Source: Paraburkholderia sp. ZP32-5 (GTDB taxonomy: Bacteria > Pseudomonadota > Gammaproteobacteria > Burkholderiales > Burkholderiaceae). Taken from it: DNA of 64,000 nucleotides. A program made the translations under genes and the position numbers. The DNA lies in the NCBI RefSeq assembly GCF_021390495.1, contig NZ_JAJEJP010000002.1, forward strand, positions 558,001-622,000. The letters run 5' to 3'. The notes under the pieces were generated by a model that saw nothing but the letters and a program-made list of their open reading frames with translations, had not been told where the DNA came from and ran no database searches. Below, one piece after another: positions 1-64,000 of the stretch (position 1 is its first letter; each line of letters starts with the position of its first letter).

Positions 1-525
1 TACGCCATAGGCCGCGCGCAGCTTCAGCTTGTCGAACGTGCCGTTGTAGCGGATCACGTTGTCGTCGCGGCCGTTGCCGGCGACGCCGGCCGATGCCGCT
101 CCGGCGAGCGTGATGCTCAGGTACTGCAGCCGGAACGGTTCGTAGCCCGCGAGCGTGTCGTGCGCGACGGTGTACATGTGGCCGAGATCGACCGAGCCGA
201 ACGGTCCGCCGATACCGACCTTGTCGGTGCGGTTGAAGATCTTGTTCGCGGTGTTGTCGAGCGCGCCGGTGCCGACGTTGAAGCCGCCTTCGAGGTTGAA
301 GTGCGCGTTGTAGCCGCCGCCGAGGTCTTCGACACCCTTGAAGCCGAAACGATTCGACTGGTAGGTGCCGGAACCGAGCGACAGTTTCCGTCCGCCGGCG
401 GGCGTCGTATTGCCGACGTCGCGAAGGCCCGAATCGATCGAGCCGTATAGCGTCACGCTGCTCTGAGCATGAACGGCGGCCGATAGCGGCGCGAGCGCAA
501 GGGTTGCGAGAAGCAGTTTTTTCAA
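1..525 (-). CDS. Gram-negative porin (OmpC/porin_4 family), 3' end outside the window
   Basis: Outer-membrane beta-barrel porin for passive diffusion of small solutes. The reading frame stays open from 525 to the window edge (175 codons). It begins with a signal peptide (MKKLLLATLALAPLSAAVHA, cleavage probably after Ala20) followed by QSSVTLYGSIDSG, the classic first strand of burkholderial porins. Further strand-like segments RFGFKGVEDLGGG and KVGIGGPFGSVDLGH also fit the family. The start chosen is TTG at 523-525, because it has a GGAGA ribosome site five bases upstream and gives a complete signal peptide; no ATG fits. Family members are about 350-400 residues, so roughly half is missing. 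Substrate unknown. Confidence 0.9.
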   Translation of the reverse strand, partial: MKKLLLATLALAPLSAAVHAQSSVTLYGSIDSGLRDVGNTTPAGGRKLSLGSGTYQSNRFGFKGVEDLGGGYNAHFNLEGGFNVGTGALDNTANKIFNRTDKVGIGGPFGSVDLGHMYTVAHDTLAGYEPFRLQYLSITLAGAASAGVAGNGRDDNVIRYNGTFDKLKLRAAYGV

Positions 526-872
526 GGTTGTCTCCGACTGGTTTTTTGTACTTTGGGCAATTCGCGTCTGCTGGCATCGCGGACGGAATGGCTCTGACCT
601 ACTGGGTTGTCAGGCACCTGAGAAACTTCGGGATCCGTGACAACGGCACGAAGGTTCGCCGAAATTAACAACCGTGACTAATACCGATAGGAGACAAGTC
701 GATGCGTTTTGCTGATAGGGTGAAGAGAGGGCGCAGGGGGTGCCCGGTCCCTTGCCGCGCTGGGGCGCAGTGGAGTGGCGTTTTCGAATTAGGTCAGGGA
801 CGACCCTGGTGAGAGCGTTGCGGGCGGCGCGTGGACGCGGCTGCGCGAGAGGGGAGGCTCAGGCGGGATGGG
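526..872. other. Intergenic region upstream of the porin
   Basis: No convincing gene. It should contain the porin promoter on the minus strand, but no near-consensus -35/-10 pair was found. Short open frames here have no ribosome site and high-GC, low-complexity translations. Confidence 0.5.
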
Positions 873-2108
873 TCATTCCGCCGAAACCGTACGCAGTGCG
901 TCGAGTAACGCCAGCATGCCCGGCGACGGTTCGCTGTTGCGCAGCCGCGCAATCCCGATGGTGCGGCGCGTGAGCTTCGCATCCACCGGCACGATCGCCA
1001 GAAGGCCCTGCTGCAATTCATTGCGGAACTGCCGGTGAGACACCAGTGCGAGCCGGTCGCTCGACAGCAGCACCGCGCGCACGATCGTCGGACTATTGGT
1101 TTCGAGCTGCATGATCGGCGGTTCGCTCGATTCGGCGCGAAACGCCCGCTCGAATTGCTCGCGCAGCGGTGTTTCCGCGAGCGGCACGACCCATTCATGC
1201 TGGCGCAGGCTGGCGAGGCTTCGGATCTTTTTCTGCCGCAGCAACGGATGCTGCGCGCGCACCATTACGCTCGGCACGTCGTCGAATAGCGGCTCGTGGA
1301 TCGAGTACGGCTCGCGCTCCTGCGGACGCAGCGCGCCGATGATCATGTGAATGTCGGCGCAACGCAGGCCGACGCTGAGCGTTTCATAAGCGCCGTCGAC
1401 GATCCGGATTCTGAGCCCCGGATGCTTGCGCAAGGTCTGTTCGACCGCGAGCGGCACGATCAGTCCGCTCGACACCGCGGCGCCAACCACGACGACACCG
1501 CCCAGTTCGCCTTGCAGCGACGTGAGTTCTTCGTCCGCGATGCGGATTTCGCCGAGCGCAAGCTTTACGTGCATCAACAGCAGGTTGCCGGGCTCGGTCA
1601 GTTGCGTGCCGCGCGCCGAGCGGCTAAAGAGCGGTACGCCGGCAAGATGTTCGAGCAGATGCAGATTGCGATTGAGGGCCGGCTGCGTCACGCCGACGAT
1701 CGCGGCCGCGGCTTTCTCGCTGCCGCTGCGTGCGACGGCCAGCAGCGCCGCGAGCATTGCCTCGGTGATGGTTTGCGACAGGCGTTCGGCGGCCTGCGCA
1801 TGATGGCGCTTCGATGCGGAGTCCCCGAGGATATTGCTACCGGCGATGTGCAGCTCGTCGAACGCGCGGCTTACACGCCGGTATGCACAGTCACCCGATG
1901 CGGTCAGACGCATGCCCTTGGTGGTGCGCTCGAACAACGCGGCACCGATCGATGCCTCCAGTTGCCGCACCGCGCGGGTCACCGCGGGCTGCGACAGATG
2001 CAGCGCTTCGCTGGCGCGGTGGACGTTGCCGTAGTGCGCCACCGCGGCGAACGCGCGCAAGCGGTTCATTTGCGCGAGCCGCGGCAGGGTGGTCGGAGGC
2101 TCGCTCAT
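873..2108 (-). CDS. LysR-type transcriptional regulator with two N-terminal winged-helix domains
   Basis: DNA-binding regulator of about 411 residues, roughly 100 longer than a normal LysR protein. Two complete LysR helix-turn-helix modules can be read in series. The first, near residues 12-75, contains NRLRAFAAVAHYGNVHRASE and then LSQPAVTRAVRQLE...LFERTTKGMRLT. The second, near residues 103-175, contains MLAALLAVARSGSEKAAAA and then VTQPALNRNLHLLE...LFSRSARGTQLTEPG. A LysR substrate-binding domain follows (GGVVVVGAAVSS... to the end). The start is ATG at 2106-2108; an ATG 39 bases downstream is possible, and neither has a clear ribosome site. The neighbouring porin could be a target, but that is inference. 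Domain content is clear; the function is not known. Confidence 0.85.
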   Translation of the reverse strand: MSEPPTTLPRLAQMNRLRAFAAVAHYGNVHRASEALHLSQPAVTRAVRQLEASIGAALFERTTKGMRLTASGDCAYRRVSRAFDELHIAGSNILGDSASKRHHAQAAERLSQTITEAMLAALLAVARSGSEKAAAAIVGVTQPALNRNLHLLEHLAGVPLFSRSARGTQLTEPGNLLLMHVKLALGEIRIADEELTSLQGELGGVVVVGAAVSSGLIVPLAVEQTLRKHPGLRIRIVDGAYETLSVGLRCADIHMIIGALRPQEREPYSIHEPLFDDVPSVMVRAQHPLLRQKKIRSLASLRQHEWVVPLAETPLREQFERAFRAESSEPPIMQLETNSPTIVRAVLLSSDRLALVSHRQFRNELQQGLLAIVPVDAKLTRRTIGIARLRNSEPSPGMLALLDALRTVSAE

Positions 2109-2419
2109 GGTGTCGGACGGATTACTGATCGCGCGTTGCGCGGCGTGATTCGGTGGCGGTTCATCGGGCGACGTAGAGCGGGATTCGGCGCGTTGTGGCG
2201 AACGTCGGCGCAAGCGGCCCGCGTCAGGATGACGGAATTGTCGTGGAACTTACCATGTCGGGACCGAGTAGGGGAGACGGGAAGGCGCTGATAGCGCGCC
2301 TTCCCGTAGTCGAGGCAGGGACATCAACCTCGGGGGAGGAGGTCGTGTTTTTTGGGGCGGTGCAATCCGGGATGATGCGGCCACGTCTTTAACGTGGCAG
2401 GGGGCGTTACGTCGGTTGA
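2109..2419. other. Intergenic region between the LysR start and the MarR stop
   Basis: No gene seen. It contains the hairpin listed at 2278-2306 and must carry the LysR promoter. Confidence 0.5.
2278..2306 (-). terminator. Hairpin, possible terminator of the MarR gene
   Basis: CGGGAAGGCGC pairs perfectly with GCGCCTTCCCG across a 7-base loop. It lies about 115 bases beyond the MarR stop. There is no T tract on either side, so it is a terminator candidate only. Confidence 0.35.
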
Positions 2420-2899
2420 TTAGTCGCTGGAAGTCGCGGCAAGCTGTTCTTCAAACGCAGCGAGAAAGTTAGGGTCACTGAGTCGCGCCAGCGCGATATG
2501 CAGTGCCTTCGTCTCGGCTTTGCCGATCGTCGCTTCGAACGCGGTTTGCGCCTGAGTCCAGAGCTTTTCCGTTTCGGTCAGTTTGGCCCGGCCCTGCGGC
2601 GTCAGGCTGATCAGCCGATGGCGGCGGTCGTCCGGGTTGGCGCTACTGCAAACATAGCCGTCGCGTTCCAGCGGCTTTAGCGTGTGCGCGAGCGCGCCCG
2701 CGTCCATCACCAGCGTTTCCGCCAGCGCGCCCACCGCGGTGGGCATCGAGCGGCCTATCTCGGCAAGAATCGCGCGCTGCGTGATTTTCAGGCCAGCCGG
2801 GGCCAGCGCGGCATCGTATATCAGCGACAAGCGGCGGCTCGCCTTGCGAAGCGAGGTGCAGCTGCAGGAGCTTTTATTGGCGGGTTTTCGCTTGTTCAT
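2420..2899 (-). CDS. MarR family transcriptional regulator
   Basis: Winged-helix repressor of 159 residues. The N-terminus has the CSCTSLRKASRRLSLIYD segment typical of a MarR subgroup. The recognition region is ILAEIGRSMPTAVGALAETLVMDAGALAHTLKPLERDGYV, cut here by the wing NPDDRRHRLISLTPQG (DxR motif). The start is ATG at 2897-2899, eight bases from AAGGA; an in-frame ATG six bases upstream overlaps that ribosome site and is less likely. It is divergent from a tautomerase gene, with a paired palindrome between them (2968-3016), so it probably represses that gene and itself. The cysteine pair near the N-terminus could sense oxidants or electrophiles, which is speculative. Confidence 0.9.
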   Translation of the reverse strand: MNKRKPANKSSCSCTSLRKASRRLSLIYDAALAPAGLKITQRAILAEIGRSMPTAVGALAETLVMDAGALAHTLKPLERDGYVCSSANPDDRRHRLISLTPQGRAKLTETEKLWTQAQTAFEATIGKAETKALHIALARLSDPNFLAAFEEQLAATSSD

Positions 2900-2967
2900 C
2901 GTCATTTTCCTTGCTGGGCGGTATCCGCTGACCACGACAAGTGTAGGGCAAAGCGGGTGTCATCGAA

Positions 2968-3016
2968 ATACTAGCATATGCATGGGAATTGCTATATTGT
3001 CTGCATATGCCAGTAT
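2968..3016. promoter_or_regulatory. Paired operator between the MarR and tautomerase genes
   Basis: ATACTAGCATATGCA (2968-2982) and TGCATATGCCAGTAT (3002-3016) form an inverted repeat with a single mismatch in 15 positions. Each arm also contains the 8-bp palindrome GCATATGC; the two palindromes are 29 bp apart, close to three helical turns. This is the expected geometry for two cooperating MarR dimers on one face of DNA. It lies between the two divergent starts. Confidence 0.7.
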
Positions 3017-3047
3017 CTGGATAACTTCCCTACCGTGGAGAATAGCG

Positions 3048-3428
3048 ATGCCCCTCGTGCGTATTGAACTGTTGAAAGGCAAGAGTGCCACTTACCGTCA
3101 GGAACTCGGCCGCGTTGTGTATGAGGCTATGTTGGGCGCGAATGTGCCGGTGAACGATCGCTTCGTGATCGTCAGTGAGCACGAAGCGGACAACTTCCAG
3201 TTCGATGAAACCTATCTCGGCATAGCGCGCAACGACGACCTGGTGATCATTCAGATCACCTGGAACGAGGGTCGTACGGTTGAGCAGAAGAAAGCCCTCT
3301 ATAAGGCCATCGCCGAGGGTCTCGCGATTTCACCGGGTGTGCAACCCGAGAACGTTTTCATCAACCTCGTCGAGGTCAAAAAGGAAAACTGGTCGTATGG
3401 GCATGGCATTGCCCAGTACGTTGTGTAG
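3048..3428 (+). CDS. Tautomerase family protein
   Basis: Small enzyme of 126 residues in the 4-oxalocrotonate tautomerase / MIF superfamily. Proline 2, which becomes the N-terminal catalytic base after removal of Met (MPLVRIELLKGKSATYRQEL), is present. The length matches the longer tautomerase subfamily, with a C-terminal half FINLVEVKKENWSYGHGIAQYV. The start is ATG at 3048 with GGAG seven bases upstream; it is the only start that exposes the proline. It is divergent from a MarR regulator that probably controls it. The substrate cannot be read from the sequence. Confidence 0.9.
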   Translation: MPLVRIELLKGKSATYRQELGRVVYEAMLGANVPVNDRFVIVSEHEADNFQFDETYLGIARNDDLVIIQITWNEGRTVEQKKALYKAIAEGLAISPGVQPENVFINLVEVKKENWSYGHGIAQYVV

Positions 3429-3467
3429 AGCAACAACCGCCGCCGCGATCAGCGCGGCTGCTTGCCG

Positions 3468-4043
3468 TTACTTTGGCAGCAGTCCGCTTGCGCGGTAGCT
3501 ATCGATCAATGCATCGAAGAGGCCGATATCCGAGCGGCCTCGCGCCATTAACTGCGCGCCGACGATCGCAGCGAAGATCGCGCCCGCCCGTCGCTTTGCT
3601 TCTTTCGGGCCGGCGATCTTCGCAGCGCGCAGCATCTTTGCCAGCCATTCGATATTGACGTCCGAGAAAGCCTGGACTTCCTTCTTCACGACCTCGGGCA
3701 AATCGTCGTACTCCGCCGTCATGAAGCTCGCGAGACACATGCGGTTATCGTTTTCAAGCGACTTCCGGAAGGTCTCATCGGGGTATCGGCGCAGGCTCTC
3801 GACCGGGTCTTGCGTTTCATTGCTCAGCGCTTCCAGCATCGCAGCCGTGTCTTCCCAATAGCTCCTCGCCACCGCGGCGGCAAGATCCGCCTTGCTTGGG
3901 AAGTGATGGTAGAGGCTCGCAGCCTTGATACCGACATCCTCGGCGAGGCTGCGGACATTCAAACCGCCGTATCCATGTGCCTGAGCGATTCGGGTGGCGG
4001 CGGCCAGGATCTTGTCGCTCGAATTCGTGCCTGATTCCTTCAC
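3468..4043 (-). CDS. TetR family transcriptional regulator
   Basis: Repressor of 191 residues. The N-terminal helix-turn-helix is canonical: ILAAATRIAQAHGYGGLNVR, LAEDVGIKAASLYHHFPSK. The C-terminal ligand domain runs to the end. The start is GTG at 4041-4043 with AGGCG upstream. It is divergent from the amidase gene at 4170, and the intergenic region has one strong palindrome (4101-4116). The likely role is repression of the amidase and of itself, relieved by an amide-like or product ligand; the ligand is inference. Confidence 0.9.
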   Translation of the reverse strand: MKESGTNSSDKILAAATRIAQAHGYGGLNVRSLAEDVGIKAASLYHHFPSKADLAAAVARSYWEDTAAMLEALSNETQDPVESLRRYPDETFRKSLENDNRMCLASFMTAEYDDLPEVVKKEVQAFSDVNIEWLAKMLRAAKIAGPKEAKRRAGAIFAAIVGAQLMARGRSDIGLFDALIDSYRASGLLPK

Positions 4044-4100
4044 GGGATCGCCTTGATAAAAAGCTGTTGACGAACCGTAGTATAGCGCCTACGATTCGAG

Positions 4101-4116
4101 CCTAACAAACGTTAGG
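4101..4116. promoter_or_regulatory. TetR-type operator candidate
   Basis: CCTAAC and GTTAGG form a perfect inverted repeat around AAAC. It sits between the divergent TetR and amidase starts, 58 and 54 bases from them, as expected for a shared operator. Confidence 0.65.
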
Positions 4117-4169
4117 TAAATAAATCGCCTGGCTTTGTATCTTTCATCTACGATCGTCAGAGGCAATCC

Positions 4170-5573
4170 ATGAAATCCGAAATCTTCCGTCAAGACGCAA
4201 CGAAGCTTGCAGAGCTGATCCGTACCAAAGAGGTGTCGCCCGTAGAGGTCGTGAAGGCACACCTCGAACGCATCGACGCGACGAACCCGAAGATCAATGC
4301 AATCGTCTCGGTCGCGAACGACGCACTGAACGCCGCAAAGGCCGCGGAAGCCGCGGTACTGGCAGGCGAGGAACTGGGCCCGCTGCATGGCGTTCCGTTC
4401 ACGGCGAAGGACTCCATCGATACCGCCGGTGTATTGACTCAACTGGGCTCGCCGATCTTTAAAGGCCGTATTCCCGACGTCGACGCGCCTACGGTGGCGC
4501 GCATGAAAAAGGCCGGCGGCATCCTGCTGGCGAAGACCAACCTGCCGGAATTCTCTTACTGGATCGAGAGCGACAACCTGTTGTCGGGCCGCACGCTGAA
4601 TCCGTGGAATCTCGAGCGCACGCCGGGTGGATCGAGCGGCGGCGAGTCGGCGGCAATCGCGGCGGGTATGTCGCCGATCGGGCTTGCTACCGACGTCGCG
4701 ATTTCGATTCGCGGTCCGGCCGCATTGACCGGCGTGGTCGGACTCAAAGCGACGCACGGGCGTATCCCGATGACGGGTATCTGGCCGCGGGTACCGCGCC
4801 GCTTCTGGCACGTTGGCCCGATTGCGCGAACGGTTCGTGACGTGGCGCTTGCCTACTCGCTGCTTGCTGGTCCCGACGGCGCCGACGGCTTTTCGACGAG
4901 CCCGGTTACGCTGGATGCGGGTATCGGCGCGAAGCCGAGCCGGCCGATTCGAGTGGGCTGGCTCGTGGAGCCGGGCTTTGGCCTCATCGATAACGATGTC
5001 GCCGCAACGGTGCAAGCGGCGGCCGAAGCATTGAAGGGCCAGGGCGTCATCGTGGAGCCGGTACGTATCCCCGTGCTGGAGCAGATCAACGCGCTCGAAC
5101 TGCTTTGGAAACTCCAGGCCATGGAGACCAAGCCTGCGTTCCGCAAGGCAACGGCTGGCCACGAAGACCTGATCTACAAGCACGCGCAAGGCGTTTTCGA
5201 CACGCCCGATACGTCAATCGAAGACTTCGTTCTGGCCGAGCAGCAGATCGAAGCAATGCGGGACGGCTTCGCTCAATACTTCCAGCGCTACGACGCATTG
5301 CTTTGCCCGGTGACGCCGGTGCCGGCGCATGCGCACGACGCGTCGGAATTCATCATCAACGGTCAGTCGGTGTCCTCTTTGCACGTGATGGATGCAACCG
5401 CGCCGCTTAGCGTGACGGGTTTGCCGGGCCTGTCGTTGCGCTTCGGCACGAGCCATGAAGGTCTGCCGGTCGGTGTGCAACTGGTTTCGCCGTGGTTGGC
5501 GGAATCGACGATTCTGCATCTCGGTGCGCTGCTGGAGTCGGTCAGCCCGGTTCGGGATCTGCATCCGGAGTAA
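4170..5573 (+). CDS. Amidase (amidase-signature family)
   Basis: Hydrolase of 467 residues splitting a carboxamide bond. The Ser-cisSer-Lys triad can be placed: Lys80 (PFTAKDS), cis-Ser156 (TPGGSSGGES) and Ser179 (ATDVAISIRGPA). In most relatives the last motif reads D-x-G-G-S; here the two glycines are Ala-Ile, a variation near the oxyanion hole that may mark a subfamily with altered specificity. The start is ATG at 4170 with AGAGGC upstream. No signal peptide, so cytoplasmic. It is divergent from a TetR repressor. The substrate is not determinable; it could also be annotated as an Asp-tRNA/Glu-tRNA amidotransferase A homologue, but no B or C subunit is nearby. Confidence 0.92.
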   Translation: MKSEIFRQDATKLAELIRTKEVSPVEVVKAHLERIDATNPKINAIVSVANDALNAAKAAEAAVLAGEELGPLHGVPFTAKDSIDTAGVLTQLGSPIFKGRIPDVDAPTVARMKKAGGILLAKTNLPEFSYWIESDNLLSGRTLNPWNLERTPGGSSGGESAAIAAGMSPIGLATDVAISIRGPAALTGVVGLKATHGRIPMTGIWPRVPRRFWHVGPIARTVRDVALAYSLLAGPDGADGFSTSPVTLDAGIGAKPSRPIRVGWLVEPGFGLIDNDVAATVQAAAEALKGQGVIVEPVRIPVLEQINALELLWKLQAMETKPAFRKATAGHEDLIYKHAQGVFDTPDTSIEDFVLAEQQIEAMRDGFAQYFQRYDALLCPVTPVPAHAHDASEFIINGQSVSSLHVMDATAPLSVTGLPGLSLRFGTSHEGLPVGVQLVSPWLAESTILHLGALLESVSPVRDLHPE

Positions 5574-5594
5574 TCCAGTCCAGCAAGCGGAATT

Positions 5595-5634
5595 GGCGCA
5601 TCACGCCCGGTTAAAACGTTGGGTGTGATGCGCC
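5595..5634 (+). terminator. Hairpin downstream of the amidase
   Basis: GGCGCATCACGCCC and GGGTGTGATGCGCC pair over 14 bp (one G-U) around a 12-base loop, 21 bases after the amidase stop. No T tract follows, so termination may be weak or need a protein factor. Confidence 0.5.
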
Positions 5635-5658
5635 GCACACGCACGCGCGCACGTCATT

Positions 5659-6058
5659 GTCTTTGAACACGCTTACCTCGCTGGACCTGGCGGATCCGCG
5701 AAGAGCTTCGCCGGGGCGCAAATCAGCTATGCCGGGCGACCGGTGTCTACCTGGTCCTTCGGGCCGATTCGCCAGATGCGGCCGCGCGGCAAACATTGCC
5801 GCCGAAATTCAAGTTCGACGATGCCACGTTCGTGAAGATGTGATCGGACTATCCTGACGCAATCTCCTCATTAATCGTGCATGGAAAGGCGCGCGGCGGT
5901 CCATGGCGACTGCAAACGCGCGCGCTCCACCGGTGACCGGAATCGCCGTTTTTACGACATTTGAGGCGCGTATCTCCGTGCTAACTTTTGATGCATCAAA
6001 ACCGGGTGACGAGTAGAACCATGGCGATCAAGGGCGAACCTCGCGACATGCTTTGAGC
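5659..6058 (+). pseudogene. Collapsed remnant of a second hydrolase plus DUF899 gene pair
   Basis: Blocks of this stretch match, in the same order, parts of the intact pair downstream. 5679-5775 matches the hydrolase N-terminal region near 6163-6260. 5778-5793 matches near 6559-6574. 5800-5827 matches 6781-6808. 5828-5844 matches the hydrolase 3' end at 7121-7137. 5935-6020 matches the promoter region 7141-7226, and 6021-6050 matches the first ten codons of the DUF899 gene. A sequence close to CTTTGARCACGCTTACC precedes both copies (5659 and 6051). The piece 5845-5900 also reads as a diverged form of the DNPDHVAIVIH segment. The remnant is a tandem copy that has lost most of its length by internal deletions; no functional product is expected. 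Confidence 0.85.
5986..6001. promoter_or_regulatory. Palindrome retained in the remnant copy
   Basis: TTTTGATGCATCAAAA is a perfect 16-bp palindrome at the position equivalent to the one in front of the intact DUF899 gene (7192-7205). Its survival inside a decayed copy is noted with that site. Confidence 0.45.
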
Positions 6059-6090
6059 ACGCTTACCCAGCCACTTTTCTAATTTCAGAC

Positions 6091-7134
6091 ATGTCGAAAC
6101 CACAGAACCCGCAGCGCCGTCGTATGTTGGGCAACACCTCCGCCTTCGCCGCGCTGACCTTGCTGGATCTGGCCGCATCCGCAAAGAGCTTCGCCGGGGC
6201 GCAAATCAGCTATGCCGAGCGACCGGTGTCTGCCTGGTCCTTCGGCCCGATTCGCCAGATCGATGCCGGCAAACTGAATATCGGATACGCCGAAGCAGGT
6301 CCTGCGAATGGGCCGGTGGTGATTCTGCTGCACGGGTGGCCTCACGATATCCATAGTTTCGTTGAGGTGACGCCGATCCTCGCCGCAGCGGGCTATCGCG
6401 TCATCGTTCCTTATCTCAGGGGCTATGGCCCGACGCGTATCGTTTCGTCGGACACGCCGCGCAACGGGCAGCAATCGGTGTTCGCCGCCGACATCATTGC
6501 ATTGATGGACGCACTGAAGATCGACAAGGCAGTACTCGCGGGTTTCGACTGGGGCGGTCGCGCGGCAAACATCATCGCCGCGATATGGCCTGAGCGTTGC
6601 GTGGCGCTCGTATCGGCAAGCGGTTATCTGATCGGTAGCCAGCAAGCCTATCGCAAACCATCGGCGCCTCAAGGTGAGCTACAGGCGTGGTTTCAATACT
6701 ACTTCGCGACCGAGCGTGGTGCCGAAGGTTACGCGGAGAATCGCAACGACTTCAACAAGCTGATCTGGCAGAACGCGTCGCCGAAATTCAGGTTCGACGA
6801 TGCCACGTATTTGCGTACGGCCCAGGCCTTCGACAATCCCGATCATGTGGCAATCGTCATTCATAACTACCGTTGGCGGCTCGGGCTTGTTCAAGGCGAA
6901 TCGCAGTATGACGAACTGGAAAAGAAACTGGCGCTGACGCCCAGCATCTCGGTGCCGACCATCACGTTGGAAGGCGATGCCAATGGCGCGCCGCATCTGC
7001 CGGCCGCCGCGTACGCAAAGCTGTTCACGGGCAAGTATCAACACCGTGAAGTGAAAGGAGGGATCGGCCATAACTTGCCGCAGGAAGCACCGAAGGCTTT
7101 TGCCGACGCAGTGCTGCAGGTCGTGAAGATGTGA
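6091..7134 (+). CDS. Exported alpha/beta hydrolase, epoxide hydrolase / haloalkane dehalogenase-like
   Basis: Protein of 347 residues. The N-terminus RRRMLGNTSAFAALTLLDL resembles a twin-arginine signal, so export in a folded state is likely. The core has HGWP at 81-84 (oxyanion loop), a nucleophile elbow GFDWGG with Asp153 instead of Ser, and His327 (GGIGHN). An Asp nucleophile is the hallmark of epoxide hydrolases and dehalogenases rather than esterases. The start is ATG at 6091; no clear ribosome site. The DUF899 gene follows after 92 bases, and the same two genes occur as a decayed copy just upstream, so they probably form a unit. The substrate is unknown. Confidence 0.88.
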   Translation: MSKPQNPQRRRMLGNTSAFAALTLLDLAASAKSFAGAQISYAERPVSAWSFGPIRQIDAGKLNIGYAEAGPANGPVVILLHGWPHDIHSFVEVTPILAAAGYRVIVPYLRGYGPTRIVSSDTPRNGQQSVFAADIIALMDALKIDKAVLAGFDWGGRAANIIAAIWPERCVALVSASGYLIGSQQAYRKPSAPQGELQAWFQYYFATERGAEGYAENRNDFNKLIWQNASPKFRFDDATYLRTAQAFDNPDHVAIVIHNYRWRLGLVQGESQYDELEKKLALTPSISVPTITLEGDANGAPHLPAAAYAKLFTGKYQHREVKGGIGHNLPQEAPKAFADAVLQVVKM

Positions 7135-7191
7135 TCGAACGGCCGGAATCGCCGTCTTTACGACATTTGAGTCGCGCATCACCGTGTTAAC

Positions 7192-7205
7192 TTTGATGCA
7201 TCAAA
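7192..7205. promoter_or_regulatory. Palindromic operator candidate in front of the DUF899 gene
   Basis: TTTGATGCATCAAA is a perfect 14-bp palindrome, 21 bases before the ATG at 7227. The equivalent position in the decayed copy has a 16-bp version (5986-6001). The position just upstream of the ribosome site AAGGAG suggests a repressor site. Confidence 0.5.
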
Positions 7206-7226
7206 AACCGAGTAAGGAGTAGCACC

Positions 7227-7994
7227 ATGGCAATCAAGGGCGAACCTCGTGACATGCAACGCTGGAAGGATGTCGTATTGAACCCGGCCTTGCGATTTCC
7301 CGGCGAATCGGACGAATACCGTATTGCGCGCGATGAACTGCTAAAGAGTGAGGACGAGTTGCGGCAGTTGAACGACAAGGTCGTTGCCCAACGCCGTGCT
7401 CTTCCGCCGGGAGGTCTGATCAAGGAAGACTACGTCTTCGAACTCGCGGGCGACGGTAAAACTATCAGGTTCTCTGAGCTATTCGGGCCGGGAAAAGATT
7501 CTCTGGTGATCTACAACATGATGTTTCCACGTTGGCCGGAGGACAAACGAGCGGGCGCGTCTTGCGGAAAGACCGCCGAGTTGCCGCTCGTCGAGCAGCC
7601 ATGCCCGTCGTGCACATCCGTGGTGGACGGCCTCGAAGGCGCCGCATTTCACGTTGCCGAACGAACCAACCTCGTCGTGATCGCAAAAGCGAGCCCCGAG
7701 CGACTGGGTGCCTACGCACGCGAGCGCGGGTGGAATAACCTGTGCCTGCTTTCGTCGCGTAACAACACCTTTAACCGCGACTATTACGCGGAGAACGCCG
7801 AAGGTGTTCAACTTGCCGTTCTCAACGCTTTCGCGCGGTACGAGGATGGCATTCGACATCATTGGACGAGTGAACTCGCGTTCAAACACGGTACGACCAC
7901 GCCACTCGAATCGATCTGGCCGATCTACGGCATCCTGGGGGTGACGCGCGAAGGCCCCGGCGACCGGGCTGCTTACCCTAACTTGCAATACTGA
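7227..7994 (+). CDS. DUF899 family thioredoxin-like protein
   Basis: Protein of 255 residues belonging to DUF899, a thioredoxin-fold family of unknown biochemical role that is common in proteobacteria and actinobacteria. Recognisable segments are EELRQLNDKVVAQRRALPPG-like sequence at 45-62, FSELFGPGKDSLVIYNMMFP, a Cys-rich stretch EQPCPSCTSVVDGLEGA in the position of the active site, and the C-terminal YGILGVTREGPGD. The start is ATG at 7227 with AAGGAG. No signal peptide. It follows the exported hydrolase and may be co-transcribed or driven by its own palindrome-bearing promoter. Confidence 0.85.
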   Translation: MAIKGEPRDMQRWKDVVLNPALRFPGESDEYRIARDELLKSEDELRQLNDKVVAQRRALPPGGLIKEDYVFELAGDGKTIRFSELFGPGKDSLVIYNMMFPRWPEDKRAGASCGKTAELPLVEQPCPSCTSVVDGLEGAAFHVAERTNLVVIAKASPERLGAYARERGWNNLCLLSSRNNTFNRDYYAENAEGVQLAVLNAFARYEDGIRHHWTSELAFKHGTTTPLESIWPIYGILGVTREGPGDRAAYPNLQY

Positions 7995-8033
7995 GTCCCG
8001 TCATCCAACGGCTATCTGTCGTTGGAGAAAGCA

Positions 8034-8080
8034 GCGCGGGCGTCGATGGCTGTCATACCGGCGGCTTGCGACGCCCGCGC
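8034..8080 (+). terminator. Long hairpin after the DUF899 gene
   Basis: GCGCGGGCGTCG and CGACGCCCGCGC pair perfectly over 12 bp with a 23-base loop, 40 bases after the DUF899 stop. No T run follows. It ends five bases before the first ATG of the next frame, so it would also hide that start. Confidence 0.5.
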
Positions 8081-8085
8081 GCGAA

Positions 8086-8727
8086 ATGAGTCATCGCCAA
8101 AGAGTTCTTCAGATGCTGATGCCTGCCTGGCTGCTCGGCAGTCTGACAACAGTCATGCTTGGGCTGGCTTTAGTCAATACCTGTCGTTTGTTACTTCGAC
8201 TGCTGCCGTTATATAGCCGATCGATTGCCGGGTCGGCACGCACGCATACTCAATGGCACGACATTGCCGGTCTCGATGCAGAACTTGCGCAATGTTTGAT
8301 GGCCATCTCGATGGCTGGTGTGCTGATACCGCGAATTGCAGTGTTGCCGGCTTTGACGTGGCAGGTCGTGTTCGTAGGCCTTGCCGCATGGTTCGGCTTG
8401 CAATGTCTTGACGGAGTTCGCGCAAATGGAGCAGATGGACTTTGGCATCGGCATGGCGTCATCCATCTGCTTCATTGTCTGGCAACCGTCTATATGTTTT
8501 CCAACGCGCAGATCGGCCCATTGTGTTCGCAACAAAGCGGCGTGGCCGGATATCTGACGCTTGCCCACATCATTGCTTTTGTTATCGGCGGTGAATGTGT
8601 CTGGAGTCTATTCCGCGCTAGCGCGAACAGACGGTTGGCAGCTCGTGCCGAGGCCAGCACTCAGAGTCTCGTATGCCGGTGCGCGATGGCTATGTCGATG
8701 GCCATCATGCTGCTAACGATGAACTGA
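8086..8727 (+). CDS. Membrane protein of unknown function
   Basis: Predicted integral membrane protein of 213 residues with about five hydrophobic segments (for example PAWLLGSLTTVMLGLALVN, VVFVGLAAWFGL, LTLAHIIAFVIGG and MAMSMAIMLLTM). Paired MAxxMA motifs (LMAISMAGVLIP and CAMAMSMAIMLL) and conserved-looking His residues (WHRHGVIHLLHC) recall the DUF5134 family, but that is only a resemblance. The ATG at 8086 lies directly behind a strong hairpin; an in-frame ATG at 8113, preceded by AAAGAG, is a reasonable alternative start. Function unknown. Confidence 0.65.
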   Translation: MSHRQRVLQMLMPAWLLGSLTTVMLGLALVNTCRLLLRLLPLYSRSIAGSARTHTQWHDIAGLDAELAQCLMAISMAGVLIPRIAVLPALTWQVVFVGLAAWFGLQCLDGVRANGADGLWHRHGVIHLLHCLATVYMFSNAQIGPLCSQQSGVAGYLTLAHIIAFVIGGECVWSLFRASANRRLAARAEASTQSLVCRCAMAMSMAIMLLTMN

Positions 8728-8758
8728 GCCGAACAACGAGCCCTCGATTGGCGCCGGA

Positions 8759-9712
8759 CTAAACCGGTTCGCTCTCAGTGACAGCATCGCGATGCGGCTG
8801 GCGAGGCATTACACGCGACGACTTGCCGAAAGTCCGCGTCAACGCGCGGCGCATGCGGTCGCGGTCGCCGAAGCCGGTCATGCGCGCGACGACATCGAGC
8901 GGATGATTGCTGTCTTCCAGTAATCTGCGCGCCTCTTCCAGTCGAAGACGTTCGATGGCTTTGGCCGGTGTCTGGCCGGTTTCCGACTGAAATACCCGGC
9001 TGAATTGTCGTGGCGACAGATTGGCAATGTCCGCCAATTCGCCCACGCTCAAGCGCTTCGTGAGGTTCGCGCGGGCATAGTTCAACACGACCTGAATCCG
9101 GTCTGAACTGCCCTCCAGTTCAAGAAGCGCGGAGAACTGCGACTGGCCGCCTGAGCGTCGGTGGTAAAGGAGCAGGCGCCGCGCGACGTTGCGTGTTGCC
9201 TCCACGCCCAAATCCTGTTCGATCAATGCCAGCGCGAGGTCGATGCCGGCGGTCATACCGGCGGATGTCCAGATGGGACCATCCGAAATGAAGATGCGAT
9301 CTTCGTCGACCTTTACCGTGGGATAACCGGCGCGCAGATCCGCCGCCCGGTCCCAGTGCGTCGTCGCTCGTCTGCCATCGAGCAGACCCGCTTCGGCCAG
9401 CACGAACGCTCCATGACAAGTCGCGGCGATCCGTCGACAAAACGACGGCGTCGCGCGAATCAACTCGATCAACTCGGCGGAAGGTTCTTCGAGGCTTGCG
9501 CCAACGACAATCAGATCGTAATGACCGGTGGCAATCGGCTCGGTCATGATCTCGAAGCCAAGCGAGGTCCGCACGAGTCCGCCATGCATCGACACCATCC
9601 GCACGTCATAGATGGGCCTGGCCGCCTGCAGGTTTGCTATTTCGAACGGAGCCGTGACGGCGATTCCCATCGGCTGGTATCCGGGATAGATCAGAAAGCC
9701 GACTTTACGCAT
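8759..9712 (-). CDS. GlxA family regulator (DJ-1/PfpI domain plus AraC helix-turn-helix)
   Basis: Transcriptional activator of 317 residues. Residues 1-170 form a DJ-1/PfpI-like domain with the elbow cysteine Cys99 (RRIAATCHGAFVL) and the following THWD motif; this domain serves as a sensor rather than an enzyme in the family. Residues 215-305 form a double helix-turn-helix (LSVGELADIANLSPRQFSR, then PLDVVARMTGFGDRDRMRRA). It lies 55 bases downstream of the efflux transporter gene on the same strand, so the two are probably one transcript and the regulator may control the transporter. Confidence 0.9.
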   Translation of the reverse strand: MRKVGFLIYPGYQPMGIAVTAPFEIANLQAARPIYDVRMVSMHGGLVRTSLGFEIMTEPIATGHYDLIVVGASLEEPSAELIELIRATPSFCRRIAATCHGAFVLAEAGLLDGRRATTHWDRAADLRAGYPTVKVDEDRIFISDGPIWTSAGMTAGIDLALALIEQDLGVEATRNVARRLLLYHRRSGGQSQFSALLELEGSSDRIQVVLNYARANLTKRLSVGELADIANLSPRQFSRVFQSETGQTPAKAIERLRLEEARRLLEDSNHPLDVVARMTGFGDRDRMRRALTRTFGKSSRVMPRQPHRDAVTESEPV

Positions 9713-9767
9713 TCGTTTCTCCGCGCTCTACTCATCCGAATAGAACTTTGGCTGCGCAGCTCACGCT

Positions 9768-11303
9768 TCAATCCAGCAAAGCATTGGCCGGACTCTCGCT
9801 CGACACCGCATGGGGCGCCGTCTCATTCGCATCCGTCAGCCACCACGTCAGTACGACTGCGATAAGCGCGACGGCGGCGGCAACGCTCAGAACGGCGTGA
9901 TAGCCATGAGCCAGGCTTTCGACCAACACGGCGGCATCCACGTGTTGATTCGTCAGCACATGCGCGGCACCCGCGAAATCTCCGTTGGCGGTCAGCCGTG
10001 TCATCAGTGCCAGGTCTTGCGCGGACGCGAACGGAAAGTGCAGCGCGATATCGCCCGCAACGCTCGTGAACAGCACGGCGCCCAACGCGGCAAAGCCGAG
10101 CACCAGGCCGCTGAAACGCACCGTTCCCGCAATGCCCGATGCCATACCGGCCCGTTCAACCGGGATCACCGTCATGCTGACTTTAGGCACCTGACCATTC
10201 AGGATGCCCGCACCCAACGACGCGATAAACATCGGTACCAGCACCTGCAGATAATCCAGCCTTTCGATAACCATGGACGTCAGCACGAGACCAACCGCGA
10301 CAAGACCCAGGCCAATCGACAGCAGCGCCCGTCCGGACAGCCGATGATCCAGTTGCGCCGACACGATGCGCGGCACGATAAACAGCGGCGCCGCCAGTGG
10401 CAGCATCATCAAGCCGGCGTTGAGCGGCGTCTGGTGAAGGGCGCTTTGAAAGAAGAACGGCAGATAGGTCAGCATCGTCAGGAACGTCACCGGATAGGCG
10501 ACGCCAGCGATATTGGCGCCGAGAAAGGTGCGCTTGGTGAAATAGGACAGATCGACCATCGGCCGGGACTCGCGCCGCTCGACGATGATGAACGCAATCA
10601 ATAGCAGCACTGCGATGCCGGCGCGCCACAGTACGCCGTGGCTGCTCCAGCCTTCGCGATTGCCGGAAATCAGCGCCCAGGTCAGCAATCCGAGGAAGCC
10701 GCTGAACAGCACCACACCCATCAGATCGATGCGGCTGGCAACGGGATCTTTGGATTCAGTTACGGCAAACAGCGTAAGCCCGATCATGATGACCCCGATC
10801 GGCAGGTTCACGTAAAACGCCCACTGCCAGCCCAGCGTTTGCGTGATGAATCCGCCGGCCACGGGCCCGAGCATCACCGCGATACCGATGACGGAACCCC
10901 AGAAGGCAAATGCTTTCGCGCGCTCTTTACCGTGGAAACCATGCGACAGCACGGCCAATGCAGCGCTCAGCAACAGTGCCGCACCAACGCCCTGGACCGC
11001 CCGCGCGACGTTCAACAGAAGCGCCGAGTTGGCCGCGCCGCAAAAGAACGACGCCACTGTGAATATCGCGAGCCCGAGCACCAGAATGCGCTTGCGTCCA
11101 AACCGGTCCGCCAGCGCGCCCGCCGGCATCAGCAGGCTGGCGAAGGTCAGCGTGTAGGCCGAGATCACCCATTCGATCGATGCGAAGTCCGCGTGCAGCG
11201 ATTGCGCGATCGGACTCAGCGATACCGCGACGATGTTGGCGTCCATATTGAGCATGAACGACGGGACCGATACGCACAGCAGAAGCAGCAACTTTCGATT
11301 CAT
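9768..11303 (-). CDS. MFS drug transporter, DHA2 family (14 transmembrane segments)
   Basis: Inner-membrane proton antiporter of 511 residues. Features are the N-terminal SVPSFMLNMDANIVAVSLSP segment (a form of motif D1), the loop GALADRFGRKR (motif A), AVQGVGAALLLSAALAVLSH (motif B) and GPVAGGFITQTLGWQWAFYV (motif C), all typical of EmrB/QacA exporters. The start chosen is ATG at 11301-11303; a GTG nine bases upstream is also open. Substrates are probably small hydrophobic toxic compounds. Followed in the same direction by a GlxA-type regulator. Confidence 0.92.
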   Translation of the reverse strand: MNRKLLLLLCVSVPSFMLNMDANIVAVSLSPIAQSLHADFASIEWVISAYTLTFASLLMPAGALADRFGRKRILVLGLAIFTVASFFCGAANSALLLNVARAVQGVGAALLLSAALAVLSHGFHGKERAKAFAFWGSVIGIAVMLGPVAGGFITQTLGWQWAFYVNLPIGVIMIGLTLFAVTESKDPVASRIDLMGVVLFSGFLGLLTWALISGNREGWSSHGVLWRAGIAVLLLIAFIIVERRESRPMVDLSYFTKRTFLGANIAGVAYPVTFLTMLTYLPFFFQSALHQTPLNAGLMMLPLAAPLFIVPRIVSAQLDHRLSGRALLSIGLGLVAVGLVLTSMVIERLDYLQVLVPMFIASLGAGILNGQVPKVSMTVIPVERAGMASGIAGTVRFSGLVLGFAALGAVLFTSVAGDIALHFPFASAQDLALMTRLTANGDFAGAAHVLTNQHVDAAVLVESLAHGYHAVLSVAAAVALIAVVLTWWLTDANETAPHAVSSESPANALLD

Positions 11304-11360
11304 AAAATCCACTTGATTCAGATGGGGTGATGCGAGTCAGCTGCCACGCGGCGGGGCGAC

Positions 11361-11400
11361 GCGTAACTCCGCATCACGTGCTGACGCTGCGGAGTTACGC
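11361..11400. repeat. Perfect 13-bp inverted repeat upstream of the MFS gene
   Basis: GCGTAACTCCGCA (11361-11373) is repeated as TGCGGAGTTACGC (11388-11400) around a 14-base loop. It lies between the aldo/keto reductase stop and the MFS start. No T run is present, so it is either a factor-dependent terminator or an operator. Confidence 0.6.
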
Positions 11401-11422
11401 CGCGCGCGATGCGTCTATCGCC

Positions 11423-12418
11423 TTATCGACCGGCATCGCCGCGGCGATACTCGACGGTGAGATCGTCGAGTCGCGCTTTGAGGTCGGCCGACAGGTCGTA
11501 ATCGATGGCGGCCAGCGTGCTATCGAGATGCTCCGCGCGGCTGGCGCCGAGGATCACCGACGTGATGTCCGGATTGCCTAGCACCCACGCGACCGACAGC
11601 GTCGGCAACGGCACGCCTCGCGAGTCCGCCAGGTTCGTCAGTTCATCGATCGTCGCGAATTCGCGGTCATGCCAATAGCGCTGCATATACATCGCGCCGA
11701 AGTTGCCGAGTTCCGCGGAGAAGCGGCCGGTGGTCGGCGTGTGATCGCGTTTGTACCGTCCGCTCAGAAGACCGCCGGCGAGCGGATTGAACGGGGTAAT
11801 GGCGAGGCCTTCTTCGCGTGCGAGCGGAAACAGATCGCGCTCGATCTCGCGAAACAGCAGGTTGTAGCGCGGCTGCGCCGAAGCGAAACGCACCAGCCGC
11901 GCCGTTTCCTGTTTGCCGATCGCGCGGGCGAGGCGATACGCGAGGAAGTTCGATACGCCGATATAACGTGCTTTACCGGACCGGACGATGGAGTCGAGCG
12001 TTTCGACCGTCTCGTCGAGCGGCGTTGTCATATCGTCCATGTGCAACTGGTACAGATCAATGTAGTCGGTGTCCAGGCGGCGCAACGACGCGTCGATCGC
12101 GTCGAGCAGGTGCTTGCGCGACGAGCCCTTGTTCCACGGCAAAGGCCCCATCGGACCGCCTGCTTTCGTGCCGACGATATATTGGTCGCGCCTGCCCTTC
12201 AGCCATCGGCCGGTAATCACTTCCGAGCCGCCGAGCCCGTCCGCGGTCGCGCCGGCCGGGTACATATCGGCGGTGTCGATGAAGTTCACGCCTGCGTCGG
12301 CCGCCTTCCCCAGAATGCGGAAAGCCTCGTTTTCATCGGTCTGATGACCGAATGTTCCCGTTCCGATGCAAAGGCGGGACACCGTGAGACCAGTACGGCC
12401 GAATTGCTTGAACTGCAT
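11423..12418 (-). CDS. Aldo/keto reductase
   Basis: NAD(P)H-dependent oxidoreductase of 331 residues with a TIM-barrel fold. The catalytic tetrad is readable: Asp48 (NFIDTADMY), Tyr53, Lys85 (VGTKAGG) and His126 (YQLHMDD). The N-terminus RTGLTVSRLCIGTGTFG and the NPLAGGLLSGRY segment place it with the YajO / aryl-alcohol dehydrogenase-like group. The start is ATG at 12416-12418 with a perfect GGAGG five bases upstream. It is divergent from a TetR regulator, with a palindrome 48 bases upstream of this start. The substrate is unknown; detoxification of reactive carbonyls is a plausible role. Confidence 0.93.
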   Translation of the reverse strand: MQFKQFGRTGLTVSRLCIGTGTFGHQTDENEAFRILGKAADAGVNFIDTADMYPAGATADGLGGSEVITGRWLKGRRDQYIVGTKAGGPMGPLPWNKGSSRKHLLDAIDASLRRLDTDYIDLYQLHMDDMTTPLDETVETLDSIVRSGKARYIGVSNFLAYRLARAIGKQETARLVRFASAQPRYNLLFREIERDLFPLAREEGLAITPFNPLAGGLLSGRYKRDHTPTTGRFSAELGNFGAMYMQRYWHDREFATIDELTNLADSRGVPLPTLSVAWVLGNPDITSVILGASRAEHLDSTLAAIDYDLSADLKARLDDLTVEYRRGDAGR

Positions 12419-12465
12419 GACAACCTCCGTCGAAAGAGTCGCGAAACCGCGCGCGGCGGCAAATG

Positions 12466-12476
12466 TAACGGTTACT
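12466..12476. promoter_or_regulatory. TetR operator candidate (GTAAC-G-GTTAC)
   Basis: A perfect 11-bp palindrome lies between the divergent aldo/keto reductase and TetR genes. The sequence CTATATTTG next to it recurs about 50 bases downstream (near 12523), just ahead of the TetR gene. The position suits a shared operator. Confidence 0.6.
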
Positions 12477-12559
12477 ATATTTGCGCGACGAAAGGCTCGT
12501 CAAGAAGATTCTGTAGGGAATGCTATATTTGACGCTGATGTGAATTGGAAAGGTGATGC

Positions 12560-13141
12560 ATGGCACGGGCAAGGGGCTTCGATATCGACGAAGCGATCAG
12601 AACGGCGACGAACATGTTCTGGCGTCAGGGTTATGAAAGGACTTCGCTCGCCGACCTGACGGCCGCGATGGGGATTACGCCGCCCAGCTTCTATTTCGCG
12701 TTCGGCAACAAGGAGGGACTCTTCAGGCAGGTCCTCAAGTACTACGTCGAGACGCGCCTGGCTAGCGCGGAGCAGGCATTGGATGAACCGACCGCGCGTG
12801 GCGTCGCCGAGTCGCTGCTGCATCGGCTGCTGGATCTGTATACCGATGAAACCTGTCCGCCGGGCTGTCTGGTCGTGAATTCCACGCTGTCGCGCACCGA
12901 CGAGACGGCGTCGATACGCGCGGAACTGGCGGCGTCCCGCAACGAGCGCAGAAAGCGTCTAAGCGCGCGCTTTCAGAAGGCCAAGGACGATGGCGATCTG
13001 CCGCCCGAAGCTGATCCGGACGAACTCGCGCGCTATCTGATGGTGGTGGGCTGGGGGTTGGCCTTTGCCGCACAGGCCGGGATGACGCGGGAAGAACTGC
13101 GCGGCACGATCGCACTCGCGCTGGACAGCTGGCCGCGTTGA
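12560..13141 (+). CDS. TetR family transcriptional regulator
   Basis: Repressor of 193 residues. The DNA-binding domain occupies residues 9-55 (AIRTATNMFWRQGYERTSLA, LTAAMGITPPSFYFAFGNKE). The C-terminal half includes a CPPGCLVVNS segment; this pair of cysteines is typical of a TetR subgroup often found beside oxidoreductases. The start is ATG at 12560 with GGAAAGG upstream. Divergent from the aldo/keto reductase and probably its regulator. Confidence 0.9.
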   Translation: MARARGFDIDEAIRTATNMFWRQGYERTSLADLTAAMGITPPSFYFAFGNKEGLFRQVLKYYVETRLASAEQALDEPTARGVAESLLHRLLDLYTDETCPPGCLVVNSTLSRTDETASIRAELAASRNERRKRLSARFQKAKDDGDLPPEADPDELARYLMVVGWGLAFAAQAGMTREELRGTIALALDSWPR

Positions 13142-13225
13142 GTTGGCTTGAGCCGGCTCGCGCGGCAGAACAGAATTTGTGGACAAGCGGAAGTTGAACC
13201 CGGGTTCCAACTTCCGCTTACCGCG

Positions 13226-14521
13226 TTACTCCTTCACACACCGAAACCCTGCATAAACGTACTGGTAGTGCGGTTGAAACCAGTTGCGGAATTCCGGTCG
13301 CAGCATGCATGACGCGGTGCGCGCCGAACCGCCTTTGAGCACGTAATGCTGCCCATCGAAAAAGTTGGCCGAGTAGCCGGGGTAGAACGGAAACGCCTGG
13401 AAATCCGGCAATGCGTCGAATACCGTCGATGTCCACTCCCAGCCATTGCCGAACTGGCCTTCCACGCCGAATGCGCTGACGTTGTCCGGATACGCATCGA
13501 CCGGCTGCGGATCCCAGCTGCGGAAATCGAAATTGCCCGACGCCGCCTGGGGCGCGCCGTGCGCGGCGCGTTGCCATTGCGCTTCGCTCGGCAAGCTCTT
13601 GCCGGCCCAGCGCGCGTAGGCGCTCGCTTCGGCGTGACTGACATAGACGGGCCAGTCGAGCGGCAGCGGCACCTCGTCGAACATCGTGCGCAGCATCCAC
13701 TCGTGCTTCCCATCGTCGCTCGCGGTGCGTTGCGACCAGCCCGCCGGATGCGCGATCTGCTCGGCTTCCTTCCACGCCCAATCTTTCGGCGACCACCACT
13801 TCGATTCGCGATAACCGCCATCCTCGACGAACGCGAGAAATGCGCCGTTCGTCACCATATGACGATCGATATCGAAAGCGGGCACGTCCACCCGCATTTC
13901 GCCGAATTCGTTGTCCCAGCCGAAGCGGCCGGCCTCGCGCGGCATCCCGAGCACGGCCTGACCAGCCGGCACGCTGACCATCGACGACAACGCATCGCGC
14001 GGCTCCGGCCGCGTGACCACCGGCTTGCGCAACGCGGTGTCCTTTTGCGCGATCGGCAGCTGATGCAGCATGTACGCGAGTGTTTCCGCATGCATCAAGC
14101 GATGTTCGATCGCGACGTTCAGCAGCTGCTCGGCCGCGTCGGCCCGCGCGGGGCTGCCGAGTTCGTCGAGCGCGGCATCGATCTGGCTGCGCGCCCGCGC
14201 GGCGTAGTCGCGTACGATGTCGAGCGACGGCCAGTCGGCGGGCTGATCGGTCGGAAAGCCGCCGCCGACCGGATCGATGCCGAACGCGAAAAGCTGGTCG
14301 AGCTCGGGGGCGAACGCCGGCAGATCGAACAGGCGCTGATCGAACAGATTGCGATCGAACGCTTCCAGATGGCCGATATAGAACACGATCCGGTGACGTT
14401 CGCGGATCGGGCGTTCATACAGAAAGTCGGGTTTAACGACGGCAAAAAGAGCGTCGCTGATTCGACGCGCGTCGATCAGGCGCTGCACGAGTGGGTGATG
14501 CGGGGCGGGGTCGCGATTCAT
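13226..14521 (-). CDS. EgtB-like non-heme iron enzyme (DinB-like plus FGE/sulfatase-modifying domain)
   Basis: Protein of 431 residues with the architecture of sulfoxide synthases of ergothioneine biosynthesis. The N-terminal four-helix DinB-like domain contains His51 (FYIGHLEAFD) and an H-x3-H pair His140/His144 (IEHRLMHAETLAYML), corresponding to the three iron-binding histidines of EgtB. The C-terminal FGE-type domain includes NGAFLAFVEDGGY, PVYVSHAEASAYARWAGKSL and the closing GGSARTASCMLRPEFRNW...GFRCVKE. The start is ATG at 14519-14521; the frame is open further upstream but that translation is low-complexity. No EgtD methyltransferase, SenB or SenC gene is nearby, so the exact product (ergothioneine, selenoneine or something else) is open. 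Confidence 0.8.
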   Translation of the reverse strand: MNRDPAPHHPLVQRLIDARRISDALFAVVKPDFLYERPIRERHRIVFYIGHLEAFDRNLFDQRLFDLPAFAPELDQLFAFGIDPVGGGFPTDQPADWPSLDIVRDYAARARSQIDAALDELGSPARADAAEQLLNVAIEHRLMHAETLAYMLHQLPIAQKDTALRKPVVTRPEPRDALSSMVSVPAGQAVLGMPREAGRFGWDNEFGEMRVDVPAFDIDRHMVTNGAFLAFVEDGGYRESKWWSPKDWAWKEAEQIAHPAGWSQRTASDDGKHEWMLRTMFDEVPLPLDWPVYVSHAEASAYARWAGKSLPSEAQWQRAAHGAPQAASGNFDFRSWDPQPVDAYPDNVSAFGVEGQFGNGWEWTSTVFDALPDFQAFPFYPGYSANFFDGQHYVLKGGSARTASCMLRPEFRNWFQPHYQYVYAGFRCVKE

Positions 14522-14813
14522 GTCGCCGGGGCTCCTGTGTCGATCGGAGTGGGCGCTCGTGCCCACTCCAGTCCCATCAATCAGGTTACTGGGGAATCCG
14601 AAAACTGTACCTGCTTGCAGGGGCTGTGCCAAGGCGCAAAGCGCGCTCGACGAGCGGGGGAGCCGGGCCGATCGGCAAAGCGGCGAAACATGCGCAAGGC
14701 AAACTGAACGCGCCGGCGAAGGCCCCAAACAGCGGCCGATGGGCGATCTGGCGTGGTGGGCGCGTATGGGCAGCAGCAAGCGCTCGCGCGAGCACTCGCC
14801 GTGCAGAAGCGGC

Positions 14814-15629
14814 CTAGACCTGCCGCAGCCCTTCCAGATCGACGATCCTGATGCGCTTGCCTTGCGTGTCGATCAGGCCGCGCTTTTGAAATCTTGACAG
14901 GGTGCGGCTCACGGTTTCAAGCGTCATGCCGAGGTAGCTGCCCATGTCCTCGCGGGTCATGCGCAGATTGAATTCCGACCACGAATAGCCGCGCTGCGCA
15001 TTACGCTGCGATACGTCGAGCAGGAAAGCCGCGACGCGTTCGTCGGCGGATAGCGAACCGAGCATCATCATCTGCGCGGCCTCGCTGACGATCTGCGCGC
15101 CGAGCAGCTTGTGCATGCGCTCCTGCATCGAGCTGATCTCGCGGCACAGCAGCTTCAGCGCGCTGTACGGAACGATGCAGACGGTGCTGTCCTCCAGCGC
15201 GACTGCGCTGCATGCATAGACATCCGTGCTGATGCCGTCGAGCCCAAGGGCTTCGCCCGCAAGCCGCAAACCGGTGACCTGCTCGCGGCCATCGCGATGG
15301 GTCATCACGGTTTTCATCGAGCCTGAGCGCACTGCGTAGATGCTGTCGAAATGGTCGCCGCTACGATACAGCGCCTCGCCGCGCTGCAGCGTGCGCGCCG
15401 AGCAGATCAAGGTTTCGAGCTTCGGCAGTTCCTCCGCCGACAGTCCCTGCGGCATGCAGAGCTGCCGCATCGAACAGCTCGAACAGCGCGCGGCGGTACG
15501 CGCAGCCGCGCGTGGCGCCGCGGCCCGCCGGCTGACACGCGCGGCTGGCGCGCTGGTGGGGTGCTCCGTCACCTCTGTTACGCCGGGCGAACGAATCATG
15601 GAAGGGATAACAGCGGAAGGAGTCGACAT
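14814..15629 (-). CDS. fnr: FNR-type oxygen-responsive transcriptional regulator
   Basis: Crp/Fnr family regulator of 271 residues that should switch genes on or off when oxygen falls. Ligands for a [4Fe-4S] cluster match E. coli FNR spacing: Cys49, Cys52, Cys58 (CSSCSMRQLC) and Cys151 (TVCIVPY). A cyclic-nucleotide-like beta-roll follows, then the helix-turn-helix MTREDMGSYLGMTLETVSR, where E-x2-SR predicts the TTGAT-N4-ATCAA site. The start is ATG at 15627-15629; the ribosome site is weak and an ATG ten codons later is possible. The N-terminal 45 residues are longer than in E. coli and low in complexity. It lies downstream of a universal stress protein gene on the same strand. Confidence 0.92.
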   Translation of the reverse strand: MSTPSAVIPSMIRSPGVTEVTEHPTSAPAARVSRRAAAPRAAARTAARCSSCSMRQLCMPQGLSAEELPKLETLICSARTLQRGEALYRSGDHFDSIYAVRSGSMKTVMTHRDGREQVTGLRLAGEALGLDGISTDVYACSAVALEDSTVCIVPYSALKLLCREISSMQERMHKLLGAQIVSEAAQMMMLGSLSADERVAAFLLDVSQRNAQRGYSWSEFNLRMTREDMGSYLGMTLETVSRTLSRFQKRGLIDTQGKRIRIVDLEGLRQV

Positions 15630-15890
15630 GGTCTGCGCGCGATTGTCGTAGTAATGGTGGATTGTCCCATCCGCTATGGCGCGCGCCAGATGGCAAAGCG
15701 CCGCGTCCGTCAGCGGATATCCGGGGCGATGGAGCGTACTCGCGCGGGAGCGGAACGATGAACCGCCGCGGTTTGCGTCAACGTTCGTGGTTGATGCGTT
15801 TGGCGGCCGAGGCGATTCACGTTGGGTGATTCGGCTTCGGCCCGGCGGCGCATCGGGCGCTGCCGGGCGCGGGGCGCGTGCTGCGAAAGC

Positions 15891-16358
15891 TCAGGCGGGC
15901 TCCTTCGCGGTGCCCACGGCGGAGGGGATCAGCAGCACGGGAAGGGTGGCCTGGCGCACGCAGCGCTCGGCGACGCTGCCGAGAATCAGCCGCTGGAAGC
16001 CGCGCCTGCCGTGCGTGCCCATCACCAGCAGATCGGCGTTGAACTCGGCCGCGGCCTTCAGCACGATCTCCGACACATCGCCGAGCGACGATGCCTCGGC
16101 GACTGCCGGGTCGCCCTTGACCCCCTGTTCGGCCATCACCTTCGAGAACTCCGCGCGCAGTTCCTTGCCTTCTTCGACCAGCCGGTCGCGCAGGATAGTC
16201 GGATCGTAGCCGGGCGCTTCGAAATACATCGGCGTGTTTTCGACGACATAGAAAGGCCGCAGAACCGCGCCGTTGGATTTGGCGAGATCAAGCGCCGCTT
16301 CGAACGCGCGACGCGACGTGTTGCTGCCGTCGACCGCGACAAGGATGCGTGTGTACAT
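15891..16358 (-). CDS. Universal stress protein (UspA family)
   Basis: Protein of 155 residues with the Usp fold: ILVAVDGSNTSRRAFEAALD at the N-terminus and the ATP-binding signature G-x2-G-x9-G-S in MGTHGRRGFQRLILGSVAE near residues 117-135. The start is ATG at 16356-16358 with GGAG five bases upstream. Usp proteins accumulate under starvation, hypoxia and other stress. The adjacent FNR gene suggests a low-oxygen role, though no clear FNR box was found upstream. Confidence 0.93.
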   Translation of the reverse strand: MYTRILVAVDGSNTSRRAFEAALDLAKSNGAVLRPFYVVENTPMYFEAPGYDPTILRDRLVEEGKELRAEFSKVMAEQGVKGDPAVAEASSLGDVSEIVLKAAAEFNADLLVMGTHGRRGFQRLILGSVAERCVRQATLPVLLIPSAVGTAKEPA

Positions 16359-16631
16359 ATCGACTCCGCGTCTGAAAGTGCGCCTACCGTGACTATTGTT
16401 GCGGCAGGGTTTATTGATCTTTTGTACCAGCGAAGCTTAGATGATCGCCGGAAAAGATGTATTCGACCAGGATGTAAATCAAACTTTTGCCAAATTTTCC
16501 CGGAATAGCGTGCAGCTGCCGGACAGCGTGATGGCGGCCTTCACGGGCAATCCTGGGTGCATAAGTTTGCTGGGGCGAACAGGGTTGGCCTTACAATCAC
16601 GCCATATTCAGACAAGCTGCCCAGTCCGCTG

Positions 16632-17321
16632 ATGAACGACCGCAAAATCAAGGGCTTGCCCGACCAGATTTACAGCGACATTCTCAACCGCATTCTCGAA
16701 GGCGAGTACAAGGAAGGCGAACGCTTGCCGACCGAGCATGCGCTTGCCGAGCGTTTCGCGACGTCGCGACCGACTGTGCGCGAAGCGCTTGCGCGGCTGC
16801 GGGCGGACGGCATCATCTCGACGCGGCACGGCTCGGGCACGACCGTCGCCCGGCGGCCCGATCCGGACGTGCGCCGGTTCGCGCCGCTCGAAACGCTGTC
16901 CGATATCCGCCGCTGCTACGAATTTCGCATCGTGACCGAGGCGGGCGCGGCCGCCCACGCCGCGCTGAAGGCCGATGCCGACGACATCGCCGCGATCCAG
17001 CATGCGTGGGACGAGCTGGAGCGGATCATCGAGGCGCAGGGGATTGGCGCGAAAGACGACTTCATGTTCCACCTCGCGGTCGCGCGCGCGTCGAAAAACC
17101 CGTTTTTCATCACGGTGATGTCGTTTATCGAAGAGCAGATCGTGTTCAGCATGAATCTGTCGCGCAACCTGTCGCTCGTGAAGACGATCGAGCGGCAGCG
17201 GCTCGTGCAGGCCGAGCATATGGCCGTGCTCGACGCGATCCGCCGCAAGGACGCGGCGGCCGCGGGCGCGGCGATGCGCTCGCATCTCGAAAATGCGCTC
17301 GAGCGGATGTTCGGGTCCTGA
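16632..17321 (+). CDS. GntR family regulator, FadR subfamily (FCD domain)
   Basis: Regulator of 229 residues. The N-terminal winged helix (QIYSDILNRILEGEYKEGER, LPTEHALAERFATSRPTVRE) is classic GntR. The all-helical C-terminal FCD domain contains EFRIVTEAGAAAHAA, the metal-binding DDFMFHLAVARAS and the final EHMAVLDAIRRKDAAAA...MRSHLENALERM. The start is ATG at 16632; upstream codons are open but lack domain sequence. FCD regulators usually respond to sugar acids or organic acids. The nearest such genes are the cluster at 19.8-27.9 kb, which is the likely target although the quorum-sensing genes lie between. Confidence 0.92.
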   Translation: MNDRKIKGLPDQIYSDILNRILEGEYKEGERLPTEHALAERFATSRPTVREALARLRADGIISTRHGSGTTVARRPDPDVRRFAPLETLSDIRRCYEFRIVTEAGAAAHAALKADADDIAAIQHAWDELERIIEAQGIGAKDDFMFHLAVARASKNPFFITVMSFIEEQIVFSMNLSRNLSLVKTIERQRLVQAEHMAVLDAIRRKDAAAAGAAMRSHLENALERMFGS

Positions 17322-17467
17322 GTCCGCTCCCCGCGGTTCGCCGCTGCTACTGCTACTGACGCTGCTGAACCGCCGCTGGCCAGACAGGCCGCAAATCGGA
17401 TCGCAAGGCTGTTGTGACCGACCTGGGATCGACCCGCGACCTGCTCACCAGGCCGTGACGCCGTCCG

Positions 17468-18061
17468 TCAGGCCGCAGCGGCAACCGGTCCGAACAGCGA
17501 AGTCAGCGTCTTCGCGCTCACCGCGACATCGAGTGCCACCGCCCGTTCCACGCCGATCTGCAGCGGCTCGCCAAGCCGGCTGATATCGAGCCCGGCCCGC
17601 CGCAGCATCCGTTCGATCGGTGTAGTCGTCACCGTCACGTAGTGTGTGATACCCATGCGCTGCGCGAATCGCATGACTTCCTGGATCGCGCGGATCGTCA
17701 TGTCCGTGAAGCCGAATGACTGTCCCTCACCGCCGGTTTCGATCGCCCACCGGCTCAGCTCCCAGATATGCCGCCCGACCGGCGCCGCCGCGCCGTGCAG
17801 CAGTTGCGGGAAGGTGTCCTTCAGCATGTTGGGGCCTTCGGTCGGCATCAGCCGCCAGCAGCCGCGCAAGCGCTGATCTTCGTCCTGAATCAGCATGTAG
17901 TGCGGGCCGAGCGCGTCGTAGCCGTCGATCTCCATTCCCGCGATAGTCGGGATTTCCCAGCCGAGCCGGCCGTGAAATACCCGCGCCCGCAGGCGGTACA
18001 TCTCGTTGATGAGTTCGTTGTCAAATTCCTGACGCATTCCAATACGGATCGTAGTTTGCAT
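17468..18061 (-). CDS. braI: Acyl-homoserine-lactone synthase (LuxI family), BraI type
   Basis: Makes a quorum-sensing acyl-homoserine lactone from S-adenosylmethionine and an acyl carrier. It has 197 residues. Invariant LuxI residues are present: RARVFHGRLGWEIP (Arg, Phe, Trp), EIDGYDALGPHYM (E-x-D-x-YD) and the core GCWRLMPTEGPNMLKDTFPQL, followed by ELSRWAIE. The start is ATG at 18059-18061 with AGGAG ideally spaced. A lux box at 18130-18149 lies about 70 bases upstream, so it should be autoinduced. The gene name rests on the BraR-RsaL-BraI gene order known in plant-associated Paraburkholderia. That system uses a long-chain 3-oxo lactone; the product here is inferred. Confidence 0.92.
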   Translation of the reverse strand: MQTTIRIGMRQEFDNELINEMYRLRARVFHGRLGWEIPTIAGMEIDGYDALGPHYMLIQDEDQRLRGCWRLMPTEGPNMLKDTFPQLLHGAAAPVGRHIWELSRWAIETGGEGQSFGFTDMTIRAIQEVMRFAQRMGITHYVTVTTTPIERMLRRAGLDISRLGEPLQIGVERAVALDVAVSAKTLTSLFGPVAAAA

Positions 18062-18129
18062 GACGTTCTCCTGAACGTGTTGGGGTTGCCAATACGCTGG
18101 AAAACTTATGCATTTTGAATCTCTCTGCC

Positions 18130-18149
18130 ACCTACCTACCTGGATAGGT
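18130..18149. promoter_or_regulatory. lux box between rsaL and braI
   Basis: ACCTA and TAGGT arms are separated by exactly 10 bases, giving the 20-bp dyad of the lux/las box (C-T-N12-A-G included); the dyad extends one pair further on each side. It lies between the divergent braI and rsaL starts, 68 and 65 bases from them, where LuxR-type activators bind. Confidence 0.85.
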
Positions 18150-18214
18150 GTGCATGCTTATCGGGTAAAGCAGAATTCGAACACGTATCCGCCCATAACC
18201 TACAAGGCTCGAAA

Positions 18215-18532
18215 ATGGAACTTCTCGACAATCACTGGCAACCGCAAACTCCGCTCCAGTCGCGTCCGGCGGAGGTTTCCACGGCTGTGGACCGTGTTCT
18301 GATCATCGCTTACCGCAAAAAGAAAAAAGAGAGCCAACGTCGCTTCTGGGCGCGTTTCGGCGTCACGCAGTCGCGCGGCAGCCGCTTCGAATCGGGCGCT
18401 GAGATTCCGGCGCCGGTGTCGATTTTGCTGGGTCTGTATTTCACGAAGACGGTTTCCGACGCCGACCTGGGGCGCGCCGAACGCGTGATGTACAGCCGCG
18501 ACGCCGCCGCGCTGCTCAACCCGGGTCAATAA
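18215..18532 (+). CDS. rsaL: RsaL-like quorum-sensing repressor
   Basis: Small DNA-binding protein of 105 residues. The core ESQRRFWARFGVTQSRGSRF followed by ESG closely follows the helix-turn-helix of Pseudomonas RsaL (FWSRFGISQSCGSRFENG). RsaL represses the synthase gene and so limits the signal level. The gene sits between the LuxR and LuxI genes, divergent from braI, exactly like rsaL between lasR and lasI. Its 3' end overlaps the 3' end of braR by 17 bp in convergent orientation. The ribosome site (AAGGC) is weak. The start is ATG at 18215. Confidence 0.88.
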   Translation: MELLDNHWQPQTPLQSRPAEVSTAVDRVLIIAYRKKKKESQRRFWARFGVTQSRGSRFESGAEIPAPVSILLGLYFTKTVSDADLGRAERVMYSRDAAALLNPGQ

Positions 18533-19244
18533 GCCCGAGCTGAGCCGCGATCACGGCTGCCGCACGTCGCGAATTCACCCCGAATTTCGTCCTGATGTTT
18601 TTCATATGGAAGTTCACCACGGCTTCCGAGCAGCTCAGGATGTGGGAGATCTCCCAGGTGGATTTGCCGCGTGCGGTCCATTTCAGGCATTCGCGTTCGC
18701 GCGGCGTCAACTTCGGCAATACCGTCTTGGCATGCGTGTTCAGATGCCGCTGACTGGTGTCGATCACGAGATCGCGCAACAACACGAGGTTCGGCAACGC
18801 CGAGTTGACATGGCGCTGAAACTTGTCGGACAGATTGCTCTCGTTGACGAAGCACATCATGCCGGCTTCCTGATTCGGCCCGTGAATCGGCAGCGATACG
18901 CCGGAGCGCAGGCCGTATGAGCGCGCTTCCTCGAAAAGCGACCGCTGCTCCTTGCTGGAGCAGATGTCTGGCGTCCAGATCAGCGGCGCGGAGTGCGACA
19001 GGCAATGCGCGACCGTCGGGTCGTAGTGGGCCATGCCTTCCTCGTCATACATCTGGCGCCATGCCGGCGCATAGGTGCTGCGCAGGTAAGCATCCTCCAG
19101 ACGCATGGTGGGGCGCGGCAGCATCGCGACCAGGATTCTGTCGAATCCCCATGTGTCGGCAAGGCCCGCGATCGCGCCAAACCATTCCGTCTCGTCGGCA
19201 GCGTCCAGCAGCGGTGCCATCTGCTCGATAAAATGTAGCGACAA
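18516..19244 (-). CDS. braR: LuxR family quorum-sensing receptor, BraR type
   Basis: Acyl-homoserine-lactone-dependent activator of 242 residues. The N-terminal autoinducer-binding domain keeps the ligand-contacting residues: Trp and Tyr in YAPAWRQMYDEEGMAHYDP, Asp-Pro in the same segment, Trp in APLIWTPD and Gly in LRSGVSLPIHGP. The C-terminal LuxR helix-turn-helix is LTPRERECLKWTARGKSTWE, ISHILSCSEAVVNFHMKNI. The start chosen is TTG at 19242-19244 with GAGAG upstream, which gives a full-length N-terminus; an ATG eight codons later is the alternative. Together with rsaL and braI it forms a complete signal/receptor/repressor locus. Confidence 0.9.
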   Translation of the reverse strand: MSLHFIEQMAPLLDAADETEWFGAIAGLADTWGFDRILVAMLPRPTMRLEDAYLRSTYAPAWRQMYDEEGMAHYDPTVAHCLSHSAPLIWTPDICSSKEQRSLFEEARSYGLRSGVSLPIHGPNQEAGMMCFVNESNLSDKFQRHVNSALPNLVLLRDLVIDTSQRHLNTHAKTVLPKLTPRERECLKWTARGKSTWEISHILSCSEAVVNFHMKNIRTKFGVNSRRAAAVIAAQLGLIDPG

Positions 19245-19787
19245 TTTTTGGCTCTCTCAGGCTCGCAAACGTGCCATTTACGGTTAATCGCAGGTCGGTA
19301 TTTCGACCGCCCGTTTTATCCGCATAATCTATCACTAAAAAACGGTTTCGCAATGCTGCAAATCCCTGTGCAGCAGGCGAAAACCGCAATATGTCGGTCA
19401 GCGTTCGGCGAACCGAAATACTTTTCTTAGCTTGCCCAGGATTCGCGCGTCATTGAAAAGGCTAATCGTCGGCGGGCGCCGCATGTTAATGCGCGTTATT
19501 GACAGCATTATGGCCATCCTCTCTTTTATTAATCGTCAGCGTTCGATTATCTGTAAAGCGGATTATTGCCCGACCGGCCGGTTATGCCCTGAAAAGCGGC
19601 TGCGGCGAGCGCCCCGTGTGTTGCCCTCAGCCGCTATTGTCATACGAAATTAAGACAGACCTATCTCAACTTTGCATCTGCCGATGGGGGGCGGTTGGAT
19701 GCCGCTCCGGGTCCAGGTTGTTTGACGACATCGGAACGCCGATGCTACCGTGCAACTCCCGCCTCGCGCGCCCCTGCGTGGACCACC
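19245..19787. other. 543-bp non-coding stretch between braR and the sugar-acid cluster
   Basis: No supportable gene. The sequence is richer in A and T than its surroundings, especially 19300-19680. It must contain the braR promoter and the promoter of the DapA-family gene. A TTGACA at 19499-19504 is present, but no matching -10 at normal spacing was seen. No clear GntR-type palindrome was recognised. Confidence 0.5.
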
Positions 19788-20756
19788 ATGAACGAATCTC
19801 CGCTCAACGCCGATGAATTCGCCGCGTCGGTCATGGCCGTGCCGCCCCTCGCGCGCCGCGCCGATTACACGCTCGACGCCGCGCAGAATCGTGCGCTGAT
19901 CCGCCATATCGAGGCCGGCGGCGTGCGTACGCTGCTATACGGCGGCAACGCGAACCTCTATCACGTCGCGCCGAGCGAATACCGCGAATTGCTCGATCTT
20001 CTCGCCGAGGCTGCGGGCCCCGCGACTCGCGTGATTCCGGCGATCGGTCCCGACTACGGCAAGATGCTGGATCAGGCGCGCATCCTCGCGCAAACGCGTT
20101 ACCGGACCGCAATGGTGCTGCCGCTCGGCGGTTTCACGACATCCGAGGGCGTGGCGGCGGGGCTTGCCCGCATCGCGGATACGGCGGGGATGCCGCTCAC
20201 GCTGTATGTGAAGAGCGAAAACTACGTGGAGGTCGATACGCTTGCGCGGCTGGTCGAGCGCGGCACGCTAAGCGCAATCAAATACGCGATCGCGCGCGAC
20301 GATCCCTCTCACGACCCGTATCTGCGCCGGCTGCTGCAACAGGTGCCGGCCGCGAAAATCGTATCGGGCATGGGCGAGCGGCCGGCGCTCGTGCATCTGC
20401 GCGAGTTCGGTCTGGCCGCGTGGACCACCGGATCCTGCTGCATCGCGCCGCGCATGGCGATGGCGTTGCTGCGCGTGGTCCAGGGCAAGCAAGGCAACGA
20501 AGCCACCGCCCAACGTCTATACGAAGCATTCCTGCCGCTCGAAACGCTGCGCGAACAGATCTCGCTGATTCGCGTGCTCCACGATGCGGTGAGCTTCTCG
20601 GGCATCGCCGCGATGGGCCCGCTGCTGCCGTTGCTCAGTTCGACGCCGCCCGAGCATCATGCGAAGATCGCGCACGCCGCGCAAACGCTGCTCGCGCTCG
20701 AACGCGAATTCGCGCAATCCCATCCGAACCTCTCCGACACCCAGGCACCCGCATGA
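19788..20756 (+). CDS. DapA (dihydrodipicolinate synthase) family aldolase/dehydratase
   Basis: TIM-barrel enzyme of 322 residues forming a Schiff base with a keto acid. Lys165 (LSAIKYAIARDD) is the Schiff-base lysine and Tyr140 (PLTLYVKSENY) the conserved tyrosine. The family GxTGE-type substrate motif is changed here (YGGNANLYHV), which argues against true DapA and for a sugar-acid enzyme such as a 2-keto-3-deoxy-sugar-acid aldolase or dehydratase. The start is ATG at 19788; it lacks a good ribosome site, and the open frame upstream is not protein-like. The stop overlaps the next start by 4 bp, so translation is coupled to the lactonase. Confidence 0.88.
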   Translation: MNESPLNADEFAASVMAVPPLARRADYTLDAAQNRALIRHIEAGGVRTLLYGGNANLYHVAPSEYRELLDLLAEAAGPATRVIPAIGPDYGKMLDQARILAQTRYRTAMVLPLGGFTTSEGVAAGLARIADTAGMPLTLYVKSENYVEVDTLARLVERGTLSAIKYAIARDDPSHDPYLRRLLQQVPAAKIVSGMGERPALVHLREFGLAAWTTGSCCIAPRMAMALLRVVQGKQGNEATAQRLYEAFLPLETLREQISLIRVLHDAVSFSGIAAMGPLLPLLSSTPPEHHAKIAHAAQTLLALEREFAQSHPNLSDTQAPA

Positions 20757-21709
20757 CCAACGACAGCCGACGTTATCCCGATCCGTCCATCCGCGTATTC
20801 GATCCGCGCTTCAAGCCGCTGATTCTCGCGTCCGCATCCGTCGAGTGTCTGTACCAGGGCACGCGCTGGTCGGAAGGGCCCGTGTGGTTCGGCGACGGCC
20901 GCTATCTGCTATGGAGCGACATTCCGAACGACCGCATTCTGCGCTGGGACGAAACGACCGGCGCGGTCAGCACGTTCCGCCAGTCGTCGAACAATGCAAA
21001 TGGCCATACGCGCGATCGCGAAGGGCGTCTCGTCAGCTGCGAGCATCTGACTCGGCGCGTTACACGCACCGAATACGACGGCTCGATCACCGTGCTAGCC
21101 GACCGCTATCAGGGCAAGCGCTTTAATTCGCCGAACGACGTGGTCGTCAAATCGGATGGCTCGATCTGGTTCACCGATCCGACCTTCGGCATCGACAGCT
21201 TCTACGAAGGCGAGCGCCAGGAATCGGAATTGAAGGCCTGCGTGTATCGGGTCGACGGCCAATCGGGTGAAGTCACGATGGTCGCCGACGACATACTCGG
21301 CCCGAATGGCCTCGCGTTCTCGCCGGATGAATCGTTGCTGTATATCGTCGAATCGCGCGGCGAGCCGCGCAAGATCCGCGTGTTCGACGTCGCCACCGAC
21401 GGTAAAGGCAAGGGCAACGGCGCGCCGCTGTCGAACAATCGCGTGCTGATCGATGCGGGCCCGGGCACGCCGGACGGCTTCCGCGTCGATGTGCATGGCA
21501 ACCTGTGGTGCGGTTGGGGAATGGGCACCGATGAGCTCGACGGCGTGCGTGTGTTTAGCGCGCAAGGTGAACCGCTCGGTCATATCGCATTGCCGGAACG
21601 CTGCGCGAACGTGTGCTTCGGTGGCCGGCATCGCAACCGGCTGTTTATGGCCGCGAGCCACGGGCTGTATTCGTTGTATGTGAATACGCAGGGTGTGCGC
21701 GGCGGTTGA
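20753..21709 (+). CDS. SMP-30/gluconolactonase family lactonase
   Basis: Six-bladed beta-propeller lactone hydrolase of 318 residues. Metal-site motifs are readable: Glu41 (RWSEGPVWFGDG), Asn/Asp in FNSPNDVVVKSDGSIWFTDP, ILGPNGLAFSPDESLLY and TPDGFRVDVHGNLWCGWGMG. In sugar oxidation pathways such enzymes open the lactone made by a sugar dehydrogenase and yield the sugar acid used by an IlvD/Edd dehydratase, which is encoded at the end of this cluster. The start overlaps the preceding stop (ATGA). Confidence 0.92.
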   Translation: MTNDSRRYPDPSIRVFDPRFKPLILASASVECLYQGTRWSEGPVWFGDGRYLLWSDIPNDRILRWDETTGAVSTFRQSSNNANGHTRDREGRLVSCEHLTRRVTRTEYDGSITVLADRYQGKRFNSPNDVVVKSDGSIWFTDPTFGIDSFYEGERQESELKACVYRVDGQSGEVTMVADDILGPNGLAFSPDESLLYIVESRGEPRKIRVFDVATDGKGKGNGAPLSNNRVLIDAGPGTPDGFRVDVHGNLWCGWGMGTDELDGVRVFSAQGEPLGHIALPERCANVCFGGRHRNRLFMAASHGLYSLYVNTQGVRGG

Positions 21710-21931
21710 TCGCGTGAAGCGGGCCTGCATTCCAGAGGCGGCAGCGGGCCGACGCCGGCGCCGCCGGTAAAGCCCTCACCGAGCCAGTCGTCCGCTGGCC
21801 TGACAACGTCCGCCGTCCGCGCATCGCATGCTCGGGTTTGTCCCTGGATGCACCATGCAAACCATTGCGCGACAAGGATTTTCCTTGAAAAAGGCTGCTT
21901 TCGCGCACCCTACGCGACCAGGACTATTTGC

Positions 21932-21961
21932 TTGACATCGGCTGTTGCGCTTCGCTATGTT
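21932..21961 (+). promoter_or_regulatory. Sigma-70-like promoter of the ABC transporter operon
   Basis: A perfect -35 TTGACA (21932-21937), an 18-base spacer and a -10 TATGTT (21956-21961) lie 72 bases before the substrate-binding-protein start. The rest of 21710-22033 holds no gene. The transporter and dehydratase may therefore be transcribed separately from the two preceding genes. Confidence 0.55.
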
Positions 21962-22033
21962 CCATTGGTAGAAAGACCCTGCCCGCGGCGCATCCAGGCG
22001 GCGGGCTTCCATACCAAAAAGCGAGGAGACGCA

Positions 22034-23203
22034 ATGACTGTTTCGCACAGGTTGTCGCTCAAGCTGGTATCCGCATGTATCGCGGCGAGCGCCGCTTTCA
22101 CCCCTATCGCGCACGCGGCCGATCCGGTCACGATCAATATCGTCGACGTGGCCGGCGATCTGCAACTCACGCAAAAAGGTTTCGAGGCGTTCAAGGCGAA
22201 GTATCCGAACCTCGTCTCGAACATCACGTTCACGAATGCCCCCGCGCCTCAATTGCCCGGCAAGATCAAGGCGATGCAGGGCGCGGGCCGCTCCGATATC
22301 GACCTCGTGCTGACCGGCACCGACGCGCTCGCGGCCGGCATCGAGCAGAACCTGTGGATCAAGCTGCTGCCCGACAATGCGGCGCAGTTCCCCGGCGTGC
22401 TCGATAAATACGCACCCGGCCCGCGCAAGATGCAGGATCTCGCCCAAGGTTATGGGCTCGAAGTCGCCTATATGCCGGCCGGTCCGCTGCTCGAATACAA
22501 CCCAGCCAAGGTCAGCGATCCGCCGAAGACGCCCGAGCAATTGCTGCAATGGTGCAAGGCGCATCCCGACAAGCTGATCTACGCGCGGCCGGCGAATTCC
22601 GGTCCGGGGCGCACGTTCCTGATGGGCTTGCCCTACATCCTCGGCGATAAGGATCCGCAGGATCCGGTGCATGGCTGGGATAAAACGTGGGCGTTTCTGA
22701 AGCAGCTCAACGATTGCATTCCGTACTATCCGGGCGGCACCGCCGCGGTGATGAAGGAACTCGGCGAGGGCACCCGCGATATGACGGTGACCGTGACGGG
22801 CTGGGACATCAATCCGCGCGCGCTCGGCATCGTGCCGGCCGAATTCCGCGTGCAGCCGTTCGACAATATGACGTGGGTCAACGACGCGCACTACATGGTG
22901 ATTCCAAAGGGCGTGCCGAAAGAAAAGCTCGACGTGCTGTACAAGATGATGAACTTCATGCTGGAGCCGGCGCAGCAGGCGTTGACCTACGACGACGGTT
23001 ATTTCTATCCGGGCCCGGCGATCAAAGGCGTGACCGTCGAACAGGCACCCGCGCATAGCCAGGAGGTGCTGCAGAAGTATGGCCGGCCTGAGTACGCGAA
23101 GATGCTGGCCGATCATCCGCATGCGTTGCCGCTTAATGCGGCCGCGATGGTCGCGGCTTTCAAGAAGTGGGATAGCGACGTCGGCGCGCAGAAGACCCGC
23201 TAG
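22034..23203 (+). CDS. ABC transporter substrate-binding protein
   Basis: Periplasmic solute receptor of 389 residues. The signal peptide is MTVSHRLSLKLVSACIAASA...IAHA, cut before ADPVTINIVDV. The mature part looks like the PotD / ferric-type family (class I extracellular proteins): GGTAAVMKELGEGTRDMTV, LDVLYKMMNFMLEPAQQ, and GYFYPGPAIKGVT. The start is ATG at 22034 with GAGGAG. Given the downstream dehydratase and upstream lactonase, the ligand is probably a sugar or sugar acid rather than a polyamine, but this is inferred from context. Confidence 0.9.
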   Translation: MTVSHRLSLKLVSACIAASAAFTPIAHAADPVTINIVDVAGDLQLTQKGFEAFKAKYPNLVSNITFTNAPAPQLPGKIKAMQGAGRSDIDLVLTGTDALAAGIEQNLWIKLLPDNAAQFPGVLDKYAPGPRKMQDLAQGYGLEVAYMPAGPLLEYNPAKVSDPPKTPEQLLQWCKAHPDKLIYARPANSGPGRTFLMGLPYILGDKDPQDPVHGWDKTWAFLKQLNDCIPYYPGGTAAVMKELGEGTRDMTVTVTGWDINPRALGIVPAEFRVQPFDNMTWVNDAHYMVIPKGVPKEKLDVLYKMMNFMLEPAQQALTYDDGYFYPGPAIKGVTVEQAPAHSQEVLQKYGRPEYAKMLADHPHALPLNAAAMVAAFKKWDSDVGAQKTR

Positions 23204-23267
23204 GTTTTGCCGTCGCGTTCACGGCACCTCGCAACATCCGTTGCGCCACGCGGATCAGGAAACCGCC

Positions 23268-24347
23268 ATGAAGCATCACTTTGAGCAATTGCGGCTCGAT
23301 TCGGTGAGCCGCAGTTTCATGAATGCGCAAGGCCACGCGATTGCGGCGCTACGAGGCCTCGATCTGACGATCCGGCGTGGTGAATTTATCGCGTTGCTCG
23401 GGCCGTCGGGCTGCGGCAAGTCGACGGCGCTCAATTGCATCGCCGGCTTGCAGCCGCTCACCGGCGGTGGCATCTGGCTCGACGACCGGCGTATCGACGT
23501 GCTGCCGCCGGAGAAGCGCGGCTTCGGCATGGTGTTCCAGAACTACGCGCTGTTCCCGCATATGAGCGTGCTCGACAACGTCGGTTTCGGGCTGAAGATG
23601 CGCGGCGTCGGCAAAAGCGAAATCGCGCGCCGCGCCCGCGACGCATTGCAACTCGTGCAACTGGTCGGCCATGAACACAAACTGCCCGGCCAGCTATCCG
23701 GCGGTCAGCAGCAGCGCGTCGCGATTGCACGTGCAATCGTGATCGAGCCGCCGCTGATTCTGATGGACGAGCCGCTGTCGAATCTCGACACCAAATTGCG
23801 TATCGAAATGCGCGCGGAGATTCGCCGCATTCATACGCAGCTCGAACGCGCAACGCTCTATGTCACGCACGATCAGGATGAAGCGCTGTCGATGGCGGAT
23901 CGCATCGTCGTGATGAAGGAGGGCGTCGTGCAGCAGGTCGCGACGCCGAAAGAGGTCTATACGCGGCCGCGCAATCTGCATGTCGCGCGTTTCATGGGTT
24001 ATCGCAACGTGGCCGAATTCACGCTCGAAGGCACCCAGGGCGATGGCGTGATCGTCAGCGCGGACGGCGTGCGGCTCGTCGGCACGCCGATGGCGGGCTT
24101 CGACAGCAAACGCGTCAGCGTCGCGCTGCGCCCCGAAGACATGGAGCGTGCCGAGCCCGGCGCGGACAATACCTTCGACGCGTTGATCGACGCGGTCGAA
24201 TACGGCGGCCACGATTCGCTGCTGCGCGTAAAGACCTCATTTGGCGACGTATGGGCACGTGTGAGCGGCGAATTCGTGCAAGGCGAGCGCATCAGCCTGC
24301 GCGTGCGGCCGTCGTGCGTGCTGGTCTACGAAGCCGAGGCCGCATGA
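23268..24347 (+). CDS. ABC transporter ATP-binding protein (PotA/FbpC-like)
   Basis: ATPase of 359 residues energising the importer. Walker A is GPSGCGKST (45-53), followed by Q-loop VFQNYALFPHMSV, the signature LSGGQQQRVAIARA, Walker B LILMDEPLSNLD and the switch histidine in YVTHDQDEAL. A C-terminal TOBE domain (GVIVSADGVRLVGTP... to RVRPSCVLVYE) is present. The start is ATG at 23268; the open frame upstream overlaps the preceding gene and is not protein-like. The stop overlaps the first permease start by 4 bp. Confidence 0.95.
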   Translation: MKHHFEQLRLDSVSRSFMNAQGHAIAALRGLDLTIRRGEFIALLGPSGCGKSTALNCIAGLQPLTGGGIWLDDRRIDVLPPEKRGFGMVFQNYALFPHMSVLDNVGFGLKMRGVGKSEIARRARDALQLVQLVGHEHKLPGQLSGGQQQRVAIARAIVIEPPLILMDEPLSNLDTKLRIEMRAEIRRIHTQLERATLYVTHDQDEALSMADRIVVMKEGVVQQVATPKEVYTRPRNLHVARFMGYRNVAEFTLEGTQGDGVIVSADGVRLVGTPMAGFDSKRVSVALRPEDMERAEPGADNTFDALIDAVEYGGHDSLLRVKTSFGDVWARVSGEFVQGERISLRVRPSCVLVYEAEAA

Positions 24348-25231
24348 ATACGCCGACGCTGTCGCCACCGCTGACACCGCGAGCGCCACGCGACGCGAAG
24401 GCATGGCTCGTCACGCCCGCGCTGCTGTTTATCGTCGCGCTATTCATCTATCCGTTCGCCTATGGTCTCGCGCTGTCGTTCCGGCCGATGAACGGCGGCA
24501 GCGTATGGGCCAACTATCTGACATTCTTCACCGATATGTCGATGTGGCCGACGATCCTCGTCACGCTGAAGCTCGCGGTGCCCGCGACGCTGATCAACGT
24601 CGGCGTGTCGGTGCCGGTCGCGTTCGCGCTGCGCCGCTATTCGCGCTATCAGAAGATCGTCACGACGTTGCTGGTGATTCCGGTCACGCTCGGCACGGTG
24701 CTGATCGCCGATGGCATGCTCACCTATTTCGGCCCGCACGGCTGGCTGCCGCAGGCATTGCAGGCGCTGCATCTGTACACGCGGGAGGTGCGCCTCACGC
24801 ATAACTTCACCGGCGTGCTGTTGTCGTTGATCGTGTCGGGGTTTCCGTTTGCGTTTCTATTGACGCTGTCGTACGTGACCGGCATCGACCCGACGCTCGC
24901 GAGCGCGGCGGCCACGCTCGGCGCGAGTCCGTGGCAGCAGTTTCGCCGCATCTATTTTCCGCTGCTGGTACCGGGGCTGACGATGGCCGCGTGTCTGTCG
25001 TTCGTGCAGGCGTTCTCGGTGTTTCCGTCGGCGGTGCTGCTGGGTGCGCCCGCCGGGCCGACGCGCGTGATGTCGATTGCCGCCGCCGAAGCCGCGTTCG
25101 AAAGCTACGATTATTCGCTTGCGTCGGCGATCGCGATGGTGATGGGCTTCGTGCAACTGATCGTGGTCGCCGCGCTGCTCGGCGCGCGCCGCTGGTTCTA
25201 TCGCGGCCCCGCCACCGGAGGCAAAGGCTGA
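24344..25231 (+). CDS. ABC transporter permease (PotB-like)
   Basis: Inner-membrane subunit of 295 residues with about six transmembrane segments (WLVTPALLFIVALFIYPFAY is the first). The EAA loop that docks on the ATPase is ASAAATLGASPWQQFRRIYF-PLLVPG. Translationally coupled to the ATPase gene in front (ATGA overlap) and to the second permease behind (TGATG). Confidence 0.93.
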   Translation: MNTPTLSPPLTPRAPRDAKAWLVTPALLFIVALFIYPFAYGLALSFRPMNGGSVWANYLTFFTDMSMWPTILVTLKLAVPATLINVGVSVPVAFALRRYSRYQKIVTTLLVIPVTLGTVLIADGMLTYFGPHGWLPQALQALHLYTREVRLTHNFTGVLLSLIVSGFPFAFLLTLSYVTGIDPTLASAAATLGASPWQQFRRIYFPLLVPGLTMAACLSFVQAFSVFPSAVLLGAPAGPTRVMSIAAAEAAFESYDYSLASAIAMVMGFVQLIVVAALLGARRWFYRGPATGGKG

Positions 25232-26100
25232 TGACGACCGATCATCAACCGGCGCGGCATGCACGCCAGCACGCCAGCATCGCCGGCCGTATCTGGCAGG
25301 TGCTGGTATGGGCGGTGATGGCGTTCTTCCTGATCAACGTCGTGCTGCTGATCGCGACCGTCGCGGTCAATTCGATTGCGACGCGCTGGTTCGGCACCGC
25401 GTTGCCGCAAGGCTTTACGCTGCACTGGTACGCGCAGGCATGGAGCGATTTCCAGCTGGCCAGCGTGCTATGGGTGACCGTGCAGGTGGTCGGCGCGGTG
25501 GTGCTGCTGTCGATCGCACTCGGCGTGCCGGCCGCATATGCGCTCGCGCGCGTGCAATTTCGCGGCAAACGCATCGCGATGCTGATCTTCCTGTTGCCGT
25601 TGATGGTACCGCCCGTCACCTACGGCATTCCGATGGCGACCGTAATGTACAAGGTCGGGCTCGCCGGCACGTTGTGGGGGGTGATTCTCGCCAACCTCGT
25701 GCCGGCGTTGCCGTTCGTGATTCTGGTGATGACGCCGTTTATCGAACAGATCGACCCGAATCTGGAGTCGGCCGCGCGTATTTTCGGCGCCAATACGCTG
25801 CGTTATTTCCGTTATGTGCTGCTGCCGCTGCTGGTGCCCGGTATGCTTGCGGCTGGGCTGCTCGTGCTGGTGCGCACGATCGGCATGTTCGAGCTGACGT
25901 TCTTTACAGCCGGTCCCGCGACCCAAACTCTGGTGGTTGCGTTGTACTACGCTGTATTTTCAACCGGCGTGCGCGCTCCGCAGTCGATCGATGCGATGGC
26001 GATGATCTATATGGCGATTACGCTGATCTGGGTGCTGATCGCGCTGCAATTCGTGAGCCCGACGCAGATCGTCTCGCGCGTGAAGGAAGAACGGCACTGA
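25231..26100 (+). CDS. ABC transporter permease (PotC-like)
   Basis: Second inner-membrane subunit, 289 residues, about six transmembrane segments starting with WQVLVWAVMAFFLINVVLLI. The EAA loop is LESAARIFGANTLRYFRYVL-LPLLVPG. The start overlaps the stop of the first permease. The dehydratase gene begins 30 bases after its stop. Confidence 0.93.
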   Translation: MTTDHQPARHARQHASIAGRIWQVLVWAVMAFFLINVVLLIATVAVNSIATRWFGTALPQGFTLHWYAQAWSDFQLASVLWVTVQVVGAVVLLSIALGVPAAYALARVQFRGKRIAMLIFLLPLMVPPVTYGIPMATVMYKVGLAGTLWGVILANLVPALPFVILVMTPFIEQIDPNLESAARIFGANTLRYFRYVLLPLLVPGMLAAGLLVLVRTIGMFELTFFTAGPATQTLVVALYYAVFSTGVRAPQSIDAMAMIYMAITLIWVLIALQFVSPTQIVSRVKEERH

Positions 26101-26130
26101 CGCGCATTCGGCGATACCCTGGAGCAGACG

Positions 26131-27903
26131 TTGACGAAAAGAAAGACCCCCGAGGAATTACGCAGCCATCGCTGGTATGGCGTGAACGATCTGCGTTCGT
26201 TCGGACATCGTTCGCGCACCGCGCAGATGGGCTATAGCCGTGAAGAATATGCGGGCAAGCCGGTCATCGCGATTCTCAATACATGGAGCGAGATCAGCCC
26301 GTGCCACACGCATTTCGCGCAGCGCGTGGAGGAAGTGAAGCGGGGCATCTGGCAGGCCGGCGGCTTTCCGATCGAGTTGCCGGTGCAGACGCTTTCCGAG
26401 CCGTTCCAGAAGCCCACCACGATGCTGTATCGCAACTTCCTTGCGATGGAGGCGGAGGAAACGCTGCGCTCGTATCCCGTCGATGGCGCGGTGCTGATGG
26501 GCGGCTGCGACAAGACCACGCCCGCGCTGCTGATGGGCGCGATCTCGATGGATCTGCCGGCGATCTTTCTGCCCGCCGGGCCGATGCTGCGCGGCAACTG
26601 GAACGGCGTGACGCTCGGCTCCGGCTCCGACTCGTGGAAGTACTGGGCCGAACTGCGCGCCGGCACGATTACGCAGGACGACTGGAGCGGCATCGAAGGC
26701 GGCATTGCACGCTCGCCGGGCCACTGCATGACGATGGGCACCGCATCGACGATGACGAGCGCGGCCGAAGCGCTCGGCTTTACGCTGCCGGGTTTCGCGT
26801 CGATCCCGGCACCGGATTCGCGTCATGCGCAGTTCGCCGCGAAGACCGGCATGCGCATCGTCGAGATGGTGTGGGAGGATCTGAAGCCATCGGACCTGCT
26901 GACGGCCGCGGCGGTCGATAACGCGGTGACGACCTGCGTCGCGCTGTCCGGCTCGACCAATGCGGTCGTCCATATGATCGCGGTCGCGCGGCGCGCGGGT
27001 ATCGCGTTGACGCCCGATCGCTTCGACGAGATCGCGCGCCGCACGCCGGTCCTCGCGAATATCCGGCCGACCGGCGCGTATCTGATGGAAGACTTTTTCT
27101 ACGCGGGCGGCCTGCGCGCGCTGCTCGCGGAACTCGGCGAGTTGATCGATCGATCGCAGAAGACCGTCAATGGCCGCACGCTCGGCGAAAACCTCGAAGG
27201 CGCGCAGATTTTCAACGACGAGGTGATTCGCCGCCGCGACAAACCGCTGCTGCCGCATAGCAGCCTGGCGGTGCTACGCGGCAATCTCGCGCCCGCCGGC
27301 GCGGTGATCAAACCCGGTGCCGCCGAGCCGCATCTACTCGTGCATACCGGCCGCGCGGTCGTGTTCAGCGACTACAACGATATGGCCGCGCGTATCGACG
27401 ACGACGCGCTCGATATCGACGAGACCTGCGTGCTCGTGCTGCAGCATGCGGGGCCGGTCGGTGCGGGGATGCCCGAGTGGGGGCAGTTGCCGATTCCGCG
27501 CAAGCTGCTGCAAAAGGGTGTGCGCGATATGGTGCGCATCTCGGATGCGCGGATGAGCGGCACGAGCTACGGCGCGTGCGTGCTGCATGTCGCGCCGGAA
27601 TCGTTCGTCGGCGGCCCGCTTGCTCTGGTGCAAAGCGGCGATCTGATCGAACTCGATGTGCCGCGCCGCGCGCTGAACCTGCTCGTATCCGACGATGAAC
27701 TCGCGCGCCGCAAGGCCGCGTGGGTCAAACCGGCGCCGCGCTTCGAGCGCGGCTATGGCGCGCTGCATCAAGCGCATGTGTTGCAGGCGGACCTGGGCTG
27801 CGACTTTGATTTTCTGCAACGTGACGGCGGCGCGCGCGACGCCGTAGCGCAGGCGGCGCATCCAACGAAGGACGGCCATGCGGACGAGCCGGAGATTCAC
27901 TGA
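26131..27903 (+). CDS. IlvD/Edd family sugar-acid dehydratase
   Basis: Iron-sulphur dehydratase of 590 residues that removes water from an aldonic acid to give a 2-keto-3-deoxy acid. Cluster ligands are Cys58 (ISPCHTH), Cys126 ([10 protein letters not shown]) and Cys199 ([11 protein letters not shown]); the spacing is almost identical to that of pentonate dehydratases such as L-arabinonate dehydratase. The catalytic serine region [21 protein letters not shown] is also present. The start is TTG at 26131 with GGAG six bases upstream. An acidic/His-rich C-terminal tail follows. As the last gene of the cluster it links the lactonase and the DapA-like enzyme into an oxidative sugar pathway; the exact sugar is unknown and no sugar dehydrogenase is encoded here. 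Confidence 0.92.
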
Positions 27904-27997
27904 AGCTAAATCGGCCGTCACGTGGATTGTCGGATCAGCACGATATTTTTTATCCGCGATGCCGTTGAAGTAACCAGTCAAAGATAAACAAGGCAAA

Positions 27998-28026
27998 GCA
28001 CGCACCGAAATTGAAACGGTGCGTGC
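27998..28026. terminator. Hairpin downstream of the dehydratase
   Basis: GCACGCACCG and CGGTGCGTGC pair perfectly over 10 bp with a 9-base loop. It lies between two convergent genes, and T-rich sequence follows on the minus side, so it may act in both directions. Confidence 0.6.
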
Positions 28027-28047
28027 GGCGTTATTTACTGATTATTA

Positions 28048-28076
28048 GGAATAAACCCGGTGTTTCAAACGCCGGG
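28048..28076 (-). terminator. Rho-independent terminator of the 28.1-28.6 kb gene
   Basis: CCCGGCGTTT and AAACACCGGG form a tight hairpin (one G-U) on the minus strand, followed by TTTATTCCT. It begins 27 bases after the stop at 28104. Confidence 0.6.
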
Positions 28077-28103
28077 CTCGCCGCGCGAGAACCGCGGGCA
28101 TGC

Positions 28104-28556
28104 TTATTTCAGCCGATGTAATTCGATCACGCGCGTGGGCCGTAAATGATTGAGCGCGTAGTGGATACGGCCACGGTCCCGGCGTTGCCCCACCGGACGC
28201 GGGTCGTCGTACTGATGATCGGCTGAATACACACCTTGCGGCTCGGCCATGCCCTTGTCGACCACCGCATACCCCGGCGTGAGCGCAAGCAGCAGATGAT
28301 TGCCGCCGACCCGGCTATCGAAGCCGGCCATGCCGTCGAGCGCCTCGGGCACGCTGTTGTCCAGCGTCGCGTTGCTGGTGGTGATCTCGTCGGGCGAGAT
28401 CGGGCTGTGCCCCGCGATACGCGCGGCTTCGTGGTTCTTGCCGTCGGTATCGACAGTGCTGTCGTGGGTGCGGTCGTTGTGCAGGTCCGTGGTGAGCGGG
28501 TCCTTCCGGTCCGGTTGGGTGCCGGCGTTTTCTGGCCTGGTGATCGCGCTGTTCAT
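28104..28556 (-). CDS. Conserved hypothetical protein, possibly DUF3005
   Basis: Hydrophilic protein of 150 residues without signal peptide or membrane segment. It has an Asp/Asn/His-rich N-terminal half (NDRTHDSTVDTDGKNHEA) and a more compact segment VPEALDGMAGFDSRVGGNHL, with LLALTPGYAVVDKGMAEPQG after it. It resembles a Burkholderia-restricted family that I recall as DUF3005; this is not certain. The start is ATG at 28554-28556 with AGGAG eight bases upstream, better than an upstream in-frame start that would cover this ribosome site. Function unknown. Confidence 0.75.
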   Translation of the reverse strand: MNSAITRPENAGTQPDRKDPLTTDLHNDRTHDSTVDTDGKNHEAARIAGHSPISPDEITTSNATLDNSVPEALDGMAGFDSRVGGNHLLLALTPGYAVVDKGMAEPQGVYSADHQYDDPRPVGQRRDRGRIHYALNHLRPTRVIELHRLK

Positions 28557-28888
28557 CGTGCATTCTCCTGAAGAGGACATGGTTGAAGTCAGCAAAAGCC
28601 GTTCCGGGTGGCACGGCGCCTCTCTGTCCAGCAGTCGCGAATCGCATCAAAGCCGTGCTGTTGCGACCCGCGTTTCCGTTTGCGATTGATTGACGATTGC
28701 GTCCGGGTTTCTTTTCGTTTTTTTTAATGGACGAGCATTTTCTACAGAGTATGATCTTACTCCGGCGAGCGATGCGCGGTTAAATTGACGACATGCTCCG
28801 ACCCGTTCCACTATGGTCGGAAATAACGAACAACAAAATGGCCGCGCGACTGAAAACATGTTACGGGGCTGTCAGGGGCGGGTGACAC
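28557..28888. other. Divergent intergenic region
   Basis: No gene supported. It holds the promoters of the two divergent small genes. An A/T-rich stretch near 28700-28760 is the most promoter-like part, but no consensus pair was assigned. Confidence 0.45.
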
Positions 28889-29122
28889 ATGCACTTTGAT
28901 GCTGCATTTACACATCGCGGCTATCTGTTGAATTGTGAACCGGCGCGCACGGGCGACGGCTCGTGGCAGCCGTATGTGGTGATCTCGCGCTCGAGCGACG
29001 GCGAACTGGTCGCCAACCGTTTTTTCCCCACCGACTTGCGCTTTTCCGACGAGGCCGCCGCGATCGCGCACGCGCGCGACTGGGCCGTGCGCTGGATCGA
29101 TGCGAGCAGCGTGACCATCTGA
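28889..29122 (+). CDS. Small conserved hypothetical protein
   Basis: Protein of 77 residues: HRGYLLNCEPARTGDGSWQP, YVVISRSSDGELVANRFFP, then DEAAAIAHARDWAVRWID. The pattern (beta-rich first half and a C-terminal amphipathic helix with HARxWAxxWID) resembles small burkholderial proteins of unknown function. No signal peptide. The start is ATG at 28889 with a GGGTGA-like upstream sequence. The composition is protein-like, which supports a real gene. Confidence 0.7.
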   Translation: MHFDAAFTHRGYLLNCEPARTGDGSWQPYVVISRSSDGELVANRFFPTDLRFSDEAAAIAHARDWAVRWIDASSVTI

Positions 29123-29291
29123 AGAGCGGACGAACGCGGTGCGTGGCTCGGTTAGCGCGCACGCCGCATCGCTCCACCGGCCCATGCCACCCATTCGGCT
29201 GATCGCGCCATGCCGCGCGAGCCACGATAAAACGCGGTAATCTCTGCGCGTAACCACTTCGAACCGTGCTCGACGCACGGCGCCGTTCCCT

Positions 29292-30218
29292 ATGTCCAAC
29301 GTGCCTACCCAGAACTGGGGCCTCGAACAGATCGTCGCGGACCTGCGCGCGTCGCGCGAACAGTTGCATCGCACGCGGCATCCGCTTGGCATTCGTGAAT
29401 TGCCGTCGCGCGAGGCCGTGGTCAACATCGTGACCGGCCTGCGCGCGGCGCTGTTCCCGACGCATTACGGCGCGCCCGATCTGACTGACGAGACCGTCGA
29501 CTACTACGTCGGCCATATCCTCGAAAGCACATTGCGTCTGCTCGCCGAACAGATTCGCCGCGCGCTGCGCTTTCTGCCCGAGTTCGGCGCGACGCCGGAT
29601 GCCGAGTTGCGGGAGCGCGCGTTCGCGGTGGCGCGCGAATTCGCGCAGCAGCTGCCGGGCATTCGTGCACTGCTTGTCAGCGACATTCAGGCGGCGTTCA
29701 CCGGCGACCCCGCCGCGCAGCACATCACCGAAATCCTGCTGTGCTATCCGGGCGTATGGGCAATGACGCATCACCGTCTTGCGCATGCGCTGCATCGCCT
29801 CGGTGTGCCGCTGCTCGCGCGCTTTATCAATGAGATCGCGCATTCGGCGACCGGCATCGATATTCACCCAGGCGCTACGATCGGCCCGAGCTTCTTTATC
29901 GACCATGGCACCGGCGTCGTGATCGGCGAGACCGCGATCATCGGCGAGCGCGTGCGTGTGTATCAAGCGGTGACGCTCGGCGCAAAGAGCTTCGCGGCCG
30001 ATGAGGACGGGGCGCTGATCAAGGGCAATGCGCGGCATCCGATCGTCGAGGACGACGTCGTGATCTATGCGGGCGCGACGATCCTGGGACGCGTGACGAT
30101 CGGGCGCGGCTCGGTGATTGGCGGCAATGTGTGGCTCACGCATAGCGTGCCGCCGGGCAGCAGCGTGTCGCAAGGCAAGATCCGCGAAGGCGAGCGCGCG
30201 GCCGAGGGGCCGAAGTGA
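29292..30218 (+). CDS. cysE: Serine O-acetyltransferase (EpsC-type CysE)
   Basis: Transfers acetyl from acetyl-CoA to serine, the first step of cysteine synthesis. It has 308 residues. The N-terminal helical domain runs to about residue 180 and is followed by a left-handed hexapeptide-repeat domain (GIDIHPGATIGPSFFIDHGT, GVVIGETAIIGERVRVYQ, VTLGAKSF) with the catalytic His in FIDHGTG. HPIVEDDVVIYAGATILGRV and PPGSSVSQGKIREG close the fold. The length and long N-terminal helices fit the EpsC/SAT group rather than enterobacterial CysE. Cytoplasmic. The ribosome site is weak. Confidence 0.93.
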   Translation: MSNVPTQNWGLEQIVADLRASREQLHRTRHPLGIRELPSREAVVNIVTGLRAALFPTHYGAPDLTDETVDYYVGHILESTLRLLAEQIRRALRFLPEFGATPDAELRERAFAVAREFAQQLPGIRALLVSDIQAAFTGDPAAQHITEILLCYPGVWAMTHHRLAHALHRLGVPLLARFINEIAHSATGIDIHPGATIGPSFFIDHGTGVVIGETAIIGERVRVYQAVTLGAKSFAADEDGALIKGNARHPIVEDDVVIYAGATILGRVTIGRGSVIGGNVWLTHSVPPGSSVSQGKIREGERAAEGPK

Positions 30219-30281
30219 TACGCCGCTTGATGCCCGCGCGCGGCTCTGCCGCCGCGTACCTTTCTGCGTGAGCGGCGAAGC

Positions 30282-31103
30282 ATGTGCCGCGGCCGCGTAC
30301 TGATGCGTCGTTGCGCGATTGCCGGCGTCGAAGCGACGGTGGCCGATACCGCGCATTCGTTTCCGCGCCATTCGCACGATCGCTTTGGCGTCGGCGTGAT
30401 CGTCAGCGGCGGGCATCGGTCGGCGAGCGGGCGCGGTGTCGTCGAGGCGCGCGCGCACGATGCCATCATGGTCAATCCCGGTGAGGTCCACGACGGCAGT
30501 CCGCTCGATGAACGCGGGCGTGCGTGGCGCATGCTTTATTTCGAGCCGTCGATAGTGGCCAGCGTTGGCGCTGAACTAACCGATACCGTGGCGCGCGACA
30601 TCGAACTCACGCAGCCGGTCGTGCACGATCCGTTGCTGACGCGGCTGTTCGAGCGGCTGTTTGCGGTATCGGTGCTGGCACCCTGCCTACCCGACGATCT
30701 GATGACGGAAGAGGCGCTGCTCTCTCTGCTTGCGCATCTGGTGCGCGTTCATGCGACGAAGTCCGCGCGAGCGCGTGTCACCGCGGCGAATGGACCGATT
30801 GCACGAGCAAGAGCACGCATCGACGACGATCCGGCCGCCGCGCTGAGCCTCGCCGATCTCGCCGCCGAGGCGGGCGTGAGCCGCTTCCAGTTGCTGCGTG
30901 CGTTTGCGCAGCAGACGGGCTTGCCGCCGCACGCGTATCGGATGCAGCGACGCGTGTCGCTGGCGAGGCGATCGATCGCGAGCGGTGCGACGCTCGCCGA
31001 TGCGGCCGCCGTCGCGGGCTTTGCCGATCAAAGCCATATGACGCGCGCGTTTGTGCGTCTGCTCGGCGTGACGCCCGCGAACTATGCGACGGCGATTCGG
31101 TAA
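30282..31103 (+). CDS. AraC family transcriptional regulator
   Basis: Activator of 273 residues. The N-terminal cupin-like sensor includes TAHSFPRHSHDRFGVGVI and MVNPGEVHDGSPLDE. The C-terminal double helix-turn-helix comprises LSLADLAAEAGVSRFQLLRA and GATLADAAAVAGFADQSHMT followed by RAFVRLLGVTPANY. This AraC-ligand arrangement (HSHD ... NPGEVH) is common in regulators of amino-acid exporters. The start is ATG at 30282, with a second ATG seven codons in. It lies 63 bases after cysE in the same direction; no target is evident. Confidence 0.92.
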   Translation: MCRGRVLMRRCAIAGVEATVADTAHSFPRHSHDRFGVGVIVSGGHRSASGRGVVEARAHDAIMVNPGEVHDGSPLDERGRAWRMLYFEPSIVASVGAELTDTVARDIELTQPVVHDPLLTRLFERLFAVSVLAPCLPDDLMTEEALLSLLAHLVRVHATKSARARVTAANGPIARARARIDDDPAAALSLADLAAEAGVSRFQLLRAFAQQTGLPPHAYRMQRRVSLARRSIASGATLADAAAVAGFADQSHMTRAFVRLLGVTPANYATAIR

Positions 31104-31185
31104 GCACTGCAGGGGTGGGCATTGAAGCCGGGAAATTTTGCGCACTGCTTTCGCTTTGTGAAGCGCGCGGCTCGCGTCATCCCAC

Positions 31186-31689
31186 TCACCAATGCCGCAA
31201 CCATGGCAATTGGTATGCGCGATGCAGCCATACATGTGCGCCGATAAACCATGCGACTGCCCACGACATCGCGACGACGATCAGATCGCAATGCCCGCTG
31301 TTCCACAGATTCAATGAATGCCGTCCGGCAATCCACGGCACGCCGAGCGGATTCGGCCAGTCGGCGAGCAGATGCATGAGGCCGCCGCACGCGAAGCCGA
31401 ATGCCGGCGCCGCGTAAACCGAATGCCCGAGCATGTGATACGACACCGCGAGCAGCACGAGCCAGCCGATGCCCCAATGCGTGAGCGTGCGATGCGTGAT
31501 CCACAGCCGCCGCGCGCGCGACCACCATGCAACTTCGAGCCAGTCCGGCGCGGTGCTGCCGGCTACGCCCGCGATAAAACTCAGCAGCACGCCCACGTGA
31601 AACGGACCACCGCCGATGCGTGCGACGGTTGCCGCCGCGATGACGCCGGCTGCGAAACCGGTTGCATGATGTGCTTTGCTGGATGCCAT
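31186..31689 (-). CDS. Inner-membrane metal-dependent hydrolase, YdjM/DUF457-like
   Basis: Membrane protein of about 167 residues with four or five hydrophobic segments. Conserved polar motifs of the YdjM/YbcI family are present: an N-terminal His (SSKAHHATGF), APDWLE, HRTLTHW, HLLADWPNPLGVPW and SLNLWNSG. These His/Asp residues suggest a metal site at the membrane. The start chosen is ATG at 31687-31689; a GTG five codons upstream is also open. Function unknown; in E. coli the relative is SOS-controlled. Confidence 0.85.
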   Translation of the reverse strand: MASSKAHHATGFAAGVIAAATVARIGGGPFHVGVLLSFIAGVAGSTAPDWLEVAWWSRARRLWITHRTLTHWGIGWLVLLAVSYHMLGHSVYAAPAFGFACGGLMHLLADWPNPLGVPWIAGRHSLNLWNSGHCDLIVVAMSWAVAWFIGAHVWLHRAYQLPWLRHW

Positions 31690-31750
31690 CGGCAGTCGCG
31701 GCACGAGCGCCGCATGAAAAACAAAGGGCGGCTATGTTCGCAGATGAGCG

Positions 31751-31796
31751 GATAAAAAAATAGCCGATACGCGAGGTAAAAATCGCGCATCGGCTA
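31751..31796 (-). terminator. Rho-independent terminator of the lipoprotein gene
   Basis: TAGCCGAT/ATCGGCTA and CGCGA/TCGCG pair with one internal mismatch, and the minus strand continues with seven T residues. It lies about 50 bases after the lipoprotein stop. Confidence 0.8.
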
Positions 31797-31848
31797 GATG
31801 TTTACGACGCCGTGTGTGTCAGCGTGCGATCTTTTAACAGGCAAGGTC

Positions 31849-32202
31849 TCAGGATGCGCAGCGCGCGATATCGAAGCGCAGTTCTGATTCAGGTGGATCG
31901 TCGGGCGCATTGGCCGGATGCATGACCTTGATCACCGTGCTGCCGTTCAGCGGTGTCAGCGTGACGAAATACGAGTTGTTCGAATCGGCGCCGACCGCAA
32001 GCTCGGTCGCGTTGCCTGCACGCGATGTGCGCACGCGCGGCAGACGGTCTTCGAGACAGGTGGCAATGGAGTCGACCGTGCGCGACGACGACACGTACAC
32101 CATCGGTACGGACGCATCGCGCGCGGGGCCGCTCGACGAACCGCAGGCGGTGAGAACGGCAGTGATGGCGATAGCGGGGGTAAGCAGCAGAAGTCTTTTC
32201 AT
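31849..32202 (-). CDS. Small lipoprotein of unknown function
   Basis: Protein of 117 residues. The signal peptide MKRLLLLTPAIAITAVLTAC ends in a lipobox (LTAC), so the mature protein is attached through Cys20 and should sit in the envelope. The mature part contains two further cysteines (ATCLEDRLP and IARCAS) that may form a disulphide, and the segment VYVSSSRTVDSIATCLED is typical of a burkholderial family of small lipoproteins. The start is ATG at 32200-32202; the longer open frame upstream is not protein-like. Function unknown. Confidence 0.82.
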   Translation of the reverse strand: MKRLLLLTPAIAITAVLTACGSSSGPARDASVPMVYVSSSRTVDSIATCLEDRLPRVRTSRAGNATELAVGADSNNSYFVTLTPLNGSTVIKVMHPANAPDDPPESELRFDIARCAS

Positions 32203-32817
32203 GATCCGATCGTCGGCGTTCCCGGTCATGCATGGGAAAGTGAGGCGCGGGCGAAGCGCGATGCGCTGGCGTGCAGCGCGATGCTTCGCGACGAAGCCGC
32301 CTGGCATCGGTCGAGAGATCGTGGCGTCTTGACGTGTTGATCTCGCGGCGAGTGCGGCGGCCGGGGCAGTATACCCAGCGCGGATGGGCATCGTCACTAT
32401 GCGTGGCTATCCGGCTGGCGAGATGGCGGCAAATCGTAAGGTCGATCAAAAGGAGGCGTGAGGTTGACCATCGACAGCCGGTGCGTGGAATCGGGCTGGT
32501 TTTCGATCCGACAAATATCTTCCGATTTAACGAAGATAATTACCGCTGCATGAATATCTAATTGCAAAACATATAACAATCGTTAATTCCGGAATTGCGG
32601 GGTTAATTGCGCCAGTGCGGATCGGAGAAAAGGAAAGCGTTGTTTGCATCAGCGAACGGATGCTCAGGCAAGCATGGACATGTTGCGTGAAGGTGACGGC
32701 GTCCGTCGCCCAGACCTGACAGAACGTAATAAGCGGCTGTGGTGGCCGTCGATTCCTGCTGTTTTTCGCAACGTATTGTTCCGTGACTGTCGTTTAATTC
32801 GGATAAGTCGGCCCATT
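32203..32817. other. Long intergenic stretch before the small-RNA candidate
   Basis: No supportable protein gene. 32480-32600 is A/T-rich and includes the 12-bp palindrome AATTCCGGAATT (32585-32596). Two short open frames (32644-32832 plus and 32603-32860 minus) lack ribosome sites and family features. Confidence 0.5.
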
Positions 32818-32823
32818 TATAAT
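32818..32823 (+). promoter_or_regulatory. Perfect -10 element (TATAAT) ahead of the small-RNA candidate
   Basis: TATAAT lies seven bases before the first hairpin. The -35 match is poor (TTAATT around 32794), so promoter strength is uncertain. Confidence 0.5.
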
Positions 32824-32829
32824 TTCGTT

Positions 32830-32892
32830 TGACACCTTCGACCAAGGGTGTCTTTTTCATTTTTACACGCGACCTTCGGGTCGCGTTTTTTT
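32830..32892 (+). ncRNA. Candidate small RNA of about 63 nt made of two hairpins
   Basis: Starting just behind TATAAT, the transcript would begin with the hairpin GACACCTT/AAGGGTGTC, continue through a U-rich linker and end in ACGCGACC-TTCG-GGTCGCGT followed by six T residues. The second element (32867-32892) is a textbook terminator with a stable UUCG loop. No protein gene precedes it on this strand for several hundred bases, so the terminators must serve a short RNA. An alternative is that they end a longer unrecognised transcript. Confidence 0.5.
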
Positions 32893-33077
32893 ATACAAAT
32901 TTAAATCCCGTTTATATCTCGTGGAAAATCGCGCAATAGACTTATCCGGCCGGTGCGTGGCTTTGTCGTTCCGGTTGGGGCTTGTCCATTCGTCATAGTG
33001 AGCCCGGCAATGCGCGCCGGGCGGGTAAAATCGCAGGTTCGAATGTATTTGCGCCTCGCGAAGTGAGTGAACCTGTG

Positions 33078-33620
33078 ATGAACGACACGCCTTTTTCCAC
33101 GTCCGGCGAAACGAACGCCGATCCGCTGCCGGAAGATTCCTCCGCGCCGCATGACAGCGTGCACGAAGATCGTCTGTGGTGCGATAACGGCTGGACCGCA
33201 CGCATCATCAAGAATGAAGACGACGAAGGCTGGGCCGTCGAAATGATCAAGGACGGAGAGGCGGAGCCCGCGCTCGTCGGACCATGGACGATGGGCCGCA
33301 ACAAGAAAGACCCGAAGCCGCTCGACGTATCGGCGTTCAACACGCTGGTGAAAACGGCGTCGGAAGTGCTGCGCCGCCATGAACAGCAACTGCGCGCGCA
33401 ACTCCATAAGGCGGTGCGGGTGCCGAGCGCGGATGGCAACGATGAACTCGATATCACGCTCGATATCGTGCCCGACGAAGACGAGCCCTATGCGTTGCTG
33501 AGCGCGCTCGATAGCTTGGGCGAGCAGCTTGCGCAGGTGCAGGTCGCGCCGACGTTCAAGCTCAGCAAGGCCAGCGCGACGGCATGGGTAGAAAACGAAT
33601 TTCGCCGGCCCGGCGGCTAA
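33078..33620 (+). CDS. Conserved hypothetical protein
   Basis: Soluble acidic protein of 180 residues. The central segment DNGWTARIIKNEDDEGWAVE, then MIKDGEAEPALVGPWTMGRN, is followed by a predicted long helix FNTLVKTASEVLRRHEQQLR. A negatively charged LDITLDIVPDEDEPYALLSA comes before the C-terminus. No signal peptide or membrane segment. The start is ATG at 33078; upstream codons lie in the intergenic region. It resembles a family confined to Burkholderia relatives. Function unknown. Confidence 0.8.
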   Translation: MNDTPFSTSGETNADPLPEDSSAPHDSVHEDRLWCDNGWTARIIKNEDDEGWAVEMIKDGEAEPALVGPWTMGRNKKDPKPLDVSAFNTLVKTASEVLRRHEQQLRAQLHKAVRVPSADGNDELDITLDIVPDEDEPYALLSALDSLGEQLAQVQVAPTFKLSKASATAWVENEFRRPGG

Positions 33621-33693
33621 AGCCTGAAGAAACGGAATCGAAGCCGGCGAGGCCAGAGGTGTTATCCAGCTGGCGAACGCCGCGCTCGCAAAC

Positions 33694-34128
33694 TCATTCG
33701 CGCTTGCAGAAAATCGCCGTGATTAGCGGCGCGACATGATGGACGATCGCCGTGCTGCCGGCATCCGCAATCGCGGCACGGACTTTCTCTTCGGCACCGA
33801 ACACCACCGCGCCGTACGCGGATTGCGCGAGCGGCTCGCCGTCGCCGACCCGGAATAGCGGGTCGTCTTTCTGGAAGCCGACCACCGCGAATACGCGAAA
33901 ACCGAAGGCGGTCAGATTGGCATCATGCGTCGGCGAAAACGCGTTGATCGAGTTGCGTTCGACATGCGTTGGCTTCGGGTCGATCAACTGCTGATCGAGA
34001 AGGTCGGCAATAAACTGATGGCCGCTTTCATTGCAAACGAGCGGCGCGTCGAGCGTGACGGCGAAACCAGAAACCGGCAGTCCGGCGGCCGCGACGAATA
34101 GTAGTAGCGAGGTAAAAAAGCGATTCAT
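33694..34128 (-). CDS. Exported hypothetical protein
   Basis: Protein of 144 residues with a clear signal peptide (MNRFFTSLLLFVAAAGLPVS, cleavage near GFA). The mature part has a cysteine near each end (LVCNESGHQF and ITAIFCKRE) that could form a disulphide, and VFAVVGFQKDDPLFRVGDGE in the middle. Likely periplasmic. No family recognised. The start is ATG at 34126-34128; the longer upstream frame has low-complexity Arg-rich translation and was rejected. Confidence 0.78.
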   Translation of the reverse strand: MNRFFTSLLLFVAAAGLPVSGFAVTLDAPLVCNESGHQFIADLLDQQLIDPKPTHVERNSINAFSPTHDANLTAFGFRVFAVVGFQKDDPLFRVGDGEPLAQSAYGAVVFGAEEKVRAAIADAGSTAIVHHVAPLITAIFCKRE

Positions 34129-34367
34129 GAGCTTAGACGGCAATCCTGATTCGATGTCGTGGATTCGCAACGGCCGGCGGCGCGGCCTGACGGCCCGCGT
34201 GGCGCGCGTACCGAGGGAATTCCACATGGCAGGCGCGACAGGATTCGCACTTTATCGTGATTCGACGGATCCCGCTTCATGACGGACACACAATTGTCAT
34301 TGGCAATCTTCAAGGAAACGTTCGGGAGGAAAGCAATCTTTCTCGATCCCGTATATATTTCCGGGTT

Positions 34368-35060
34368 ATGACTTCGAAAGCTAAATCTCCAGTTAACGTT
34401 CCGCCGCCCCGCACCTGGGACGCCCGGCTCGCCCGCCGGCTCGTGACACCGCTGGTCAATACCTGGGTCACACCGAACCATCTCACCACATTGCGCCTGC
34501 TGATCGGCGTCGCAGGCGCTTTGTGCCTTGCCCACGGCGAATTCGCGTGGGCCAATGCCGGCGCATTGCTGATCGTGCTGTCGAATTTCGTCGATCACAC
34601 GGACGGCGAACTCGCGCGGATCAGCGGCAAATCGAGCCGTATCGGTCATTTTTACGATCTCGCCTGCGATGCGCTCGTCACCGTGATGCTATTCGTCGGT
34701 ATGGGCATCGGTGTCGGCGGCACGCAGATCGGCGGACTGAAAGTCTCGCCGGGCGTGCTCGGCGCGGTGGCTGGCGTGGCCGTTGCGTTGATCTTCTTTC
34801 TGCGCATGCGTATCGAGGAAATGGTTGGCAAGGCCGGCACGAAGCAGGCGTCGGTCGGCGGCTTCGAAACCGAAGACGTGCTGTATCTGCTACCCATCGT
34901 CACACTGACCAGTGTCGTGATGCCGTTCGTCGTGGTGGCGTCGATCGGCGCGCCGCTATTCGCCGTGTGGGTGGTGATCGACTACTGGCGCGTCGCGCGC
35001 CGTACCGCCAGCCCGGCGGCCAAGGCCTCCGAAAAAAGTCAACTCTGGGCCAGCGAATGA
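34368..35060 (+). CDS. CDP-alcohol phosphatidyltransferase family enzyme
   Basis: Integral membrane enzyme of 230 residues that joins a CDP-activated alcohol to another alcohol with release of CMP. The complete signature D-G-x2-A-R-x8-G-x3-D-x3-D is present: Asp79, Gly80, Ala83, Arg84, Gly93, Asp97, Asp101 (HTDGELARISG...GHFYDLACD). About six hydrophobic segments. The ATG at 34368 has no ribosome site, but a TATATT lies eight bases ahead, so a leaderless or very short-leader message is possible. Its stop overlaps the oxygenase start by 4 bp. First gene of a four-gene operon. The alcohol is not identifiable; it could be an inositol, amino alcohol or phosphonate head group. Confidence 0.9.
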   Translation: MTSKAKSPVNVPPPRTWDARLARRLVTPLVNTWVTPNHLTTLRLLIGVAGALCLAHGEFAWANAGALLIVLSNFVDHTDGELARISGKSSRIGHFYDLACDALVTVMLFVGMGIGVGGTQIGGLKVSPGVLGAVAGVAVALIFFLRMRIEEMVGKAGTKQASVGGFETEDVLYLLPIVTLTSVVMPFVVVASIGAPLFAVWVVIDYWRVARRTASPAAKASEKSQLWASE

Positions 35061-35875
35061 GTACGCAAGCCGAAGACCCGATTACGTCCGCATCCGCGCA
35101 AACAACCGCATCCGCAGCATCTGCCGTGCCCGCGCCGGACGCCGACCGCGCGGTCGCGAGCCGCACGCGCACGTTCGACAATGCGCGTCTGCGCAAGGAT
35201 TTTTCCACGCAGGGCGCGTTTCTCTACCTCGACGATTTTCTCGCGCCGGAAGTTACCGCGCAACTGATCCACAGTGCGCGCTCGATGCTCGACGAGGTGA
35301 ACCGTAACTATCTGCCCGGGCATAAGCAGGGCGGTAGCGTAAGCCGCCATACGATCGATCGCCTCGCGCCGTTTATCGCCGAGCTATATCGGTCGAAGGA
35401 ACTGATCGGCTGGCTCGAGCAGATGAGCGGCGACAAGCTGCAGGTGTCGCCTGCCGACGATCCCCACGCCTACGCGCTCTACTACTACACGCGGCCGGGC
35501 GACCATATCGGCTGGCACTACGACACTTCGTATTACGACGGCCGCCGCTATACGGTGCTGCTCGGTGTTATCGACGAATCGTCGTGCCGGCTCGACTACG
35601 AGCTGCATACGCGCAATCCGGATATGCCCGATCAACCGGGCTCGGTGCAGATTCCGCCGGGCGGCCTGGTGTTTTTCGACGGCGACAAACTGCGCCATCG
35701 CATTACGCCGGCAGGCGCGAACGAGATGCGTGTATCGCTGACATTCGAGTACGTCACCGACCCGAATATGCGGCCGTGGCGCCGCTTTATTTCCAATATG
35801 AAGGACGCGATCGCGTACTTCGGTTTCCGCCAGGTATTCCGTCAGATGACCTCGCGGGGCAAGGGCGCCGCATGA
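35057..35875 (+). CDS. 2-oxoglutarate/Fe(II)-dependent oxygenase
   Basis: Oxygenase of 272 residues. The iron-binding triad is His154, Asp156 (IGWHYDTSYYDGRRYTVLLG) and His214 (FDGDKLRHRIT), and Arg225 (NEMRVSLTF) would hold 2-oxoglutarate, as in prolyl-hydroxylase-like enzymes. The first 40 residues are Ala/Ser-rich and probably disordered. No signal peptide. Translationally coupled on both sides (ATGA overlaps) to a CDP-alcohol phosphatidyltransferase and a flippase-like membrane protein, so its substrate is probably a lipid or head-group precursor; this is inference. Confidence 0.9.
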   Translation: MSTQAEDPITSASAQTTASAASAVPAPDADRAVASRTRTFDNARLRKDFSTQGAFLYLDDFLAPEVTAQLIHSARSMLDEVNRNYLPGHKQGGSVSRHTIDRLAPFIAELYRSKELIGWLEQMSGDKLQVSPADDPHAYALYYYTRPGDHIGWHYDTSYYDGRRYTVLLGVIDESSCRLDYELHTRNPDMPDQPGSVQIPPGGLVFFDGDKLRHRITPAGANEMRVSLTFEYVTDPNMRPWRRFISNMKDAIAYFGFRQVFRQMTSRGKGAA

Positions 35876-36894
35876 GTCGCGCCGCGCTGCTTCTGCTGTC
35901 GATCGGCACGGCGCTGTTTGTCGGCCTGCTCGCGTGGCAGGGGTTCGGCTCGGTCGCTTCTACCTTGCTCGCGGCCGGCTGGGGGCTCGCGGTCGTCGCG
36001 GCGTTTCATATCGTGCCGCTGGTGATCGATGCCGGTGCGATTGCGGTGCTGTTCAGGCGTGATGGCAGCGGCGGTGCGCCGCGCGATGTGTCGTTGCGCG
36101 ACGCGCTGTCCGCGCGCTGGATCGGCGAATCGGTAAATAGCCTGCTGCCGGCCGGCCAGATCGGCGGCCCGGTCGTGATGGTGCGGCAGCTGTCGCAGCG
36201 CGGCATGCTGCTGCGCGATGCGGCCGCGGCAATCACGGTCAGCACGACATGGCAGGCGCTGGCGCAAATCATTTTCGCGCTTAGCGGCCTGCTGCTATTC
36301 GGCGCCTATGCCGCGCACGGCGCGCTGCGCGATCTGCAAACCGCGACGCTGATCGCGACCTGTGTGCTTGGCGCGATGATCGCCGGTTTTTACTTTGCAC
36401 AGCGGCGCGGTCTGTTTGGCCGGCTGCTCGGCGTGGTGTCGAAGGTATTCGGCAAGCGCGACTGGTCGTCGCTGATGACCCGCGCGGAAGCCGTCGATGC
36501 CGCCGTGCAGTCGCTTTACGGCGAACGGCGCCGGGTGGTGGCGAGTTTCGTGTTGAGTTTTGTCGGTTGGGTCGTTGGCACTGTCGAAGTCTGGCTCGCG
36601 CTGCGCTTTCTCGGCCATCCGGTCGGCTGGATCGACGCGCTGCTGCTCGAAAGCATCGGCCAGGCGATTCGCGGCGCGGCGTTTATGATTCCGGGCTCGC
36701 TTGGCGTGCAGGAGGGCGGCTATCTGCTGCTTGCACCGCTGGTGGGTTTGCCGCCCGACGCGGCGCTGGCGTTGTCGCTCGCCAAGCGCGCGCGTGAAAT
36801 CCTGCTGGGCCTGCCGGGCCTGCTGGTTTTGCACTTCAGCGAAAGAAGCTGGCAACGGCGACGCGCCCTACGGCGCATGCCCGTTGCCGATTGA
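35872..36894 (+). CDS. Flippase-like integral membrane protein (LPG synthase TM / HpnL-like family)
   Basis: Membrane protein of 340 residues with about eight transmembrane segments. Family motifs are SARWIGESVNSLLPAGQIGG, GWVVGTVEVWLALRFLG and the C-terminal AAFMIPGSLGVQEGGYLLLA (GxxGxxE). Relatives include the transmembrane domain of MprF, which flips lysyl-phosphatidylglycerol, and HpnL of hopanoid clusters. In this operon it may move a modified lipid across the inner membrane. The start overlaps the oxygenase stop. Confidence 0.88.
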   Translation: MSRAALLLLSIGTALFVGLLAWQGFGSVASTLLAAGWGLAVVAAFHIVPLVIDAGAIAVLFRRDGSGGAPRDVSLRDALSARWIGESVNSLLPAGQIGGPVVMVRQLSQRGMLLRDAAAAITVSTTWQALAQIIFALSGLLLFGAYAAHGALRDLQTATLIATCVLGAMIAGFYFAQRRGLFGRLLGVVSKVFGKRDWSSLMTRAEAVDAAVQSLYGERRRVVASFVLSFVGWVVGTVEVWLALRFLGHPVGWIDALLLESIGQAIRGAAFMIPGSLGVQEGGYLLLAPLVGLPPDAALALSLAKRAREILLGLPGLLVLHFSERSWQRRRALRRMPVAD

Positions 36895-36921
36895 TCTCCG
36901 TATTTTTTCAAAGGACCGCGC

Positions 36922-37686
36922 ATGCGCGCCATTATTCTCGCAGCGGGCCTCGGCCTGCGTCTTCAGCAGCCGCCGCAAGCCCAGTTTCCCAAGTGCCTGT
37001 TGCAGTTCGACGGGATGAGCCTGCTCGAGCGGCATCTGCAGATGCTGGAAACCGCCGGCGTCACCGACGTCGTGCTGGCGCTCGGTTTCCAGCCGGAATC
37101 GGTGCAGGCGGAACTGGCGCGTATCAACTGGCCGCATAAGGTCGAGACCGTAATCAATCCGCGTTTCGATCTCGGCAGCGTGCTGACGGTACATACGGTT
37201 GCTGACGCGCTGACGCGCGGCGGCGATGTGCTGTTGATGGATGCCGATGTGCTCTACGACGAGCGGATTCTGAATGCGCTGGTGACGGGGGAATCGGTTA
37301 ATCGGCTATTGATTGACCGCGATTTCGAAGCGGGCGACGAGCCGGTCAAGCTGTGTCTGAAAAACAGCGTGCCGGTCGAATTGCGCAAGCAGCTCGCGGT
37401 AAATCTCGAGTACGACATGATCGGCGAATCGGTTGGCTTTTTCCGCTTCCGCGAGGAAACAGCGCAACGCTTTACGCAGATCGTTGCCGGCTATATCGAT
37501 AGCGGCCGCGCAAATATGCCGCATGAAGAAGCGGTGCGTGACCTGCTGCTCGAGCGCACTCAGGTATTCGATACCGCCGATGTCACCGGTGCGCCGTGGA
37601 TCGAAATCGACTTTCCGAACGATGTCGCGCGCGCAACCAATGAAATCCTGCCGCAATTGCAGCCGCTCGTGAGCGCATCGCGCTGA
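36922..37686 (+). CDS. Nucleotidyltransferase (NTP-transferase, phosphocholine cytidylyltransferase-like)
   Basis: Soluble enzyme of 254 residues that makes an NDP-activated compound. The N-terminal ILAAGLGLRL motif (residues 5-14) and Pro23-Lys24 (FPKCLL) form the nucleotide site; the metal-binding Asp lies in LLMDADVLYDE near 105-109. C-terminal GAPWIEIDFPNDVARA (IDxxxD) is typical of sugar-phosphate and choline-phosphate nucleotidyltransferases. It begins 27 bases after the flippase gene. It could supply the CDP-alcohol used by the first gene of the operon, which would make the operon self-sufficient for head-group activation and attachment. Confidence 0.88.
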   Translation: MRAIILAAGLGLRLQQPPQAQFPKCLLQFDGMSLLERHLQMLETAGVTDVVLALGFQPESVQAELARINWPHKVETVINPRFDLGSVLTVHTVADALTRGGDVLLMDADVLYDERILNALVTGESVNRLLIDRDFEAGDEPVKLCLKNSVPVELRKQLAVNLEYDMIGESVGFFRFREETAQRFTQIVAGYIDSGRANMPHEEAVRDLLLERTQVFDTADVTGAPWIEIDFPNDVARATNEILPQLQPLVSASR

Positions 37687-37934
37687 GGCGTTATTCAGCG
37701 CGCGAAATTGGTCAGGCGGCGAGTTCTGTTTGAAACATCGAAGCAGGCCGCCGCCGTCATTCCTCAAGCAGCACGTTTGCGCTATGCCGCACGGCGCTTG
37801 ACTGGTCATTGCCGGTCAGGCACGCGCCGCGCCGCGGTCGCATAGCAAAATCCCCCGCGCAACAACATTTGTTGCCGCCGCAATGCCATAATCCAAGCTT
37901 TCAATCGATGGCCTAGCGGCTTGTCGTCACGCCA

Positions 37935-39338
37935 ATGCCTCTCGCTTTGGGCACTTTTATCGTTCCGCTGATCGTCGCATGCGCGATGTTCATGGAAAAC
38001 GTGGACGGCACAGTTATCGTCACGTCGCTGCCGACTCTGGCACGCGATCTCGGGCAGGATCCCATTACCCTCAAGCTTGCCGTCACATCGTATGTGATTG
38101 GCCTCGGCGTATTTATCCCGATTTGCGGCTGGGTCGCCGACCGTTTCGGTTCGCGCACGGTATTTCGCACGGCCATCGGTATTTTTATGGCGGGATCGCT
38201 GATGTGCGCGGCCTCCACTTCGCTCGATACCTTTGTGGTCGCCCGTTTTGTACAGGGTGTCGGCGGCGCGCTGATGGTACCGGTGGGCCGCATTATTATT
38301 TTCCGTTCGGTGCCGAAATCGGAATTTATCCGCGCGATGAATTATCTTTCGGTACCGGCTTTGCTCGGTCCGGTCATCGGGCCGCTGCTCGGCGGTTTTA
38401 TCACGACCTATCTGCATTGGCGTCTGATTTTTGTCATCAATATTCCGATTGGTCTGCTCGGCATCTGGCTGACGAATAAACATATTGCCAATACCCGTGA
38501 GCTGTATCCGGGCCGGCTCGACTGGATCGGCTTTGTGCTGTCGGCGAGCGGCGCGTCGCTATTTATGCTTGGGCTTTCGCTGGTCGGCGGTGAGTTGGTA
38601 TCGACGCATAACTCGGTCGGTATGTGTGTGATCGGCATCGTGCTGCTGGCGATCTATGTGCTGTATGCGAGCCGTGTCGCATTGCCGGTGCTCGATCTGC
38701 GTCTGCTGCGTATTCCCAGTTTTCATGCGAGCGTGATTGGTGGCTCGATGTTTCGTATCGGCCTTGGAGCCGTGCCGTTTCTATTGCCGCTTGCGTTGCA
38801 GGAAGGGCTCGGCATGACCGCATTTAGAGCGGGTGCGATTACCTGCGCGTCCGCATTCGGCTCGATCTTTATGAAGACGGTGGCCTCGCGCATTCTCCGA
38901 CACTTCGGGTTTCGTACCGTGCTGATGGTCAATGCCGCTTGCGCGGGGCTTGCGATTGCGGTGTATGGATTATTTTTCCCGGGCACGCCGCATTGGTTAA
39001 TCTGGTGCGTCGTGCTGGTGGGTGGCTTCTTTCCGTCGTTGCAATTTACGTCGCTCAATACGCTTGCGTATGCGGATATTCCGAGCAGCGATGTGGGTCG
39101 CGCAACGAGCGTAGCGAGCGTGATTCAGCAGATGTCGCTGGGCCTTGGTGTAACGATCGCCGGTATCGTGCTGCAGATTTCACATGCGGTGCAGGGGCAT
39201 CCGAAGATCGTGTTTTCCGATTTCTGGCCGGCGTTCCTGGTGGTGGGGCTGTTCTCCTGCCTGTCGATACCGATTACCCGGCGCATGCCGCCGGATGCGG
39301 GCGATGAGATTGCGCGCGGCAATCACGGGCGTGCGTAG
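37935..39338 (+). CDS. MFS transporter, DHA2 family (HsrA/EmrB-like)
   Basis: Inner-membrane exporter of 467 residues with about 13-14 membrane segments. Motif D1 is ENVDGTVIVTSLPTLARDLG, motif A GWVADRFGSR, motif B ARFVQGVGGALMVPVGRIII and motif C GPVIGPLLGGFITTYLHWR. The start is ATG at 37935, with no strong ribosome site. A/T-ending codons are somewhat more frequent here than in neighbouring genes. Substrate unknown; the link to the preceding lipid operon is only by position, 248 bases away. Confidence 0.9.
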   Translation: MPLALGTFIVPLIVACAMFMENVDGTVIVTSLPTLARDLGQDPITLKLAVTSYVIGLGVFIPICGWVADRFGSRTVFRTAIGIFMAGSLMCAASTSLDTFVVARFVQGVGGALMVPVGRIIIFRSVPKSEFIRAMNYLSVPALLGPVIGPLLGGFITTYLHWRLIFVINIPIGLLGIWLTNKHIANTRELYPGRLDWIGFVLSASGASLFMLGLSLVGGELVSTHNSVGMCVIGIVLLAIYVLYASRVALPVLDLRLLRIPSFHASVIGGSMFRIGLGAVPFLLPLALQEGLGMTAFRAGAITCASAFGSIFMKTVASRILRHFGFRTVLMVNAACAGLAIAVYGLFFPGTPHWLIWCVVLVGGFFPSLQFTSLNTLAYADIPSSDVGRATSVASVIQQMSLGLGVTIAGIVLQISHAVQGHPKIVFSDFWPAFLVVGLFSCLSIPITRRMPPDAGDEIARGNHGRA

Positions 39339-39565
39339 GTGATCGATTTGTTGCGCTTTCAGGCGGTGGTGTCAGGTAATCGAAGTGGTCTGCTGGCTTT
39401 GTTGGGCGGCTTCGTTGGCTGTGCGCGATTTACGTTCTTCGGGAAATAACGGCTCGAACGAAACGATGGTCGTCATAGCGGACGGTAGGCTTCCATGTAG
39501 GGTTGCGTATCTGGCATCCACGGCCGCCCGGCCGGCCGCATCGCGGCCCGCGCCGGCAAACCGGC

Positions 39566-40615
39566 TCAACCCGCCTGCTCGACCGGCGTCAATATCAATT
39601 CCAGCCGCTGCGCGCCGCGCAGCACGGTTACGCCGACTGGCTTATCGATACGCGATGCGTCGAGCGCGCGTTGCAAGCTATCCACATCCTGTACCGGCTG
39701 CATATCGATTGCGACGATCGTATCGTCGGTACGCAAGCCGCCCAGCGCGGCCGGACTGCCTTTGACGATTTCCATGACATGCACGCCGCTTTGCGCGCTT
39801 AGACCGAAATAGCGCTGCACCCGGCGCGATAACGGTGTCGTGGTGCCGGCCACGCCGATATACGCTCGCCGCACGCGGCCATGCGCAAAGATCTGCATGA
39901 TCACCCATTTGGCGGTATCGATCGCGGTCGCAAAGCAGATCGCCTGCGCGCCGGGGATGATCGCGGTATTGACGCCGATTACCTGGCCCGCCGAATTGAT
40001 CAGCGGGCCGCCCGAGTTGCCTGGATTAAGCGCGGCATCGGTCTGGATTACGTCGTAGATCATACGGCCGGAGTTCGAGCGCAACGAACGGCCGAGCGCC
40101 GATATCACGCCGGTGGTGACGGTCTGCTGCAGACCGAGCGGATTGCCGACCGCGATCGCGATCTGTCCGACACGCAGCTTCGACGATTCGCCAAGCTCGA
40201 CATGTGGCAGCGGCTCCGGCGAGCCGATACGCAGCACCGCGAGATCGCTGCCGGGGTCGTCGCCGACCAGATCGGCATCGAATTTCGCGCCGTCGGCGAG
40301 CGTAACCTGAATATGCGTCGCGCCATGCACGACATGGCTATTGGTCAGCAGATAGCCATCGGGCGTAAAGATAAAACCCGAACCGGTGCCGCCGCACGCG
40401 CCGCGGCTATGCCCTGGCGGCTCGCCGGACATGCGGCGTTCGACGGCAATAAACGCCACTGCTTGTTGGACCCGCTCCAGTGCGCCGATTACGGTGCGGG
40501 AGTAGGCGTCGAGCAGGGCATCGTCGTGGCGAGTCAGAAGTTCGGTGGATTGCGGCCCGGGGGCGTCGGATGCGGCGCCCGACAGGTCATCGATGAAGCG
40601 TGGGCGGCTTCCCAT
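39566..40615 (-). CDS. HtrA-like serine protease (S1C) with PDZ domain, no signal peptide
   Basis: Trypsin-fold protease of 349 residues. The triad is His94 (TNSHVVHGA), Asp124 (PGSDLAVLRI) and Ser201 (ALNPGNSGGPL). One PDZ domain follows from about residue 255 (RRAYIGVAGTTTPLSRRVQR onward, GSPAALGGLRTDDTIVAIDM). Unlike DegP/DegQ/DegS, no signal peptide or N-terminal membrane anchor is visible: the protein begins MGSRPRFIDDLSGAASDAPG. It is therefore probably cytoplasmic, or the true start differs. The upstream region offers no hydrophobic in-frame extension. One PDZ domain makes it DegS/HhoB-like. Confidence 0.9.
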   Translation of the reverse strand: MGSRPRFIDDLSGAASDAPGPQSTELLTRHDDALLDAYSRTVIGALERVQQAVAFIAVERRMSGEPPGHSRGACGGTGSGFIFTPDGYLLTNSHVVHGATHIQVTLADGAKFDADLVGDDPGSDLAVLRIGSPEPLPHVELGESSKLRVGQIAIAVGNPLGLQQTVTTGVISALGRSLRSNSGRMIYDVIQTDAALNPGNSGGPLINSAGQVIGVNTAIIPGAQAICFATAIDTAKWVIMQIFAHGRVRRAYIGVAGTTTPLSRRVQRYFGLSAQSGVHVMEIVKGSPAALGGLRTDDTIVAIDMQPVQDVDSLQRALDASRIDKPVGVTVLRGAQRLELILTPVEQAG

Positions 40616-40853
40616 AGCGATGCTCCGGATAATCGGGCTGCGAGATGCGGGGCGCGGCAGGCGTTTTCAAGGGCATCCGCGGGGGCGGCGCCGGGACGGC
40701 AGGCCTTTGCCTATGAGACACTTTTCGAGGTAACGGAACGGTCCGCCGCTGTCCGTATCGCTCTATCGAGCCGGCGGCCCACCATCACCGGCCCGTAACT
40801 GCCCGTACCCGCCGCGACTCTGTCGCCAGCCCCCGCGCCACGGAGACAACCCG

Positions 40854-41252
40854 ATGTCTACCTCCAACCCCCCAGCCCCGCAAACTACGCCCCCTGAGCC
40901 GCTCATCGAATCAGTGAGCGCAATCACGCTGGCCACCAGCGATATGCAGCGCGCGGTGCCGTTCTATGAAGCGCTCGGTTTCCCGCTTAGCTATGGCGGC
41001 CCGCAGCAGGCATTTACGTCATTTGCATTCGGCGGCACCTATCTGAACCTGATCGCCGACGCGCGCGCGCCGGTTGCCTGGTGGGGACGCGTGATCATCT
41101 ATGTATCGGATGTCGATGCGATCTATAACAAGGCGCTGGCGGCGGGGTTGCAGCCGTCGTTTGCCCCGTCCGACGCCTCATGGGGCGAGCGCTATTTCCA
41201 TATCACCGATCCGGATGGCCATGAACTGAGCTTTGCGCGGCCGCTCTGCTAG
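40854..41252 (+). CDS. VOC (glyoxalase/bleomycin-resistance) family protein
   Basis: Small metalloenzyme-fold protein of 132 residues with two beta-alpha-beta-beta-beta modules: ITLATSDMQRAVPFYEALGF at residues 23-42 and RVIIYVSDVDAIYNKALAAG near 78-97, ending ITDPDGHELSFARPL where His/Glu would bind metal. The start is ATG at 40854 with GGAGA upstream. Cytoplasmic. Substrate unknown; VOC proteins range from glyoxalases to dioxygenases and antibiotic-binding proteins. Confidence 0.9.
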   Translation: MSTSNPPAPQTTPPEPLIESVSAITLATSDMQRAVPFYEALGFPLSYGGPQQAFTSFAFGGTYLNLIADARAPVAWWGRVIIYVSDVDAIYNKALAAGLQPSFAPSDASWGERYFHITDPDGHELSFARPLC

Positions 41253-41471
41253 CGTCGGATATTCGCGCAAAACTCGCTATCATAAATAGCGCCGCATGTT
41301 GCGCATGCCGGAATCGAGCCGATAGAGTCGTGGCGAGCCCGTTATCGGAGCTTCGCCAGTCCGTCGGCCTGCGTGGTAACACGGCTGACACCTCGCGCTT
41401 CGATAATCGAACGCGTCCGCGTCGCGCTTGCCGCCGCGCGCCATCCCATTCCTGTTGCGAGGAGAGCCGCA

Positions 41472-42398
41472 ATGAAAGAGCCGGACCCGAGATCTGAAAC
41501 CGAATTGATGGCGGAGCGCCAGCGTCGTTTCGAGGAAGACCTTATCGACGCCTATGACGAAGAACTCGAAATGGAAGTCGACGACCGTATCATCGACGGT
41601 GCGGCCGGCTTGACGAGCGAACATCGCGAAGCGCGCAAGCAGTATTTCCGCGAGCTATTCCGGCTGCAAGGCGAACTGGTCAAGCTACAGGACTGGATCG
41701 TAAAGACCGGCCATCGGCTCGTGGTGATCTTCGAAGGGCGCGACGCAGCCGGCAAGGGCGGCGCGATCAAACGCATTACGCAGCGGCTCAATCCGCGGGT
41801 ATGCCGCGTGGCGGCGCTGCCGGCGCCGAATAATCGCGAGCGCACGCAATGGTATTTCCAGCGCTATGTTTCGCATCTGCCCGCCGGCGGCGAAATGGTG
41901 CTGTTCGACCGTAGCTGGTATAACCGCGCGGGCGTCGAACGCGTAATGAATTTCTGCACGGACGACGAATACGAAGAGTTTTTCCGCTCGGTGCCCGAAT
42001 TCGAAAAGATGCTGGTGCGCAGCGGCGTGCAGATCATCAAGTACTGGTTTTCGATTACCGACGAAGAGCAGGAAATCCGCTTCCAGAATCGTATCCACGA
42101 TCCGCTGAAGCAATGGAAGCTGAGTCCGATGGACCTGGAAAGCCGCCGCCGCTGGGAAGCGTATACGCTGGCGAAGGAAGTGATGCTGCAGCGCTCGCAT
42201 ATTCCCGAGGCACCGTGGTGGGTCGTGCAGGCCGTCGACAAGAAGCGCGCGCGCCTGAACTGTATCCAGCATCTGCTGAGCCAGGTGCCGTATCACGAGA
42301 TCGAGCATCAGCAGATCGAATTGCCGTCGCGCGTCCATCATGAAGACTATAGCCGCCAGCCGGTGCCGCAATCGATGATCGTGCCCGAGGTGTATTGA
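41472..42398 (+). CDS. ppk2: Polyphosphate kinase 2
   Basis: Transfers phosphate between polyphosphate and nucleotides. It has 308 residues, the size of single-domain class I PPK2. Walker A is GRDAAGKGG (89-97), the lid region is ALPAPNNRERTQWYFQRYVS, and Walker B is MVLFDRSWYNRAGVERVMNF with Asp146-Arg147. The start is ATG at 41472 with GGAGAG. It is convergent with a Pit phosphate transporter across a bidirectional terminator, and a CHAD protein, a family that binds polyphosphate granules, lies 2.9 kb downstream. Direction of catalysis (synthesis of NTP or of polyphosphate) cannot be read from sequence. Confidence 0.95.
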   Translation: MKEPDPRSETELMAERQRRFEEDLIDAYDEELEMEVDDRIIDGAAGLTSEHREARKQYFRELFRLQGELVKLQDWIVKTGHRLVVIFEGRDAAGKGGAIKRITQRLNPRVCRVAALPAPNNRERTQWYFQRYVSHLPAGGEMVLFDRSWYNRAGVERVMNFCTDDEYEEFFRSVPEFEKMLVRSGVQIIKYWFSITDEEQEIRFQNRIHDPLKQWKLSPMDLESRRRWEAYTLAKEVMLQRSHIPEAPWWVVQAVDKKRARLNCIQHLLSQVPYHEIEHQQIELPSRVHHEDYSRQPVPQSMIVPEVY

Positions 42399-42437
42399 TC
42401 GGCGTTGCTGTTGCGAGAAACGGAAGCACCAAATAAA

Positions 42438-42464
42438 AAGCCGCTTTTTAAAGCGGCTTTTTTT
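42438..42464. terminator. Bidirectional rho-independent terminator between ppk2 and pit
   Basis: AAGCCGCTTT and AAAGCGGCTT form a perfect 10-bp stem with a two-base loop. A run of T follows on the plus strand, and the minus strand has TTTTTATTT, so it serves both convergent genes. Confidence 0.9.
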
Positions 42465-42550
42465 ATTCGCGGACCGATCATCGTGCAACTGATCGGTCTG
42501 CCGATCTGCTCGCGAAATACGCGAGCAGACTAAGCGCAGATCGAGCGAGC

Positions 42551-44137
42551 TTAGAACACCGTCCGGAACACCCAGTACAGGCCAGCCGCAAGCCCGATCG
42601 ATGCCGGCAGCGTCAGCACCCATGCGAGTATCAGGCTGCGCACCGTGCCCCATTGCAGGCCCGAACCGTTCGCGGCCATCGTGCCGGCCACACCGGATGA
42701 CAGCACATGAGTCGTCGAAACCGGCAGACCGTAGACGTCGGCGGCGCCGATCGTCACCATCGCGACGACTTCCGCCGCCGCGCCTTGCCCATAGGTCAGG
42801 TGCTGCTTGCCGATCTTTTCGCCGACTGTCACGACGATGCGCTTCCAGCCGACCATCGTGCCGAGCCCCAGCGCGATCGCGACCGCCACCTTGACCCAGG
42901 TCGGAATAAATTTGGTTGCGTGATCGAGCTGCGTTTTGAAGTTGCCGATGACCTTCGCGTGTTCCGGCGAGAACGGCGGCTGATTGGCCTTTTGCATCAG
43001 ACGAATCGCTTCGGACGCCACATACATATTGTTGCGCACGTTATCGACGACGTTTTGCGGCACCGCGGCCATCGAGCCCGAGTCGCCCACCTGGCGACCG
43101 ATCTGCGCGGTCAGCTGCTGCAGTGCCGGCACCGTGGCAGGCGTCAGTTGACGCGTGCGCACGAATTCCTCGACATCGGCACGCGGATTCGCGGAAGGCG
43201 CCACGCCTTGCGTGTAGTTCGCGAGCGTCGCCGCGGTTTGCTGGGAGACCGCGATAAAGTTCTGCGTTTCCGCGGGAGTGACCGCCTTGTTCAGCGCATA
43301 GGCGGTGGGCACCGTGCCGATCAGGATCAGCATGATAAGGCCCATGCCCTTCTGGCCATCGTTCGAACCATGCGCAAACGACACCCCCGTGCAGGTCAGA
43401 ATCAGCAGACAGCGAATCCAGAACGGCGGCGGTTCCTTGCCTTTCGGCTCGGCATACAGCGCGGGCACGCGTACCACCGCTTTCAGGATCAGCAGCAACA
43501 AGCCCGCGAGCAGAAAGCCGACGATCGGCGAAAACAGCAGCGACTTGCCGACGCCGAGTGCCTGATTCCAGTCGACGCCGCTGGTGCCGTTCGCACCGTG
43601 CATCAGCTGATTCATCAGGCCGACGCCGATGATCGAGCCGATCAGCGTATGCGAGCTGGAGGACGGCAGGCCGAAATACCAGGTGCCGAGATTCCAGATA
43701 ATCGCGGCGATCAGCAGCGCGAATACCATCGCGAAGCCGGCGCTGCTACCCACCTGCAGAATCAATTCGACAGGCAGCAATTGCAGAATGCCGAACGCGA
43801 CCGCGCCGGTCGATAGCAGCACGCCGAGAAAATTCCAGGCGCCGGACCAAACGACCGCGAGATTCGGCGTAAGCGAGTGCGTATAAATAACGGTCGCGAC
43901 TGCATTGGCCGTATCGTGAAAGCCATTGACGAATTCAAAGCCAAGCGCAATCAATAGCGCGACACCCAGCAGCAGATACGGTAGGACCGAGCTTTCGCGT
44001 ACCGGCTGCAAATCGTCGAGCAGATTTACGGCGCAATACACCACGCCGGCAACGAGTAGGGCGAGAAAGATAAACAGGCCGAAATTGCGCCCTTTGCCGC
44101 TGGCAGCGCCTGGTTGCTGATAGGAAAGTTCCGGCAT
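42551..44137 (-). CDS. pit: Inorganic phosphate transporter, PiT family
   Basis: Low-affinity phosphate permease of 528 residues with about ten membrane segments. The duplicated PiT signature is readable: GFEFVNGFHDTANAVATVIY in the first half and VSFAHGSNDGQKGMGLIMLI in the second, plus GLPSSSSHTLIGSIIGVGL and YGLPVSTTHVLSSGVAGTMA. A hydrophilic loop of about 150 residues (from about 290 to 440) separates the last segments. The start is ATG at 44135-44137. Clustering with ppk2 and a CHAD protein suggests phosphate supply for polyphosphate metabolism. Confidence 0.95.
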   Translation of the reverse strand: MPELSYQQPGAASGKGRNFGLFIFLALLVAGVVYCAVNLLDDLQPVRESSVLPYLLLGVALLIALGFEFVNGFHDTANAVATVIYTHSLTPNLAVVWSGAWNFLGVLLSTGAVAFGILQLLPVELILQVGSSAGFAMVFALLIAAIIWNLGTWYFGLPSSSSHTLIGSIIGVGLMNQLMHGANGTSGVDWNQALGVGKSLLFSPIVGFLLAGLLLLILKAVVRVPALYAEPKGKEPPPFWIRCLLILTCTGVSFAHGSNDGQKGMGLIMLILIGTVPTAYALNKAVTPAETQNFIAVSQQTAATLANYTQGVAPSANPRADVEEFVRTRQLTPATVPALQQLTAQIGRQVGDSGSMAAVPQNVVDNVRNNMYVASEAIRLMQKANQPPFSPEHAKVIGNFKTQLDHATKFIPTWVKVAVAIALGLGTMVGWKRIVVTVGEKIGKQHLTYGQGAAAEVVAMVTIGAADVYGLPVSTTHVLSSGVAGTMAANGSGLQWGTVRSLILAWVLTLPASIGLAAGLYWVFRTVF

Positions 44138-44188
44138 GACGTGAGCCCCAAAAGTTTGTCGCGGGACTCACGATGCTGCTGGCGTGGC

Positions 44189-44206
44189 ATGTCGTAATGA
44201 TGACAA
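44189..44206 (-). promoter_or_regulatory. Weak PhoB-box-like element upstream of pit
   Basis: On the minus strand TTGTCAT and ACGACAT lie 11 bases apart, 52 bases before the pit start. The first half fits the Pho box (CTGTCAT) at six of seven positions, the second at four. Given the phosphate context it is worth listing, but the match is poor. Confidence 0.25.
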
Positions 44207-44356
44207 ACGCGTGACGCTAGCCGGGTGCGCCAGCAGCCACGCGTGGCGCGGGTTTGACGCCGCGCCACGAGGATTTGACGCCACTGGATGGCGAGCCGGG
44301 ATAGTCAAATGTCCGAAAAGAGCGGCGGAAAATCGTCAGTCAAAATGCGCTGGTAT

Positions 44357-44434
44357 ATGGCTACCAAAACGGCTAAAAAGCGGGCGACGAAGCGGCTAAG
44401 AAGAGGACCACAAAACCGGGCTACGAAGCATTGA
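44357..44434 (+). pseudogene. Probable remnant of a histone-H1-like (KAAK-repeat) gene
   Basis: A 25-codon frame starts MATKTAKKRATK, the N-terminus expected of basic H1-like proteins, but then loses the pattern. Restoring one base near 44390 gives a second stretch rich in AAKK/TTTKPATK that ends at the same stop. The last 14 bases overlap the stop of the convergent SDR gene. The best reading is a shortened, frameshifted relic; a functional micro-protein is not excluded. Confidence 0.4.
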
Positions 44435-45014
44435 ACACTTCACCGCTAGCGCTGCCGCCAAGGCTACGTTTATAGGCCTGCGCAACGATCGAGGCAGGTA
44501 CGCCCTGGGCCGGATCGCGGCCCATCGATTCGAGCGTTTCCGCGACCCAGCCCGGGCTCACCACATTGACGCGTGCTTTACCGCGCAGCTCGAGTGCCGC
44601 CGAGCGCGCGAACGCTTCGACGCCCGCATTGACGATACTGACCGCCGCGCTGCCTTCGATCGGCTGTTGCGCGAGTACGCCGCTAGTCAACGTAAAGCAG
44701 CCGCCCTGCGAGATATGCGTGGCGCCGCAGCGCAACAGATTGACCTGACCCATCAGTTTGTTGGCGAGGCTAAACGAGAAGTCTTCGTCGGCGAGCGATG
44801 CGAGCGGCGCGAATTTTGCCGAACCGGCGGTGCACACGATCGCATCGAGCGTACCGGCTTGCGCGTACATCGATTCGATGCTGCGTTTATCGGACAGGTC
44901 AACATGCAGATCGGATCCCTTACGACTTGCGGTGACGATATCGTGTTCGGCGGCCAGCAGTTTGACGACTTCGGAGCCGAGCAGGCCCGTTGCTCCAACC
45001 ACAAGTACTCGCAT
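44421..45014 (-). CDS. Short-chain dehydrogenase/reductase
   Basis: Oxidoreductase of 197 residues, shorter than the usual 250. The nucleotide-binding motif GATGLLGSEVV is near the N-terminus (residues 7-17). Substrate-side residues follow: CTAGSAKFAPLASL in place of NNAG, Ser in FTLTSGVLAQQ, and NVVSPGWVAET late in the chain. The usual YxxxK is not obvious (VSIVNAGVEAFARSAALE has Asn/Val in that place), so the catalytic mechanism may be altered, as in several short atypical SDRs. The start is ATG at 45012-45014 with AAGGAGG. Function unknown. Confidence 0.85.
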   Translation of the reverse strand: MRVLVVGATGLLGSEVVKLLAAEHDIVTASRKGSDLHVDLSDKRSIESMYAQAGTLDAIVCTAGSAKFAPLASLADEDFSFSLANKLMGQVNLLRCGATHISQGGCFTLTSGVLAQQPIEGSAAVSIVNAGVEAFARSAALELRGKARVNVVSPGWVAETLESMGRDPAQGVPASIVAQAYKRSLGGSASGEVFNAS

Positions 45015-45299
45015 ATATCCTCCTTGAGGTTTCCCGCCGCATAGGCGGACGAGGCCGCCGGGACCGGTCACGCAATAAGCGGCGGCGCGCCTGTTACGTA
45101 CAGGTTCAAGATAGCCGCTTTACACGTTCGGTGCGGACGGTTTCATCAAGTCGAGTGACCCCCAAGCGCGCCGTTATCTGCCAGAGGTGTTTTGTGCGCG
45201 CTTTTGCGCTTACTCAATAGATCGAATGCCCGGCAAATATACTGTGGGGATTATTTTTTGCTACGCTAAAAGTCAAGTCGTGTTTCGGAGTCGTCGCCC

Positions 45300-46148
45300 A
45301 TGAAGCAAGACAGCGAAGCAGTTCTCCAGCCGGCCGGTGAACCTTCGGCGCAGCAGGCTTTTGCGTCTTATGCCGCGCCGCTTGTCCATCATGCGATCGA
45401 GCTTGCCGAGGCAGTCCACGAAGACGCATCACCCGAAGCATTGCACCAGTTGCGCGTATCGCTAAGGCGATTGCGATCGCTGTGGTGGGCCTTCGCGCCA
45501 TTGCTCGACAAGGGCGAAAATGGCCGCCAGCGCGCGGTCTATAAGTTCCTCGCGACGGCGGCCGGCAAGACGCGCGACTGGGACATCCTGATCGAATTGC
45601 TGGCGCAGCAGGACGACGCCTCGCGCGAGGCGCTGATGCCGAAGCTCGAGCAGGCGCGCGCCGACACGCTCGCCGTCAGCCGCGAAACGCTGTTGAACGC
45701 CGACGTCAAGCATCTACTGCGCGATGCGCTTACCAGCACATCCGCCGAATTGAACGTCGCGCATCTACCGCGCATCGCACTGCACAAATTTGCCGCTAAA
45801 CGCGTAAGGGCATCGGAGCGGTCGTTGAAGAAGCGCATCCGCCACGCAAGCCATGCGAAGCGCTCGAACTATGCCGCGTTTCACGATGTCCGCAAGGCCG
45901 GCAAAAAGCTGCGTTATCTATTCGAGTTTTTCGGCCCGGTGCTCGAAGGTGGTCATAAACGTACGCTCAAGCATCTGAAGAAAATCCAGAAGCGTTTTGG
46001 CGAGCTCAACGATACCGTGGCAAGCGAGGAACTGTTGCGCGAGAATGCCGAAGTCCTCGCCGGCCCCGGAGATACGGAGGCCGCGCTGGATTGGCTCGGC
46101 AAGCAGCGCAAGCGCCGCATACGCGCGGCGGCGCGCTTGTTGGACTGA
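45300..46148 (+). CDS. CHAD domain protein
   Basis: All-helical protein of 282 residues rich in conserved Arg, Lys and His, as in the conserved histidine alpha-helical domain family. The two characteristic repeats are ALHQLRVSLRRLRSLWWAF (residues 45-64) and AAFHDVRKAGKKLRYLFEFF (near 197-216). CHAD proteins bind polyphosphate and locate to polyphosphate granules (known for Ralstonia eutropha). The nearby ppk2 and pit genes support such a role. No CYTH domain is fused. The start is ATG at 45300; no clear ribosome site. Confidence 0.93.
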   Translation: MKQDSEAVLQPAGEPSAQQAFASYAAPLVHHAIELAEAVHEDASPEALHQLRVSLRRLRSLWWAFAPLLDKGENGRQRAVYKFLATAAGKTRDWDILIELLAQQDDASREALMPKLEQARADTLAVSRETLLNADVKHLLRDALTSTSAELNVAHLPRIALHKFAAKRVRASERSLKKRIRHASHAKRSNYAAFHDVRKAGKKLRYLFEFFGPVLEGGHKRTLKHLKKIQKRFGELNDTVASEELLRENAEVLAGPGDTEAALDWLGKQRKRRIRAAARLLD

Positions 46149-46287
46149 TGCTGGACCGATCGGGGGCAGTGGGATTGCGGCTTTGTCTTTCGCCGTGTCG
46201 CGCGTCGATACCAGCGTCGCGACAGTACCGGCATGCTGCGCCGCAACGGCGGTGCGACAGAATAGTCCGCAAAAGGAGACGATAAGC

Positions 46288-47862
46288 GTGGCACAGCAGA
46301 CGCTTTCGATGCAGCGCCGGCTGCGCGGGATGCCGCATGTGATCAGAGCCGCGTTGACGCGGCATCTAGGCAATCGGCCATGGCTCGCCGGTGTGGCGGG
46401 CACCGTGGTTGCCGCGGCGATGGCGGGGCTCACGCTATTGACGCTCGACGCGGGCCGCACCGAAGCGCTCGATCACGCGAGCCAGACGTCGCAAAACCTC
46501 GTCTCGATCATCTCCACCGATCTCGCGCGTAACTTCGAAATCTATAACCTGTCGCTGCAATCGATGGTGGACGGTGCGCGCGATCCGGCCATGCAGGCGC
46601 TACCCGCCGGCGTACAGCGCGAGATACTGTTCGACCGCGCGACCACCGCGGCCTATCTCGGCGGCGCGTATGTGCTTAGCGCGGACGGCACCGTGGCGGC
46701 CGCCCAGTACGACGACGCCAATACGGCAATCCATCTCGACGATCGCGAATATTTTCGGGTGCAGAAGCGCGATCCTTCAGTCGGGCTGTATTTTTCGCAT
46801 CCGTACCACTCGCGGTTGCGCGACAACAAACTGTCGATCGCGCTTACGCGTCGCATCGACGATCCGCGGGGCGACTTTGCCGGCATCGCGCTGCTTGCCA
46901 TTCGCATCGAATATTTCCAGCATCTGCTCGATCGCATCGACACCGGCGCGCAAGGGTCGGTCTTTATCGTGATGAACGATGGAACGCTGCTTGCGCGCAA
47001 GCCGTTTCTCGCCCGCGATATCGGCGCGAGTATCGCCAAATCGCTGACTTTTCAGACGATGGTCTCGCATGACTCGGGCACTTATCTATCGATCGCGGCG
47101 GTCGACGGCGTGCGCCGCATCTATACCTACGCGCATGTGCCGGGCACGCCGCTGATCGCGGTAGTCGCGCCCGCCGTCAACGATGTGCTCGCGCCGTGGC
47201 GGCATCGCAGCAATATCGCCGGCGTGCTGACGATTGCGTTCGGCGTGGTGTTCGTGCTGGTGTCGTGGCTGCTGGCATTTGCGCTGCGCGACAAGCAGCG
47301 CGCGCAGGCCGCGCTGGTGCGGCTTGCCGCGACCGATCCGCTGACCCGGCTCAGCAATCGCCGCGTGCTCGATCAACGGCTCGACGAAGAATGGCGGCGC
47401 GCGCGACGCGAGCAAAAGCCGCTGTCGGTGCTCTTTCTCGATATCGATCATTTCAAGCATTTCAACGATACGTATGGTCATGCGAGCGGCGATGAGGCGC
47501 TCGTCGCGGTGGCCGATTGCATTGCGTCGGTGGTGCGGCGCCCGGCGGATCTGGTCGCGCGCTACGGCGGCGAGGAATTCGCGGTGGTGCTGCCGGATAC
47601 GATGCCGGAAGGCGCATTCGCGATGGCCGAGAAGATACGCCGCAAAGTGGAAAGCCAGGTGATCGTGCGCGGACCCGACGGCGCGCTTGCAGTAACGGTC
47701 AGTATCGGCTGCGCGACGGCGAGGCCGGAAGATCGCGGCAGCGGTGTCGATCTGCTGGCGGCCGCCGATCGGCAGCTCTATATCGCGAAGGAGCAGGGAC
47801 GCAATCGCAGCTGTTCGGCGCAGTGGGATGGCTGTTCGCTCGTGCACGGAGCGGTGAAATAG
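46288..47862 (+). CDS. Diguanylate cyclase with periplasmic Cache sensor
   Basis: Membrane-bound c-di-GMP synthase of 524 residues. A first membrane segment (WLAGVAGTVVAAAMAGLTLL, residues about 24-43) and a second (IAGVLTIAFGVVFVLVSWLL, about 310-329) bracket a dCache-type periplasmic sensor. The GGDEF domain begins at ATDPLTRLSNRR. The active-site motif is GGEEF (427-431), and the product-inhibition site R-x2-D (418-421) stands five residues ahead, so feedback control is likely. The start is GTG at 46288 with AAAGGAG nine bases upstream; the frame is open into the CHAD gene but that part is not protein-like. Confidence 0.93.
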   Translation: MAQQTLSMQRRLRGMPHVIRAALTRHLGNRPWLAGVAGTVVAAAMAGLTLLTLDAGRTEALDHASQTSQNLVSIISTDLARNFEIYNLSLQSMVDGARDPAMQALPAGVQREILFDRATTAAYLGGAYVLSADGTVAAAQYDDANTAIHLDDREYFRVQKRDPSVGLYFSHPYHSRLRDNKLSIALTRRIDDPRGDFAGIALLAIRIEYFQHLLDRIDTGAQGSVFIVMNDGTLLARKPFLARDIGASIAKSLTFQTMVSHDSGTYLSIAAVDGVRRIYTYAHVPGTPLIAVVAPAVNDVLAPWRHRSNIAGVLTIAFGVVFVLVSWLLAFALRDKQRAQAALVRLAATDPLTRLSNRRVLDQRLDEEWRRARREQKPLSVLFLDIDHFKHFNDTYGHASGDEALVAVADCIASVVRRPADLVARYGGEEFAVVLPDTMPEGAFAMAEKIRRKVESQVIVRGPDGALAVTVSIGCATARPEDRGSGVDLLAAADRQLYIAKEQGRNRSCSAQWDGCSLVHGAVK

Positions 47863-47892
47863 GCGGGTAGGCAGGCGGCGGCGTGGCGCGCT

Positions 47893-49017
47893 TTACGCAT
47901 GCTGGCGGCTCAGCGGCGCGCCACGCGGCGCAAAACCGCGCAACGTAATCGCGCCTTGCGCGTCGCTGCCTGGCGACTCGATAGGCCCCAGACGCCCGCT
48001 CGACCGCATCGGCCGGTCCGTGTCTGCTCCATCCGTGGACGTCAGCAAGCCGACCGGGAAGCCGCGCCGATGCCACGCATCGAGTCCGCCGCGCAGAGCG
48101 CGAATCCGCGTATAGCCATTGCTGCGCATATATTGCGAGACTTCGAGCGCGGTCGCGCTATCAGGGCAGATGCAATAGATCACCATGTCATGCGTGCGCA
48201 GCGCGCCATCGAGCTGTTCGGGCGAATGCGGATCGAGCGCGAGCGCGCTGGGGATATGGCGTTGCAGCTCGGGCATCGGCGCGCCGGGGCGCGCATCGAG
48301 CACTCTCGACGGCGCCATCCGTCGCCAGCCTCGCGTCGTATTCGGTCCGGCCAGCGCCGGCGTGGCGCGCGCGACTATGCGCCGCGCGCGGTAGCGCTGA
48401 TACAGGCGGTACAGCAGATAGATCAGTGCCACGGCAATCAGAATATCGGCCAGCGTGCCGCCACGCGCCTGCACGAACGCATGCAGCATGTGCAGTTCGC
48501 GTTGCACCGCGGCGCCGCCGAGCAGCCAGAAAGTCGCCCATGCGATGACGCTCGCGCATTCCCAAAGCAGATAGATGCGGACATCGACAGCGGTCGTGCC
48601 CATTAGCGGTGGTGTGATGAGTCCGAGTCCCGGCACGAACTTCGACACCGATACGAGCGGCACGCCGTAGCGCTCGAATAGCGAGCGCGCCATGTCGAGC
48701 CGCGTATCGACCGCTGGAGACAAACGGCCGAGCCACGCGAGCAGCCTGCGGCCATAGAGACGGCCGGCGGCGAACCAACTGCAGTCGCCGATCAGCGCGC
48801 CCAGCACCGCGGCGCCGAGCACCGGCCAGAACGACAGGGTGCCCGCGGCGATCGCCGAGCCGGCGAACAGCAGCATCGGCACGGCTGGAACCGGGATGCC
48901 GAGACGCGTCAGTAATACATTGACGAAGACGACCGCGCCGCCCCAGGTCGACACCGCCGATGACGGAAACTCTACCAATTGAGGCGCTCCTTGTTGTTGC
49001 TGCGATTGAGCAGGCAT
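47893..49017 (-). CDS. DedA (VTT domain) membrane protein fused to a rhodanese domain
   Basis: Protein of 374 residues. The N-terminal 210 residues form a DedA/SNARE-associated (VTT) membrane domain: GIPVPAVPMLLFAGSAIAAG, GALIGDCSWFAAGRLYGRRL and FVPGLGLITPPLMGTTAVD. A cytoplasmic rhodanese domain follows: VLDARPGAPMPELQRHIPSA, then MVIYCICPDSATALEVSQYM with the candidate active cysteine in CICPD, and GYTRIRALRGGLDAWHRRGF. DedA proteins are linked to lipid scrambling and envelope homeostasis. The rhodanese part suggests sulphur or redox sensing. The start is ATG at 49015-49017. Confidence 0.9.
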   Translation of the reverse strand: MPAQSQQQQGAPQLVEFPSSAVSTWGGAVVFVNVLLTRLGIPVPAVPMLLFAGSAIAAGTLSFWPVLGAAVLGALIGDCSWFAAGRLYGRRLLAWLGRLSPAVDTRLDMARSLFERYGVPLVSVSKFVPGLGLITPPLMGTTAVDVRIYLLWECASVIAWATFWLLGGAAVQRELHMLHAFVQARGGTLADILIAVALIYLLYRLYQRYRARRIVARATPALAGPNTTRGWRRMAPSRVLDARPGAPMPELQRHIPSALALDPHSPEQLDGALRTHDMVIYCICPDSATALEVSQYMRSNGYTRIRALRGGLDAWHRRGFPVGLLTSTDGADTDRPMRSSGRLGPIESPGSDAQGAITLRGFAPRGAPLSRQHA

Positions 49018-49197
49018 CTATGAGCGACGGCCGCGCGCAAAGCAGCTTCTCGCGATGCCGTTTGCTCAGCATAACCGATGGCTCGTAGGCTGGCTCGCGC
49101 GTCCATCGCATGCCGGCGCTGCAATTTCGTTCAAGACCGTAAGCAATGCGCGCGCCTAATCTGCGGGCTCGATCAACCGCATGGACAGGAGCGCACG

Positions 49198-50115
49198 ATG
49201 AATTCGCGCTATACGGGCTACCTCTTTTGCGCACTCGCGATGATCGGTGTCGGCAGCACGGTCGTGGTCAGCAAGACCATCGCGGCCGGCCTGCCGCCAT
49301 TTAGCGCAACCGCGCTGCGCTTTGCGATCGCGTTTGCGCTGCTGGTTATCGCGATGCGTTGGCGCGGCGTGCGCTGGCCGCGCCTCGACCGGCGCGACAC
49401 ATTGCTGGTGATCGCGCAGGCCGGCGCGGGCAGCGTCGGCTACACGGTGCTGCTGATCAGCGGGATGCGGCTCGCGTCGGCCGCCGATGCTGGTGTCATC
49501 TTGGGCACATTGCCGGCGGTATCGGCGGCGGTGGCGATGCTGGCGCTCGGCGAGCGTCCCGCGCCCGCGCTGCTCGGTGCGATCGTGCTGGCGACGGCCG
49601 GTGTGCTCGCCTGTACCGTGCATCTCGATGAACTGCGCGCGCCGCGCGTGTCCGCTTCGCTGCCAGGTAACGCGCTGGTGTTTGCTGCGGTGATCTGCGA
49701 GGCGCTATTTATTCTGCTGAACCGCAAGCTGCGCACGCCGGTCGCGCCGTTGCCGCTATCGGCATTGATGTGCGGTATCGGACTCGCGGTGGCGCTGGTG
49801 CCGGCGTGGCTGGAAAGACCGTGGACCTTACCCGTCGATGCCGCCGCATTGCTCGGCGTCGTGTATTACGCGTTGGTGCCGACGCTCGTGGGTTTCGTGC
49901 TGTGGTACGCGGGGGCCGCGCGTATCAGCGCTGCGGAGGCTGGGCTTACGACCGCGCTCGTACCGGTGAGCGCGCTGGCGTTTGCCGCGCTGCTGCTGCA
50001 CGAGCGGATCGGCGCGGCGCAACTGATGGGCGCCGCGTGCGTGCTGGGGGCGGTATTGCTGGCGAGCTTCGGACGGATGCGCACGGCGCGCGCGGTAGTT
50101 TCACAGGGGCCGTGA
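49198..50115 (+). CDS. DMT superfamily transporter (EamA family)
   Basis: Inner-membrane exporter of 305 residues with ten hydrophobic segments arranged as two EamA repeats (RYTGYLFCALAMIGVGSTVV to the middle, and ALVFAAVICEALFILLNRKL to the end). Motifs are LPPFSATALRFAIAFALL and SALAFAALLLHERIGAAQLM. The start is ATG at 49198 with AGGAG. Substrates are probably amino acids or metabolites. Confidence 0.92.
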   Translation: MNSRYTGYLFCALAMIGVGSTVVVSKTIAAGLPPFSATALRFAIAFALLVIAMRWRGVRWPRLDRRDTLLVIAQAGAGSVGYTVLLISGMRLASAADAGVILGTLPAVSAAVAMLALGERPAPALLGAIVLATAGVLACTVHLDELRAPRVSASLPGNALVFAAVICEALFILLNRKLRTPVAPLPLSALMCGIGLAVALVPAWLERPWTLPVDAAALLGVVYYALVPTLVGFVLWYAGAARISAAEAGLTTALVPVSALAFAALLLHERIGAAQLMGAACVLGAVLLASFGRMRTARAVVSQGP

Positions 50116-50167
50116 GCGCCGGCCCAATCAGGCGCGGGCACACGCAGCAAAGCCCACGCGCAAACCC

Positions 50168-50806
50168 TCAGGCATTCGGTACCGCGACGACTCCCGGGCT
50201 GCCCACGATCGACAGAAACTCGCGACGCGTCGACGGATCGGTGCGGAACGTGCCCAGCATGCGCGACGTAACCATCGTGACGCCGGCCTTGTGCACGCCA
50301 CGCGTCGACATGCACTGGTGCGCGGCTTCGAGAATCACACCGACGCCGGCCGGTTGCAGTACATCGTTCAGCGTATCGGCGATCTGCACGGTCATCTTTT
50401 CCTGGATCTGCAGCCGCTTGGCGAAGGCGTCGACCAGACGCGCCAGCTTCGAGATACCGACCACGCGATGTTGCGGAAGATACGCGACGTGCGCGCGTCC
50501 GATGATCGGCACCATATGGTGTTCGCAATAGCTTTCGAAGCGGATGTCCTTCAGCACGATCATTTCGTCGTAGCCGTCCACTTCGGAGAAGGTGCGGGCA
50601 AGAATTTCGCGCGGATCGATCTGGTAGCCCGCGAAGAACTCGTCGTATGCGCGCACCACGCGTGCCGGCGTGTCGATCAGACCTTCGCGCTGGGGATCGT
50701 CGCCGGCCCAGCGCAACAGCACGCGAACGGCTGCTTCAGCTTCTTCGCGGCTCGGGCGCTCCACGGCCGCTGCGGGTTTGGTTTTCTTTGCCTTGCTGCT
50801 GCTCAT
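50168..50806 (-). CDS. folE: GTP cyclohydrolase I
   Basis: Converts GTP to 7,8-dihydroneopterin triphosphate, the first step of folate and pterin synthesis. It has 212 residues. Zn ligands are visible in [20 protein letters not shown] (Cys, His) and [10 protein letters not shown] (Cys). [18 protein letters not shown] and [20 protein letters not shown] with EKMT are also canonical. The start is ATG at 50804-50806 with AGGAGG; the 20-residue Lys/Ala-rich N-terminus is a normal extension. Cytoplasmic. Confidence 0.96.
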
Positions 50807-50930
50807 GCGTCGTTCCTCCTGGATCGCGCGTCGACGCTGCACTGGCGCGCGGGGTCTGTAACTGCGGCCATTGTTCCATGTTTTGCGCACGGATGTGCCG
50901 ATCTCCCTTTCGCCGGCGGGGCGGGTCCGG

Positions 50931-51860
50931 CTATTTGGGCCATTCATCCATCGCGTCGTTGAACAGCTCGGCGACCAGACCTCGCAGCCAGCTACCGCGC
51001 GGATCGTTATGAAACTTGCGATGCCAATGCTGCCGCAGATCGAAGCGCGGCAGTTGCAGCGGCGGCTCGACGAGCATGATCGACGCGTGCTCCGATACAT
51101 ACGCGAAGCCGATCGCATGCGGCACCGTCGCGAGCAGATCGGTGCGCGCGAGGATAAACGGCAGGCTCATGAAATGCGGCGTTTCGAGCACCGCGCGGCG
51201 CTTGATGCGCTTCTTTTCCAGGTACTGCTCGAGCACTTCCTGGCTGCGTCCCTCGGCGCGTACGACCGCATGCCCCGACGCGACGTACTGCTCGAGTGTG
51301 AGCGGTGCCTTCGACAGCGGATGGCCGCTGCGCATCAGGCAAATGAAGCGATGCGTAAACAGCCGCTGCTGGAAGAAGTTATTGCCGGCCAGGTCCGGGA
51401 AATAGCCGACGGCAAGATCGACGTCGCCCGATTCGAGCCCGCGTTCCACCTGCGACGGCGATACGGATACCGAGCGCAGATTCGCGCACGGCGCGCGTTC
51501 GGCAAACATCTGCAAAAGCCGCGGCAGAAACACGATCTCGCCGACATCCGATAGCGCGATCGAAAACGTATGGGTGCTGGTGGCCGGATCGAAGTCCTGC
51601 ACATCGAGCATGCCTTTTTCGATGCGCAGCAGCGCGTCGCGCGCGGCGGGCAGGATCGCGAGCGCGCGCGGCGTCGGCTCCATGCCTTTGGAGGTGCGCA
51701 CGAACAGCGGATCGTCGAAATATTCGCGCAGACGGCCAAGCGCGGTGCTGACGCGCGGCTGGCTGACGCCGAGCTGTTCGGCCGCGCGGCTCACGTTGCG
51801 CGTGTCTTCCATCGCGACCAGATAAGGGATCAGGTTCAGATCCAGTTGGGTGTCGGCCAT
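50931..51860 (-). CDS. LysR-type regulator, NahR/NodD-like, divergent from the pca genes
   Basis: Regulator of 309 residues. The N-terminal helix-turn-helix segment [20 protein letters not shown], then [20 protein letters not shown] and [15 protein letters not shown], follows the NahR/NodD/LinR branch of LysR proteins, which respond to aromatic inducers. The C-terminal substrate-binding domain runs to the end. The start is ATG at 51858-51860. It is divergent from pcaI across 408 bases, so control of the pca genes by an aromatic effector is plausible. The alternative is regulation by an IclR-type PcaR encoded elsewhere. Confidence 0.9.
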
Positions 51861-52039
51861 GCAGTGTTACCGGGTGCGGGCAAGCGCGGCCGATTCCACG
51901 CTTATGCCGTATTGCGATAGAGGGTAGTTCAAAAATCGGCCATAAGCATAGTGGCAATGCGTGCGGCCGGCTTGTTCTCGGCAAACACAGGCTCTCGATG
52001 CCGCGCGGCGAGACCTATCATGAAGGGGGTTTCCCTGCC

Positions 52040-52112
52040 TTGACAACGTGCCCAAAGGGCAACCATAATCGCCGAAGCGTTCGCTAAACGAATCACTGTT
52101 CATGTAACGAAC
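52040..52112 (+). promoter_or_regulatory. pca promoter with two downstream palindromes
   Basis: TTGACA (52040-52045), 18 bases and CATAAT (52064-52069) make a near-consensus promoter. Directly behind it are TTCGCTAAACGAA (52080-52092) and GTTCATGTAACGAAC (52098-52112), two palindromes sharing GTTC/CGAAC arms with centres 19 bp apart. Their arms resemble the GTTCG half sites of IclR-type PcaR/PcaU regulators. Placement over the start of transcription suggests repression. The remainder of the 408-bp region 51861-52268 shows no gene. Confidence 0.6.
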
Positions 52113-52268
52113 ATTTCGGCCGATTCGGCGGTGAACCAACCGAAGGCGCCAGCCCGCTATCCACGTCGCGAGCCGTCGCCAGCATGCCCGGAGACCGTTT
52201 CCGGCGCGAGCATTGCCAGTCGCGACTGTCAGCCCAGCGGCACGTAGCGCCCCCAAAGGAAATTCGAC

Positions 52269-52976
52269 ATGATCAACAAGATTTTCGAGTCACTTCAATC
52301 GGCCGTCGCCGATGTCCACGACGGCGCCACCGTCATGATCGGCGGCTTCGGCACGGCCGGCATGCCGTCCGAGCTGATCGACGCGCTCATCGAGCAGGGT
52401 GCGCGCGACCTGACCATCGTCAACAACAACGCAGGTAACGGCGATATCGGCCTCGCGGCGCTGCTCAACGCGAAGCGTGTGCGCAAGATCATCTGCTCGT
52501 TCCCGCGCCAGACCGACTCGTATGTATTCGACGCGCTCTATCGCGCCGGCGAAATCGAACTCGAACTCGTGCCGCAAGGCAATCTCGCGGAGCGTATCCG
52601 CGCGGCGGGCGCGGGCATCGGCGGCTTCTTCACGCCGACCGCGTACGGCACCAAGCTTGCCGAAGGCAAGGAAACCCGTCTGATCGACGGCAAGCACTAT
52701 GTGCTGGAGTCGCCGCTGCATGCCGACTTTGCGCTGATCAAGGCGTATAAGGGCGACCGCTGGGGCAACCTGATCTATCGCAAGACCGCCCGCAACTTCG
52801 GGCCGATCATGGCAAGCGCGGCAAAAACCGCGATCGTGCAGGTGTCGGAAGTGGTGCCGCTCGGCGCGCTCGATCCTGAAGTGATCGTCACGCCCGGCAT
52901 TTTCGTGCAACGCGTGATCGAAGTGCCGCAAGCGGCACACGCCCCGGCGGCCAATCCTCACGACGCTGCTGCCTGA
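52269..52976 (+). CDS. pcaI: 3-oxoadipate CoA-transferase subunit A
   Basis: Alpha subunit of succinyl-CoA:3-oxoadipate CoA-transferase, activating 3-oxoadipate in the beta-ketoadipate pathway. It has 235 residues. The family's glycine-rich start is seen in DGATVMIGGFGTAGMPSELI, then GARDLTIVNNNAGNGDIGLA and AGAGIGGFFTPTAYGTKLAE. The start is ATG at 52269 with AAAGGA. The beta subunit starts 13 bases after the stop. Confidence 0.95.
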   Translation: MINKIFESLQSAVADVHDGATVMIGGFGTAGMPSELIDALIEQGARDLTIVNNNAGNGDIGLAALLNAKRVRKIICSFPRQTDSYVFDALYRAGEIELELVPQGNLAERIRAAGAGIGGFFTPTAYGTKLAEGKETRLIDGKHYVLESPLHADFALIKAYKGDRWGNLIYRKTARNFGPIMASAAKTAIVQVSEVVPLGALDPEVIVTPGIFVQRVIEVPQAAHAPAANPHDAAA

Positions 52977-52989
52977 ACCGGAGACCGAC

Positions 52990-53649
52990 ATGAAAAAACT
53001 GACCCGCGATGAAATGGCCAAGCGCGTCGCCCAGGATATCCCCGAAGGCGCGTACGTGAACCTCGGCATTGGCGTGCCGACGCTGGTGGCCAATCACCTG
53101 GCCGCCGACAAGGAAATCTTCCTGCATAGCGAAAACGGTCTGCTCGGCATGGGCCCGGCACCGGCAAAGGGCGAGGAAGACGACGAATTGATCAACGCCG
53201 GCAAGCAGCATGTCACGCTGCTGACGGGCGGCGCGTTCTTCCATCACTCGGATTCGTTCGCAATGATGCGCGGCGGCCATCTGGACTTCTGCGTGCTCGG
53301 CGCGTTCCAGGTGTCGGCCAAGGGCGACCTCGCGAACTGGCACACCGGCGCACCGGACGCGATTCCGGCGGTCGGCGGCGCGATGGATCTCGCGATCGGC
53401 GCGAAGCAGGTCTACGTGATGATGGAGCACCTGACCAAGCAGGGCGAAAGCAAGATCACCGCCGAGTGCTCGTATCCGGTCACCGGCATCGGCTGCGTGA
53501 CCCGTATCTATACGGACCTCGCGATGATCGACGTGACGAAGCAAGGCCTCGTCGTGCGCGAGATCTTCACCGATATCGGCTTCGACGAACTGCAGAAGCT
53601 GACTGGCGTGCCGATGACCGACGGCACGCAGGCCGCGCGCGCGGCCTGA
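52990..53649 (+). CDS. pcaJ: 3-oxoadipate CoA-transferase subunit B
   Basis: Beta subunit of 219 residues. The catalytic glutamate lies in LHSENGLLGMGPAP (E-N-G), the attachment point of CoA in this family. Other landmarks are EGAYVNLGIGVPTLVANHLA and LTGGAFFHHSDSFAMMRGGH. The start is ATG at 52990 with GGAGAC. Pairs with pcaI. Confidence 0.96.
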   Translation: MKKLTRDEMAKRVAQDIPEGAYVNLGIGVPTLVANHLAADKEIFLHSENGLLGMGPAPAKGEEDDELINAGKQHVTLLTGGAFFHHSDSFAMMRGGHLDFCVLGAFQVSAKGDLANWHTGAPDAIPAVGGAMDLAIGAKQVYVMMEHLTKQGESKITAECSYPVTGIGCVTRIYTDLAMIDVTKQGLVVREIFTDIGFDELQKLTGVPMTDGTQAARAA

Positions 53650-53655
53650 TGGCCG

Positions 53656-53694
53656 GCTTCAGGCGCGGCCGCCGGCTGGCTGTCCGCCTGAAGC
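53656..53694 (+). other. Inverted repeat between pcaJ and pcaB
   Basis: GCTTCAGGCG and CGCCTGAAGC pair perfectly over 10 bp around a 19-base loop, seven bases after the pcaJ stop. No T run. A 270-base gap follows before pcaB, so the hairpin may stabilise the pcaIJ message or reduce transcription into pcaBDC. Confidence 0.5.
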
Positions 53695-53919
53695 AGTACC
53701 GACGCGACGCGGCACGCCGCGCGAACGGGCCGGTGCTGGCGAGGCAAATGCCTGGTCGGCGCTGGCCTGCGACTTCGGCGGCGTGCATGCCCCGGTTGGC
53801 GCACAATACGCGGCAACATATGCGGCATTACGCGCGACAACCTGCACGGCGCCGCATGCATCAGTACCGCACGCGGCTCAGTTCTTTCATCTCCGACTCC
53901 CTCGAACATCGACGTCATC

Positions 53920-55299
53920 ATGCTCGACTCCAGCGCCCGTCTGACTGGCCTTCTTTGCGGCACACAGCCGATGAACGATATCTGGGCGCCGCGTGCCACG
54001 CTGCAACGGATGCTCGACGTCGAAGCCGCTCTTGCGCGCGCTTCGGCCGCTCATCAAGTCATTCCCGAATCCGCCGTACCCGCGATCGAAGCCGCTTGCC
54101 AGGCCGATCGGCTCGATGCCGATGCGCTCGCGCGCGATGCTGCGCTCGGCGGCAATCTGGCGATTCCGCTCGTCAAGCAGCTGACCGCGCTCGTCAAGGC
54201 GGCCGATGCCGAAGCCGGCAAATACGTGCATTGGGGCGCGACGAGCCAGGACATCATCGATACGGCGCTGGTGCTGCAGTTGCGCGACACCTTCGACCTG
54301 CTCGACAGCGGCCTGCAAGCCACCTGCGACGCCGTCGCGAAACTCGCGGCCACCCATCGCGCGACGCCGATGATCGGCCGCACCTGGCTGCAGCAGGCGC
54401 TGCCCATTACGCTCGGCCTTAAATTCGCGCAATGGCTCGATGCGTTGCTGCGCCATCGCGAGCGGCTCGCCGCGCTGCGCGAGCGCGTGCTGGTGCTGCA
54501 ATTCGGCGGTGCGGCCGGCACGCTGGCCAGCCTGCGCGACGCGGCGCCACAGGTGACGCAAGCGCTGGCCAAAGAACTCGGCCTCGCGGTGCCGACCTTG
54601 CCGTGGCATACGCAGCGCGACCGCATCGCTGAAACGGCATCGGTATTCGGCATGCTGATCGGCACGTTCGGCAAGATCGCGCGCGATATCTCGCTGCAAA
54701 TGCAAACCGAAATCGATGAACTCGCCGAGCCCGCCGCAGCCGGCAAGGGCGGCTCGTCGACGATGCCGCATAAGCGCAACCCGGTCGGCTGCGCGGCCGT
54801 GCTGACCGCCGCGACGCGCGCGCCCGGCCTGGTGGCAACCATATTCGCCGGCATGGTGCAGGAGCATGAGCGCGCGCTCGGCGGCTGGCAGGCCGAATGG
54901 GATGCGCTGCCCGACCTCGCGCGTCTGGCGGGCGGCGCGCTCGCGAATATCGAACAGATCGCGGCGGGTCTTAACGTGAACGTCGCGCGCCTCGCCGCGA
55001 ATCTCGATGTCACGCATGGCCTGATTCTCGGCGAAGCGGTGATGCTCGCGCTCGGCGACAGCATCGGCCGGCTCGACGCGCATCATCTGGTCGAACGGGC
55101 ATCCAAAGCGGCGATCGCCGACGGCAAAACGCTTTACGACGTGCTTGCCGCTGATTCCGCCGTCACCCAACATCTTCCGCTCGAGCGCCTGAAGCAGCTG
55201 CTCGATCCCGCTCAATACGTCGGCCAGGCGCACGCATATGTGGATGCCGCGCTGGCGCTTCATACCACGCGCGCGCAGCGCGCCCCTACCAAGGAGTAA
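53920..55299 (+). CDS. pcaB: 3-carboxy-cis,cis-muconate cycloisomerase
   Basis: Turns 3-carboxy-cis,cis-muconate into 4-carboxymuconolactone. It has 459 residues. It belongs to the fumarase/aspartase superfamily, shown by the signature GGSSTMPHKRNPVGC near residues 276-290 and by KYVHWGATSQDIIDTALVLQ earlier. The C-terminal helices are intact. The start is ATG at 53920; it lacks a clear ribosome site. pcaD follows after five bases. Adenylosuccinate lyase is the nearest alternative but the gene context decides for pcaB. Confidence 0.94.
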   Translation: MLDSSARLTGLLCGTQPMNDIWAPRATLQRMLDVEAALARASAAHQVIPESAVPAIEAACQADRLDADALARDAALGGNLAIPLVKQLTALVKAADAEAGKYVHWGATSQDIIDTALVLQLRDTFDLLDSGLQATCDAVAKLAATHRATPMIGRTWLQQALPITLGLKFAQWLDALLRHRERLAALRERVLVLQFGGAAGTLASLRDAAPQVTQALAKELGLAVPTLPWHTQRDRIAETASVFGMLIGTFGKIARDISLQMQTEIDELAEPAAAGKGGSSTMPHKRNPVGCAAVLTAATRAPGLVATIFAGMVQEHERALGGWQAEWDALPDLARLAGGALANIEQIAAGLNVNVARLAANLDVTHGLILGEAVMLALGDSIGRLDAHHLVERASKAAIADGKTLYDVLAADSAVTQHLPLERLKQLLDPAQYVGQAHAYVDAALALHTTRAQRAPTKE

Positions 55300-55304
55300 C
55301 CGGC

Positions 55305-56096
55305 ATGCCTTACGCCGCAGTCAACGGCACCGAGCTTCACTACCGCATCGACGGCGACCGTCACGGCCACGCGCCGTGGCTCGTGCTGTCGAATTCGCTC
55401 GGCTGCGATATGTCCATGTGGGCGCCGCAAGTCGCGGCGTTGTCGAAGCATTTCCGCGTGCTGCGTTACGACACGCGCGGCCACGGCCATTCGGAAGCGC
55501 CGAAGGGTCCGTACACGATCGAGCAGTTGACCGGCGACGTGCTCGGTCTGATGGATACGCTGAAGATCGCGCGCGCGAATTTCTGCGGCATCTCGATGGG
55601 CGGCCTGACCGGCGTCGCGTTGGCCGCGCGTCATGGCGACCGCTTCGAGCGCGTCGTGCTGTGCAATACGGCCGCGCGTATCGGCTCGCCGGAAGTATGG
55701 GTGCCGCGCGCCGCGAAGGCTCGCAGCGAAGGCCTGCTCGCGCTCGCCGACGCAGTGCTGCCGCGCTGGTTCACGGCCGATTTCATCGAGCGTGAGCCGG
55801 TCGTGCTGGCGCTGATTCGCGACGTGTTCGTGCATAACGACAAGGAAGGCTATGCATCGAACTGCGACGCGATCGACGCGGCCGATCTGCGCCCCGAAAC
55901 GCCGGGCATCAAGCTGCCGGCGCTCGTGATCAGCGGTACGCACGACCTCGCCGCGACGCCCGCGCAAGGCCGCGAACTCGCGCAGTCGATTCCGGGCGCG
56001 CGCTATGTCGAACTGGACGCATCGCATATTTCCAATATCGAAAAGGTCGACGAATTCACGAAGACCGTACTCGACTTCCTGACGGAGACGAAATGA
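55305..56096 (+). CDS. pcaD: 3-oxoadipate enol-lactonase
   Basis: Alpha/beta hydrolase of 263 residues that opens 3-oxoadipate enol-lactone to 3-oxoadipate. The nucleophile is Ser97 in CGISMGG, with the HGH segment at 60-62 (TRGHGHSEAP), an Asp in LVISGTHDLAATP and a His in LDASHISNIE. The start is ATG at 55305 with AAGGAG. Its stop overlaps the pcaC start by 4 bp. Confidence 0.95.
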   Translation: MPYAAVNGTELHYRIDGDRHGHAPWLVLSNSLGCDMSMWAPQVAALSKHFRVLRYDTRGHGHSEAPKGPYTIEQLTGDVLGLMDTLKIARANFCGISMGGLTGVALAARHGDRFERVVLCNTAARIGSPEVWVPRAAKARSEGLLALADAVLPRWFTADFIEREPVVLALIRDVFVHNDKEGYASNCDAIDAADLRPETPGIKLPALVISGTHDLAATPAQGRELAQSIPGARYVELDASHISNIEKVDEFTKTVLDFLTETK

Positions 56097-56488
56097 ACGA
56101 CGAAGATCGCTATGAAGCCGGCCTTGGTGTGCGCCGTGCGGTGCTGGGCAGCGCGCACGTCGACCGGTCGCTTGCGAACCGTAACGAGTTCACCGAGGAA
56201 TTCCAGAACTTCATCACGCGCTATGCATGGGGCGAAATCTGGACGCGCGACGGCCTGCCGCGCCATACGCGCAGTCTGGTAACGATCGCGATGATGGTCG
56301 CGCTGAACCGCAGCGAGGAACTCGCGCTGCATCTGCGCGCCGCGAAAAACAACGGCGTGACGCGCGAACAGATCAAGGAATTGCTGCTGCAGACGGCGAT
56401 CTACGCCGGCGTGCCGGCGGCGAATTCGGCCTTCCATCTGGCCGACAAGCTGTTCCGCGAGGATGACGTGGCGGCAGCCAAGCCGTAA
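56093..56488 (+). CDS. pcaC: 4-carboxymuconolactone decarboxylase
   Basis: Decarboxylates 4-carboxymuconolactone to the enol-lactone used by PcaD. It has 131 residues, the usual length of stand-alone PcaC. The segment TRSLVTIAMMVALNRSEELA followed by LHLRAAKNNGVTREQIKELL is diagnostic of the AhpD/CMD fold. The start overlaps pcaD (ATGA). A strong terminator follows at 56536-56571, which makes it the last pca gene of the operon. Confidence 0.95.
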   Translation: MNDEDRYEAGLGVRRAVLGSAHVDRSLANRNEFTEEFQNFITRYAWGEIWTRDGLPRHTRSLVTIAMMVALNRSEELALHLRAAKNNGVTREQIKELLLQTAIYAGVPAANSAFHLADKLFREDDVAAAKP

Positions 56489-56535
56489 GCGCGCTGCCAA
56501 ACGCTGCCAGACGCCTTCAAGCGCTTTCCAGCCAG

Positions 56536-56571
56536 GCCCCAAAAGTTGCCCGCCAACTTTTGGGGCTTTTT
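56536..56571 (+). terminator. Rho-independent terminator of the pca operon
   Basis: GCCCCAAAAGTT and AACTTTTGGGGC form a perfect 12-bp stem with a 7-base loop and five T residues, 48 bases after the pcaC stop. Confidence 0.93.
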
Positions 56572-56784
56572 CAATGGCCTGTCGGGTGTGCGGGCTTCAC
56601 CGCCATGCCCGGCACGGATGCCGGCTTCGGCGTAGATTGGGTGTGGCTTGTTATGCGGGTTGATTCACTGGTAGTGTCCTGCCTTTGACGCGGGCGCGCA
56701 GGGTGCCGCCCGCGCTCCAACGCCTGCCGCCCGGGCCGCCGCTCCCGTCGTGCTGGCGCCGTCCGGCAAGCTGCCGAGGTCGTG

Positions 56785-58737
56785 ATGCTTTCGAATCTGC
56801 TGGTGCAACTGGTTAACGGACTCGCCGACGCGTCGACGCTATTTCTGGTCGCCGCCGGTTTGTCGTTGATCTTCGGCGTGACGCGCATCGTCAACTTTGC
56901 ACACGGCTCGTTCTATATGCTCGGGGTCTACGTCGCGTACAGCATCGCGAGCCGGTTTGGCCAGACCACGGGCGGCTTCTGGCTGTCGGTGCTGGCCGCC
57001 GCGCTGGCGGTCGCGGTGCTGGGCGCGCTGGTCGAAATCGTCGTGCTGCGGCGGATCTACCAGGCCCCCGAGCTGTTCCATCTGCTCGCCACTTTTGCGC
57101 TGGTGCTGATCTTTCGCGACGCCGCGCTATGGCTGTGGGGCCCCGACGATCTGTTCGGCCCGCGCGCGCCGCATCTTGCCGGCGCAGTCGATTTTCTCGG
57201 CCATCCGTTGCCCACCTACGATATCGCGCTGATCGTGATCGGCCCGCTGGTTCTGCTGCTGCTCTGGTATGCGCTGACGCGCACGCGCTGGGGCACGCTG
57301 GTGCGCGCCGCGACGCAGGATCGCGAGATGCTCGGCGCGCTCGGTATCAACGAGGCATGGCTATTTACCGGCGTGTTTTTCGTCGGCGCCTTTCTCGCAG
57401 GGCTGGGCGGCGCGCTGCAAGGGCCGCGCATGTCGGCGAACCTGTCGCTCGATCTGGATACGATCGGCAATGCGTTCGTCGTCGTGGTGGTCGGCGGCAT
57501 GGGTTCGATTCCGGGCGCGTTTATCGCCGCGTTGCTGATCGCCGAGATCAAGGCGCTATGTATCGGCATCGGGCATGTGACCGTTTTCGGGTTTGGCCTG
57601 TCGCTGAGCCGCTTTACGCTGGTCGCGGAATTCGCCGTGATGGCGGTCGTGCTGGTGGTGCGGCCATGGGGGCTGCTGGGCCGTGCGAGCGCGCTCGTGC
57701 GGGGTCTCGGCGCGCCGGAGACGCCATTGCGGCCGGCCGGCAAGCGTCTGAAATGGCTGGCCGCGCTGGTGTTGCTCGCGCTCGTGTTGGCGCCGCTCGC
57801 GGCCAACGCGTTTCCGTATATGCCGGTGCTGCTCGTCGAAATCCTGATCGCGGTGCTGTTCGCGGCGAGCCTGCATTTCATCATGGGGCCGGGCGGCCTG
57901 CATTCGTTCGGCCACGCCGCGTACTTTGGACTCGGTGCGTATGGCGCGGCGCTGTTTCTGAAGGTGCTGAATCTTCCGATGGAAGCCGCGCTGGTGCTGG
58001 GCCCCTTGCTCGCGGTATTGGGCGCGCTGCTGTTCGGCTGGTTCTGCGTGCGCCTGTCGGGCGTCTATCTGGCGATGCTGACGCTCGCGTTCGCGCAGAT
58101 CGTCTGGTCGGTCGTATTCCAGTGGGACGACGTCACGGGCGGCAGCAATGGCGTGCTCGGCTTATGGCCGTCGAACTGGCTGTCGTCGCCGGTCGCGTTT
58201 TACTACCTGACGCTCGCGTGCGCGGTGCTCGGTGTGTGGCTGCTGCGCCGCATGCTGTTTTCGCCGCTCGGATATGCGATGCGCGCAGCACGCGATTCCG
58301 CGCTGCGTGCCGAGACGATCGGTATCGACGTCAAGCGCGTGCAATGGGCATCGTTCGTGATCGCCGCGCTGTTTTGCGGGCTCGCCGGATCGCTATATGC
58401 GTTTTCGAAAGGCAATATCTCGCCTGAGGCGATCAGCGTGAGCCGTTCGGTCGACGGCCTCGTGATGGTGCTGCTCGGCGGCTTGCAGACGTTGAGCGGG
58501 CCGATCGTCGGCGCGGCGGTATTCACATGGCTGCAGGACACCGTCGCGCGTCAGACCGACTACTGGCAGGCGCTGCTCGGCTTCGTGATCCTGTTGCTGG
58601 TGATCGCGTTTCCGCAGGGCATCGTCGGCTTCGTGCGCGAGCGTTTCGGCGATACCGCCTTCGATCAAGCCGACGCGACCTACGACAGCGGCGCAGCGCC
58701 GTCGCAACGGGCGGCCACGGTCGAGGAGGGGCGATGA
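56785..58737 (+). CDS. Branched-chain-type ABC permease, LivH and LivM fused in one protein
   Basis: Inner-membrane permease of 650 residues. The first half is LivH-like (FGVTRIVNFAHGSFYMLGVY, GVFFVGAFLAGLGGALQGP, VVVVVGGMGSIPGAFIAALL). The second half is LivM-like (ASLHFIMGPGGLHSFGHAAY, LSGVYLAMLTLAFAQIVWSV, GLVMVLLGGLQTLSGPIVGA). Most relatives encode the two as separate genes. The start is ATG at 56785 with GAGG five bases upstream; a GTG directly before it is also open. The following ATPase gene overlaps by 4 bp. Neighbouring pca genes suggest aromatic-acid or related uptake; amino acids or amides remain possible. Confidence 0.92.
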   Translation: MLSNLLVQLVNGLADASTLFLVAAGLSLIFGVTRIVNFAHGSFYMLGVYVAYSIASRFGQTTGGFWLSVLAAALAVAVLGALVEIVVLRRIYQAPELFHLLATFALVLIFRDAALWLWGPDDLFGPRAPHLAGAVDFLGHPLPTYDIALIVIGPLVLLLLWYALTRTRWGTLVRAATQDREMLGALGINEAWLFTGVFFVGAFLAGLGGALQGPRMSANLSLDLDTIGNAFVVVVVGGMGSIPGAFIAALLIAEIKALCIGIGHVTVFGFGLSLSRFTLVAEFAVMAVVLVVRPWGLLGRASALVRGLGAPETPLRPAGKRLKWLAALVLLALVLAPLAANAFPYMPVLLVEILIAVLFAASLHFIMGPGGLHSFGHAAYFGLGAYGAALFLKVLNLPMEAALVLGPLLAVLGALLFGWFCVRLSGVYLAMLTLAFAQIVWSVVFQWDDVTGGSNGVLGLWPSNWLSSPVAFYYLTLACAVLGVWLLRRMLFSPLGYAMRAARDSALRAETIGIDVKRVQWASFVIAALFCGLAGSLYAFSKGNISPEAISVSRSVDGLVMVLLGGLQTLSGPIVGAAVFTWLQDTVARQTDYWQALLGFVILLLVIAFPQGIVGFVRERFGDTAFDQADATYDSGAAPSQRAATVEEGR

Positions 58738-59543
58738 GCCTGCTGCGCGTGAGCGGTCTGTCGAGATCGTTCGGCGGCGTCAAAGCCGTCGATGACGTGT
58801 CGTTCGAGCTGCAAGCCGGCGAACTGCTGGCGTTGCTCGGACCGAATGGCGCGGGCAAATCCACCTGCTTCAATATGGTCAACGGCCAGTTGCAGCCGTC
58901 GGCGGGCTCGATTCTTCTCGATGGTCATGAGCTGGTCGGCATGCGTCCGCGCGATATCTGGCGGCGCGGCGTGGGCCGCACGTTCCAGATTGCCGCCACG
59001 TTCAATTCGATGACGGTGCTCGAAAACGTGCAGATGGCGCTGGTATCGCACGAGAAAAAAACCTTTGGTCTGTGGAAACCGGCACGCGCCCGCTATGCCG
59101 ACGAAGCGTTCGCGCTGCTCGAACAGGTCGGTATGAACGCGCACGCAAGTCGCGCCTGCGCTGTGCTCGCGTATGGCGACGTCAAGCGCGTCGAACTGGC
59201 GATCGCGCTTGCGAACCGTCCGAAGCTGCTGCTGATGGACGAACCGACCGCCGGCATGGCGCCGCGCGAGCGCAACGAACTGATGGCGCTGACGCGGCGC
59301 CTTGCGACCGAACACCGTATCGGCGTGCTATTTACCGAGCACAGCATGGATGTCGTATTCGCGTACGCCGATCGGCTGATCGTGCTTGCACGCGGCAAGC
59401 TGATCGCCGAGGGCGATGCCGAAACGATCCGCAACGACGCGCGCGTGCAGGAAGTCTATTTCGGCACCGGCAAGACTTTTCGTCCGCATCTGCCGCTGCC
59501 GGATGCGGCGGCCGGCACGCGAGAACGCGGAGTGCCGCAATGA
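58734..59543 (+). CDS. Branched-chain-type ABC transporter ATP-binding protein (LivG-like)
   Basis: ATPase of 269 residues. Walker A is GPNGAGKST (near 38-46), the Q-loop GVGRTFQIAATFNSMTV, the signature LAYGDVKRVELAIALA (the LivG form of LSGGQ), Walker B LLLMDEPTAGMAPRE and switch His in LFTEHSMDVVF. Starts overlap on both sides (ATGA), so the genes are translationally coupled. Confidence 0.95.
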   Translation: MSLLRVSGLSRSFGGVKAVDDVSFELQAGELLALLGPNGAGKSTCFNMVNGQLQPSAGSILLDGHELVGMRPRDIWRRGVGRTFQIAATFNSMTVLENVQMALVSHEKKTFGLWKPARARYADEAFALLEQVGMNAHASRACAVLAYGDVKRVELAIALANRPKLLLMDEPTAGMAPRERNELMALTRRLATEHRIGVLFTEHSMDVVFAYADRLIVLARGKLIAEGDAETIRNDARVQEVYFGTGKTFRPHLPLPDAAAGTRERGVPQ

Positions 59544-60253
59544 GCGAACCGATGCTGAAAGTCGCCGGCCTCAATGCGTTTTATGGCCGCGCGCATATTC
59601 TGTTCGACGTCGGCTTTGAAGTCGGCCGCGGGGAAGTGGTCGCGTTGATGGGCCGCAATGGCGCGGGCAAATCGACGACGCTCAAAGCGGTGATGGGCAT
59701 GCTGCCGCAGCGCCGCGGCGAGGTGATATTTCGCGGCCGGCCTATCGGCGCGCTGCCGCCGCACAGGATCGCGCGCATGGGCGTCGGCTTCGTGCCCGAA
59801 GATCGCCGCGTGTTCGCCGACCTGACGGTGATGGAAAATCTCGACACCGGCCGCCAGCCGCCGCGCGACGGCATGCCGCAATGGACGCCGGAAAAGCTGT
59901 TCCAGCTGTTTCCGAATCTCGGCGAAATGCCGAAACGCCCGGGCGCACAGATGAGCGGCGGCGAGCAGCAGATGCTGACCGTCGCGCGCACGCTGATGGG
60001 CAATCCGTATCTGCTGCTGCTCGACGAGCCATCCGAAGGCGTTGCGCCGGTGATCGTCGAGCAGATGGCGAATATGATTCTCGAACTCAAGCGCGCGGGG
60101 CTGTCGGTTCTGTTGTCCGAGCAGAATCTGCACTTTGCCGAACTGGTCAGCGACCGCGCGTATGTGCTTGAAAAAGGGCAGATCCGCTTTAGCGGCACGA
60201 TCGGCGAACTCGCGCGCAATGAGACCGCGCGGCACGCTTATCTCGGCGTATAA
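59540..60253 (+). CDS. Branched-chain-type ABC transporter ATP-binding protein (LivF-like)
   Basis: Second ATPase of 237 residues. Walker A is GRNGAGKST, then GFVPEDRRVFADLTVMENL (LivF hallmark), signature MSGGEQQMLTVARTL, Walker B LLLLDEPSEGVAPVI, and SVLLSEQNLHFAE where Gln replaces the switch His, as is normal in LivF. The binding-protein gene starts 65 bases after the stop. Confidence 0.95.
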   Translation: MSEPMLKVAGLNAFYGRAHILFDVGFEVGRGEVVALMGRNGAGKSTTLKAVMGMLPQRRGEVIFRGRPIGALPPHRIARMGVGFVPEDRRVFADLTVMENLDTGRQPPRDGMPQWTPEKLFQLFPNLGEMPKRPGAQMSGGEQQMLTVARTLMGNPYLLLLDEPSEGVAPVIVEQMANMILELKRAGLSVLLSEQNLHFAELVSDRAYVLEKGQIRFSGTIGELARNETARHAYLGV

Positions 60254-60318
60254 GCGCATCGCGCCCGCCATTCATATGCGATTAAAACCCAGCAATCCTT
60301 CTGATAACGGAGCAACAC

Positions 60319-61527
60319 ATGACCACACGCGCAGGATGGATCTCTCGTCTTATCGTGTCGGCCGTGTGCTCGTTGAGCGCCTTCGGCGCGAGCGCACAGC
60401 AGACCATCAAGATCGGCGAGATCAATAGCTATAAGGCGCAACCCGCCTTTCTCGGGCCTTATAAAAACGGCTGGAATCTCGCGCTCGAACAGGTGAACGC
60501 GGCGGGCGGCGTGCTCGGCAAGCAGCTCGAAGTGATCTCGCGCGACGACAACGGCAACCCTGGCGACACGGTGCGCGTCGCGCAGGAGTTGATCGCGCGC
60601 GAGCAGGTGCAGTTGCTGTTCGGCGGCTTTCTGTCGAACACCGGCCTTGCGCTGACCGATTTCGCCAAGCAGAAGAAGATTTTCCTCCTCGCCGCCGAGC
60701 CGCTGACCGACAAGATCGTCTGGGCCGACGGCAATAAATACACGTACCGTCTGCGTCCTTCGACCTATATGCAGGTCGCGATGCTGGTGCCCGAGGCGGC
60801 CAAACTGCACAAGAAGCGCTGGGCAATCGTGTATCCGAACTACGAGTACGGGCAATCGGCGGTGGCGACCTTCAAGAAACTGCTGAGCGCGGCGCAGCCC
60901 GACGTGCAGTTCGTCGTCGAACAGGCGACGCCGCTCGGCAATGTCGACGCGGGCGCGGTCAGCCAGGCGATCGCCGATGCGAAGCCGGATGCGATCTTCA
61001 ACGTGCTGTTCAGCGCGGATCTCGGCAAGTTCGTGCGCGAGGGCAATACGCGCGGGCTATTCAAGGATCGCGCGGTGGTGTCGTTGCTGACCGGCGAGCC
61101 CGACTATCTCGATCCGCTCGGCGCCGAAGCGCCGACCGGCTGGATCGTGACCGGCTACCCGTGGTATTCGATCGATACGCCGGCCAACAAGAAATTCGTC
61201 GACGCGTATCGCGCGCGGTATCACGACTATCCGCGAGTCGGTTCGGTGGTCGGCTATTCGGCGCTGATGTCGATCGCCGACGGTATCAAAAAGGCCGGTT
61301 CGACCGATCCCGACAAACTCGCCGCCGCATTCAAGGGGCTCAACGTCGAGACGCCGTTCGGGCCGATCATGTATCGCCCGCAGGACAACCAGTCGACGAT
61401 GGGCGCGTATGTCGGCGTGACCGGCGTGAAGGACGGCAAGGGCGTGATGACGTCGTATCGCTATATCGATGGCGCGAGCGTGCAACCATCGGATGCCGAA
61501 GTAAAGAAGCTGCGGCCGGCGGATTGA
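60319..61527 (+). CDS. Branched-chain-type ABC transporter substrate-binding protein
   Basis: Periplasmic receptor of 402 residues. The signal peptide ends at FGASAQ, before QTIKIGEINSYKAQPAFLGP; the KIGxxxSxxG-like start of the LivK/AmiC fold is recognisable. Further landmarks are LEQVNAAGGVLGKQLEVISR, LLFGGFLSNTGLALTDFAKQ, and VYPNYEYGQSAVATFKKLL. Last gene of the transporter operon. The ligand is unknown: proximity to pca genes favours an aromatic acid, and this binding-protein group includes amide and aromatic receptors. Confidence 0.92.
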   Translation: MTTRAGWISRLIVSAVCSLSAFGASAQQTIKIGEINSYKAQPAFLGPYKNGWNLALEQVNAAGGVLGKQLEVISRDDNGNPGDTVRVAQELIAREQVQLLFGGFLSNTGLALTDFAKQKKIFLLAAEPLTDKIVWADGNKYTYRLRPSTYMQVAMLVPEAAKLHKKRWAIVYPNYEYGQSAVATFKKLLSAAQPDVQFVVEQATPLGNVDAGAVSQAIADAKPDAIFNVLFSADLGKFVREGNTRGLFKDRAVVSLLTGEPDYLDPLGAEAPTGWIVTGYPWYSIDTPANKKFVDAYRARYHDYPRVGSVVGYSALMSIADGIKKAGSTDPDKLAAAFKGLNVETPFGPIMYRPQDNQSTMGAYVGVTGVKDGKGVMTSYRYIDGASVQPSDAEVKKLRPAD

Positions 61528-61637
61528 ACGCGCGGCGCGCGTCGGCTTGCCGTGACGGGTGCTTTGGCGCTGTGTGAGCGCCACCCGATCCGGCAGCCGG
61601 CGAGAACCCGCGGCTTGTGCCACGGGTGAGTAGGAAA

Positions 61638-61676
61638 GCGGGCTAGCGCGACGTCCAGTCCACTGCGCTAGCCCGC
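61638..61676 (-). terminator. Terminator between convergent genes
   Basis: GCGGGCTAGCGC and GCGCTAGCCCGC pair perfectly over 12 bp with a 15-base loop. It begins six bases after the stop of the minus-strand gene and has a short T tract (TTTCCT) on that strand. Confidence 0.7.
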
Positions 61677-61682
61677 GAAAAA

Positions 61683-61934
61683 CTACTCTTCAGCGTCGTG
61701 CTCGGTGACAAAGCGTTTCAGATAAGCGAGCACGGCGGCCTCCATCGCCCGATGATCGGCGGTGCTCTTCGAACCCGCGTTTTCCTCATCGCCGAACAGC
61801 GTGGACGGCGCGTTATGCACGTCCACCTCCTGCCCCTCGCGAAACACGCGAATTTCATGGACGTCCTCGGCGTATTCGGCGATCCAGTGCACGCCTTCGA
61901 TATGCGCACCCGCGCGAACGTTAGCTATCTTCAT
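61683..61934 (-). CDS. Small hypothetical protein
   Basis: Protein of 83 residues: MKIANVRAGAHIEGVHWIAE, then YAEDVHEIRVFREGQEVDVH and a C-terminal helix MEAAVLAYLKRFVTEHDAEE. No signal peptide. The start is ATG at 61932-61934 with GGAG six bases upstream; a TTG at the ribosome site was rejected. A perfect terminator follows. No family recognised. Confidence 0.75.
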   Translation of the reverse strand: MKIANVRAGAHIEGVHWIAEYAEDVHEIRVFREGQEVDVHNAPSTLFGDEENAGSKSTADHRAMEAAVLAYLKRFVTEHDAEE

Positions 61935-62090
61935 GGATATCTCCAAGGCTGCCGGGACGGACCCTGCGCCGACCCTTGCTCACCACCATACGCCGTCCCG
62001 CTGATGCGCGCGAGCCCCGGTCTCCAAATTCCCGGCACGGCCGTTGCTGCACGTTGAGTCCGTAGTCGCAACCTCAACCGGAGAACTGTC

Positions 62091-62615
62091 ATGCCAGAGC
62101 AGAAAACCTTGAAACGTGCCGCGGCCGATAAGCGCGCCGGCAAGTCGGCGAGTACTCAAGCCGGCGAGTTCGTGAAGGAACAGGTGGACAAGGTGCGCGC
62201 CGGCAAGCACGGCGTCAGGTCGCCGAAGCAGGCGATCGCGATCGGTTTGTCCGAGGCGCGCCGCGCGGGCGTCGATGTGAAGCCGCCGAAGAAGGGCGCG
62301 ACGAGCGAGGCGACCCGCAAGAAAGCGCAGAAGGATAGCGCCGCGGGCAAGCACGAAGGTACCGCGAAAAAGAGCGCGAGCAAGGAGTCGAGCGCGAAAC
62401 GCTCGCGCGTGTCGGAGAACGTACTGAAGCGCGAGAGTAGGGCGGGGGCGTCGCCGGCCGCGATGTCGAAGCAGGCGAAATCGGCGGCGGCCAAACGGCC
62501 CGCGGCCAGCCGCTCGGCCGCGGCGAAAAAGGCTGCGGCGACCAAAGGCGCGGCTGGCCGTTCGGCGGCCGCGAAGAAGGCCGCGCATACGCGGGCTTCG
62601 CGCGCGCATCATTGA
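62091..62615 (+). CDS. DUF6496-like protein with histone-H1-like basic tail
   Basis: Protein of 174 residues. The N-terminal part contains VRAGKHGVRSPKQAIAIGLS followed by EARRAGV, a motif recurring in small stress-related or plasmid-linked proteins (DUF6496-like). The C-terminal half is a Lys/Ala/Ser repeat (KRPAASRSAAAKKAAATKGA and similar), like bacterial histone-H1-like proteins, so binding to DNA is likely. The frame uses ordinary codons throughout. The start is ATG at 62091; a GGAGAA site lies upstream. Function unknown. Confidence 0.82.
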   Translation: MPEQKTLKRAAADKRAGKSASTQAGEFVKEQVDKVRAGKHGVRSPKQAIAIGLSEARRAGVDVKPPKKGATSEATRKKAQKDSAAGKHEGTAKKSASKESSAKRSRVSENVLKRESRAGASPAAMSKQAKSAAAKRPAASRSAAAKKAAATKGAAGRSAAAKKAAHTRASRAHH

Positions 62616-62646
62616 GGCTGGTGGGGGGGCTAGTAAGGGCGCTGCG

Positions 62647-62744
62647 AAGTGAAGCGCCTGAAACGAGGTGCCCGTAGCGAAGTGCCCGAAGCAAGGCGCT
62701 GGAATCAAGGTGCCTGAAGCAAAGCGCACAAAGCAAAAGAGCGG
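62647..62744. repeat. Seven degenerate 14-bp tandem repeats
   Basis: Units begin at 62647, 62661, 62675, 62689, 62703, 62717 and 62731. The approximate consensus is AAGCRAGGTGCCTG. The unit length is not a multiple of three and the stretch is non-coding. The last unit merges into the terminator at 62735-62773. Confidence 0.75.
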
Positions 62745-62773
62745 CGCACGCATCCACGTGCCACCGCTCTTTT
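62735..62773. terminator. Bidirectional rho-independent terminator
   Basis: AAAAGAGCGG and CCGCTCTTTT pair perfectly, with an inner GCACG/CGTGC stem. A and T runs at the two ends suit both the plus-strand H1-like gene and the minus-strand aminotransferase. Confidence 0.8.
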
Positions 62774-62837
62774 GTGTTTGTCCCCACGTGGAGAGCTGCC
62801 TTACGCACTCTCTCCCACAAGCATTCGCTCGCTGCGC

Positions 62838-64000
62838 TTACTGCACAGTCGCAAGCACATCACCGACCGTCTTGAAGATATGCGCGATCTGCTCTTCATC
62901 GATGATCAGCGGCGGCGAAAACGCGAGGATATCGCCGGTGAAGCGGATCAGCACGCCCGCTTCGAAGCATTTGACGAACGCCTCGTAAGCCCGCGCACCC
63001 GGCGCGCCCTCTCGCGATTCCAGCTCGATGCCCGCAACCATGCCGAGGTTGCGCACGTCCTTCACATGCTTCGCGCCGCGCAGCGCATGCGCTGCGGCTT
63101 CGAACGACGGCGCGAGCCTTGCCGCGCGCTCGAACAGATTCTCGCGGCGATACAGGTCGAGCGTCGCGATGGCCGCGGCGGCGGCCGCCGGATGCGCCGA
63201 ATACGTATAGCCATGGAACAGCTCGATCGCGCCCGGCGCGCCGTTGCCGACCACCGTGTCATGAATCGTGCGGCTTGCCGCGACCGCGCCCATCGGGATC
63301 GACGCGTTGTTGATCGCTTTCGCGAGCGTGATCAGATCCGGCGTGACGCCGAAGTATTCGCTCGCCGTCGCCTTGCCGACGCGCCCGAAGCCGGTAATGA
63401 CCTCGTCGAAGATCAGCAGGATGCCGTGCTTCGTGCAGATGTCCCGCAGCTTTTGCAGATAGCCTTGCGGCGGAACCAGCACGCCGGTCGACCCGGCCAC
63501 CGGTTCGACGATCACCGCGGCGATCGTCGACGCGTCGTGCAGCGCGACGATGCGCTCCAGTTCGTCGGCCAGATGCGCGCCCCACGCCGGCTGGCCCTTC
63601 GAGAACGCGTTGTGTTCGAGATCGTGCGTATGCGGCAGATGATCGACTGCCGGCAGCAACGCGCCCGAGAAGGTCTTGCGATTCGGCGCGATACCGCCGA
63701 CCGAAATGCCGCCGAAGCCGACGCCGTGATAGCCGCGCTCGCGCCCGATCAGACGCGTGCGCTGTCCTTCGCCGCGCGCGCGATGGTAGGCGAGCGCGAT
63801 CTTCAACGCGGTGTCGACCGATTCCGAGCCCGAGTTCGTGAAGAAGATGCGGTCGAGGCCGGCCGGCATCAGTTCGGCGACTTTCGTGGCTGCTTCGAAC
63901 GCGAGCGGGTGGCCCATCTGGAAGGTCGGCGCGAAATCGAGCGTCGACAACTGTTGCGTGATCGCGGCGACGATTTCGTCGCGGCTATGGCCGGCGTTCA
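62838..64000 (-). CDS. Class III omega-aminotransferase (beta-alanine/pyruvate type), 5' end outside the window
   Basis: PLP-dependent transaminase; 387 codons are present and the frame continues across the window edge (NAGHSRDEIVAAI before LSTLDFAPTFQMGHPL). The full family length is about 440. Landmarks are FFTNSGSESVDTALKIALAY, IGRERGYHGVGFGG, AAVIVEPVAGSTGVLVPPQG, LLIFDEVITGFGRVGKA and the PLP-lysine segment LITLAKAINNASIPMGAV, where the lysine is in LAKA. This group uses beta-alanine or other omega-amino acids with pyruvate. The native start is not visible. Confidence 0.92.
   Translation of the reverse strand, partial: NAGHSRDEIVAAITQQLSTLDFAPTFQMGHPLAFEAATKVAELMPAGLDRIFFTNSGSESVDTALKIALAYHRARGEGQRTRLIGRERGYHGVGFGGISVGGIAPNRKTFSGALLPAVDHLPHTHDLEHNAFSKGQPAWGAHLADELERIVALHDASTIAAVIVEPVAGSTGVLVPPQGYLQKLRDICTKHGILLIFDEVITGFGRVGKATASEYFGVTPDLITLAKAINNASIPMGAVAASRTIHDTVVGNGAPGAIELFHGYTYSAHPAAAAAAIATLDLYRRENLFERAARLAPSFEAAAHALRGAKHVKDVRNLGMVAGIELESREGAPGARAYEAFVKCFEAGVLIRFTGDILAFSPPLIIDEEQIAHIFKTVGDVLATVQ

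What the first reader, a model, noticed from the sequence alone, without database searches (positions are those of the whole stretch)
34368..37686. Four-gene operon that reads as an undescribed lipid head-group pathway
A CDP-alcohol phosphatidyltransferase, a 2-oxoglutarate/Fe(II) oxygenase, a flippase-like membrane protein and a nucleotidyltransferase follow each other with two ATGA overlaps and one 27-base gap. All key residues are intact. Known for the families: nucleotidyltransferases make CDP-alcohols, CDP-alcohol transferases attach them to a lipid, and LPG-synthase-like TM proteins flip lipids. The inference is that the operon makes, hydroxylates and moves a phospholipid or phosphonolipid with an unusual head group. 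I know of no described pathway with this exact set.
Basis: partly seen in the sequence, partly recalled or inferred. Interest (0 to 1): 0.75.

Follow-up and report, generated by a model that had tools for sequence, protein, structure and literature searches.

The report
Split-off half of a phosphonolipid pathway
Four neighbouring genes in a bacterium are one half of a seven-gene set that related bacteria keep together, and the set is predicted to build membrane lipids whose head group carries a carbon-phosphorus bond and likely an added hydroxyl, which would make them exact-mass twins of a very common lipid and easy to miss.

Summary
In detail: 34368-37686 encodes a CDP-alcohol phosphatidyltransferase, a 2-oxoglutarate/Fe(II) oxygenase, an HpnL-type flippase-like protein and a nucleotidyltransferase. 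The genes that would make the head group lie outside the window: pepM-ppd-AEP aminotransferase, 1.42 Mb away on the same contig. In one genome each of three sister genera the halves form one seven-gene run. In 144 genomes of the genus the oxygenase and pepM occur together in 128 (one damaged in both), oxygenase only in 4, pepM only in 0, neither intact in 12. PepM lies in the fetched stretch of 64 of 80 nucleotidyltransferase relatives. The nucleotidyltransferase model fits the AEP cytidylyltransferase PntC best. The oxygenase has the HalD/BesD fold but keeps the Fe-binding Asp (241 of 241 aligned), so it should hydroxylate, not halogenate. Best reading: CMP-AEP is made, AEP is put on a diacylglycerol-like lipid, hydroxylated to 1-hydroxy-2-aminoethylphosphonate (HAEP), and the lipid flipped. 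Nothing was assayed. 'Undescribed' is only partly right: a 2018 paper drew this gene set in Nostoc, with a Burkholderia homologue, as a phosphonate-lipid cluster. Added here: the split, the co-loss, and that the HAEP lipid is isomeric with phosphatidylethanolamine.

The parts
34368..35060 (+). CDP-alcohol phosphatidyltransferase (230 aa): predicted transfer of the aminophosphonate from its CMP form to a lipid alcohol
   Evidence: PF01066 48.6 bits, cut-off 22; full CDP-alcohol motif at residues 76-101; about 50% identical to the transferase of the single-locus cluster in G060
34593..34670 (+). CDP-alcohol transferase signature D..DG..AR.{8}G...D...D (residues 76-101)
   Evidence: pattern match
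35057..35875 (+). 2-oxoglutarate/Fe(II) oxygenase (272 aa), HalD/BesD-like fold with HxD: predicted C1 hydroxylase of the aminoethylphosphonate head group
   Evidence: PF23169; model pLDDT 88.4, pTM 0.82, best matches HalB, HalD and the BesD-like hydroxylase 7jsd; D156, H214, R225 in 241 of 241 aligned sequences (window plus the 240 listed best hits of two searches), H154 in 240
35057..35060 (+). ATGA overlap, transferase stop / oxygenase start
   Evidence: sequence
35516..35524 (+). codons of H154-Y155-D156, predicted iron ligands H154 and D156 of the oxygenase
35696..35698 (+). codon of H214, predicted third iron ligand (R225, predicted 2-oxoglutarate contact, is 35729-35731)
35872..36894 (+). 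HpnL-type flippase-like membrane protein (340 aa): predicted to move the finished lipid
   Evidence: TIGR03476 355.5 bits, cut-off 195.65; PF03706 99 bits
35872..35875 (+). ATGA overlap, oxygenase stop / HpnL start
   Evidence: sequence
36895..36921 (+). 27-base gap
   Evidence: sequence
36922..37686 (+). Stand-alone nucleotidyltransferase (254 aa), PntC-like: predicted CTP:aminoethylphosphonate cytidylyltransferase

Best explanation
The operon is one half of a split seven-gene aminophosphonate set, and its genes are predicted to attach 2-aminoethylphosphonate (AEP), which the distant pepM-ppd-aminotransferase genes of the same genome would make, to a membrane lipid and likely to hydroxylate it to a 1-hydroxy-2-aminoethylphosphonate (HAEP) head group. 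Shown by sequence: the four genes and their order, the separate pepM(-nucleotidyltransferase fusion)-ppd-aminotransferase run, the contiguous seven-gene version in sister genera, and the joint presence and absence. Inferred: PepM turns phosphoenolpyruvate into phosphonopyruvate, Ppd decarboxylates it, the aminotransferase gives AEP; the PntC-like enzyme (and perhaps the domain fused to PepM) makes CMP-AEP; the CDP-alcohol transferase moves AEP onto a diacylglycerol-like acceptor; the oxygenase puts a hydroxyl on C1, on the lipid, the CMP form or free AEP (order unknown); the HpnL-type protein flips the lipid. HAEP and phosphoethanolamine are both C2H8NO4P, so the product would be an exact-mass isomer of phosphatidylethanolamine (arithmetic from formulas, no call).
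For: (1) G060, of another family of the order, holds relatives of the transferase, oxygenase (broken into two pieces there) and nucleotidyltransferase in one cluster with PepM, Ppd and the AEP aminotransferase, these three over NCBIfam cut-off. (2) One genome each of three sister genera carries CDPOH-2OG-HpnL-NTP-PepM-Ppd-AEPT as one run (L079-L081); so do six named Cupriavidus loci and one Ralstonia locus. (3) The own genome has PepM (401.7 bits, cut-off 319.55; EDKQFPKTNS motif), Ppd (461.8, cut-off 312.5) and PhnW-AepZ (412.7, cut-off 360.8) together. (4) In 144 genus genomes: both 128 (G801 among them damaged in both), oxygenase only 4, PepM only 0, neither intact 12 (Fisher 1.8e-14, not corrected for kinship); on an rpoB tree of 29 chosen genomes each trait changes 8 times by parsimony. 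(5) Of 80 nucleotidyltransferase relatives in named genomes, PepM is in the fetched stretch of 64, Ppd 62, AEPT 56, CDP-alcohol transferase 39, oxygenase 20, HpnL 18. (6) The nucleotidyltransferase model fits PntC best. [quoted passage not shown]
Against: No enzyme or lipid was assayed. Four genomes keep the operon without PepM (G008, G706, G744, G750; all four genes present, not used here, but): recent loss, or use of imported AEP or of another head group. 16 of the 80 relatives show no PepM in the fetched stretch and 60 show no oxygenase at the threshold used (ten stretches are under 7 kb), so the oxygenase is optional. The PntC amine contact Glu196 does not align with an acidic residue in the sequence alignment, and Glu104 aligns with Asp, the residue LicC has there. 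Two nucleotidyltransferases, one stand-alone and one fused to PepM, leave it open which makes CMP-AEP. The acceptor lipid and the site of hydroxylation are not shown by any search. In L083 an HpnL-like gene sits near an inositol-3-phosphate-synthase-like gene, so HpnL does not name the head group.
Confidence: 0.68

Rival explanations
1. The product is a plain AEP lipid, and the oxygenase hydroxylates something else, such as an acyl chain or another carbon of the head group.
For: Many relatives of the nucleotidyltransferase stand beside PepM without a detected oxygenase (60 of all 80 loci show none), so AEP tailoring seems to work without it; BesD-like enzymes act on carbons well away from the amine (recalled).
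Against: In the Calothrix/Nostoc and Burkholderiaceae loci that have it, the oxygenase gene lies between the transferase and the nucleotidyltransferase; the fold family includes enzymes solved with small free amino acids such as lysine and ornithine (structure titles), which AEP resembles more than an acyl chain does; HAEP is a reported lipid head group.
Confidence: 0.17
2. The head group is not a phosphonate but another CDP-alcohol (inositol, choline, ethanolamine, serine-like); the pepM link is incidental.
For: The transferase's best NCBIfam models are inositol-phosphate lipid synthases, below cut-off (60.4 of 180 bits); a related arrangement in G488 and G511 carries an inositol-3-phosphate-synthase-like gene (TIGR03450 440.9 and 458.4 bits, below its cut-off of 638; PF01658 over cut-off for the G511 one); four genomes keep the operon without pepM.
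Against: One-cluster and contiguous versions with pepM-ppd-aminotransferase; 64 of 80 relatives with PepM in the stretch; joint loss; PntC is the best structural match, 4 Z units above LicC and 5 above IPCT-DIPPS.
Confidence: 0.08
3. The CMP-aminophosphonate decorates a surface glycan or lipid A rather than a membrane phospholipid.
For: The example of a surface AEP modification that PMC6697681 gives is a capsular polysaccharide, and its characterised PntC genes lie near LicD-like or glycosyltransferase genes (passages).
Against: The operon has a CDP-alcohol transferase and a flippase-like protein but no LicD-like or glycosyltransferase gene; the transferase belongs to the family named for phosphatidyl transfer.
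Confidence: 0.07

Closest known systems
Predicted phosphonate-lipid cluster of lichen Nostoc, with a Burkholderia homologue (PMC5987646, Fig. 7 legend)
   Same: Gene set: CDP-alcohol transferase, OG-Fe(II) oxidase, NTP transferase, pepM, ppd, AEPT, hpnL; the paper's abbreviation list includes HAEP, DAG and AAG
   Different: In the window genome two loci 1.42 Mb apart. The legend speaks of clusters and of a broken line for separate loci; which genome that concerns I could not see (figure and supplement not seen). Untested in both cases
Pnt (phosphonyl tailoring) pathway with PntC (PMC6697681; PDB 6pd1/6pd2)
   Same: PepM-Ppd-AEPT plus a MobA-like cytidylyltransferase; best structural match of the window enzyme
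   Different: 25% identity; Tde-PntC is fused to AEPT, the window enzyme stands alone; the PepM here has its own fused nucleotidyltransferase domain
HAEP sphingophosphonolipid of Bdellovibrio (Bacteriovorax) stolpii (Watanabe 2001, cited in PMC8154272 and PMC4642753)
   Same: Same predicted head group
   Different: Backbone there is a sphingolipid; its genes were not examined here; the original paper was not read (passages of the citing papers)
BesD/HalD/HalB amino-acid halogenases and the BesD-like hydroxylase 7jsd
   Different: The window enzyme keeps the Fe-binding Asp, as hydroxylases do (recalled); only 15-19% identical to them
IPCT-DIPPS and bacterial inositol-lipid loci
   Same: Nucleotidyltransferase plus CDP-alcohol transferase, CDP-head-group logic; HpnL-like neighbour in L083
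   Different: An inositol-phosphate-synthase-like gene in place of pepM

Membership tests
AEP phosphonyl-tailoring (Pnt-type) pathway | PEP mutase with EDKxxxxxNS motif in the genome | tested here: met
   TIGR02320 401.7 bits, cut-off 319.55; EDKQFPKTNS
AEP phosphonyl-tailoring (Pnt-type) pathway | Phosphonopyruvate decarboxylase and AEP aminotransferase beside pepM | tested here: met
   TIGR03297 461.8 bits and TIGR03301 412.7 bits, both over cut-off
AEP phosphonyl-tailoring (Pnt-type) pathway | Nucleotidyltransferase genes linked to pepM | tested here: met
   Contiguous in L079-L081; 64 of 80 relatives; in the window genome the stand-alone gene lies 1.42 Mb away, but the PepM has a fused nucleotidyltransferase domain
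PntC (CTP:AEP cytidylyltransferase) | Closer to PntC than to LicC or inositol enzymes in structure | tested here: met
PntC (CTP:AEP cytidylyltransferase) | Glu104 and Glu196 near the amine | tested here: inconclusive
   Glu104 aligns with Asp107; Glu196 with no acidic residue, but Glu202 nearby is invariant in 24 of 24
PntC (CTP:AEP cytidylyltransferase) | Preference for AEP over phosphocholine in vitro | not testable with these tools
   needs the enzyme
HalD/BesD-type halogenase (name given by databases) | Gly or Ala in place of the Fe-binding Asp (recalled definition) | tested here: not met
   Asp156 in 241 of 241 aligned sequences
HalD/BesD fold family | Profile and fold match | tested here: met
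CDP-alcohol phosphatidyltransferase family | D..DG..AR.{8}G...D...D | tested here: met
Phosphatidylinositol-phosphate / archaetidylinositol-phosphate synthase | NCBIfam cut-off | tested here: not met
   38.1 of 170 and 60.4 of 180 bits
HpnL | TIGR03476 cut-off | tested here: met
   355.5 bits, cut-off 195.65
HpnL | Hopanoid genes near | not tested
   own genome was not searched for hopanoid genes
Published Nostoc/Burkholderia phosphonate-lipid cluster | Same seven kinds of genes | tested here: met
   legend; own genes (in two loci)
PhnY* (AEP dioxygenase of catabolism, gives R-HAEP) | Sequence relationship to the window oxygenase | not tested
   no PhnY* sequence was compared

The most novel reading that the evidence does not exclude
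Nearly the whole window genus (128 of 144 genomes examined) hides a phosphonate twin of phosphatidylethanolamine in its membranes: a diacyl HAEP lipid of identical formula and, by arithmetic, identical 141-Da head-group loss, made by a split pathway whose hydroxylase is a HalD-fold enzyme re-purposed from amino-acid chemistry to a lipid head group. Routine lipidomics would count it as phosphatidylethanolamine.
Probability: 0.4. Interest if true: 0.78.

Novelty: new member of a known kind. Interest (0 to 1): 0.55.

Why it matters
How bacteria make phosphonolipids is open: the 2019 PntC paper says almost nothing is known about the biosynthesis or roles of phosphonylated glycans and lipids (PMC6697681, introduction). 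This gives a complete candidate gene list, with natural experiments (lineages that lost both halves) and a contiguous seven-gene version in Cupriavidus that can be moved as one piece. If the head group is HAEP, the lipid is isomeric with phosphatidylethanolamine and would be missed by mass alone. It would also be a source of HAEP, whose natural abundance is little known although clusters with an enzyme that degrades it recur in many bacteria (PMC8154272, passages). Finally it would correct a database name: many relatives are filed as HalD/BesD family halogenases yet carry the hydroxylase ligand set.

Tried and rejected
Rejected: (a) halogenase, because the Fe-binding Asp is present in 241 of 241 aligned sequences (the window and the 240 best hits listed, out of 3603 and 1736 hits). 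(b) Inositol lipid as the main reading: family cut-offs not met, PntC the better structural match, pepM linkage; kept as a rival. (c) The MFS gene 37935-39338 as a fifth gene: it stays next to the scar in G009 and G019, where the operon is broken, so it is a neighbour. (d) Hopanoid pathway: suggested only by the name HpnL; not pursued and not tested.

Led nowhere or limited: the phylum search with the CDP-alcohol transferase returned mainly weak general family members (193 of 398 genomes). The first paper search already listed PMC5987646, but I saw what it holds only. Yu 2013 is not held. Searches behind the statement on prior print; most subscription journals are missing from that library. 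I noticed no PhnY* entry among the fold matches shown; this does not exclude kinship.

Caveats on counts: the oxygenase stood in for the whole operon in the 144-genome count; all four genes were looked at together in 29 genomes, in the four without PepM (G008 as L016 and L115; the other three) and in a few further regions. The PepM query was a 274-residue piece that covers most of the mutase domain. G801, counted as 'both', has HpnL in pieces, no nucleotidyltransferase match in the fetched 7 kb, and a stop in the oxygenase match and in the PepM match. The rpoB tree holds 15 of the 16 PepM-negative and 14 of the 128 positive genomes, picked by me; G033 gave no rpoB match and was dropped. In one search matches under 45 bits were dropped and ten stretches are under 7 kb.
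Full report
WHAT IS THERE. Each has a Pfam match over the curated cut-off, and the third gene is an HpnL by NCBIfam. The transferase motif is complete. The genome is 9.09 Mb in 4 contigs and the window lies on C2.

CONSERVATION. Of 59 related genomes, 31 have an oxygenase match, all in the same genus (31 of its 35 in that set); 29 of the 31 show all four genes together in order. Of 300 genomes across the order, 9 match: the window genome and one more of the genus, one each of three sister genera, G060 of another family, and three weaker ones (G200, G095, G196). Of the seven same-family genomes of other genera that the call lists, three match and four do not; a further one, of the same genus as G192, has no match to the CDP-alcohol transferase (G638).

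THE MISSING HALF. In G060 relatives of the transferase (51%), nucleotidyltransferase (47%) and oxygenase (48% in its longer piece; the gene is broken in two there) stand with PEP mutase, phosphonopyruvate decarboxylase and AEP aminotransferase, these three over NCBIfam cut-off. The window genome carries its own PepM (with a fused nucleotidyltransferase domain), Ppd and AEPT run on C2, 1.42 Mb away. So the window operon is half of a set that other bacteria keep in one piece.

CO-OCCURRENCE. In 144 genomes of the genus I scored the oxygenase and a 274-residue PepM piece (matches taken as true PepM are at 4.8e-124 or better, the next best at 6.1e-47). Both: 128. Oxygenase only: 4. PepM only: 0. 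Neither intact: 12, of which 10 have no oxygenase match and 2 have fragments. Fisher 1.8e-14, not corrected for kinship. The profile search agrees: 28 genomes over the PepM cut-off, all with the operon. On an rpoB tree of 29 chosen genomes both traits change 8 times. Of the four 'operon only' genomes, G744 and G706 are joined with full support to 'neither' or broken lineages and G750 is drawn next to such a pair without 0.9 support, which fits loss of pepM first and decay of the operon after it; G008 pairs with a genome that has both. This is a pattern on a small tree, not a test. G019 keeps scraps of three of the genes between unchanged neighbours; G009 shows no HpnL and partial copies of the rest; G801 shows damage in both halves. 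Where both lie on one contig (49 genomes) they are 19 kb to 2.4 Mb apart; in 79 they are on different contigs, many of them drafts, so a contiguous arrangement is not excluded there.

BEYOND THE FAMILY. PepM is in 64 of the 80 stretches, Ppd 62, AEPT 56, CDP-alcohol transferase 39, oxygenase 20, HpnL 18. Seven Calothrix and Nostoc loci have the order CDPOH-2OG-NTP-PepM-Ppd-AEPT (in one, L132, only the end of the oxygenase matches), as in Burkholderiaceae apart from HpnL. Paraburkholderia acidicola (L177) has the four genes without PepM in the 20 kb stretch, as in the window.

MECHANISM. PEP to phosphonopyruvate to phosphonoacetaldehyde to AEP (established for these families); CTP + AEP to CMP-AEP (established for PntC, PMC6697681); transfer to a diacylglycerol-like acceptor, C1 hydroxylation and flipping are inferred. 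HAEP is chosen because it is a reported lipid head group of Bdellovibrio stolpii and has been postulated on genomic grounds in other bacteria (PMC8154272 passages), and because solved members of the oxygenase fold bind small amino acids. By formula the HAEP lipid equals phosphatidylethanolamine, and its head-group neutral loss equals 141 as well; this is arithmetic, not a call.

PRIOR PRINT. PMC5987646 (passages seen) names the same genes in a Nostoc cluster with a Burkholderia homologue and calls it phosphonate lipid synthesis, after Yu 2013 (not held). PMC6697681 (outline and abstract, passages, first part of the text, section 8) gives no hit for Burkholderia, CDP-alcohol or oxygenase in its main text. 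PMC12871164 (passages) is about a different Burkholderia phosphonate cluster. The gene set is therefore in print as a prediction; in the listings of the ten searches named under Tried and rejected I saw no experimental work on it and no mention of the split or the co-loss in Paraburkholderia.

VERDICT. Observation confirmed; interpretation right in kind, sharpened to an aminophosphonolipid; not undescribed but, as far as these searches show, uncharacterised.

Noticed in passing
L107:8977-10947 (G000:C2): PepM carries a C-terminal nucleotidyltransferase domain with an altered signature (LAASRGKGLE), while the window operon has a second, canonical one; the genome thus has two candidate CMP-AEP makers.
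   Followed up: partly
L083, L084 (G488, G511): Related arrangement with an inositol-3-phosphate-synthase-like gene, a nucleotidyltransferase and a CDP-alcohol transferase, with an HpnL-like gene beside them in L083: looks like an inositol version of the same logic.
   Followed up: partly
L077 (G654): HpnL, CDP-alcohol transferase and the hopanoid transporter HpnN side by side, with an AEP transaminase divergent.
   Followed up: no
The search for homologous proteins list: Many relatives of the oxygenase are named 'HalD/BesD family halogenase' although they keep the hydroxylase ligand Asp; likely a misnaming. One record (P0080) is filed under a fungus (Auriculariales), probably a bacterial symbiont or contaminant.
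   Followed up: partly
L158: A MAG titled Klebsiella pneumoniae holds this nucleotidyltransferase beside Ppd; the label looks doubtful.
   Followed up: no
window 37935-39338: DHA2-type MFS transporter that stays next to the operon site in G009 and G019, where the operon is broken.
   Followed up: yes
window 41379-42398: Polyphosphate kinase 2 (PF03976, 363.1 bits).
   Followed up: no
window 39566-40615: HtrA-like trypsin-PDZ protease on the minus strand.
   Followed up: no
window 33694-34227 and 33054-33620: Two upstream ORFs with no Pfam or NCBIfam match at E 0.001; relatives of one or both lie upstream of the operon in most genus loci.
   Followed up: no
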